Assembly (NCBI GenBank): GCA_023701125.1
Contig: JAMPXO010000035.1
Location: forward strand, 1-41,124
DNA: 41,124 bases
Direction: 5' to 3'
DNA from: Vicinamibacteria bacterium
Lineage (GTDB): Bacteria > Acidobacteriota > Vicinamibacteria > Fen-336
Shown here: positions 1 through 41,124 of the stretch, piece by piece
Layout: every line of letters begins with the position of its first letter
Position numbering within the stretch: position 1 is the first letter of the stretch
Notes under the pieces: generated by a model
Databases searched by the model: none
Told to the model about the DNA's origin: nothing
What the model saw: the letters and a program-made list of their open reading frames with translations, nothing else
Program-made: the position numbers and the translations under genes

Positions 1-1
1 G

Positions 2-355
2 TCGCTCGGCGCGCGCGCGGCCGACGTCGAGGTGATCGACGTGCCCGGGGCCTTCGAGCTGCCTCAGGCCGCGCTGGCCGCGGCCCGCAGCGGCCGTTTC
101 GATGCCGTCGTGGCGCTCGGCGCCGTGATCCAGGGCGACACCGACCACTACGAGCACGTCGCCCGCGAGGCCGCCGCGGGGCTGATGCGGGCGGGGCTCG
201 ACACGCTGGTGCCCGTCGCGTTCGGCGTGCTCACCGTGCGCAAGGTCAAGCAGGCGCTGGTGCGCTCCCAGGCCGGCCCCGACAACAAGGGCGCCGAAGC
301 CGCCCGCGCCGCCGTCGCCCAGGTGGCGCTGCTGGCCGCGCTGCGGAAGACGTAA
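2..355 (+). CDS. ribH: 6,7-dimethyl-8-ribityllumazine synthase, 5'-truncated
   Basis: Penultimate enzyme of riboflavin synthesis; it condenses 5-amino-6-ribitylamino-uracil with 3,4-dihydroxy-2-butanone 4-phosphate, usually in a cytosolic icosahedral or pentameric assembly. The reading frame is open from base 2, so about 40 N-terminal residues of a family protein of about 155 lie outside the window. Seen here are the substrate-binding PGAFELP segment, the GAVIQGDTDHYEHV segment carrying the conserved catalytic-region histidine, and the C-terminal helix. A GTG at 32 could start a shorter frame, but family sequence continues upstream of it. The stop overlaps the nusB start (TAATG), the ribH-nusB order seen in many bacteria, suggesting translational coupling. 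Confidence 0.95.
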   Translation, partial: SLGARAADVEVIDVPGAFELPQAALAAARSGRFDAVVALGAVIQGDTDHYEHVAREAAAGLMRAGLDTLVPVAFGVLTVRKVKQALVRSQAGPDNKGAEAARAAVAQVALLAALRKT

Positions 356-803
356 TGGGCTTTCGCTCGAAGGCGCGCGAGTGCGCGTTCCAGATGCTCT
401 ACCAGTGGGATCAGACCGGCGACCCGATCTCGCGGGTGATGGGCCGGTTCTGGAAGCTGCGGGCGAGCACGGATCGCACCCGCGCGCTGGCCGACGGCCT
501 CGCCCGCGGAGCGCAGGAACGGCTGCCCGAGATCGACGCGGTGATCACGCGCCACCTGCAGAACTGGCGCTTCGAGCGGCTGGCCCCGATCGACAAGACG
601 GTGCTCCGGCTCGGCGTGCACGAGCTGATGAACGTGCCACAGACGCCGGGCAAGACCGTGATCGACGAGATGGTCGAGGTCGCCAAGCGCTTCGGCGAGG
701 CGGACTCGCCGTCGTTCGTCAACGGCGTGCTGGACGCGGTCTACCACGAGGTGCGGTCGGAGGCGACCGCGGAGGGCCCGCGCAGCAAGCGCCGGCGCGA
801 GCG

Positions 804-807
<4 letters not shown>
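355..807 (+). CDS. nusB: Transcription antitermination protein NusB
   Basis: All-helical RNA-binding protein that, with NusE (S10), loads on boxA RNA to support antitermination of rRNA transcription. The 150-residue length is normal. The N-terminus begins with the typical R-x-K-A-R-E-CAFQMLYQWD pattern, and the C-terminal half has the FERLAPIDKTVLRLGVHEL and VIDEMVEVAKRFG segments characteristic of NusB, followed by a short basic tail (SKRRRER). The start codon shares its A with the ribH stop, and the stop overlaps the lysS ATG (ATGA), so ribH, nusB and lysS are probably read from one transcript. Confidence 0.96.
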
Positions 808-2389
<1,582 letters not shown>

Positions 2390-2393
<4 letters not shown>

Positions 2394-3621
2394 GCCTGCC
2401 CTTCGAGCTGCGGATCGCGCTGCGCTATCTCAGCGCCGGCCGCCGCCAGGCGTTCGTGTCGCTGATCTCGGGCATCAGCGTGCTGGGCGTGGCCGTCGGC
2501 GTGATGGCGCTGCTGATCGCGCTGGGGCTGATGACGGGCCTGCAGACCGAGATCCGCTCGCGGATCCTGGGCGCCACGGCCCACGTCAGCATCTTTCGCT
2601 CGGGCCAGGACGCCTTCGACGAGTACGAGCGGATCGCCGACCGGCTGCGTTCGCAGCCGCGGGTCGAAGGTGCGGCGGCCGCGCTGTACGCGAAGGCGCT
2701 GTTGTCGAGCCGCACCGGCTCCGGCGTCGCGACCATCAAGGGCGTGATTCCCGCGGACGAAGCGCAGGTGACGGAGCTGGCGCGACAGGTGCAGGACGGC
2801 ACTCTGGCCGACCTGCGGCGGGTGGAGGGGCAGCCCGATCCGATCCTGCTCGGCCGCGACCTCGCCAGCAGCCTGGGCGTCACGGTCGGCGACATCCTGA
2901 CCCTGACCTCGCCCAACGGCCGGCTGTCGCCGATGGGCGTGCTGCCGCGCACCGCCAAGCTGCGCGTCGCCGGCACGGTGCGCAGCGGCCTGTTCGAGTT
3001 CGACTCCGCGTGGGCCTACGTGCCGCTGGCCACGGCGCAGCGGATCTTCGACACCGGCGACCGCGCGGGGCTGGTCCAGGTCAAGGTCGACGACATGTAC
3101 GCGGTGCGCGAGATCGCGCCGCTGTTGCTGGAGGCGGTCGGCCCGGGCTACGTCGCCAACGACTGGATCCGCATGAACGAGAGCCTGTTCTCCGCGCTGT
3201 GGCTGGAGAAGACCGCGATCGGCATCACGATCGGGCTGATCGTCGGCGTCGCCGCCCTCAACATCGTCGCCACCCTGGTGCTGATGGTGATGGAGAAGCA
3301 CAAGGACATCGGCATCCTGATGGCGATGGGCTGCACGCGGGCGATGGTGTCGCGGGTGTTCATGTTGCAGGGCAGCGTGATCGGGGCCGTGGGGACGGCG
3401 GTGGGGGCCGTGCTCGGCATCGGCGCCTGCTGGGTGCTCGACCACTGGAAGCTGCTGCAGGTGCCGCAGGACGTGTACCAGATCTCCCACGTGCCGTTCC
3501 GGCTGCTGCCCGCCGACGCCGCGCTCGTCATCGTCGGCGCGCTGCTGATCTGCTTCCTCGCCACCCTCCATCCCGCCCGCGGCGCGTCCTCGCTGGACCC
3601 GGCCCAGGCCCTGCGCTACGA

Positions 3622-3625
<4 letters not shown>
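2390..3625 (+). CDS. Lipoprotein-releasing ABC transporter permease, LolC/LolE (LolF-like)
   Basis: FtsX/MacB-type permease that, with LolD, extracts outer-membrane-destined lipoproteins from the inner membrane and hands them to LolA. The GTG start overlaps the lysS stop; no better in-frame start is visible. The 411 residues have the LolC/E layout: one N-terminal membrane segment (about 20-45), a large periplasmic domain, then three C-terminal membrane segments (about 270-400) with the cytoplasmic MEKHKDIGILMAMG coupling motif between them. Only one permease gene precedes lolD, so a homodimeric LolF-type arrangement is possible. That is inference, since a second permease could be elsewhere in the genome. 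The stop overlaps lolD (ATGA). Confidence 0.92.
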
Positions 3626-4305
<680 letters not shown>

Positions 4306-4320
4306 AATTCCCGAGTTCCT

Positions 4321-6734
<2,414 letters not shown>

Positions 6735-6738
<4 letters not shown>

Positions 6739-9152
6739 AGCGAACGGTGCGGGCCGCGGCCCTCGCGGCCCTCGTGTACGGGCGAGCCCTGTACGCGCAG
6801 GTGGAGCCCGAGGGACCGCTCGTCGAGCGGGTCGACATCCAGGGCAACCAGTTCATGCAGAAGGACACCCTTCTGTTCTACGTCCAGACCAAGGTGGGCG
6901 AGCGGCTGGACGAGCTGAAGCTCAAGGAAGACTTCCGCCGGCTGTGGGACACGGGCTTCCTGGAGGACATGAGCCTGCAGGTGCTCGACGGGCGCCAGGG
7001 CAAGGTGGTCGTCTTCCGCGTCCAGGAGCGCAAGCGGGTCCAGATCGTCGACTACCGCGGCACCAAGGCGATCACCACCTCGAACATCGAGGAGAAGCTG
7101 AAGGAGAAGGAAGCGCAGCTCCGGATCGACAGCTTCTACGACCTGGCCAAGGCGCGCCGCGTCGAGACGCTGATCAAGGAGATGCTCGACGAGAAGGGCA
7201 AGCCCTTCGCGACGGTCACCCACACGGCGCGCACGCTGGGCGGCGCGGGGGTGCAGGTCACGTTCACGATCGACGAGGGCCCCAAGGCCAAGGTCAAGAG
7301 CATCTCCTTCACCGGCAACGAGCGCTTCGCCGACGGCAAGCTGCGCGGCCAGATGAAGTCGATCAAGCAGACGGGTTTCTGGAACCTGACCTGGCTGCTG
7401 GGCAAGACCACCTACACCCGCGAGAAGTGGGGCGAGGACCAGGAGAAGATCCGCGAGTTCTACCTGAACCACGGCTACGTGGCGGCCCAGGTGGGCGAGC
7501 CCAGGCTCAGCTACACCGACGGCAAGTCGGGCTTCTTCAAGAAGAAGCCGATCAAGCAGGTCCACGTCGAGATCCCGGTCACCGAGGGCGACCAGTACCG
7601 CGTCGGCGACATCAAGGTCGACGGCATGACCGTCTTCCAGTCCGACCGCATCCTGCCGATCTTCAAGATCAAGAGCGGCGAGATCTACAACGACTCGCGG
7701 ATCAAGAAGGGCTACGAGAAGCTGCGCGACGCCTACGGCGCGCAGGGCTACTTCCAGTGGACGGCGCTGACCCAGCGCAAGCCGGACCCCGAGCGCAAGG
7801 TCGTCGACCTGGTCCTCAAGATGGAAGAGGACAAGCGCTACTTCGTCGGCCGCATCAACTTCACGGGCAACGAGACCACCCGCGACAAGGTGATCCGCCG
7901 CGAGGTGTACCTGACCGAGGGCGACGTCTTCAACACGGAACTGCTCAAGCTCTCGATCAAGCGCATCAACCAGCTCGGCTACTTCAAGCCGATGGAGGGC
8001 ATTCCGCAGCTCAGCCAGAGCCCGCTCGGCGACGACAAGCTCGACGTCACGTTCAAGGTCGAGGAGCAGAACCGCAACCAGTTCACGTTCGGCGGCGGCG
8101 TGTCCGGGCTGGAGGGCGCGTTCATCAACGCCGCGTTCTCGACCTCGAACTTCCTCGGCCTGGGCGAGACGTTCTCGGTCTCGGCCCAGAGCGGGCGCCG
8201 GACGAAGGTCTACCAGGTCGCGGTCACCGAGCCGTACTTCCTGGACCGGCCGATCACCGCCGGCGTCGACATCTACAGGCGGCGGCTGGAGTACCAGACC
8301 TACTCGGGCGAGAACCTGCAGGGCTACATCGACGACCGCACCGGCTTCAGCCTGGTGTCGGGCGTGCCGCTCGGCCGCTTCTCTCGGCTGTTCGCCTCGT
8401 ACGCGTACGAGGTGATCAAGATCGAGATCTCGGACGACGTGATCGACCCCGACCAGATTTTCGACCCCACGCTGCCGATCATCCCGAACAACCCGTTCCA
8501 GGAAGACCTCGGCAAGCGCCGCGAGAGCCGGCTGACGCCGTCGCTCGTCTACAACACGGTCGACAACCCGTACACGCCGCGCGCGGGCTGGAAGATCACC
8601 GCCACCACCCAGCTCACGGGCGGGCCGCTGGGCGGCACCCTCGACTACATCCGCCCCAGCTTCGAGACGATCTACTACAAGCCGCACCTGCGGAAGACGG
8701 CGCTCGGCCTGCGCGCGGAAGCCGCCTACATCAAGCCGTTCAACGAGACCGCCGAGCTCAACGCGACGAACGGCCTGCCCAACCTGCCCTTCTACCAGCG
8801 CTTCTTCATGGGCGGCGAGAACCAGATCCGCGGCTACAACCTGCGCACGGTCGGGCCGCGCGACGCCAACGGCTACGCGATCGGCGGCAACAAGTCGCTG
8901 CTGTTCAACGCCGAGTACTACTGGGACATCGCCGGCCCGCTGCGCTTCCTGTTCTTCTTCGACGCCGGCCAGGCGTTCCTGGAAGGCGAGTCGTACAAGA
9001 TCAACGAGTTGCGCACGTCGACCGGGGCCGAGCTGCGCTTCATCATGCCCGTGCTCAACGTGCCGTTCCGGCTGATCTACGCCTGGAACCCGCACCGCGA
9101 CGAGTTCCAGCCCAAGACCACGTTCAAGTTCGCCGTCGGGACCACGTTCTGA
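6735..9152 (+). CDS. bamA: Outer membrane protein assembly factor BamA
   Basis: Central Omp85-family subunit of the BAM complex, inserting beta-barrel proteins into the outer membrane. The start is ATG 6735, overlapping the clpC stop. The 805 residues begin with a signal peptide (about 1-22, ending ALYA). About five POTRA repeats follow (about 26-440), with recurrent KV-x-I/V-F-x-G-N-E patterns such as ISFTGNERF and INFTGNETT. The 16-strand surface-antigen barrel has the conserved loop-6 motif QIRGY (about 697). The protein ends in phenylalanine (FAVGTTF), the expected terminal beta-signal. skp follows after 25 nt, as in most diderms. Confidence 0.97.
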
Positions 9153-9177
9153 CGGGTCGTTCATTCAAGGAGAGATC

Positions 9178-9813
9178 ATGACGAAGAGCCTGACCCTGCT
9201 GCTGCTTGTCGCGGCGCCCGCCGTGCTCGCGCAGGAGCCTGCCGCCGCGGGGCTGCCCGCCAAGGCGCCCAAGATCGCCGTCATCGACATGACGCGGGTG
9301 TCGAACGAGAGCCTGCTTGGCAAGAGCTACGCCCAGAAGCTCGAGAACCTGCAGAACGAGATCGGCGCCGAGGCCACCAAGAAGCAGAACGAGCTGACCA
9401 AGCTCGACACCTCGATCAAGACGCTGCGCGAGGAACTCGAAAAGCAGGCCAACGTGCTCTCGCCCGAGGGCGCCGAGAAGAAGCAGCAGGAGATCGTCAA
9501 GAAGACCCGCGATCGCCAGGCCTTCGTCGAGGACTCGCAGGCCGAGCTGGGCCGCATGCGCGAGCGCGCGCAGCAGCAGGCCCAGCAGTACAACAACGAG
9601 TTCCAGCTCAAGGTGCGTCCGATCGTCGAGGCCGTGGCCAAGGAGAAGGGCGTCGACATCCTGATCGACTCGCAGGCCGCGCTGGCGGTGACCAAGGACT
9701 ACGACATCTCGCGCGACGTGATCGTCAAGGCCGACGATGCCGAGCGTGCGGCCAAGCCGAAGCCGGCGGCGGCCCCCGCGGCTTCGCCGGCGGCCTCGCC
9801 GGCGGGCAAGTAG
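9178..9813 (+). CDS. skp: OmpH/Skp family periplasmic chaperone
   Basis: Periplasmic holdase that binds unfolded outer-membrane proteins on their way to BamA. The ATG follows a good Shine-Dalgarno sequence (AAGGAGA, about 9168-9174). The 211 residues start with a signal peptide (about 1-18, cleavage after VLA). The segment KIAVIDMTRVSNES is the first strand typical of OmpH, and a long charged heptad-rich coiled coil (about 50-150) forms the Skp tentacles. The C-terminus is a low-complexity Ala/Pro tail of about 20 residues, unusual for the family but common in GC-rich genomes. It lies directly after bamA and before a terminator. Confidence 0.94.
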   Translation: MTKSLTLLLLVAAPAVLAQEPAAAGLPAKAPKIAVIDMTRVSNESLLGKSYAQKLENLQNEIGAEATKKQNELTKLDTSIKTLREELEKQANVLSPEGAEKKQQEIVKKTRDRQAFVEDSQAELGRMRERAQQQAQQYNNEFQLKVRPIVEAVAKEKGVDILIDSQAALAVTKDYDISRDVIVKADDAERAAKPKPAAAPAASPAASPAGK

Positions 9814-9831
9814 CCCTCCCGTCGTCCTCTT

Positions 9832-9884
9832 CCCGGGCGGTGCCCTGGCCCTCGCGGGCTGGCGCCGCCCGGGCCCGTTTCTTT
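9832..9884 (+). terminator. Rho-independent terminator or attenuator after skp
   Basis: A 13-bp stem (9832-9844 with 9861-9873, one G-U pair) encloses a loop that can form a further 4-bp helix, and it is followed by the T-rich TTTCTTT at 9878-9884. It lies between skp and the fabZ-lpxA start at 9895. With only 10 nt between the T-run and the next ATG, it may act as a partial terminator or attenuator that lowers read-through into the lipid A genes. Confidence 0.75.
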
Positions 9885-9894
9885 CCGAGGAGGC

Positions 9895-11148
9895 ATGCAG
9901 ACGATCGACATCGGCCGGCTGATCCGCCAGATCCCCAGCCAGTACCCGTTCGTGCTGGTGGACCGGGTGCTGGACCACGACCAGGCCGGCCTGCGCGCGA
10001 TCAAGGGCGTGACCGGCTCGGAGGAGTTCTTCGAGGGCCACTTCCCGGGCGCGCCGGTGATGCCGGGCGTGCTGATCCTCGAGAGCCTGGCGCAGGCGGC
10101 CGGCATCTGGCTGCTCAACGAGGCGAAGGACCCGAGCCTGCTCGAGGTCCACGTGGTCGGCATCGACGGCGCCAAGTTCCGGCGCCAGGTGGTGCCCGGC
10201 GACCGGCTCTCGATCGACGTGCGCGTGCTGCGCCGCCACGGCGACCTGTGCAAGGTGCGCGGCGAGGTGCGCTGCGAGGACGCGCGGGTCGCCGAGGCCA
10301 CCTTGTTCCTGCGCGTGGCCGAGGTGCCGCGCTCCGAGGTCGACCCCACGGCCAGGGTCGCACCGGGTGCCGTGCTCGGAGCGGGCGTCCGGGTCGGCCC
10401 CTATTGCGTGATCGGGCCGCACGTCGAGGTCGGCGACGGCACCGTGCTCGAGTCCCACGTCGTGCTCGCCGGCCACACCCGGATCGGCCGCGACAACCGT
10501 TTCCTGCCGTTCGCCACCGCGGGCCTGGTGCCGCAGGACCTCAAGTACCACGGCGAGCCGTCGCGGCTGGAGATCGGGGACCGCAACACGTTCCGCGAGT
10601 TCTGCACCCTGCACATCGGCACGGCGGGCGGCGGCGGCGTCACCCGCGTCGGCTCGGACAACCTGGTGATGGCCTACGCCCACGTGGCCCACGACTGCCA
10701 GGTCGGAAGCCATGTGATCTTCGCCAACCACGCGGCGCTGGCCGGCCACGTCGAGGTCCAGGACTGGGCCACGATCGGCGCCTACTCGGGCGTGCACCAG
10801 TTCTGCCGGGTGGGCACCCACGCCTTCATCGGCGGCGGGACGATTGCGACCCAGGACGTGCTGCCGTACTCGAAGACGGTGGGCAACCGGGCCTGCCTGT
10901 TCGGCGTCAACACCGTCGGCCTGCAGCGCCGCGGGCTCGACCGCGAGCAGATCGCGGCCGTGCGCCAGGCGTTCCGGCTGTTGATGTCGACGAAGCTGTC
11001 GACCTCGCAGGCGCTGCAGCGAATCGAAGCCGAGTGCCCGGCCACGCCGGAGATCGACACCCTGCTCGCCTTCGTGCGCGAGAGCGAGCGCGGCGTGATC
11101 ACCCGCCGGCGTCGCGCCGGCGGGGCCGAGGACGAAGCCGAGGACTGA
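9895..11148 (+). CDS. Fused FabZ (3-hydroxyacyl-ACP dehydratase) and LpxA (UDP-GlcNAc acyltransferase)
   Basis: A single 417-residue frame joins two enzymes that compete for R-3-hydroxyacyl-ACP. Residues 1-142 are a hot-dog-fold FabZ with the catalytic pair in GHFPGAPVMPG (His49) and ESLAQ (Glu63), 14 residues apart as in E. coli. Residues from about 143 are a left-handed beta-helix LpxA with hexapeptide repeats. Its catalytic base is His266 in AYAHVAHDC (E. coli His125), and His301 in VHQFC matches His160. Gly314 aligns with E. coli Gly173, the hydrocarbon-ruler residue, suggesting a long (C14-like) acyl chain. No stop or frameshift lies at the junction. The start has GAGGAGG upstream with only a 1-nt gap. 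An lpxD gene, often found between skp and fabZ, is absent here. Confidence 0.95.
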   Translation: MQTIDIGRLIRQIPSQYPFVLVDRVLDHDQAGLRAIKGVTGSEEFFEGHFPGAPVMPGVLILESLAQAAGIWLLNEAKDPSLLEVHVVGIDGAKFRRQVVPGDRLSIDVRVLRRHGDLCKVRGEVRCEDARVAEATLFLRVAEVPRSEVDPTARVAPGAVLGAGVRVGPYCVIGPHVEVGDGTVLESHVVLAGHTRIGRDNRFLPFATAGLVPQDLKYHGEPSRLEIGDRNTFREFCTLHIGTAGGGGVTRVGSDNLVMAYAHVAHDCQVGSHVIFANHAALAGHVEVQDWATIGAYSGVHQFCRVGTHAFIGGGTIATQDVLPYSKTVGNRACLFGVNTVGLQRRGLDREQIAAVRQAFRLLMSTKLSTSQALQRIEAECPATPEIDTLLAFVRESERGVITRRRRAGGAEDEAED

Positions 11149-11152
11149 CCGC

Positions 11153-11965
11153 GTGGATCCCCTGGGGCTGATCGCCGGCAACGGCCAGTTCCCGTTCCTG
11201 CTGGCCCGCGCCGCCCGCCGCGACGGACGCCGGGTGGTGGCCCTCGCGATCCGCGAGGAGGCCTTTCCCGAGCTCGAGGCCGAGGTCGACGAGTGGCACC
11301 CGATCGGCCTCGGCCAGCTCGGCAAGGCGATCGCCACGCTGAAGGCCGCTGGCGTGCGCGAGGCCGTGATGGCGGGGCAGGTCAAGCATCGCCAGATCTT
11401 CGCGGGCATCGTGCCGGACCTGACGCTGATGGGCGTGCTGGCGCGGCTGGCCTTCAAGAACACCGACAGCCTGATCGGGGGCGTGGCCGACGCCTTCGAG
11501 CGCGAGGGCATCCGCCTCGCCTCGTCCGTGGAGCTGCTGTCGGACCAGCTCGCGACGCCGGGGCTGATGACTCGTCGCGGGCTGAGCGGCGACGAACGCA
11601 AGGACGTGGCGTACGGCACGCGGATCGCCCGCGTGCTCTCCGCCAACGACCTGGGGCAGACCGCCGTGGTGAAGTCGCAGGCGGCCGTGGCGCTGGAGGC
11701 GATGGAAGGCACCGACGAGGTGATCCGCCGCGCCGGTCGCATCGCGGGCCCCGGCTGCAGCGTGGTCAAGGTGGCCAAGCCCCGGCAGGACATGCGCTTC
11801 GACGTGCCCGTGGTCGGGCCGGGCACGCTGGAGGCGATGAAAGAGGCGCAGGCGCGGGTGCTGGCGGTGGAGGCCGGCCGCACGCTGCTGCTCGACCGCC
11901 CGGCGTTCCTGGCGGCGGCGGACGCGGCCGGAATCAGCGTCTTTGGCGTGGGAGAGGCCGAGTGA
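11153..11965 (+). CDS. lpxI: UDP-2,3-diacylglucosamine pyrophosphatase LpxI
   Basis: Converts UDP-2,3-diacylglucosamine to lipid X plus UMP in lipid A synthesis, replacing LpxH. The GTG start lies 4 nt after the fabZ-lpxA stop. The 270-residue length and both family halves (formerly DUF1009) are intact: N-terminal GLIAGNGQFPFLLA, central MAGQVKHRQIF, and the C-terminal catalytic segment VAKPRQDMRFDVPVVGPGT with Asp213 and Asp217. Family knowledge assigns the catalytic aspartate to this motif. Its position right after LpxA supports the assignment; lpxB and lpxD are not in the window. Confidence 0.94.
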   Translation: MDPLGLIAGNGQFPFLLARAARRDGRRVVALAIREEAFPELEAEVDEWHPIGLGQLGKAIATLKAAGVREAVMAGQVKHRQIFAGIVPDLTLMGVLARLAFKNTDSLIGGVADAFEREGIRLASSVELLSDQLATPGLMTRRGLSGDERKDVAYGTRIARVLSANDLGQTAVVKSQAAVALEAMEGTDEVIRRAGRIAGPGCSVVKVAKPRQDMRFDVPVVGPGTLEAMKEAQARVLAVEAGRTLLLDRPAFLAAADAAGISVFGVGEAE

Positions 11966-12888
11966 ACGAGACGATTCGGGTCGGCGTGGTGGGCACCGGC
12001 GCCCTCGGCCAGCACCACGCCCGCGTCTACGCGAACACCCCGGGGGCCCGCCTCGTCGGCGCCTTCGACCAGCTCCCGGGACGGGGCCAGGAGGTGGCGG
12101 AACGACACGGCGGCCGCGGCTTCGACTCGCTGGAGGCCCTGCTCGGAGAGTGCGACGCGGTGTCGGTGGCCGTGCCCACGATCGACCACCTCGCGGTGGC
12201 CCGGGCCGCGTTCGCGGCCGGCTGCGACGTGCTGGTGGAGAAGCCGCTGGCGCCCAGCCTCGCCGAGGCGGACGCGCTGATCGCGGCGGGCGAGGCGGCC
12301 GGCCGCATCCTGCAGGTGGGCCACATCGAGCGCTTCAACCCGGCGGCCGACCTGCTGTTCCGCGGTGGGGCGCCGCGCTTCATCGAGGTCCACCGCCTGG
12401 CGCCGTTCACCCCGCGCAGCCTGGACATCGATGTCGTGCTCGACCTGATGATCCATGACCTCGACATCGTCCTGGCCCTCGATGGCAGCGAGGCCGTCCA
12501 GGTCGACGCGGTCGGCGTCCCGGTGCTGACCCCGAAGGTCGACATCGCCAACGCTCGGCTTCGCTTCGCCTCGGGCCTGATCGCCAACCTGACGGCCAGC
12601 CGGGTCTCGGCGGAGAAGGTCCGCAAGTTCAGGGTGTTCCTGCCCCGGACCTACGTCTCGGCCGACTTCGTGGGCAAGGAGGCGGTGATCTACCGGCTCA
12701 ACGAGAAGGACGGCCAGCCGGACATCGAGGTCGAGCGGGGAACCGCCGCCAACGAAGAACCGCTGGCCCGGCAGTTGGCGGCCTTCGTGCGGTCGGTCGC
12801 CACCCGGACGGCGCCGGTCGTCTCGGGCCACGACGGCCGCCGGGCGCTCGCTCTCGCCGAGACGATCCTCGAGCGCATCCGCGGCTGA
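11962..12888 (+). CDS. Gfo/Idh/MocA-family NAD(P)-dependent oxidoreductase
   Basis: A 308-residue dehydrogenase with an N-terminal Rossmann fold (GVVGTGALG, residues 8-16), the family EKP motif (93-95) that positions substrate and nicotinamide, and a C-terminal alpha/beta domain with MIHDLDIV (His165). The GTG start overlaps the lpxI stop and follows GGAGAGG. The substrate is not evident. Because it is coupled to lpxA and lpxI, a UDP-sugar role such as the UDP-GlcNAc 3-dehydrogenase GnnA is conceivable. The aminotransferase partner GnnB is not nearby, so this is only a hypothesis. Gfo/Idh genes next to lpxA/lpxI recur in other diderm phyla, as far as I recall. Confidence 0.85.
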   Translation: MNETIRVGVVGTGALGQHHARVYANTPGARLVGAFDQLPGRGQEVAERHGGRGFDSLEALLGECDAVSVAVPTIDHLAVARAAFAAGCDVLVEKPLAPSLAEADALIAAGEAAGRILQVGHIERFNPAADLLFRGGAPRFIEVHRLAPFTPRSLDIDVVLDLMIHDLDIVLALDGSEAVQVDAVGVPVLTPKVDIANARLRFASGLIANLTASRVSAEKVRKFRVFLPRTYVSADFVGKEAVIYRLNEKDGQPDIEVERGTAANEEPLARQLAAFVRSVATRTAPVVSGHDGRRALALAETILERIRG

Positions 12889-12897
12889 CCCCCGCAA

Positions 12898-12933
12898 TTC
12901 CTTGTAGGGTGGGGTGATAGCCCCACAAGGGAA
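12898..12933 (+). terminator. Hairpin after the oxidoreductase gene, no T-tract
   Basis: A 6-bp core stem (GTGGGG 12909-12914 with CCCCAC 12921-12926, loop TGATAG) extends outward through TTCCTT/AAGGGAA pairing with a left-side bulge. It begins 10 nt after the oxidoreductase stop and precedes the promoter of the next gene, so it is placed like a terminator. The missing T-run makes a Rho-independent role uncertain. Confidence 0.45.
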
Positions 12934-12944
12934 GGGGCCGCCAT

Positions 12945-12973
12945 TTGGCCCCGGCAGCGCGTCCAAGTAGAAT
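12945..12973 (+). promoter_or_regulatory. Sigma-70-type promoter for the TonB-type gene
   Basis: TTGGCC (12945-12950) and TAGAAT (12968-12973) are separated by exactly 17 nt. They match the -35 and -10 consensus at 4 of 6 and 5 of 6 positions. The predicted start near 12980 leaves a leader of about 28 nt before the ATG at 13008. Its location in a 119-nt intergenic gap behind a hairpin supports a real transcription start. Confidence 0.65.
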
Positions 12974-13007
12974 AGGGGTTTCGCAAGAGGGGTGCCTTCG
13001 AGCAGGG

Positions 13008-13958
13008 ATGGACCGTTTCGACCGCCGGCAGGGCTTCCTCGCATCTGCACTGATCCACTTGCTGGCCATGTCCCTGCTCCTTTCCACGGCGGGCCGCGAC
13101 CTCCGCGTGCTGGCCCCCGAGGCCGCTGCGCCGACCGAGGTCCGCAGCCGGGTGTTCCTGCCCCCGCCCGAGGTGCTCTCCCAGTTCCGGCCCCAGCCGC
13201 CTCCTCCGCCCGCCCCGCGGCCGGTCCCGACCCCGCCCCCGCAGCCGCCCGCAGAGGGCGCGAAGGATCGCATCAGCATCGGCGCCCCGTCGGACCAGCG
13301 GGCCGAGAAGCTGATCCTGCGCCGCGAGGACGACCTGACCAAGACGCCAAAGGGCAGCCGCGAGGGCGACGGCAGCGAGAAGGCCCGGCAGGCGCAGGCC
13401 GACACGCCACAGAAGCCCGTCGTTCAGCCCACGCCGTTCCAGCTGGACGGCGCCTCGGAGCCGCGCAAGGAGGCCGGCCTCCGGTTGCCGCTGCCGCCCG
13501 GCGTCGGAACGGTGCCCGTCGGTCCGCCGCGGGACCCCAGCGCCCGGCCGCTGTCGTCGACGGTGCAGGAGAGCGTGGAGCGCCGGTTGCGGGCCGCTGG
13601 GCCGTCGGGGCTCGCCTCCGGCACGGGGCGCCAGATGGGTCCGCTGTTCTTCGACGACCAGGGCGCGGACTTCACGGTCTGGTTCAACCACTTCAAGAAC
13701 GAGGTCTACCGCAACTGGATCGTGCCGCAGGCCGCGATGATGGGCTTCGCCGGCCACGTGGACATCACCTTCACGCTCGATCGCGCGGGCAAGATCACCG
13801 ACCTGCGGCTGATCAAGAGCTCAGGCACGCCGTCGCTGGACCGAGCGGCCCAGAACGCTCTGATCGGCTCGCAGTTGCTGGCGCTGCCGGCCGACTTCGC
13901 ACCGCAGACCGTGACCATGGCGGTCAGCTTCTACTACGGCGAAGCGCCCGTCTCGTGA
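13008..13958 (+). CDS. TonB-type energy transducer (TonB C-terminal domain protein)
   Basis: A 316-residue inner-membrane-anchored periplasmic protein with a short cytoplasmic N-terminus, one membrane anchor (about 12-28) and a proline-rich stretch (about 55-85) as in TonB linkers. A charged and disordered middle follows, then a C-terminal TonB_C domain (about 225-316; VWFNHFKNEVYRNWIVP and the GKITDLRLIKSSG pattern). ATG 13008 is chosen because it directly precedes the anchor and follows the promoter; the upstream frame is open to 12945 but starts before the predicted transcript. No exbB/exbD gene is next to it. The C-terminus resembles TonB/TolA-like 'periplasmic TonB' proteins, so the partner receptor is unknown. 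The stop overlaps the next gene (GTGA). Confidence 0.85.
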   Translation: MDRFDRRQGFLASALIHLLAMSLLLSTAGRDLRVLAPEAAAPTEVRSRVFLPPPEVLSQFRPQPPPPPAPRPVPTPPPQPPAEGAKDRISIGAPSDQRAEKLILRREDDLTKTPKGSREGDGSEKARQAQADTPQKPVVQPTPFQLDGASEPRKEAGLRLPLPPGVGTVPVGPPRDPSARPLSSTVQESVERRLRAAGPSGLASGTGRQMGPLFFDDQGADFTVWFNHFKNEVYRNWIVPQAAMMGFAGHVDITFTLDRAGKITDLRLIKSSGTPSLDRAAQNALIGSQLLALPADFAPQTVTMAVSFYYGEAPVS

Positions 13959-16330
13959 GTCCCTGGGTCCGCCTGGAATCCGGCGCGCGGCGCAAGGCCC
14001 GCAGCGCCCGCTGGTCGCTCGTGCGGCGCGCGATCCACGGGCGCCGCTCCGCGACCTGGCGGCAGTCGGCCGTCGCGCTGTTCGCAGCCACCGTCTCGCT
14101 GGCCGCGAGTTGTCGCAGCGCGGCGCCGCCGGTCGTGCCCGACGCCCCGCGCCCCGCCGCCGCGACCACGCCGGCTCCGGCCAGCCCCGTGGTGCCCGCG
14201 CCGGCCGGCTCGTGGGAGCAGGCACTCACGCCCGACGCGATCCGCGTCGGCGTCCTGACCGCGGCGAAGCGGGCGACCCTCGGCGCCGACTCGGGCCTCG
14301 ACGTGTGGGTCGCGCGCACCCCGGGTGACTGGGGTCGCCCGTTCCGCCTGGCCCGGCTGTCGGCGATCCCGACCTCGGCCGCGACGTCCGCGGGCTACCG
14401 CGTGCAGGTGGCGAGCCTGATCGACAAGGCCGCCGCCGAGCGCATGGCGCAGCAGGTCGCCGCCTCCACCCACCGCGAGGCCGTCATCCAGTGGAGCGAG
14501 CCGACCCGCACCTGGCAGGTCCGGATCGGGCCGTTCGCCACCCGCGAGGAGGCCGTGCTGTTCACCGGCACGCTCTCGCGAGAGGGTTTCGGCGGCAGCT
14601 TCGTCGCGCCCGAGGGGGCAGCGGGGGGAGCGGTCGGCCGGCTGCGAGTGCTGGAGACGGGCGAAGAGGTCCACGGCGTCCGGGTGCGCGCCGCGGCCGC
14701 GGACGAGTTCGTGGCACTCGGCGCCGAGCCGTACCGGGGCGGCTTCGAGCTGCGGGCGACGCCCGAGGGCACGCTGTCCGCGATCAACGTGCTGCCGCTC
14801 GAGGAGTACCTGCGCGGCGTCGTGCCCAACGAACTCTCGCCGTCGGCCTTTCCGGAACTCGAGGCGCTGAAGGCGCAGGCCGTGGCCGCGCGCACCTACG
14901 CCGTGCGCAACCGCGGCCAGTTCGAGGCGCTCGGCTACGACATCTGCGCGACCCCGACCTGCCAGGTCTATCGCGGCCAGGGCACCGAGCACCCGCTGAC
15001 GGACCAGGCGATCGCCGAGACCCGCGGCCTGGTCGCGACCAGCGGCGGACGACCGATCAACGCCCTCTACACCTCGACCTGCGGCGGCCACACCGAGCAG
15101 GGCGCGGCGGTCTTCAAGGGCGGAGATCCGGCGCCGTACCTGGCCGGCGTCGCCTGCGTCCCGGAGCAGGGCGCGTGGACGACGCTGCGCTCGACCGCGG
15201 CGCCGCTGCGGTTCGGGGGCGATGGCGGAGATCGGGCTCGTGACCTGGCGCTGCTGACGGCGCTGGGCGTGCTCGGCTCCGGGCGCTCCGGAACCGGCGG
15301 GCTCGACGGCGCGGCCACGGAAGACGAGATCCGCACCTGGACTTCGCGACTGGTGGCGGCGCTCAAGCGCAAGGGCTGCGACAGCGCAGCGGCGGCCCCC
15401 ATCCACAAGCGGCGCAGCGCGTTCCTCCACGTGGCGTCGAGCCTGTGCTGGCAGGAACGCGGGGCGAGGCTGCTGGCGCCGCGCGACGCCGAGTACCTGT
15501 TGCAGGTCGAGGACGCCGCGGGTTTCGCCAGCGATGCCGAACGGAAGGCCGCCGCCGTGCTGCTCGGCTACGGGATCGTGGCGCCCGATGCGGACAACCG
15601 GCTGCGACCCGAGGCGACGATCTCGCGGGTCGAGGCCGCGTCGCTGCTGGCCCGCGCGGCGCTCGAGGCGGGGCCGCCCGGGCTCGTGGTCGGCCAGTTC
15701 CGCAGCTCGGAGCCGGGCGACGGCCGGCTGCTGCTTCAGGTCGGGGAGGAGACGCGGAGCCTGGCCGTGGCGCCGGACGCGCGGCTGTTCCGCGCCTACG
15801 AGGGGCGCGCGCTGCCGGCCTCGGCGTTGCTGATCACCACTGGCGATCGCGTGCGGGTCGTGCAGGACGGGGGACGCGTGGTGTACGTCGACGTCGAGCA
15901 GACGAAGCTCGGTGCCGCGGCCGACCGCACGTCGCGGCTGTACCGCTGGGAGGTGCGGCTGACGCCCGCCGACGTCGAGAAGGCCGTGGCCCGCTATGGC
16001 ACGCCCGGCGCCGTGCGCGAGCTCAAGGTCAAGCAGATCGGCATCTCCGGCCGCGTGCTCGAGCTGGACGTCGTCGGTGCCGAGAGCACGCTGACGCTGA
16101 CCGGGCTCCAGGTGCGGTGGGGCCTCGGCCTGCGCGAGAACCTGTTCGTGATCGACCGCGAGTACGGGGACGACGGCCAGGTCGCGCGCTTCGTGTTCAC
16201 CGGCAAGGGCTGGGGCCACGGCGTCGGCCTGTGTCAGGTGGGCGCCTTCGGGCTGGCCCGGGCCGGTGCGAAGTTCGACGCCATCCTGCGCCACTACTAC
16301 CGGGGCATCGCGGTCGAAACCGCCCGCTAA
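13955..16330 (+). CDS. SpoIID/LytB-domain protein with SPOR and SLH-like domains
   Basis: A 791-residue envelope protein of composite build. After a basic N-terminus there is a hydrophobic stretch ending SLAASC, a possible though imperfect lipobox, which suggests export and perhaps lipidation. A SPOR-like domain (about 148-215, beginning YRVQVASL) would bind denuded peptidoglycan. A SpoIID domain starts about residue 280 (LPLEEYLRGVVPNELS, putative catalytic Glu293; TSTCGGHTEQ) and ends near 750-772 with GKGWGHGVGLCQVGAFGLA. Between these halves lies a long insert with an SLH-like helix pair (about 512-569). SpoIID proteins cleave peptidoglycan as lytic transglycosylases; here the organism need not sporulate. 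The GTG start overlaps the TonB-type gene. A later start is possible, since the N-terminal 35 residues before the hydrophobic segment are unusual. Confidence 0.85.
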   Translation: MSPWVRLESGARRKARSARWSLVRRAIHGRRSATWRQSAVALFAATVSLAASCRSAAPPVVPDAPRPAAATTPAPASPVVPAPAGSWEQALTPDAIRVGVLTAAKRATLGADSGLDVWVARTPGDWGRPFRLARLSAIPTSAATSAGYRVQVASLIDKAAAERMAQQVAASTHREAVIQWSEPTRTWQVRIGPFATREEAVLFTGTLSREGFGGSFVAPEGAAGGAVGRLRVLETGEEVHGVRVRAAAADEFVALGAEPYRGGFELRATPEGTLSAINVLPLEEYLRGVVPNELSPSAFPELEALKAQAVAARTYAVRNRGQFEALGYDICATPTCQVYRGQGTEHPLTDQAIAETRGLVATSGGRPINALYTSTCGGHTEQGAAVFKGGDPAPYLAGVACVPEQGAWTTLRSTAAPLRFGGDGGDRARDLALLTALGVLGSGRSGTGGLDGAATEDEIRTWTSRLVAALKRKGCDSAAAAPIHKRRSAFLHVASSLCWQERGARLLAPRDAEYLLQVEDAAGFASDAERKAAAVLLGYGIVAPDADNRLRPEATISRVEAASLLARAALEAGPPGLVVGQFRSSEPGDGRLLLQVGEETRSLAVAPDARLFRAYEGRALPASALLITTGDRVRVVQDGGRVVYVDVEQTKLGAAADRTSRLYRWEVRLTPADVEKAVARYGTPGAVRELKVKQIGISGRVLELDVVGAESTLTLTGLQVRWGLGLRENLFVIDREYGDDGQVARFVFTGKGWGHGVGLCQVGAFGLARAGAKFDAILRHYYRGIAVETAR

Positions 16331-16342
16331 CGCGGAAGCGGC

Positions 16343-16348
16343 TACAAT
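16343..16348 (+). promoter_or_regulatory. Possible -10 box for the DUF4388 gene
   Basis: TACAAT (5 of 6 matches) lies 10 nt before ATG 16359, with no recognisable -35. If functional, transcription would begin near 16355, a few bases before the start codon. It overlaps an in-frame ATG at 16347, which argues that the later ATG is the true start. Confidence 0.35.
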
Positions 16349-16358
16349 GCCGCAGCCC

Positions 16359-17480
16359 ATGAGCACCGCTCCGCTGCCCAAGCGTATCGAGGCCTTCGCG
16401 GTCGAGGGTGGCCTGCGCGGTGGGCTCGCCGACCTGCCGCTGCCCGAACTGCTGGCCTACCTGCGCCAGACGAAAGCCACGGGGGTGTTGTCGGTCGTCG
16501 CGGGCGGGGCCCGCAAGTCCGTCTACGTCAGGGATGGCCGGGTCGTGTTCGCGACCTCCAACCTTCCCAACGATCGCCTCGGCGAGATCCTGCTGCGCGA
16601 GGGCAAGATCAGCGTCGAGGAGTACGAGGCCTCGATCAAGGCGCTGTCCAAGGGCAAGCGCCAGGGCCGCGTGCTGGTGGAGATGGGTGCCCTGTCGCCC
16701 AAGGACTTCTGGGAAGGCGTGCAGTTCCAGGTCCGCGAGATCGTCCACAGCATCTTCCCGTGGGACGAGGGCCAGTTCCACTTCGAGTCCTCGACGCTGC
16801 CGGAGCAGGAGCGCATCACGGTCGATCTCGACGTGCGCGACCTCGTGCTCTCGGGACTGCGTGCCGTCGACGCCGCCGGCGCCCTGTCCGAGCGCTTCCC
16901 CGAGCCGTCGGTGGTGCTCGAGCGGGTCGCGGGGGAGTCGGACGCGGGGCTCGAAGCGTACGAGCGCCACGTGCTGGGGCTGGTCGACGGCCAGCGCGCA
17001 GTGAACGACGTCTGCCGCGAGAGCGAGATCGGCGACAGCGAGACGCTGAAGGTGCTCTACGCGCTGCTGAGCGTCGGCCTGCTGAAGCCGCGCGGGCGCA
17101 AGGTCCACGCCCTCGACTCCGATTTCGTGCCCGAGGACTCGGTCGTCTCCGTGGTCCAGTCCTTCAACAACATGTACTCGTACGTGTTCCGGTACATGGT
17201 GCGCGAGGTCGGGCCGATCGCGGAGAACGTGCTCGAGAAGTACCTGGGTGGCCTGCGCGAGAGCCGGCGCGAGGTGTTCGCCGGGGTCAAGCTGCAGAAG
17301 GACGGGACGCTCGACATGGGGCTGCTCGAGAAGAACCTCGACCGTTTCCCCGAGGAACAGCGCCGCTCGCTGCTGGTCGACGCGCTCAACGAGCTGCTCT
17401 ACGCCGAGTTGCTCGCCGTCAAGCGCACCCTCGGCTCCGATCACGAGGCCAACATCATCAAGGCGATCCGCGAGAAGTAG
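16359..17480 (+). CDS. DUF4388 (PatA N-terminal-like) domain protein
   Basis: A 373-residue soluble protein whose first about 110 residues match the DUF4388 pattern found in PatA-like and gliding or signalling proteins (GLADLPLPELLAYLRQTK, then TGVLSV and YVRDGRVVFATSN). The middle has repeated helix-rich segments typical of these proteins, including a FHFES strand, and the C-terminal 120 residues are charged helices with no family I recognise. The function is unknown; relatives act in regulation of motility, development or polarity. ATG 16359 is preferred over ATG 16347 because the latter overlaps a TACAAT box. The preceding gene ends 28 nt upstream. Confidence 0.8.
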   Translation: MSTAPLPKRIEAFAVEGGLRGGLADLPLPELLAYLRQTKATGVLSVVAGGARKSVYVRDGRVVFATSNLPNDRLGEILLREGKISVEEYEASIKALSKGKRQGRVLVEMGALSPKDFWEGVQFQVREIVHSIFPWDEGQFHFESSTLPEQERITVDLDVRDLVLSGLRAVDAAGALSERFPEPSVVLERVAGESDAGLEAYERHVLGLVDGQRAVNDVCRESEIGDSETLKVLYALLSVGLLKPRGRKVHALDSDFVPEDSVVSVVQSFNNMYSYVFRYMVREVGPIAENVLEKYLGGLRESRREVFAGVKLQKDGTLDMGLLEKNLDRFPEEQRRSLLVDALNELLYAELLAVKRTLGSDHEANIIKAIREK

Positions 17481-17482
17481 TC

Positions 17483-17578
17483 GTGGACCCCGCGGTGCGC
17501 GCCCGCCTGCGGGGAAGTGCCTGGATCCTGCTGGCGATCCTGCTGGTCGTCGCCTGGCGGCTGTGGCGCCTCGGGTAG
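17483..17578 (+). CDS. Putative 31-residue single-pass membrane peptide
   Basis: A GTG-initiated frame 2 nt after the DUF4388 stop encodes about 12 mildly basic residues, a hydrophobic helix (WILLAILLVVAW) and a short basic end (RLWRLG). This positive-inside layout is typical of small membrane proteins. It overlaps the miaA GTG at 17563 by 16 nt, so translating it could deliver ribosomes to miaA, and it fills what would otherwise be an 82-nt gap. No database family is recognised. It may be an unexpressed chance frame, because the region is short and GC-rich. Confidence 0.4.
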   Translation: MDPAVRARLRGSAWILLAILLVVAWRLWRLG

Positions 17579-18480
17579 TCGTCGTCGCCGGCCCGACCGC
17601 CGCGGGCAAGAGCGACGCGGCGTTGCGCCTGTGCGAGGAGCGCGGCGGCGAGATCGTGTCGTGCGACAGCCTGCAGGTGCACCGCGGCTTCGACATCGGG
17701 TCGGCCAAGCCATCGACAGCCGAGCGGGCGCGGGTCCGGCACCACCTCGTCGACGTCGCCGCGGCCGACGAGGATTATTCGGCGGCGCGTTATCTCGAGG
17801 CGGCCCGGGCCGCACTCGACGACATCGCCGGGCGCGGCCGGCTCGCCGTGGTCGTCGGCGGTACCGGGCTCTACCTGCGGGCGCTGTTGCACGGCCTGGC
17901 CCCGGCGCCGCCGCGCGACCCGGTGTTGCGAGCACGACTGGACGCGCTGGCCGCGCGCTTCGGCGATGTGCGGCTGTGGCGGCACCTGCGCCGCGTCGAC
18001 CCGCCGGCCGCGGCTCGGATCGCTCCGCGCGACCGGCTGCGGGTCGTGCGCGCGCTCGAGGTCTTCCATCTGACCGGCCGCCCGCTGTCCACCCACCACG
18101 GGACGGGTGAGCAGCCGCTGGCGGGGTTCGTGGTGCGCACGTACGTGCTCGACCCGGGCCAGCCCGCGCTGCGGCCGCGGGTGGAGCGGCGGACGGCCGC
18201 GATGCTCGAGGCGGGCCTGGTGGAGGAAGCGCGGCGCCTGCTCGAGCGCCACGGCGAGGTCCGCGCGCTGGCCGCGATCGGCTACCGCGAGGCCGTCGCC
18301 CACCTGCGCGGCGCGCTCCCGGGCGAGCAGTTGCCGCGTGCTATCGTCGCCTCGACGATGCAGTACGCGAAGCGCCAGCGCACCTGGTTCCGGCACCAGG
18401 TCGCAGGTGCTTTCTGGTACACCGACGGAGCAGCGCTGCGCGATGCGGCGCGCGCCTGGCTCGACGAGGAGGCTGCATGA
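17563..18480 (+). CDS. miaA: tRNA dimethylallyltransferase
   Basis: Transfers a dimethylallyl group to A37 of tRNAs that read codons starting with U. The GTG start at 17563 places the P-loop AGPTAAGKS at residues 8-16, as in family members, and gives 305 residues, the usual length. Other family marks are the DSLQVHRGFDIGSAKP segment, HHLVDV, VVGGTGLYLRALL and the C-terminal AIGYREA and QYAKRQRTWFR motifs. The start overlaps the small upstream frame, and the stop overlaps deoB (ATGA). Confidence 0.93.
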   Translation: MAPRVVVVAGPTAAGKSDAALRLCEERGGEIVSCDSLQVHRGFDIGSAKPSTAERARVRHHLVDVAAADEDYSAARYLEAARAALDDIAGRGRLAVVVGGTGLYLRALLHGLAPAPPRDPVLRARLDALAARFGDVRLWRHLRRVDPPAAARIAPRDRLRVVRALEVFHLTGRPLSTHHGTGEQPLAGFVVRTYVLDPGQPALRPRVERRTAAMLEAGLVEEARRLLERHGEVRALAAIGYREAVAHLRGALPGEQLPRAIVASTMQYAKRQRTWFRHQVAGAFWYTDGAALRDAARAWLDEEAA

Positions 18481-19652
18481 CCCCGCGTTTCCGACGTGCG
18501 ATCGTGATCGTCTGCGACGGCCTGGGGGTCGGCGCCGCTCCCGACGCCGCGGCCTTCGGCGACGAGGGGAGCGACACCCTGGGCCACGTGCTCCAGTCAC
18601 GCCGGGTCGCGATCCCCAACCTGACCGCGCTGGGGCTCGGCAACCTGACGCCCTCCTTCGACGGCGCCCGTCACGGCGCGCCACGCGGCGCGTGGGGCAA
18701 GCTGGCGGAGCGCAGCGCCGGCAAGGACACCGCGACCGGCCACTGGGAGATGATGGGCCTGCTCACCCCGAAGCCCTTCGAGACCTATCCGGACGGCTTC
18801 CCGGGTGCGCTGGTCGAGGCCTTCGAGCGCCGGATCGGCCGCAGCGTGCTGGGCAACGTGGCCGCGTCGGGCACCGAGATCATCAAGGAACTGGGCGACG
18901 AGCACCGCCGCAGTGGCCGTCCGATCCTCTACACCTCGGCGGACTCGGTGTTCCAGATCGCGGCCCACGAGGAGACGATCCCGGTCGCCGACCTCTACAA
19001 GATGTGTCGCCAGGCGTACGAGCTGGCCTGCCTCGAGTACGGCGTGTGCCGGATCATCGCCCGGCCGTTCGTGGGCGACGGGCCGGCGACCTACAAGCGC
19101 ACCCACAACCGCCGCGACTTTCCGGTGCCGCCTCACGGCGACACCCTGCTCGACCGGCTCGCGGCGGCGGGGCAGCCGGTGTTCGGCGTCGGCAAGATCG
19201 AGGACATCTTCACGGGCCGCGGCATCGCCGAGGCAGTCCACACGAAATCGGACGCCGACGGCATCGACCAGACGCTGCTGCGGATGAAGACCCAGCGCGA
19301 GGGCCTGATCTTCACCAACCTGGTCGACTTCGACACCCTGTTCGGCCACCGCAACGACGTGCCGGGGTTCGCCGCCAACCTCGAGGCGCTCGACCGCCGG
19401 ATCCCCGAGTTGCTCGACGCCCTGGGCAGCGACGACGTGCTGATGCTGACCGGCGACCACGGCTGCGACCCCTCGGACGTCTCGACCGACCACACCCGCG
19501 AGTACGTGCCGATGCTGGTCTGGGGGCCCGACGTGCGGAAGTCGGTGGAACTGGGCGCCCGCACCTCGTTCGCGGACCTCGGTCAGACCCTGGCCGACAA
19601 CTTCGGCGTGGTGCGGCTGGAAGCGGGGGAGTCGTTCCTCGCGGCCCTGTAG
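18477..19652 (+). CDS. deoB: Phosphopentomutase DeoB
   Basis: Interconverts ribose (or deoxyribose) 1- and 5-phosphates in nucleoside salvage; it is an alkaline-phosphatase-superfamily metalloenzyme. The 391-residue length is normal. Conserved parts are PDAAAFGDEGSDTLGH, GKDTATGHWEMMG with the phosphoryl-carrying threonine, and the metal ligands in FDTLFGHRNDV and TGDHGCDPSDVSTDHTREY. The first metal loop reads VCDGLGVG instead of the usual D-S-x-G; the aspartate is kept but the following serine is glycine. The ATG overlaps the miaA stop. It sits alone, without other nucleoside catabolism genes nearby. Confidence 0.93.
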   Translation: MTPRFRRAIVIVCDGLGVGAAPDAAAFGDEGSDTLGHVLQSRRVAIPNLTALGLGNLTPSFDGARHGAPRGAWGKLAERSAGKDTATGHWEMMGLLTPKPFETYPDGFPGALVEAFERRIGRSVLGNVAASGTEIIKELGDEHRRSGRPILYTSADSVFQIAAHEETIPVADLYKMCRQAYELACLEYGVCRIIARPFVGDGPATYKRTHNRRDFPVPPHGDTLLDRLAAAGQPVFGVGKIEDIFTGRGIAEAVHTKSDADGIDQTLLRMKTQREGLIFTNLVDFDTLFGHRNDVPGFAANLEALDRRIPELLDALGSDDVLMLTGDHGCDPSDVSTDHTREYVPMLVWGPDVRKSVELGARTSFADLGQTLADNFGVVRLEAGESFLAAL

Positions 19653-19665
19653 CCGGTCCCGGGGC

Positions 19666-19695
19666 TTGACAGCCGGGGCCAAAACCCTGCAAAAT
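19666..19695 (+). promoter_or_regulatory. Sigma-70-type promoter for the yceD-rpmF-plsX-fab operon
   Basis: A perfect TTGACA (19666-19671) is followed after 18 nt by CAAAAT (19690-19695; 4 of 6 matches). It lies in the 51-nt gap after deoB and is the best -35 in the window. The predicted start is near 19702, only 0-3 nt before the TTG start codon at 19704, so the message may be leaderless. The A-rich stretch AAAACCCTGCAAAATCAAG stands out against the GC-rich surroundings. Confidence 0.7.
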
Positions 19696-19703
19696 CAAGT
19701 GTT

Positions 19704-20267
19704 TTGAGCGCAAACACCAGTCTGGTCATCGAGCTCGCCCAGATCCCTCCCGAGGGCCTGGCGGTCGACACGGATCTCGACGCCGGCGCCCTCCACCTGG
19801 AGGCGGACGGGGCTTTCGAGCTGAACGCGGGCGCGCACCTTGTTTGCCGCATCGAGCGCGGCGAGGGGGACTCCGTCCACGTCAAGGGCCGGTTCACGGC
19901 CGAGGCCGGCCTCGGCTGCAGCCGCTGTCTGGAGCGCTCGTTGTTCCCGGTCGGCCAGGCGCTGGACGTCTTCTACCTGCCGCGGATCGTCGATCGCACC
20001 GTCGACGCGGAAGAGGAAGACGACGTCGAACTGTCCGACCACGACCTGGTCGTGGCGTATTACGAGGGCGGCCGCTTCGACCTCGGCGAGCTGGTGCGCG
20101 AGCAGATCGTGCTGTCGCTGCCGATGAAGCCGCTGTGCGTCGAGGGCTGCCGTGGCCTGTGCCTGCAGTGCGGCGCGAACCGCAACCAGCACGACTGCGG
20201 CTGCAAGCCGCTCGCCGACCCGCGGCTGTCGGGCCTCGCCGACCTCCTCGGTCCCGGTTCCAAGTAG
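19704..20267 (+). CDS. yceD: DUF177 / YceD family protein
   Basis: Large-ribosomal-subunit accumulation protein of the YceD family, conserved upstream of rpmF. The 187 residues include the N-terminal DUF177 fold, a CSRCLE pair, the acidic DAEEEDDVELSDHDLVV segment typical of the family, and a Cys-rich C-terminus (CVEGCRGLCLQCG and CGC) that could bind zinc. The start must be TTG 19704: no ATG or GTG is in frame downstream before conserved sequence, and the next upstream frame would precede the promoter. The extreme closeness of promoter and TTG is unusual. Confidence 0.87.
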   Translation: MSANTSLVIELAQIPPEGLAVDTDLDAGALHLEADGAFELNAGAHLVCRIERGEGDSVHVKGRFTAEAGLGCSRCLERSLFPVGQALDVFYLPRIVDRTVDAEEEDDVELSDHDLVVAYYEGGRFDLGELVREQIVLSLPMKPLCVEGCRGLCLQCGANRNQHDCGCKPLADPRLSGLADLLGPGSK

Positions 20268-20286
20268 AGTTCCTAGAGAAAAACCC

Positions 20287-20312
20287 GCGGCGGCCGCAGT
20301 GCGGTCCGCCGC
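20287..20312 (+). other. Strong hairpin in the rpmF leader
   Basis: A 7-bp stem GCGGCGG/CCGCCGC continues into a 4-bp CCGC/GCGG stem with a 3-nt loop and a single bulged T. It sits 19 nt after the yceD stop and just before the rpmF Shine-Dalgarno sequence (AGGAGAG). On the minus strand it would be followed by GGGTTTTTCTCT, which looks terminator-like, but no minus-strand gene needs it. On the plus strand it could modulate rpmF translation or processing of the yceD-rpmF message. Confidence 0.5.
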
Positions 20313-20330
20313 CACAGGAGAGCGTTTCCG

Positions 20331-20513
20331 ATGCCGAATCCCAAGCGCCGTCACTCCAAGGCCCGCACCTCGACCCGCCGCGCGCACGATCACCTCACGG
20401 CGCCGGGGCTGTCGAACTGCCCCAACTGCCACGAGCCGAAGCTGCCGCACCGCGTGTGCCCGCACTGCGGCCACTACAAGGGCAAGCAGGTCGTCGATTC
20501 CAAGGAGGCCTGA
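20331..20513 (+). CDS. rpmF: 50S ribosomal protein L32
   Basis: Small basic protein of the large ribosomal subunit. The 60 residues begin [13 protein letters not shown], the typical L32 N-terminus, and carry two zinc-binding pairs, CPNC and CPHC, so this is the zinc-containing (C+) form. The ATG follows ACAGGAGAG with about 9 nt spacing. The yceD-rpmF-plsX order is a strongly conserved bacterial arrangement linking ribosome and lipid synthesis. Confidence 0.97.
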
Positions 20514-20542
20514 GCCGCCTCGGTCAGCCGCCCTTCCAAGCG

Positions 20543-21583
20543 ATGACACCCGTTCCTCCCCGGGTCGCCGTCGACGCCCTCGGGGGTGACCACGGAGTGA
20601 GCGTGGCCGTGCGCGGGGCCGTCGACGCCGCCCGCGCGTACGGCATACGTGTGCTCCTCGTGGGCCCTGAGGACGCCATCCGCCGCGAGTTGCAGGCGGT
20701 GGGCGCCGGCGGCCTGCCCGTCGAGGTCCGTCATGCCCCCGAAGAGGTGGGCATGGCGGAGAAGGTCACCCGCCCCACGCTCAAGAAGCGCTCGTCGATC
20801 CTGGTGGCGCTCGAGGCCGTGCGCGACAAGGAAGCGGACGCCTTCTTCTCCGCCGGCAACACCGCCGCCTGCTGGACGATCGCTCGCCTCGTGCTCGGCA
20901 CGCTGGAGGAGGTCGACCGCCCCGCGCTGGCCGCGGTGATGCCCTCGCGCTGCGGCCAGACCGTGATCCTCGACGTCGGTGCCAACGCCTCGTGCAAGGC
21001 GCGCAACCTCGAGGAGTTCGCCCTGATGGGCGACGTCTACGCCCGCGCCATGTTCGGCGTGGAGCGCCCGCGCGTGGGCGTGATGAGCGTGGGCGAGGAG
21101 GAGACCAAGGGCAACGGCCTGGTGCGCGAGGTCCACGAGGTGCTGAAGGGCTCGGCGCTCAACTTCCTCGGCAACGCCGAGGGGCGCGACGTGTTCAACG
21201 GGCGCTTCGACGTGATCGTGATGGACGGCTTCGTCGGCAACGTCATCCTGAAGGCCAGCGAGAGCCTGGCCGCGCAACTGATGGAGCTGGTCAAGGGCGA
21301 GCTGATGCGGAACCCGATCCGCAAGGCGGGCGCGCTGCTGGCGCGCGGCGCCTTCAGGGCCGTCAAGAAGCGGATCGACCCCGCGGAGTACGGTGGCGCG
21401 CCGCTGCTGGGCGTGGGCGGTGCGTGCGTGATCGGCCACGGCAGCTCCAGCGCCTACGCGATCCACCACGGCGTGCGGGTGGCGGCCCACTTCCACTCGA
21501 GCGGCGTCAACCAGCAGATCGAGCAGGCGCTGCGCGGGCTGGCCGCGCGCAAGGCGTCGGCCGCAACGGCGGAGACGGCATGA
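20543..21583 (+). CDS. plsX: Phosphate acyltransferase PlsX
   Basis: Makes acyl-phosphate from acyl-ACP for phospholipid synthesis. The 346 residues have the family hallmarks VAVDALGGDHG at the N-terminus, SAGNTAA, LDVGANASCKARNLEEFA, VGVMSVGEEETKGN and VIVMDGFVGNVILK. The ATG lies 29 nt after rpmF without a clear Shine-Dalgarno sequence. The stop overlaps fabD (ATGA). In E. coli fabH lies between plsX and fabD; here it is missing. Confidence 0.95.
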   Translation: MTPVPPRVAVDALGGDHGVSVAVRGAVDAARAYGIRVLLVGPEDAIRRELQAVGAGGLPVEVRHAPEEVGMAEKVTRPTLKKRSSILVALEAVRDKEADAFFSAGNTAACWTIARLVLGTLEEVDRPALAAVMPSRCGQTVILDVGANASCKARNLEEFALMGDVYARAMFGVERPRVGVMSVGEEETKGNGLVREVHEVLKGSALNFLGNAEGRDVFNGRFDVIVMDGFVGNVILKASESLAAQLMELVKGELMRNPIRKAGALLARGAFRAVKKRIDPAEYGGAPLLGVGGACVIGHGSSSAYAIHHGVRVAAHFHSSGVNQQIEQALRGLAARKASAATAETA

Positions 21584-22521
21584 GCGTCGCGTTCGTGTTC
21601 CCCGGCCAGGGCTCGCAGAAAGTGGGCATGGGCCGCGAGTTGTCCGAGGCCTTCGCGGAGAGCAAGGCGGTGTTCGCGGCCGCCGATGCGGCCCTCGGCG
21701 AGTCGATGTCGGGGCTGTGCTTCGACGGGCCCGAGGCCGACCTGCAGCTCACGGCCAACACCCAGCCGGCCATCCTGACCGCCAGCATCGCGGCCCTCCG
21801 CGCGCTCGAGGCGCGCGGCGTGGCGGCGCCCGCGTGGGTCGCGGGCCACTCGCTCGGCGAGTACTCGGCGCTGGTGGCCGCGGGGGCGCTGTCCTTCGCC
21901 GACGCCGTGCGCACCGTGCGCCGGCGGGGCCAGTACATGCAGGAGGCCGTGCCGGTCGGGGTCGGGGCGATGGCCGCGATCCTGATGCTCGACACCGCGG
22001 CGATCGAAGAGGCCTGTCGCGAGGCCGCGCAGGGCGAGGCGGTCTCCGCGGCCAACATCAACTGCCCGGGTCAGGTGGTGATCGCCGGCCACGCCGCGGC
22101 CGTCGATCGCGCCAGCGAGGCGTGCAAGGCCAGGGGCGCCAGGCGCGCGGTGCGCCTGCCCGTGTCCGCCCCCTTCCATTGCTCGCTGATGCAACCTGCC
22201 CAGGATCGGCTGGCGGCGGACCTCGCTGCGCTGGCCTTCGCCGACCCGCGGATGCCGTTGCTCAACAACGTCGACGCGGCGGCAGTCCGCTCGGCGGACG
22301 GCTGCCGCGACGGCCTGGTGCGCCAGGTCTCGGGCGCGGTGCGCTGGCAGCAGTCGCTCGAAAAGCTGGCCGCCGAAGGGGTCGACACGTTCGTGGAGAT
22401 CGGCCCGGGCACCGTGCTCTCGGGCCTCGTCAAGAAGACGCTGAAGTCGGCCCGGGTCCTGAACGTCGAGGACCCGAAGAGCCTGGAAGCCGCGGTCGCG
22501 GCGCTCGCGGGAGTCGCCTGA
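21580..22521 (+). CDS. fabD: Malonyl-CoA:ACP acyltransferase FabD
   Basis: Transfers malonyl from CoA to ACP to supply fatty acid elongation. The 313-residue protein starts FVFPGQGSQKVGMG and has the nucleophile elbow GHSLGEYSALVAAG with Ser91, plus the active-site region VSAPFHCSLMQPA carrying the conserved histidine. The start overlaps the plsX stop and the stop overlaps fabG by one base (TGATG), so plsX-fabD-fabG are tightly coupled. Confidence 0.96.
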   Translation: MSVAFVFPGQGSQKVGMGRELSEAFAESKAVFAAADAALGESMSGLCFDGPEADLQLTANTQPAILTASIAALRALEARGVAAPAWVAGHSLGEYSALVAAGALSFADAVRTVRRRGQYMQEAVPVGVGAMAAILMLDTAAIEEACREAAQGEAVSAANINCPGQVVIAGHAAAVDRASEACKARGARRAVRLPVSAPFHCSLMQPAQDRLAADLAALAFADPRMPLLNNVDAAAVRSADGCRDGLVRQVSGAVRWQQSLEKLAAEGVDTFVEIGPGTVLSGLVKKTLKSARVLNVEDPKSLEAAVAALAGVA

Positions 22522-23264
22522 TGGGAACCCTGGCAGACAAGGTCGTGCTGGTGACGGGCGCCTCGCGCGGAATCGGGCGGGCGATCGCCCGCGCCGTGGC
22601 CGCGGAAGGTGCGGTCGTGGTACTGGCAGCGCGCGACGAGGCGAAGCTGGCCGAGGTGCGGGCGGAGATCGAGGCGGCGGGCGGCAAGGCTGCGACGCTG
22701 GCGCTCGACGTGGCGAAGCGCGAGTCGGTGGAGGCGGCCTTCGCCGCGCTGCTGGCGGCCCACGGCCGCATCGACGGCCTGGTCAACAACGCCGGCGTGA
22801 CCCGCGACGGGCTGCTGCTGCGGATGAAGGACGACGACTGGGAGGCCCCGCTGCGGACCAACCTGACGGGCGCCTTCCTCTGCACCCAGGCCGCGATCAA
22901 GCCGATGCTCAAGCAGCGCGCGGGGCGGATCGTCAACATCGCCTCGGTCGTGGGCATGACCGGCAACGCCGGCCAGGCCAACTACGCCGCCAGCAAGGCG
23001 GGCCTGATCGGCTTCACCAAGAGCGTCGCCCGCGAGGTCGCTTCGCGCGGCATCACGTGCAACGCCGTGACCCCGGGTTACATCGACACGGAGATGACCG
23101 CGGCGATGACCGACAAGGCGCGGGAGGCGATGCTGGCGGCGATTCCGCTGGCGCGCCCGGGCCGGGGCGAAGACGTGGCCGGTGCCGTGGTGTTCCTGCT
23201 TTCGGAGGCGGCGTCGTACGTGACCGGGCAGGTGCTCGGCGTGGACGGCGGCTTCCACATGTAG
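22521..23264 (+). CDS. fabG: 3-oxoacyl-ACP reductase FabG
   Basis: NADPH-dependent short-chain dehydrogenase that reduces 3-oxoacyl-ACP in elongation. The 247 residues contain the Rossmann [12 protein letters not shown] motif, NNAG, and the catalytic triad Ser142, Tyr155 and Lys159 (YAASK). The C-terminal [12 protein letters not shown] is characteristic. The start shares a base with the fabD stop. Its place between fabD and acpP identifies it as the biosynthetic FabG rather than another SDR. Confidence 0.96.
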
Positions 23265-23325
23265 AATGGCCCGCCCGGGGCGTCGAGCCGGGTGGATCCA
23301 TTTCGTCGCGACTAGAGGGAGGAGA

Positions 23326-23351
23326 GGGGAGCGTCCCGGTGGCGCTTCCCC
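23326..23351 (+). other. Hairpin directly upstream of the acpP ribosome binding site
   Basis: GGGGAGCG (23326-23333) pairs with CGCTTCCCC (23343-23351) with one bulged T and a 9-nt loop. It ends immediately before the GGAGG (23352-23356) that serves acpP. A purine-rich decoy, GGGAGGAGAGGGG, overlaps its 5' side. The placement suggests control of ACP translation or protection of a processed 5' end. Confidence 0.45.
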
Positions 23352-23361
23352 GGAGGACCGC

Positions 23362-23604
23362 ATGGAGCCTGTTGCCGATCGCGTGAAGAAGATCATCGTG
23401 GAGCAGCTGGGTGTCGAGGAAGACCTCGTCAACCCCGACGCCTCCTTCGTCGACGACCTCGGCGCCGACAGCCTCGACACCGTCGAGCTGGTGATGGCGC
23501 TGGAGGAGGAGTTCGGCGTCGAGATCCCGGACGAGGACGCCGAGAAGATCACCCGCGTCCGCGAGGCGGTCGACTACATCGAGAAGCACGCCGCGAAGAA
23601 GTAG
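23362..23604 (+). CDS. acpP: Acyl carrier protein
   Basis: Carrier of growing acyl chains and the donor substrate source for FabZ, LpxA and PlsX activity. The 80-residue acidic protein has the phosphopantetheine motif [13 protein letters not shown] with Ser37, and the typical [13 protein letters not shown] helix. ATG 23362 is chosen because GGAGG (23352-23356) precedes it at good spacing and family proteins start here; a frame open back to 23266 encodes unrelated Arg/Gly-rich sequence. The leader of at least 97 nt contains a hairpin. Confidence 0.97.
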
Positions 23605-23676
23605 CCGTCCACGCCGCACGCTTCCCCCGCGCTAGGCCCGTGGCGACCACTCCGACGGCCGGGCTCCCCGGGGGTG

Positions 23677-23749
23677 CGGGGGCGGAGGAGGGTTCGTGGT
23701 CCGACGGAGCCCCCGTGGAGACCGGCGCCGTGACCGTCACGGCGCCGGT
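23677..23749 (+). repeat. Two-hairpin module, copy A (acpP-fabF gap)
   Basis: Hairpin 1: 23677-23683 pairs with 23709-23715 (7 bp, CGGGGGC/GCCCCCG) around a 25-nt loop. A 5-nt linker (TGGAG) leads to hairpin 2: a 14-nt perfect inverted repeat with one central base, 23721-23734 and 23736-23749, core CCGGCGCCG. The module ends 7 nt before the fabF Shine-Dalgarno sequence (AAGGAG 23757-23762). A related module with the same layout is at 33627-33697. There is no T-run, so it is not a normal intrinsic terminator. It fills most of the 165-nt gap. Confidence 0.75.
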
Positions 23750-23769
23750 GCTCAGCAAGGAGCGAGTGA

Positions 23770-25014
<1,245 letters not shown>

Positions 25015-25045
25015 TCATTCATTCCTCGCCTGAATTGAGGGACCG

Positions 25046-25825
25046 ATGAAGATCATCGTCTGCGTGAAGCAGGTCCCCGACACCGAGACCCGGATCCGGA
25101 TCAACCCGGAGGGGAACGGCATCGTGGAGCAGGACGTGAACTGGGTCGTCTCGCCGTACGACGAACATGCGATCGAAGAGGCGCTGCGGATCAAGGAGCA
25201 GAAGGGGGGCGAGGTCGTGCTCGTCTCGCTCGGCCCCGACCGCGCGCAGACGGCGCTCCGCAACGGGCTGGCGATGGGCGCCGACTCGGCCGTGCACCTG
25301 AAGGACGCGGCGTTCGACGCGGCCGACACGATGGGCGTGGCGAAGGCGCTGGCGGCCGCGATCAAGGGCATCGGCGGCTACGACCTCGTGCTCACGGGCC
25401 AGCAGGGCGTGGGCGGCGACAACAGCCAGGTCCCGGGCCTGCTCGCCGGCCTGCTCGACCTGCCGCAGGTGACGATGGCGATCAAGCTCGAGACCGGCGA
25501 CGGCAAGGCCACGGTCACCCGCGAGATCGAAGGCGCGACCGAGGTCTGGGAGACCTCGCTGCCGGCGGTGATCTCCGCCCAGAAGGGCCTCAACGAGCCG
25601 CGCTACGCCAGCCTCAAGGGCATCATGGCGGCCAAGAAGAAGACGATCGAGGCGAAGGACGCCGCGGCTCTCGGCATTGCCGCCGCGGACCTCGCCCCGC
25701 TGACCCAGGTCGCCAGCCTCGAGCTGCCGCCGGCGCGTCCCGCCGTGCGCATGATCGACGGCGATCCCGAGACCCAGGCCCGCGAGCTGCTGCGGCTGCT
25801 CCACGAAGAAGCGAAGGTGATCTGA
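25046..25825 (+). CDS. etfB: Electron transfer flavoprotein, beta subunit
   Basis: With EtfA it forms the soluble FAD/AMP-containing ETF that takes electrons from acyl-CoA and related dehydrogenases. The 259-residue protein starts MKIIVCVKQVPDTETRIRIN, the typical EtfB N-terminus, and contains VSPYDEHAIEEALRIKE and the signature region GVGGDNSQVPGLLAGLL. The ATG follows GAGGGA. The stop overlaps etfA (TGATG), fitting equal production of the two subunits. Confidence 0.96.
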   Translation: MKIIVCVKQVPDTETRIRINPEGNGIVEQDVNWVVSPYDEHAIEEALRIKEQKGGEVVLVSLGPDRAQTALRNGLAMGADSAVHLKDAAFDAADTMGVAKALAAAIKGIGGYDLVLTGQQGVGGDNSQVPGLLAGLLDLPQVTMAIKLETGDGKATVTREIEGATEVWETSLPAVISAQKGLNEPRYASLKGIMAAKKKTIEAKDAAALGIAAADLAPLTQVASLELPPARPAVRMIDGDPETQARELLRLLHEEAKVI

Positions 25826-26808
25826 TGAAGTCCATCGTCACGTTTGCCGAACAGCGCGACGGCAAGCTCCGGCGCCCCTCGCTCGAGGCCGTCTCCGAGG
25901 CCCGTCGTGTCGCCGAGGCGATGGGCGGCGCCCAGGTCGAGGCCGTCGTGATCGGCCCCGGCAGCGGTGCGCTCGCCGCCGAGCTCGGCCACTACGGCGC
26001 CGACGTCGTCCACGTGTTCGACGCCGCGGACCTCGACAAGTACGCCACCGAGGTCTGGTCCCGGGCGCTCGCGCAGGTGATCGGCGAGGTCAAGCCGGCC
26101 GCCGTCCTGGTCCCGTTCACGGCAACGGGGAAGGACCTGGCCCCGCGCGTCGCCGCGGCCACGGGCGCCGGCCTCGTCTCCGACTGCTCCGCGCTCGCGG
26201 TCAAGGACGGCAAGCTCGAGGCCCGTCGCGCGGTCTACTCCGGCAAGGCATTCGCGACCGTGCGCTGGAGCGGCGAGCCGCAGATGGCCACGCTGCGCGC
26301 CAACGTGTTCTCGCTTGCCAAGCCGGACACGTCGCGCGCGGCCAAGGTCGTGCCCCGCACCGTCGAGGCCTCCGCCCGCGCGAAGGTCACCGCGGTCAAC
26401 GTCACCGCCACCGGCAAGATCGAGTTGACCGAAGCCCAGACCGTGGTCTCCGGCGGCCGCGGCATGAAGGGGCCCGAGCACTTCCACCTGGTCGAGGAGC
26501 TGGCGGCGGCGTTCGGCGCCGCGGTCGGCGCCTCGCGCGCGATCGTCGACGCCGGCTGGGTCGACCATCACGTCCAGGTCGGCCAGACGGGCAAGACCGT
26601 GTCGCCGACGCTGTACATCGCCTGCGGCATCAGCGGCGCGATCCAGCACCTGGCCGGCATGTCGTCCTCGCGCATCATCGTCGCCATCAACAAGGACGGC
26701 GACGCGCCGATCTTCAAGGTGGCCGACTACGGCATCCTCGGCGACGCGTTCGAGGTGATGCCGAAGCTGACCGAGGCCGCGAAGGCGTACTTCGCCGCCA
26801 AGGGCTAG
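25825..26808 (+). CDS. etfA: Electron transfer flavoprotein, alpha subunit
   Basis: FAD-binding partner of EtfB. The 327 residues have the N-terminal ETF fold and a C-terminal FAD domain with the signature [17 protein letters not shown] (about 263-279) and [19 protein letters not shown]. The start shares a base with the etfB stop; the quinone oxidoreductase gene follows after 3 nt. The three genes form a complete path from flavin dehydrogenases to the quinone pool. Confidence 0.96.
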
Positions 26809-26811
26809 GCG

Positions 26812-28494
26812 ATGGCCGAGCGCGACGTTCTCGAGACGGACGTCCTGGTCGTCGGCGGCGGGCCCGCGGGGCTCGCCGCCGCGATCCGCTTCAAGGACCT
26901 GCTCGACGCCCACAACGCCAAGGCCGAGAAGAAGCTCGAGGCCTCGGTGATGGTGGTCGAGAAGGCCGCCGAGTTCGGCGCCCACAACCTCTCGGGCGCC
27001 GTGCTCGACCCGGTCTCGTTGCAGGAGCTCTGCCCCGACTTCGACGCCCAGGGGGCGCCGGTGTCGACCCGCGTCACCGGCGACCGCGTGTACTTCCTGA
27101 CGGAAGGCCGGCAGTTCCGGCTGCCGATCGTCCCGCCCTCGCTGCAGAACCACGGCAACCGCATCATCAGCCTCAACCAGCTCGTGAAGTGGCTGGCGGG
27201 GCAGGCCGAGAAGCGGGGCATCGACCTGCTGGCCGGGTTCCCCGCGGCCGAGGTGCTGTACGAGGGCGACCGCGTCGTCGGCGTGCGCACGGGCGACAAG
27301 GGCATCGACAAGCACGGCAAGAAGAAGGGCAACTTCGAGGCGGGCGTCGACCTGCGCGCGAAGGTCACGATCCTGGCGGAAGGCGCTCGCGGCAGCCTGA
27401 CCAAGACGCTGGTGCCGCGGCTCGGCCTCGACAAGGGCAAGCACCCGCAGGTCTACACCCTCGGCATCAAGGAACTGTGGGAAGTGCCCGCCGGCACGCT
27501 GCCGCGCGGCGAGGTCATCCACACGGTCGGCTTCCCGCTGGAGGAGGACACCTTCGGTGGTGGCTTCATCTACGGTTTCACCGACACCCTGATCTCGATC
27601 GGCCTGGTGGTCGGGCTCGACTACCGCGATCCGCTGACCGATCCCCACGGGCTCTTCCAGCGCATGAAGCAGCACCCGCTGGTGAAGAAGCTGCTCGAGA
27701 AGGGCTCGATGGTGCGCTACGGCGCGCGCACCCTCGGCGAGGGCGGCTGGTACTCGATCCCGCAGCCGTACGCCGACGGCGTGATGCTGATCGGCGAGGC
27801 GGCGGGTTACCTGAACCCCGCGCGGCTGAAGGGCGTGCACCTGGCGCTCAAGACCGGCATGCAGGCGGCCGAGACCGCGCTGGATGCGCTGGTCGCCGAC
27901 GACACCTCGGCCGTGAAGCTGAAAGCGTTCGACGACCGGGTGCAGGGCTCGTACGTCAAGGAAGAGCTGTGGAAGAGCCGCAACTTCCACGCCGCGTTCA
28001 AGAACGGCCTGTGGTTCGCGCTGCCGCAGCTCGGCTTGCAGGAGATCACCGGCGGGCACGGCATCGAAGACCCGCTGGAGCCGGGCAAGGGCTACGCCGA
28101 GATGCAGACGTTCGGCAAGTACTGGGGCGGGAGCCTGAGCAAGGACTCGTTCCAGCGGCCGAAGCCGGACGGCAAGCTGACCTTCGACCGGCTGACGGAC
28201 GTCTACAACTCCGGTACCAAGCACGAGGAGGACCAGCCCGCCCACCTGCACGTGGCCGATCCGAACATCTGCGAGACGCGTTGCAAGGAGGAGTTCGGCA
28301 ACCCCTGCGAGCGCTTCTGCCCGGCGGCGGTGTACGAGATGGTGCCGAAGACGGAAGACCCGAAGCAGGAGCGGCTGCAGATCAACTTCTCGAACTGCGT
28401 CCACTGCAAGACCTGCGACGTGATGGATCCGTACCAGATCATCACCTGGGTGACGCCGGAGGGCGGCGGCGGGCCGCGCTACGACGACCTCTGA
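26812..28494 (+). CDS. Electron transfer flavoprotein-ubiquinone oxidoreductase
   Basis: Monotopic inner-membrane flavoprotein that passes electrons from reduced ETF to quinone. The 560 residues begin with an FAD-binding fold (VLVVGGGPAGLAAAIRF, about 10-26), have the family central region GEAAGYLNPARLKGVHLA, and end with a ferredoxin-like domain. The cysteines are C487, C491, C499, C503 and C529, C532, C535 (CVHCKTC); the family 4Fe-4S cluster uses one upstream Cys plus this CxxCxxC. The C-terminal PEGGGGPRYDDL is typical of the mitochondrial-type enzyme rather than the shorter FixC. It is coupled to etfBA and suggests aerobic or respiratory oxidation of acyl-CoAs. Confidence 0.95.
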   Translation: MAERDVLETDVLVVGGGPAGLAAAIRFKDLLDAHNAKAEKKLEASVMVVEKAAEFGAHNLSGAVLDPVSLQELCPDFDAQGAPVSTRVTGDRVYFLTEGRQFRLPIVPPSLQNHGNRIISLNQLVKWLAGQAEKRGIDLLAGFPAAEVLYEGDRVVGVRTGDKGIDKHGKKKGNFEAGVDLRAKVTILAEGARGSLTKTLVPRLGLDKGKHPQVYTLGIKELWEVPAGTLPRGEVIHTVGFPLEEDTFGGGFIYGFTDTLISIGLVVGLDYRDPLTDPHGLFQRMKQHPLVKKLLEKGSMVRYGARTLGEGGWYSIPQPYADGVMLIGEAAGYLNPARLKGVHLALKTGMQAAETALDALVADDTSAVKLKAFDDRVQGSYVKEELWKSRNFHAAFKNGLWFALPQLGLQEITGGHGIEDPLEPGKGYAEMQTFGKYWGGSLSKDSFQRPKPDGKLTFDRLTDVYNSGTKHEEDQPAHLHVADPNICETRCKEEFGNPCERFCPAAVYEMVPKTEDPKQERLQINFSNCVHCKTCDVMDPYQIITWVTPEGGGGPRYDDL

Positions 28495-28498
28495 TCCG

Positions 28499-29551
<1,053 letters not shown>

Positions 29552-29591
29552 CATTCACGGTTCGAACGGCAACGAGGACGAAGCACGAGCG

Positions 29592-32078
29592 ATGAGCGAC
29601 TACGATTTCGAGGCGATCGAGACGCGCTGGCAGAAGCGCTGGCATGACGAGGGCACGTTCGAGGTGCGCGAGGACGCCTCGCGCCCGAAGTTCTACTGCC
29701 TCGAGATGCTGCCGTACCCGTCAGGCGACATCCACGTCGGCCACGTGCGGAACTACTGCATCACCGACGTCGTCTCGCGCGTCAAGCGGATGCAGGGCTT
29801 CAACGTGCTGCACCCGATCGGCTGGGACGCGCTGGGGCTGCCCGCGGAGAACGCGGCGATCAAGCGCGGCACCCATCCCGAGACGTGGACCCGGTCGAAC
29901 ATCGCGAGCATGAAGCAGCAGCTCCAGCGGATGGGCTTCAGCTACCCGTGGAGCCGCGAGATCGCGACCTGCGACGCGGACTACTACCACTGGAACCAGT
30001 GGACGTTCCTGCGCATGCTCGAGCGCGGCATCGCCTATCGCCAGAAGGCGCCGGTCAACTGGTGCCCGTCGTGCCAGACCGTGCTCGCCAACGAACAGGC
30101 CGAGGGCGGCATCTGCTGGCGTTGCAAGAGTGCGATCCAGGAACGCGAGATGGACCAGTGGTTCCTGCGCATCACGAACTACCAGGACGAGCTGCTCGAC
30201 GACATGAACGGCCTGACGGAATGGCCCGAGCGCGTGCTCGTCCAGCAGAAGAACTGGATCGGCCGCTCGCCAGGCGCCCACGTCGACTTCGCGGTCGCAG
30301 GCGAGAAGGAGCCGATCCGCGTCTTCACGACCCGCGTCGACACCATCTGCGGCGCGACGTTCCTGCTGCTGGCCCCGGAGCACCCGCGGGTCGAGGCGCT
30401 GATGGCGAGCGTCGCCGGTGACGAGGCCAGGGCGGCGGTCGCGCGGCTGCACAGGCAGGACCGGCGCGCGCGACTGGCGGGCCAGGTCGAGAAGGAGGGC
30501 GTCTTCACCGGCCGCCACGCGGTGAACCCCTTCAACGGCGAGCGGATTCCGATCTGGGTCGGCAACTTCGTGCTGATGGGCTACGGGACGGGCGCGATCA
30601 TGTCGGTGCCCGCCCACGACCAGCGCGACTTCGAGTTCGCCCGCAAGTACGACCTGAACGTGCGGGTCGTGATCCAGCCCGACGGCCCGGCGCTGTCCGG
30701 CGACACGCTGACGGAGTGCTACTCCGGCCCCGGCAAGCTCGTCAACAGCGGCGAGTGGAACGGCCTCGACTGGGAGGCCGCCAAGGACAAGATGGCGGCG
30801 CACGCCGAGGCGAAGGGCTTCGGCAAGGCGACCGTCACCTACCGCCTCAAGGACTGGCTGATCAGCCGCCAGCGCTACTGGGGCACGCCGATCCCGGTCG
30901 TGTACTGCGACAAGTGCGGAGTGAAGGGCGTTCCGGATTCCGAACTGCCCATCAAGCTGCCGCCCGACGCGCCGTTCACGGGCGAAGGCGGCAACCCGCT
31001 GGAGAAGGTCGAGTCCTTCGTCAAGGCGAAGTGCCCGTCGTGCGGCGGCCCGGCGCGGCGCGAGACGGACACGATGGACACGTTCGTCGACTCGTCCTGG
31101 TACTTCTATCGCTACTGCTCGCCGAAGTACGCGGGCGGCCCGTTCGACCCGAAGGCCGTCGCTCACTGGTTCCCGATCGACCTCTATGTCGGCGGCATCG
31201 AGCACGCGATCCTGCACCTGATCTACTCCCGGTTCTGGACCAAGGTGTTGCGCGACCTCGGGCTGGTGAAGGACGCCGAGCCGGTGACCCGGCTGTTCCC
31301 GCAGGGCATGGTCCACTGGAAGGGCGAGGTGATGTCCAAGTCGAAGGGCAACACGATCGCCCCCGACGACGTGAACGCCCGCTACGGCGCGGACACGCTG
31401 CGCCTCTACGTGCTGTTCGCCGCCCCGCCGGAGATGTCGCTGGAGTGGAGCGAAGAGGGCATCGAGGGGCCACACCGCTTCCTGCTGCGCCTCGTGCGGC
31501 TGGTCGGCCGCCACGCCGACGTGCTGCGGCCGCTGGCCGGGCAGCCGATGCCCGCCGAGTTGTCCGCGGCGGCGCGCGACCTGCGCCGGCGGACCCACCA
31601 GGCCATCGCCAAGATCAGCGAGGACGTGTCGGAGCGGCTCCAGCTCAACACCGCGGTCGCGGCGCTGATGAAGCTGTCGAACGAGATCCACGCGGCGGAG
31701 CCCGCGCTGCAGGACGACCCGGCCGGTCGTTTCGCACTGCGCGAGGCGGTGGTGACCCTCGTGCAACTGCTGAACCCGTTCGCCCCCCACGTGACCGAGG
31801 AGTTGTGGGAGAAGTTGCAGCCTGCCGGAACGGGGCCGCTGGTCGACACCCGGTGGCCGGTCGCCGACGCGGCCGTCGCCCGCGAGGAGACGGTCGAGCT
31901 GGCCGTGCAGGTCAACGGCAAGGTCCGCGCCCGCATCAGCGTGGCTGCCGGCACGGCGGAGGAGGCGATCCGCGCAGCGGCGCTGGCCGAGCCGAAGGTC
32001 GTGGAGCAGATCGCGGGCAAGGAGATCGTGAAGGTGGTCGTGGTGCCCGGTCGGCTGGTCAGCGTGGTGGTGAAGTGA
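29592..32078 (+). CDS. leuS: Leucyl-tRNA synthetase
   Basis: Charges tRNA-Leu. The start is ATG 29592; the long open frame upstream is the HDAC gene in another phase. The 828-residue class I enzyme has the HIGH-type motif HVGH (residues 48-51), the first zinc-type region with CPSC and CWRC pairs, the CP1 editing domain in the middle, a second CPSC region, the MSKSK motif (581-585), an anticodon-binding domain, and the small C-terminal domain (VQVNGKVRARISV). All parts are intact. No strong Shine-Dalgarno sequence is seen. leuS-lptE-holA is the conserved E. coli order. Confidence 0.97.
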   Translation: MSDYDFEAIETRWQKRWHDEGTFEVREDASRPKFYCLEMLPYPSGDIHVGHVRNYCITDVVSRVKRMQGFNVLHPIGWDALGLPAENAAIKRGTHPETWTRSNIASMKQQLQRMGFSYPWSREIATCDADYYHWNQWTFLRMLERGIAYRQKAPVNWCPSCQTVLANEQAEGGICWRCKSAIQEREMDQWFLRITNYQDELLDDMNGLTEWPERVLVQQKNWIGRSPGAHVDFAVAGEKEPIRVFTTRVDTICGATFLLLAPEHPRVEALMASVAGDEARAAVARLHRQDRRARLAGQVEKEGVFTGRHAVNPFNGERIPIWVGNFVLMGYGTGAIMSVPAHDQRDFEFARKYDLNVRVVIQPDGPALSGDTLTECYSGPGKLVNSGEWNGLDWEAAKDKMAAHAEAKGFGKATVTYRLKDWLISRQRYWGTPIPVVYCDKCGVKGVPDSELPIKLPPDAPFTGEGGNPLEKVESFVKAKCPSCGGPARRETDTMDTFVDSSWYFYRYCSPKYAGGPFDPKAVAHWFPIDLYVGGIEHAILHLIYSRFWTKVLRDLGLVKDAEPVTRLFPQGMVHWKGEVMSKSKGNTIAPDDVNARYGADTLRLYVLFAAPPEMSLEWSEEGIEGPHRFLLRLVRLVGRHADVLRPLAGQPMPAELSAAARDLRRRTHQAIAKISEDVSERLQLNTAVAALMKLSNEIHAAEPALQDDPAGRFALREAVVTLVQLLNPFAPHVTEELWEKLQPAGTGPLVDTRWPVADAAVAREETVELAVQVNGKVRARISVAAGTAEEAIRAAALAEPKVVEQIAGKEIVKVVVVPGRLVSVVVK

Positions 32079-32602
32079 AGCGCCGCGCGGCGCTCACGGC
32101 GATGGTCGCCGGCCTGGCCGGCTGCGGCTACGGACTGGTCGGCCGCGGCGGCTCGCTCGATCCCACGATCAAGCGGCTCGGCGTCCCGCTGTTCAAGGAC
32201 GCCACGGGGAAGCCGGGCCTCGACCAGAAGATCACCTCGCGCGTGATCGAGGAGTTGCTCAAGCGCGGCTCGGGAGTCAACGTCGTCCAGGATCGAGCCG
32301 GCGTCGACGCGCTGGTCGAGGGCGAGCTGACGGGCTACGCGATCAACCCCGTCGGCTTCGAGCAGGGCGCCACCGGCACCACCCAGGCCAGCCGCTACAC
32401 CGTCGTGCTGACCGCCCGCGTCCGCTACACGAAGACCGGCGTCGACGAGCCGCTGTACCAGAACGACGCCTTCCAGTTCCGCGACGAGTACGACATCAGC
32501 GGCAACCCGGCGGAGTTCTTCGACCGCGAGGGCCAGGCCCTCGACCGCCTCGCGCTGCAGTTCGCGCGGACCCTGGTCGCCACCATGCTCGAGGCGTTCT
32601 AG
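32075..32602 (+). CDS. lptE: LPS-assembly lipoprotein LptE
   Basis: Outer-membrane lipoprotein that plugs and assists LptD in placing LPS on the cell surface. The GTG start overlaps the leuS stop. The 175 residues start with a lipoprotein signal peptide (lipobox LAGC, then the LptE hallmark CGY). Sequence beyond that is weakly conserved in the family, but the LxxLxVPxFKDATG and late YTVVLTARVRYT segments fit the LptE/RlpB fold. Position between leuS and holA is strong supporting context. Confidence 0.9.
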   Translation: MKRRAALTAMVAGLAGCGYGLVGRGGSLDPTIKRLGVPLFKDATGKPGLDQKITSRVIEELLKRGSGVNVVQDRAGVDALVEGELTGYAINPVGFEQGATGTTQASRYTVVLTARVRYTKTGVDEPLYQNDAFQFRDEYDISGNPAEFFDREGQALDRLALQFARTLVATMLEAF

Positions 32603-32607
32603 TCCTC

Positions 32608-33744
32608 GTGGCCCGTGGCGCGGCGCCCGCCGCCTTCCTGCACCTGGTCCACGGCGACAAGGACAAGTTCGACTCCTGGCTCGCGGAGCGGTGGCTGCAG
32701 CGGATCTGCGCCCAGTGGCTGGGGGCGGACCCGCCGCCCGACGCGATCGTGACGTTCCGCGGCGAGGAGCGGGCGACCTGGCCCGAGATCGCCGACGCGT
32801 TGCGCTCGGGCTCGCTGTTCGCGTCGAAGCGGGTGGTCGTCGTGCGCCGGGCGGAATCGGTGACCGACGACGCCGAGCCGCTGCTGGCTGCGCTCGAGTC
32901 GCCGGGCCCCGGCAACGCCCTGGTCGTGATCGCGGCCAAGACGGACAAGCGGCTGAAGCTGTGGAAGGCCCTGTTCGAGCGGGCGACGGTGCACCCTGCG
33001 TTGCCGCTGAAGGAGGCCGAGGCGCGGGCCGAACTGCGGCAGGAGCTGACGAAACGCCAGTTGCAGCTCTCGGCCGAGACCGTGGAGCAACTGATCGCGC
33101 GAGTGGGGCAGGACCTGCGCCGGCTGATGGGCGAGGTCGACAAGCTCGAGCTGCTGGCGGCCGGCGGTCGGCTCTCGGCCGAAGAAGCGGCGACCTCGCT
33201 CGGTCGGGCGATGGGCCGCCCGCCCTGGCTGCTGGGCGAGGCGGTCGGGCGCCGCGACCTGGCCGCGGCGCTGGCCCTCGTGGAGGAGGAGCTGGACCTG
33301 CGCGAGTACCCGCCGCTGTTGCTGGGCCGGATCTACTCGGCGGTTCGGGGCCTGCGCGGCGCACGGGCGCTGGGCCTGCGCGGGGTCGGCAGCGAGCACG
33401 CCTCGCTGCTCGGGGTGCTCCCGTTCAAGGTCGCGGAAACCGTCGCCAACGCGCGCGAGTGGACGGACGCACAGCTCGACAGCGCCCTCGCGGGGCTGCA
33501 GGAAGCCGATCGGCGGCTGAAGCTGGGTGCCGAGCCGCGAGCCACGCTGGCGGCGGCGCTGGTGGCGGCCCTCGGGGGAGCGGACCGCACGGCCCGGCCG
33601 GGGCCGGCCAGGTCTGACCGGGGGAGTGGGGGCGGAGCCGCTTCCGTTCGCGGCGGGAGCCCCCATGGGACCGGCGCCGACTTCACGTCGGCGTCGGAAC
33701 CCGACCGAAGAGCTAGGAGGCCTTCTGCGACGCGAGCGCGTTGA
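32608..33744 (+). CDS. holA: DNA polymerase III delta subunit HolA
   Basis: Clamp-loader subunit that opens the beta sliding clamp. The GTG start lies 5 nt after lptE. Residues 1 to about 320 fit HolA: an N-terminal AAA-like domain (VVVVRRAES, ALVVIAAKTDKRLKLWKAL), a helical middle (VGQDLRRLMGEVDKLELLA) and a C-terminal collar-type domain ending DRRLKLGAEPRATLAAALVAAL. The last 55 or so residues are Gly/Ser/Arg-rich and correspond to translation across the two-hairpin module (copy B), so they are probably not part of the fold. The 3' end overlaps the convergent rpsT by 32 nt. Confidence 0.88.
   Translation: MARGAAPAAFLHLVHGDKDKFDSWLAERWLQRICAQWLGADPPPDAIVTFRGEERATWPEIADALRSGSLFASKRVVVVRRAESVTDDAEPLLAALESPGPGNALVVIAAKTDKRLKLWKALFERATVHPALPLKEAEARAELRQELTKRQLQLSAETVEQLIARVGQDLRRLMGEVDKLELLAAGGRLSAEEAATSLGRAMGRPPWLLGEAVGRRDLAAALALVEEELDLREYPPLLLGRIYSAVRGLRGARALGLRGVGSEHASLLGVLPFKVAETVANAREWTDAQLDSALAGLQEADRRLKLGAEPRATLAAALVAALGGADRTARPGPARSDRGSGGGAASVRGGSPHGTGADFTSASEPDRRARRPSATRAR
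33627..33697 (+). repeat. Two-hairpin module, copy B (holA-rpsT junction)
   Basis: Hairpin 1: 33627-33633 pairs with 33659-33665 (7 bp, TGGGGGC/GCCCCCA) around a 25-nt loop that can itself form a GCCGC/GCGGC stem. Hairpin 2: 33671-33681 pairs with 33687-33697 (11 bp, one G-U, loop TTCAC), core CCGGCGCCG. Orientation and layout match copy A at 23677-23749. Here it lies inside the 3' end of the holA frame and 15 nt beyond the rpsT stop on the other strand. Confidence 0.75.
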
Positions 33745-33991
33745 CGCGCTTCGTGAGCCGGCTCTTGTAGCGGGCCGCCGCGTTGTCGTGGACGATGCCC
33801 TTCTTGACGGCCTTGTCGATCTGGCCGACCGTCGCGGGCAGCAGTTCTTTCGCGGCCGCGGCGTCGCCCGTGCTCAGCGCCGAGCGGAGCTTCTTGACCT
33901 GGGTCTTGAGCTGCGAGGTGTTCTTCCGGTTGCGGGCCCGCTTCTTGAGGCCTTGCCTCTCCTGCTTCTGGGCCGACGCGTGATGGGCCAA
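33713..33991 (-). CDS. rpsT: 30S ribosomal protein S20
   Basis: Small basic primary 16S-rRNA-binding protein of the small subunit. The 92 residues are the full family: N-terminal KKRARNRKNTSQLKTQVKKLR and C-terminal KGIVHDNAAARYKSRLTKRVN. The start codon is TTG at 33991-33989, supported by a perfect AGGAGG (33998-34003 on the plus strand as CCTCCT) 6 nt away. E. coli rpsT also starts with UUG, where it is needed for autoregulation by S20, so the same control is plausible. It is transcribed divergently from murJ and runs into the end of holA. Confidence 0.96.
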   Translation of the reverse strand: MAHHASAQKQERQGLKKRARNRKNTSQLKTQVKKLRSALSTGDAAAAKELLPATVGQIDKAVKKGIVHDNAAARYKSRLTKRVNALASQKAS

Positions 33992-34071
33992 GTCTTGCCT
34001 CCTGGGGCGCGGAGGGCCGTCCTGGCCTTTGAGCCGCGCGACAAACCAGCAGTTTACGGGGCCTGAGCCCG

Positions 34072-35655
34072 ATGGTCAAGGACGAGAACCGCAGCCTGGC
34101 CCGATCCGCGACCCTCGTCAGCTCGATGGTGGGCGTGTCGCGGGTGATGGGCCTGGTCCGCGAGCAGGTGTTCGCTGCGCTGCTCGGCGCCGGGCCCTAC
34201 TCGGACGCGTTCCGCATCGCGTTCCGGATCCCGAACCTGGTCCGCGACCTGTTCGCGGAAGGCGCTCTCTCCGCGGCGCTGGTGCCGACGTACTCGGCGA
34301 CCATCGAGAAGGAGGGCCTGCCGGCCGCCCATCGGCTGGCCTCGCGCCTGTTCACGTTGCTGGCGGTGTGCCTCGGACTCCTGGTGGTCGTCGGCTGGGT
34401 CTTCGCCGAGCCACTCGTCGACCTGATCGCACCGGGCTTTTCGGCGGTCCAGGGCAAGGCCGAGTTGGCCACGCGCCTGACCCGGGTGATGCTGCCGTTC
34501 CTGCCGATGGTGTCGTTCGCCGCCGTCGCGATGGGCATGCTGAATGCCCGCGGCCGCTTCGGCCTGCCCGCCTTCGCGCCCGCGACGTTCAACCTGGCCT
34601 CCATCACCGTGGGCGTCGCGCTGTGGGCCGCCGGCTTCGAGGGCGAGAGCGTCGCCTTCGGCTGGGCGTTCGGGACCCTGCTCGGGGGCGCGGCCCAGTT
34701 CCTGGTTCAGTGGCCCGCGCTGCGCGCCGAGGGCTATCGCTTCGCGCCGGAGTGGAGCCCGGGCGACCCGGGCGTGCGCCGGATCGGCGCGCTGATGGCG
34801 CCGGCCACGGTCGGCCTCGCGGCGGTCCAGGTCAACGTGTTCGCGAGCAGCATCTTCGCGTCGCAGATGCCGGGCGCCGTCTCGTGGCTGGAGTACGCCT
34901 TCCGCCTGCTCTACCTGCCGCTGGGCATCTTCGGCGTCGCGATCGCGACGGTCGCGGCTTCCGGCCTGTCGCGGCAGGTGGCCCAGGGCGACCACGAGGC
35001 CGCCGCGCGGACGCTGCGCCAGTCGCTGCGCTTCGCGATGTTCCTGACGCTGCCCGCGACCGTCGGCCTGATCGCCCTGCGTGAGCCGATCGTGCGCCTC
35101 GTCTATGAACGCGGCCGCTTCGGTGCGGAGGACACGCGCCAGGTGGCCGCAGCCCTGGTCTTCTACGTGCTGGGGCTGTGCGCGTTGACCGCCGTCAAGG
35201 TCGTGGCCCCGGCCTTCTACGCGGTGGGGGAGCCACGGGTGCCGCTGGCCGGCAGCCTCGCCGCGGTCGCCACCAACCTGGTGGTGCTGGCCACCTGCTG
35301 GGGCTGGCTCGGGCACCTCGCCGTGGCGCTCGGCATGAGCGCGGGCGGGTTCGTCAACGCCTTCATCCTGCTGGTCGTCCACCAGCGCCGCCGGGGCGGC
35401 TTGCGCGGACAGGGGCTGGCCAGGGCCGCGCTGGCGATGGTCGGGGCCTCGCTGGTGATGGGCGTGGCGGCAGCGGCGGCAACGGCCGGGATCGAACGGT
35501 GGGTCGGCACGGTCGGCGTCTCCGCGCAGTTGCTGGGCACGATCGGCGGCGTGGTGACGGGGGTGCTCATCTACGCCCTGGCCGCGCATGCTCTGCGGCT
35601 GCCGGAGGCCACGCTGGCGGCCGATACCCTGCGACGCCGACTGCGCCGGGGTTGA
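34072..35655 (+). CDS. murJ: Lipid II flippase MurJ (MviN)
   Basis: Inner-membrane MOP-superfamily transporter that flips lipid II to the periplasm for peptidoglycan synthesis. The 527 residues give about 14 membrane segments. Family features include the N-terminal SRVMGLVREQVFAALLGAG, DAFRIAFRIPNLVRDLFAEGALSAALVP, and RLVYERGRF in the middle. ATG 34072 lies 80 nt from the rpsT start in a divergent arrangement and has no obvious Shine-Dalgarno sequence, so a leaderless start is possible. The gap to the next gene contains inverted repeats and a promoter. Confidence 0.95.
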   Translation: MVKDENRSLARSATLVSSMVGVSRVMGLVREQVFAALLGAGPYSDAFRIAFRIPNLVRDLFAEGALSAALVPTYSATIEKEGLPAAHRLASRLFTLLAVCLGLLVVVGWVFAEPLVDLIAPGFSAVQGKAELATRLTRVMLPFLPMVSFAAVAMGMLNARGRFGLPAFAPATFNLASITVGVALWAAGFEGESVAFGWAFGTLLGGAAQFLVQWPALRAEGYRFAPEWSPGDPGVRRIGALMAPATVGLAAVQVNVFASSIFASQMPGAVSWLEYAFRLLYLPLGIFGVAIATVAASGLSRQVAQGDHEAAARTLRQSLRFAMFLTLPATVGLIALREPIVRLVYERGRFGAEDTRQVAAALVFYVLGLCALTAVKVVAPAFYAVGEPRVPLAGSLAAVATNLVVLATCWGWLGHLAVALGMSAGGFVNAFILLVVHQRRRGGLRGQGLARAALAMVGASLVMGVAAAAATAGIERWVGTVGVSAQLLGTIGGVVTGVLIYALAAHALRLPEATLAADTLRRRLRRG

Positions 35656-35682
35656 CCACGACCCAACCCGTGGGGTGGCGGG

Positions 35683-35705
35683 GACGATCGTCACAAACCC
35701 TTGTG
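35683..35705. promoter_or_regulatory. Palindrome and inverted repeat before the outer-membrane protein promoter
   Basis: GACGATCGTC (35683-35692) is a perfect 10-bp palindrome. It abuts CACAA-N4-TTGTG (35692-35705), whose right arm is part of the TTGTGG -35-like element. Such placement is typical of operators for repressors or activators. Short palindromes arise by chance, so this is a candidate only. Confidence 0.4.
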
Positions 35706-35730
35706 GCTCAACGCCGCCGCGTGCTAGTGT
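35701..35730 (+). promoter_or_regulatory. Candidate promoter of the outer-membrane barrel gene
   Basis: TTGTGG (35701-35706) and TAGTGT (35725-35730) are 18 nt apart, with TGC directly before the -10, an extended -10 feature that can offset the weak hexamer. It lies in a 112-nt gap and gives a leader of about 30 nt before TTG 35768. Confidence 0.45.
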
Positions 35731-35767
35731 CCGATCAGTTCCAGAAGGTCGACCCGGAGGTGGGATT

Positions 35768-36532
35768 TTGAGGAAATTCGCCCTGTTCCTGGCGCTGGCG
35801 CCGTTCGTGGCCCAGGCTCAGGAACTGCCGGTGTACGAGCAGTACAGCTTCCGCGCCGAGTACCTCGAGTGGCGTCCGAGCCTGACCGGCCTGGTGGCCA
35901 AGGGCAGTTCCGCCGGTGCGTCCGGCACGATGATCGACCTGATCGACGACCTGGCGATCGCGGACGACCGCACGTTCGAGGTGCGGGCCACGCTGCAGTT
36001 CAAGCCCGGCACCAAGCTGCGCGGCAGCTACACCCCGATCGACTACGCGGGGGAGACGATCGCCGATCGCACCCTGCGTTTCGGCGACGTGACCTTCTTC
36101 AGCAACACGCCCGTCTACACGACGATCAAGGGCGGCGTCTACTCGGCCGACTTCGAGCTCGACCTCGCCAAGGCCTCGTGGGGCTACTTCGGGCTCAAGG
36201 TCGGCGCGCGCTACATGGATGCCGACGTGGTGCTGGTCGCCCCCGACCGCGGCGACCGCGAGACCGAGGAGTTCCGGCTTCCGATCCCGACGCTCGGCGT
36301 CGCGTTGCGGCTCTACACCGGCCGCGTCTCGATTTCCGGCGATTTCGCCGGCATCACTCTCGGCTCGCGCGGCCACATGTACGAGGGCGACGCCGCGGTG
36401 CGCATCCACTTCACCGACCGGCTCGCGGCCACGGGCGGCTACCGCATCCTCAAGTTCAAGGGCGAAGACGAGCCCGACTTCGTCCAGTACCGGATGGACG
36501 GTTTCACGTTCGGAGGCGAAGTCAGCTTCTGA
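35768..36532 (+). CDS. Small outer-membrane beta-barrel protein, uncharacterised
   Basis: A 254-residue secreted protein. The start is TTG 35768, supported by GGAGG (35756-35760) at 7 nt spacing; there is no in-frame ATG before the signal peptide (about 1-18, RKFALFLALAPFVAQAQ). The mature part has alternating hydrophobic and polar strands, aromatic girdle residues (YFGLKVGARYMDADVV, RLYTGRVSISGDF), short turns, and a terminal phenylalanine in GGEVSF, all typical of an 8- to 12-strand outer-membrane barrel assembled by BAM. I do not recognise the family. It has its own candidate promoter, so it may be regulated separately. Confidence 0.75.
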   Translation: MRKFALFLALAPFVAQAQELPVYEQYSFRAEYLEWRPSLTGLVAKGSSAGASGTMIDLIDDLAIADDRTFEVRATLQFKPGTKLRGSYTPIDYAGETIADRTLRFGDVTFFSNTPVYTTIKGGVYSADFELDLAKASWGYFGLKVGARYMDADVVLVAPDRGDRETEEFRLPIPTLGVALRLYTGRVSISGDFAGITLGSRGHMYEGDAAVRIHFTDRLAATGGYRILKFKGEDEPDFVQYRMDGFTFGGEVSF

Positions 36533-36549
36533 GTCGTCCCGCTCCCGCC

Positions 36550-37458
36550 GTGGAGCGTGGCGCCGGCTGCCGGCCGGGCAGCCGGATCGGCCGCGAGTAC
36601 CTCGACCACCTGCGGGTGGAGCGGGGGCTCGCGGCCAACTCGCTCGAGGCCTACGGCCGCGACGTCGTGAAGCTCGAGCGGTTCGCGGCCGGGCGCGGGC
36701 GCGAGCCGCTGGCCCTGGTCCAGGCCGACATCTCCGAGTGGATGATGGCGCTGCGCCAGGAGGGGCTCTCGGCGCGCTCGGCGGCGCGCGCCGTGCACGC
36801 GATCCGCGGGCTGTTCCGCTTCGCGGTCCGCGAGGGCCGGCTCGACGCCGATCCGATGGAGAACCTGCGGGCGCCGCGCGCGTTCCCCGCGCTGCCGCGG
36901 TTCCTCAGCGCGACCCAGGTCGAGGCCCTGCTGCAGGCCCCGGACGTGGCGACGCCGCTCGGCCTGCGCGACCGGGCGATCCTGGAGACGCTGTACGCCA
37001 CCGGCCTGCGAGTGTCCGAGCTGATCGCCCTGCGCGCGTCCAACATCGACTTCGAGCTCGGGCTGGTCACCACCCTCGGCAAGGGGCGCAAGGAGCGGAT
37101 CGTGCCGCTCGGCTCCGAGGCGCGGGCCTGGGTGAAGCGCTACGCGGCGGAGGCCCGCGGCGGGTTCGGTCGCAGCCAGGCGCCCGAGCTCTTCCTCGGC
37201 CGCCGCGGGCGCCGCCTCTCGCGGATGGGGTTGTGGGGCATCGTGCGCCGCCACGCGGTCCGGACCGGGGTCGGCTCGATCCTGACGCCGCACGTGCTGC
37301 GCCATTCGTTCGCCACCCACCTGCTCGAGCGGGGGGCGGACCTGCGCGCACTGCAGGCGATGCTGGGCCACGCCGACATCTCGACGACCCAGATCTACAC
37401 CCACGTGACCCGCGAGCGGCTGCGCCAGGTCTACGAGCAGTTCCACCCCCGCGCCTGA
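36550..37458 (+). CDS. Tyrosine recombinase XerC/XerD
   Basis: Site-specific recombinase that resolves chromosome dimers at dif. The 302 residues contain an N-terminal SAM-like core-binding domain ([19 protein letters not shown]) and the catalytic domain with Arg154 (TGLRVSEL), a Lys in [10 protein letters not shown], His248 and Arg251 ([19 protein letters not shown]), His274 (LGHADI) and the nucleophile Tyr283 (IYTHV). All catalytic residues are intact. The GTG start is 18 nt after the barrel gene stop. Length and motifs fit XerD slightly better than XerC, but I cannot separate them without a tree. There is no phage context, so it is a chromosomal Xer protein rather than an integrase. Confidence 0.92.
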
Positions 37459-37482
37459 GAGGCCCGGGCAGGCCCCGCGCCC

Positions 37483-37511
37483 TTGGCGCTGCGGGGGTCC
37501 TCTGCTACCCT
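37483..37511 (+). promoter_or_regulatory. Candidate metK promoter
   Basis: TTGGCG (37483-37488) and TACCCT (37506-37511) are 17 nt apart, with TGC directly before the -10 (extended -10). The -35 is nearly the same as that of the TonB-type gene (TTGGCC, also 17-nt spacing). The predicted leader is about 40 nt. The -35 lies within a GC-rich hairpin after the xer gene. Confidence 0.5.
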
Positions 37512-37558
37512 CCCCGGCGCGAACGAAGACGTTTGAAAGCAACGCAGGAAAGGACGCG

Positions 37559-38710
37559 ATGAGCAAGAACGGCAGGCACCTCTTCACCTCGGAGTCGGTG
37601 ACCGAGGGTCACCCGGACAAGATCTCCGACCAGATCTCGGACGCCGTCCTCGACGCCCTGCTGGCGCAGGACCCGATGAGTCGGGTGGCGTGCGAGACGA
37701 TGGTCACCACGGGCCTCGCGTTCATCGCGGGCGAGATCACCACCAAGGCCTACGCGGACCTGCCCACGATCGTGCGCGAGACGATCAAGGGCGTCGGTTA
37801 CACCCGCGCGAAGTACGGCTTCGACTACGAGACCTGCGCGGTGATCTCGGCGATCCACGAGCAGTCGCCCGACATCGCGATGGGTGTCGATCCCGGCGGC
37901 GCTGGCGACCAGGGCCTGATGTTCGGCTACGCCTGCAACGAGACGCCCGAGCTGATGCCGCTGCCGATCATGCTGGCGCACAAGCTGACCCGGCAACTGA
38001 CCGAGGTCCGCCGCCAGGAGATCCTCGACTACCTGCGCCCCGACGGGAAGAGCCAGGTGACGGTCGAGTACGACGGCGCGAAGCCGGTCCGGGTCGACAC
38101 CGTGGTCATCTCCACCCAGCACAGCGAGCTGGTCAAGCTGGAGGCGATCCGCGAGGACGTCAAGGACAAGGTCATCGACGCGGTCATCCCGCGCGAGCTG
38201 CTCGACGAGAAGACCAAGTACTACATCAACCCGACCGGCCGCTTCGTCGTCGGCGGCCCGCAGGGCGACTGCGGCCTGACCGGCCGCAAGATCATCGTCG
38301 ACACCTACGGTGGCGTCGGCAGCCACGGCGGCGGCGCCTTCTCGGGCAAGGACCCGACCAAGGTCGACCGCTCGGCGTCGTACATGGCGCGCCACATCGC
38401 GAAGAACATCGTCGCCGCGGGCCTGGCCGACAAGGTCGAGCTGCAGATCGCCTACGCGATCGGCGTCGCGGAGCCGGTTTCCGTGATGGCCAACACCAAG
38501 GGCACGGGCAAGGTCGACGAGGAGAAGATCGTCGAGGCCGTGCGTCAGGTCTTCAACCTGACGCCCAAGGGCATCATCGAGTACCTCGACCTGCGCCGCC
38601 CGATCTACAAGAAGACGGCCGCCTACGGCCACTTCGGGCGCACCGAGCCGGAGTTCACGTGGGAGAAGACGGACAAGGCCGAGGCGCTGCGCAAGGCCGC
38701 GGGGCTCTGA
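37559..38710 (+). CDS. metK: S-adenosylmethionine synthetase
   Basis: Makes S-adenosylmethionine from methionine and ATP. The 383-residue length is normal. Motifs are [21 protein letters not shown] at the N-terminus, the [16 protein letters not shown] hexapeptide region, the [23 protein letters not shown] loop (split here in description only) and [14 protein letters not shown]. The ATG follows AGGAAAGGA. It has its own promoter and a strong terminator, so it forms a single-gene unit. No SAM riboswitch fits in the 100-nt leader region. Confidence 0.97.
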
Positions 38711-38733
38711 CGCCTTTCCCATCCGTGCCCGTG

Positions 38734-38769
38734 ACGAGGGGCGGCGACCGCCGCCCCTCGTTCTCTTTT
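38734..38769 (+). terminator. Rho-independent terminator after metK
   Basis: A perfect 13-bp stem (38734-38746 with 38749-38761; outer pairs ACGAGGGG/CCCCTCGT) is followed by TTCTCTTTTC. It lies 23 nt after the metK stop and is the clearest intrinsic terminator in the window. It ends 11 nt before the next GTG start. Confidence 0.9.
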
Positions 38770-38780
38770 CCGGCAGCCGC

Positions 38781-40496
38781 GTGACCCGCCGGCGCGCGGT
38801 CGCACTCGGCGCCCTGGCCCTGCTGACTGCCGGCGCCGTCCGCGTGGCCCTGCAGGCGCCGCTCGCGGTCTCCGGCCCGCCACCGGACGACGGTCTCGTC
38901 CGTGTGCCGGGCGTGGTCCACGTCCACACCACGTTCTCCGACGGCGGCGGCGAGCCCGCCGAAGTCGCCCGCGCAGCGAAGGCCACGGGCCTCGGCTTCG
39001 TCGCGATCAGCGATCACAACAACCTCGACGCCAGGCCGTTCGCGGGCTACCACGACGGCGTGCTGGTCATGGTCGGCGCCGAGATCTCGACGACGGCCGG
39101 CCACGTGCTCGGGCTCGGCCTCGGCGAGAAGCCCGCGTTCCGCTTCTCCGGCGACGCCCGGGACGCCTTCGACGACATCCGCCATCTCGGCGGCCGCGCC
39201 TTCCTGGCGCACCCGACGAACCTGCGGGCGGAGTTCCTGTGGACGGACTGGGACGCGGCGGGGGACTGGGGGATCGAGCTCCACAACGGCGACTCGCAGT
39301 GGCGCGCGGCCGGTCTGTTGCGGCTCGCCCGCACCGGCCTGCTGTACGCCCTGAACCCCCGCCACGCCCTGCTCGGCACCGTCGGCGAGCCCGAGGAGGC
39401 GCTGCGGCGCTGGGACCAGGCGCTCGCCCGGCGGGACGTCGCGGGCATCACCGGCGCCGATGCCCACTCGCGGGTCCCGGTGACGCGCAGGAGCGGGGTG
39501 CGGTTCCCCTCCTACGAGGCCCTGTTCGGCCTCGCCCACAACGTCGTGCTGCTCGACGCCCCGCTGGCGGGGGACGCAGTGGCCGACGGCGCACGCATCG
39601 TCGGGGCCCTCGCGACGGGTCGCGCCTACGTCGCTCTCGAGGCGCTGGCGCCCGCGAACGGTTTCTTCTTCGACGCGCGCAGCGCGGGACGACGGTTCTC
39701 GATGGGGGAGACCGTGGCCCCGGCCCCGGACCTGCGCTTCCGCGCCGGCGGTCGCGTGCCGGAGGGGACCCGGCTGCGGCTGCTGAAGGACGGCCAGCCG
39801 ATCGTGGAGCAGACGGAGGCGCTCGACGTCGCCGCTTCGGCCGCGGGTGTGTACCGCGTCGAGGCCCGCGTCGACGGCTGGCCCGCGCCGTGGGTGATCT
39901 CGAATCCCATCTACGTGTTCGATGCCGAAGTCGCAGCCGCCCGCCTGGCCGCTGCGGCGCCGGCCGCCGCCGACACGGTTCCCGAAAGCGCGACGGTGAT
40001 CGAAGACTTCGAGCGGGAACCGCGCTTCCGTCCGGAGCACGATCCGCGCTCGGCGATGGACGGGCCGCCCACGATCGACGCGGCCGGGCCGGCGGCGACG
40101 CGCGCCGGGCGGCTGCCGTTCCGGCTGGCGCAGGTCGAGGACGGGGCGGACGCCTGGTGCTCGCTGGTGCTGCGCGAGGAGCAGGACTGGAAGGGGCGAC
40201 AGGGGTTCGCCCTGTGGATCAAGGCCGACGGCGAGTACCGCTTCCACGTCCAGGTCCGCGACCGCAACCCGGCCTCGAAGGACGAAGGCACGGAGTGGTG
40301 GTTCGCGTCGGTGCGCACCTCGCGCGGATGGCAGCGGGTCGCGTTGCCCTTCTCGCGCTTCCGCTCGATCAACCCGAACAGCGACGGGCGCCTCGACCTC
40401 GACCGCGTGGTGGGTGTCGCCCTCGTGCTCGACAAGGGCGCCATCGAGCCCGGCACCCGCGGCGAGATCCTGCTCGACGACCTCGCCGTCTACTGA
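38781..40496 (+). CDS. Exported PHP-domain phosphoesterase-like protein with C-terminal carbohydrate-binding-like domain
   Basis: A 571-residue protein with a basic N-terminus and hydrophobic stretch (about 7-30) acting as signal peptide or anchor. The PHP domain (about 45-330) keeps metal-ligand motifs: HVHTTFSDG, SDHNN, GAEISTTAGHVLGLG, AHPTN, ELHNGD and GADAHSR. Such domains hydrolyse phosphate esters; the substrate here is unknown. After an Ala-rich linker, residues about 420-571 form a beta-rich module resembling CBM11/CIA30-type domains (VIEDFERE, LWIKADGEYRFHVQVRD, DLDRVVGVALVLDKG, ending LLDDLAVY). The start GTG 38781 is the first codon after the metK terminator, with no clear promoter or Shine-Dalgarno sequence, so expression by read-through is possible. 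Confidence 0.82.
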   Translation: MTRRRAVALGALALLTAGAVRVALQAPLAVSGPPPDDGLVRVPGVVHVHTTFSDGGGEPAEVARAAKATGLGFVAISDHNNLDARPFAGYHDGVLVMVGAEISTTAGHVLGLGLGEKPAFRFSGDARDAFDDIRHLGGRAFLAHPTNLRAEFLWTDWDAAGDWGIELHNGDSQWRAAGLLRLARTGLLYALNPRHALLGTVGEPEEALRRWDQALARRDVAGITGADAHSRVPVTRRSGVRFPSYEALFGLAHNVVLLDAPLAGDAVADGARIVGALATGRAYVALEALAPANGFFFDARSAGRRFSMGETVAPAPDLRFRAGGRVPEGTRLRLLKDGQPIVEQTEALDVAASAAGVYRVEARVDGWPAPWVISNPIYVFDAEVAAARLAAAAPAAADTVPESATVIEDFEREPRFRPEHDPRSAMDGPPTIDAAGPAATRAGRLPFRLAQVEDGADAWCSLVLREEQDWKGRQGFALWIKADGEYRFHVQVRDRNPASKDEGTEWWFASVRTSRGWQRVALPFSRFRSINPNSDGRLDLDRVVGVALVLDKGAIEPGTRGEILLDDLAVY

Positions 40497-40527
40497 CGTC
40501 CGCGACCGAGGTCCACGACGCCGGCCG

Positions 40528-41124
40528 TCAGGTCTCCAGCGTGAGCATCAGGTAGACGCCGACCGAGCCGAAGATCAGGTTCGGCGCCCACGCCGCGAGG
40601 AACGGCGGCAGCAGCGCGTTGTTGCCGAGCGCCTCGAACACGCCGAGGCAGGCCCAGTAGACGATCGCCACCACGATGCTGATGGCGACCCCGTGCAGCG
40701 CGCCGCGGCGGCCGACGACGAAGGCGTAAGGGATGCCGATCAGCGTCATCACCAGGCCGAGCGACGGGAAGGCCAGCTTGCGGTGCAACTGCACGCGCAG
40801 GCGGGTCACGTCGAGGCCCAGCGAGTCGAGCGAGTCGATGTACCGGGAGAGCGCGCCGAAGCCCATCGTGTCCGGCTCGCGGTCCTCGCGGCGGAAGTAC
40901 TGCGGCGGGTCGATCTGGGCCGTGCGCGCCTGCTCGAACTCGCGGAACGCGGCCTGCGGCAGGAACGTGCGCCGCCAGCCTCCGGTCAACTCGTAGACGC
41001 TGCCGTTCCACGACGCGCGACGCGCGTAGAAGCGGTCGGCCAGCAGCCACTGGCGTGGTTCGATGTCGTAGACGGCGAGGCCGTAGAGAGAAGCCTGGCC
41101 CCGCTCCTGGCCGTCGACGTAGTA
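40528..41124 (-). CDS. LptF/LptG-family LPS export permease, 5'-truncated by the window end
   Basis: Permease of the LptB2FG transporter, which extracts LPS from the inner membrane. The frame is open to the last base; the 198 residues present are the C-terminal half. They cover the end of the periplasmic jellyroll (YYVDGQERGQASLYGLAVYD, then WNGSVYELTGGWRRTF), the MGFGALSRYIDSLDSLG coupling segment, and three membrane helices with the motifs LHRKLAFPSLGLVMTLIGIP and AAWAPNLIFGSVGVYL. This resembles LptG more than LptF, but the N-terminus is needed to decide. It converges on the PHP gene with 31 nt between stops, and its partner permease should lie upstream, outside the window. Confidence 0.9.
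   Translation of the reverse strand, partial: YYVDGQERGQASLYGLAVYDIEPRQWLLADRFYARRASWNGSVYELTGGWRRTFLPQAAFREFEQARTAQIDPPQYFRREDREPDTMGFGALSRYIDSLDSLGLDVTRLRVQLHRKLAFPSLGLVMTLIGIPYAFVVGRRGALHGVAISIVVAIVYWACLGVFEALGNNALLPPFLAAWAPNLIFGSVGVYLMLTLET

Follow-up and report, generated by a model that had tools for sequence, protein, structure and literature searches.

A fused fabZ-lpxA gene in most genomes of the bacterial class Vicinamibacteria

Introduction

Fusion of the dehydratase FabZ to an early enzyme of lipid A synthesis has been described with LpxC as the partner. Passages of PMC516016 reported an LpxC-FabZ fusion for Chlorobium tepidum and passages of PMC3087551 reported it for Bacteroidetes, Chlorobi and Verrucomicrobia. 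FabZ also competes with LpxA for (3R)-hydroxyacyl-ACP, which goes either to ordinary membrane lipids or to the start of the outer-membrane lipid. Passages of PMC12152623 stated that lpxA or lpxC mutants are reported to be suppressed by loss of fabZ function in several species, P. aeruginosa excepted. A lineage in which a single chain carries both competitors lets one ask, in a natural setting, whether their ratio matters and how such bacteria balance their two membranes.

A fused fabZ-lpxA gene (fabZ::lpxA) is described here from a window of 41,124 nucleotides, the whole stretch of DNA that was analysed, from a Vicinamibacteria bacterium (assembly GCA_023701125.1, contig JAMPXO010000035.1). 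A preliminary description of this DNA had set the fusion apart from LpxC-FabZ and called it less familiar, and the literature agreed: LpxC-FabZ was published, while no description of a FabZ-LpxA fusion was found in the portions of PMC text searched, where absence does not amount to absence in print. The term "fabZ-lpxA" in those portions referred to adjacent genes or to plasmid and strain names.

Results

The fused gene was a single forward-strand frame at positions 9895-11148 of the window which ran from ATG to TGA without an internal stop and encoded 417 amino acids, as confirmed by ORF, Pfam and NCBIfam searches and by relatives. The Pfam scan showed PF07977 at residues 13-135, Hexapep repeats and PF13720 at residues 321-402. 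The FabZ half (residues ~1-140, positions 9895-10314, +) was assigned from PF07977, from the FabZ model NF000582 (138.5 bits, cut-off 113, residues 6-138) and from Foldseek matches to 5buw and 6n3p; the fabZ model TIGR01750 scored 133.3 bits, under its cut-off of 155.15. The junction or linker (residues ~141-148, positions 10315-10338, +) was placed from the structure model and linker lengths. The LpxA half (residues 149-405, positions 10339-11109, +) was assigned from NF003657 (356.9 bits, cut-off 226, residues 147-405) and TIGR01852 (324.5 bits, cut-off 231.05), both covered in full, and from the E. coli LpxA alignment and a Foldseek match to 6p9p. An N-terminal LpxC domain was absent from the fusion, with NF009667 scoring 142 bits against 465 and the aligned part (320-461) being FabZ only.

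Residues 8-261 of E. coli LpxA (1lxa) corresponded to residues 149-402 of the fusion in equal spans and the alignment with the E. coli chain 2jf2 was gap-free, in agreement with the offset of 141 residues given in the preliminary description. That description had also claimed that the junction is in frame and that both halves retain their catalytic residues; this was borne out by the single ORF with matches to both families and by the presence of H49, E63, H263, H266, H285, N339 and R345. H266 corresponds to the catalytic H125 of E. coli LpxA, and H263 and H285 to the conserved H122 and H144. The catalytic pair of His and Glu in FabZ is described in passages of PMC2698920. H49, E63 and H266 were invariant in two alignments of fusions that shared some members (25 of 25 and 38 of 38), and H263 and H285 were likewise invariant in the set of 38. 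When 84 distinct fused sequences were screened with a strict pattern, 79 showed both the FabZ and the LpxA motif. The misses were three sequences that were cut or frame-broken (L146, L157 and L158) and two with a Leu-to-Met change in the motif that retained the His and Glu (L101 and L131). From this conservation we infer that both halves are probably active in the fusion.

A survey of the class showed some match in 184 of 193 genomes and an unbroken FabZ-LpxA frame in at least 152 of the 193, the source genome included. The full-length matches listed (150) spanned both halves with 47-89% identity to the window protein, its own row apart; 147 were stop-free and three (G468, G473 and G483) had one stop beyond the end of LpxA. 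G199 and G379 had a stop-free fusion in the Acidobacteriota survey, which raised 150 to 152; G425 and G441 gave scores of full-length size outside the matches listed and are not in the 152. Two genomes of the same genus as the source (G404 and G405) carried the fusion at 89% identity.

The remaining 39 genomes comprised 10 of family f88, four of family f89 and 25 others. None of the 10 f88 genomes (G408-G417) had a match of LpxA strength and the four that were re-searched had FabZ-type matches only, from which loss of LPS in this family is possible. In family f89, fabZ and lpxA were separate in three of the four genomes (G418, G419 and G421), in different frames that can overlap by 4 nt, and G420 had a more distant free LpxA alone. 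All 25 other genomes were re-searched. Eight (G373, G398, G423, G430, G447, G464, G469 and G495) had a stop-free piece over the junction in a gene cut by a contig end, a frame break or a deletion, and in five (G348, G406, G429, G449 and G497) contig ends cut the gene so that the junction was unreadable. In G527, LpxA was preceded by sequence unlike FabZ near a contig end, and this genome could be a real exception. The other 11 lacked the fusion and showed no further LpxA match of that strength.

In the named GTDB collection, both domains were in one ORF in 41, and not in 39, of the best 80 of 565 relatives. The fused relatives were labelled Acidobacteria or Acidobacteriota, Vicinamibacteria, Vicinamibacterales, Vicinamibacteraceae and Luteitalea, with two labelled more loosely as Acidobacteriaceae and Acidobacterium sp. 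From these named relatives the surveyed class is taken to be Vicinamibacteria. No re-split of the fusion was proven within the fused clades in the class survey and re-searches. Separate genes in all close relatives, an outcome raised in the preliminary description, were not found: most close relatives were fused and separate genes were found only in f89.

Outside the class, 1508 genomes were searched: 350 Acidobacteriota (those left of 396 once the 46 members of the class were set aside), 349 from the phylum of a SAR86 record, 247 from that of a "Deltaproteobacteria" record, 247 from that of Paenimyroides and 315 from that of a Nitrospirae record. The E-value threshold was 1e-60 for the SAR86, "Deltaproteobacteria" and Paenimyroides phyla and 1e-80 for the Nitrospirae phylum, and scoring covered the top few candidates of each genome. 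No fusion was present among the matches listed, as all 152 two-half matches carried at least one stop (21 in Acidobacteriota, 42, 30, 18 and 41 in the SAR86, "Deltaproteobacteria", Paenimyroides and Nitrospirae phyla, respectively). A weakly similar fusion could be hidden outside the class, and these searches are strong but not complete evidence that the fusion is absent there. A triple LpxC-FabZ-LpxA fusion was considered for seven Bacteroidota frames of 552-823 aa and was rejected, as the HMM scan placed FabZ and LpxA in different ORFs. Overall, none of the 20 long-frame loci fetched (these seven and 13 from other groups) was fused in the HMM scan.

A quick tree of the joined FabZ and LpxA domains of 86 hand-picked rows placed 40 fused and three f89 rows on one branch (SH-aLRT 99), with the other 43 rows falling apart from it. 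A careful tree of 44 rows showed two fully supported fused clades and f89, with the branching order among them unresolved. Here, one of the fused clades took in f89 with weak support (76/29), which speaks against a single origin; the likelihood was slightly higher when all fused rows were held together (p-AU 0.6). One origin is not rejected by this test, and the trees are compatible with either one or two. In several other Acidobacteriota, fabZ and lpxA shared a frame and were parted by a single stop and a short gap. Where unfused loci were examined, the two genes were neighbours, often sharing a frame with one stop between them or overlapping by 4 nt, and either state would be a few mutations from fusion.

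The linker between domain ends ranged from 7 to 20 residues and measured 7-9 in 70 of the 80 distinct sequences. The AlphaFold2 monomer (pTM 0.61) had block pLDDT of 91-96 over the junction, with the last FabZ strand reaching residue 143 (mean of 91 in block 141-150). The FabZ active-site loop was poorly modelled (pLDDT 62 in block 41-50), as were residues 316-336 (under 50) and the tail. The best PDB match in Foldseek was 6p9p for the LpxA half (52% identity, rmsd 6.1 Å) and FabZ 5buw for the FabZ half (39% identity, rmsd 3.2 Å). Passages of PMC2698920 described FabZ as a hexamer, a trimer of dimers, with its active-site loops held at the hexamer interface, and passages of PMC10863985 described LpxA as a homotrimer, so a threefold axis is common to both. 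The preliminary description had held that LpxA trimerisation must be reconciled with FabZ oligomerisation; with the shared axis, this difficulty is smaller than claimed. A FabZ hexamer of D3 symmetry would have three chains on each face, where an LpxA trimer could sit coaxially, and the fusion would perhaps assemble as a FabZ hexamer with two LpxA trimers.

The fused gene lay in a forward-strand cluster in the order Clp ATPase, bamA, skp/ompH, fabZ::lpxA, lpxI and gfo. On the 5' side were a Clp-type ATPase gene (4321-6738; Clp_N and AAA, no NCBIfam model over cut-off), bamA (6735-9152; POTRA and Omp85, TIGR03303 at 561 bits, over cut-off) and an OmpH/Skp-like gene (9178-9813; PF03938) directly upstream of the fusion. 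Downstream, lpxI (11153-11965; PF06230, PF17930, and NF047836 at 136.1 bits, the cut-off of 400 not reached) started 4 nt past the stop codon of the fusion. It was followed by a Gfo/Idh/MocA oxidoreductase gene (11962-12888), which overlapped lpxI and for which the nearest NCBIfam model was UDP-GlcNAc 3-dehydrogenase (185.7 bits, below the cut-off of 450). If this enzyme were of GnnA type, its place near lpxA would hint that lipid A contains a 3-amino sugar. All 41 fused loci from the named collection had lpxI next to the fusion and 40 had gfo as well, locus L083 ending before gfo; bamA, skp and the Clp gene occurred in many of these loci and were missing from others, some of which were too short to include them. 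In locus L097 (2015-8930), the fused gene was opposite in orientation to the lpxI, gfo, skp and bamA around it, which is either a local inversion or an assembly fault.

Many unfused loci had an LpxD-like ORF, weakly matching the LpxA profile, directly upstream of fabZ. In the window, lpxD was not between skp and fabZ, as the gap there is only 81 nt. The lpxD of the source genome (G000) was on another contig (C166, L004) away from fabZ::lpxA, and its lpxC was a separate gene on a further contig (G000:C9).

A second, free LpxA was found in the source genome (L002 1495-2301, -, G000:C247), with 45% identity to the fused one and scores over cut-off on both LpxA models. In addition, a FabZ-like paralogue (L003 1387-1923, +, G000:C134) passed NF000582 and outscored the fused FabZ half on both FabZ models (147.3 vs 138.5 with NF000582, 138.1 vs 133.3 with TIGR01750). 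Its active-site motif had no His. Similar paralogues were present in other class genomes, and in eight paralogue sequences the Glu was kept and the catalytic His was absent (two) or shifted by one residue (six). With this free LpxA and FabZ-like paralogue, either half may share its role with another enzyme in the source genome. Further LpxA matches at 40-41% identity occurred in all four f89 genomes. A 2340-aa frame of the source genome (G000:C193:20279-22483; L006, L007, L010 and L011) carried four FabA-family domains, of which three scored over cut-off and one below; it resembles a subunit of a polyunsaturated fatty acid synthase, and frames like it were seen in other class genomes.

Discussion

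The class-wide FabZ-LpxA fusion is real and is a new form beside the published LpxC-FabZ fusions. On the sequence evidence, there is good reason to think that it is a bifunctional enzyme at the branch point of phospholipid and lipid A synthesis, and that the adjacent genes fabZ and lpxA merged into one within Vicinamibacteria. The FabZ half would dehydrate (3R)-hydroxyacyl-ACP and feed chain elongation, and the LpxA half is predicted to transfer the acyl group to UDP-GlcNAc on the lipid A side. Since both activities use the same substrate, the most that the fusion can do is set how many sites of each kind there are and where they lie. There would be no channelling; the two sites would compete for one substrate and be kept equal in number and close together, possibly in a FabZ hexamer capped on both faces by an LpxA trimer, and lipid A flux would be controlled further along the pathway, for example at LpxC, which is known as the main control point in E. 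coli. The joining of FabZ to LpxC elsewhere and to LpxA here suggests functional coupling around the branch point. Automatic annotation may name the fusion after one enzyme, which would make the other look missing.

Nearly as much weight as an even chance would carry is given to a neutral fusion, one with no regulatory or catalytic consequence that persists since splitting a fused gene is hard. The unfused genes are already neighbours, often separated by one in-frame stop or overlapping by 4 nt, and the source genome has a free LpxA as well. One origin is not rejected, so inheritance alone could explain the persistence. The narrow range of linker lengths (7-9 residues in 70 of 80) and the lack of any proven re-split in fused clades argue against neutrality, but folding constraints or inheritance could also explain both.

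A stronger regulatory version of the bifunctional enzyme, in which 3-hydroxyacyl-ACP meets both competing sites at a fixed 1:1 ratio on a two-headed particle (a FabZ hexamer core with LpxA trimers on its two faces) and the split between phospholipid and lipid A becomes insensitive to the levels of FabZ or LpxA, is unlikely. If it were true, most of a bacterial class would balance its two membranes in a way unlike E. coli. The fixed 1:1 ratio put forward in the preliminary description is not assured in strict form here, given the second, free LpxA and the FabZ-like paralogue, and any effect of such a ratio on the split between phospholipid and lipid A is hypothetical.

It is improbable that the FabZ half is a decayed scaffold with another dehydratase doing its work. 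The half has drifted, as it falls under the TIGR01750 cut-off with 133.3 bits while the unfused f89 FabZ scores 186.1, and the paralogue that outscores it on both models in the source genome has counterparts in other class genomes. Its catalytic His and Glu are invariant, however, whereas the His is absent or displaced in the eight paralogues. Moreover, the fused gene was the sole PF07977 match in G159, G237, G261 and G301, genomes of 94-98% completeness and so not fully complete, in a search of 192 class genomes at E up to 1e-6 which covers the FabA/FabZ family and not unrelated dehydratases.

Slightly less probable still is that free LpxA is also made from the fused gene, through translation that begins internally close to the former lpxA start, or through cleavage of the chain. 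The source genome does have an in-frame TTG and GTG near the junction, but 27 of 77 distinct junction windows had no in-frame ATG, GTG or TTG, and a Shine-Dalgarno-like motif, itself a weak test, stood at such a codon in 2 of 77. Unfused controls, in a somewhat wider window, had a start codon in 86 of 86 and the motif in 17 of 86. A lost stop or indel at the junction from sequencing or assembly, which the preliminary description had wished to see checked, is ruled out for practical purposes by the relatives, since a fault in one assembly cannot explain the same fusion in two congeneric genomes and across the class; the window by itself would not have been enough to dismiss it.

A close described counterpart of this probable bifunctional enzyme is the bifunctional LpxC/FabZ (NF009667/PRK13188), in which FabZ is likewise joined to an enzyme that acts early in lipid A synthesis and is encoded next to it in the operon. 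There the partner is LpxC and FabZ is C-terminal, whereas here the partner is LpxA and FabZ is N-terminal; in the loci of LpxC/FabZ type that were seen, with FabZ as the C-terminal part of a long ORF, lpxA was a separate ORF. Compared with the FabZ structures 5buw, 6n3p and 4h4g, the fused half shares the hot-dog fold and the His/Glu pair but has LpxA in place of the C-terminal tail. The LpxA half has 51-52% identity to E. coli LpxA (1lxa, 2jf2 and 6p9p; Foldseek) and keeps its active-site residues at an offset of +141, but differs in the FabZ at its N-terminus and in V341 in place of Glu. The separate fabZ and lpxA of E. coli type, also found in f89, encode the same two enzymes in the same order but on two chains, which in most Vicinamibacteria genomes surveyed are one.
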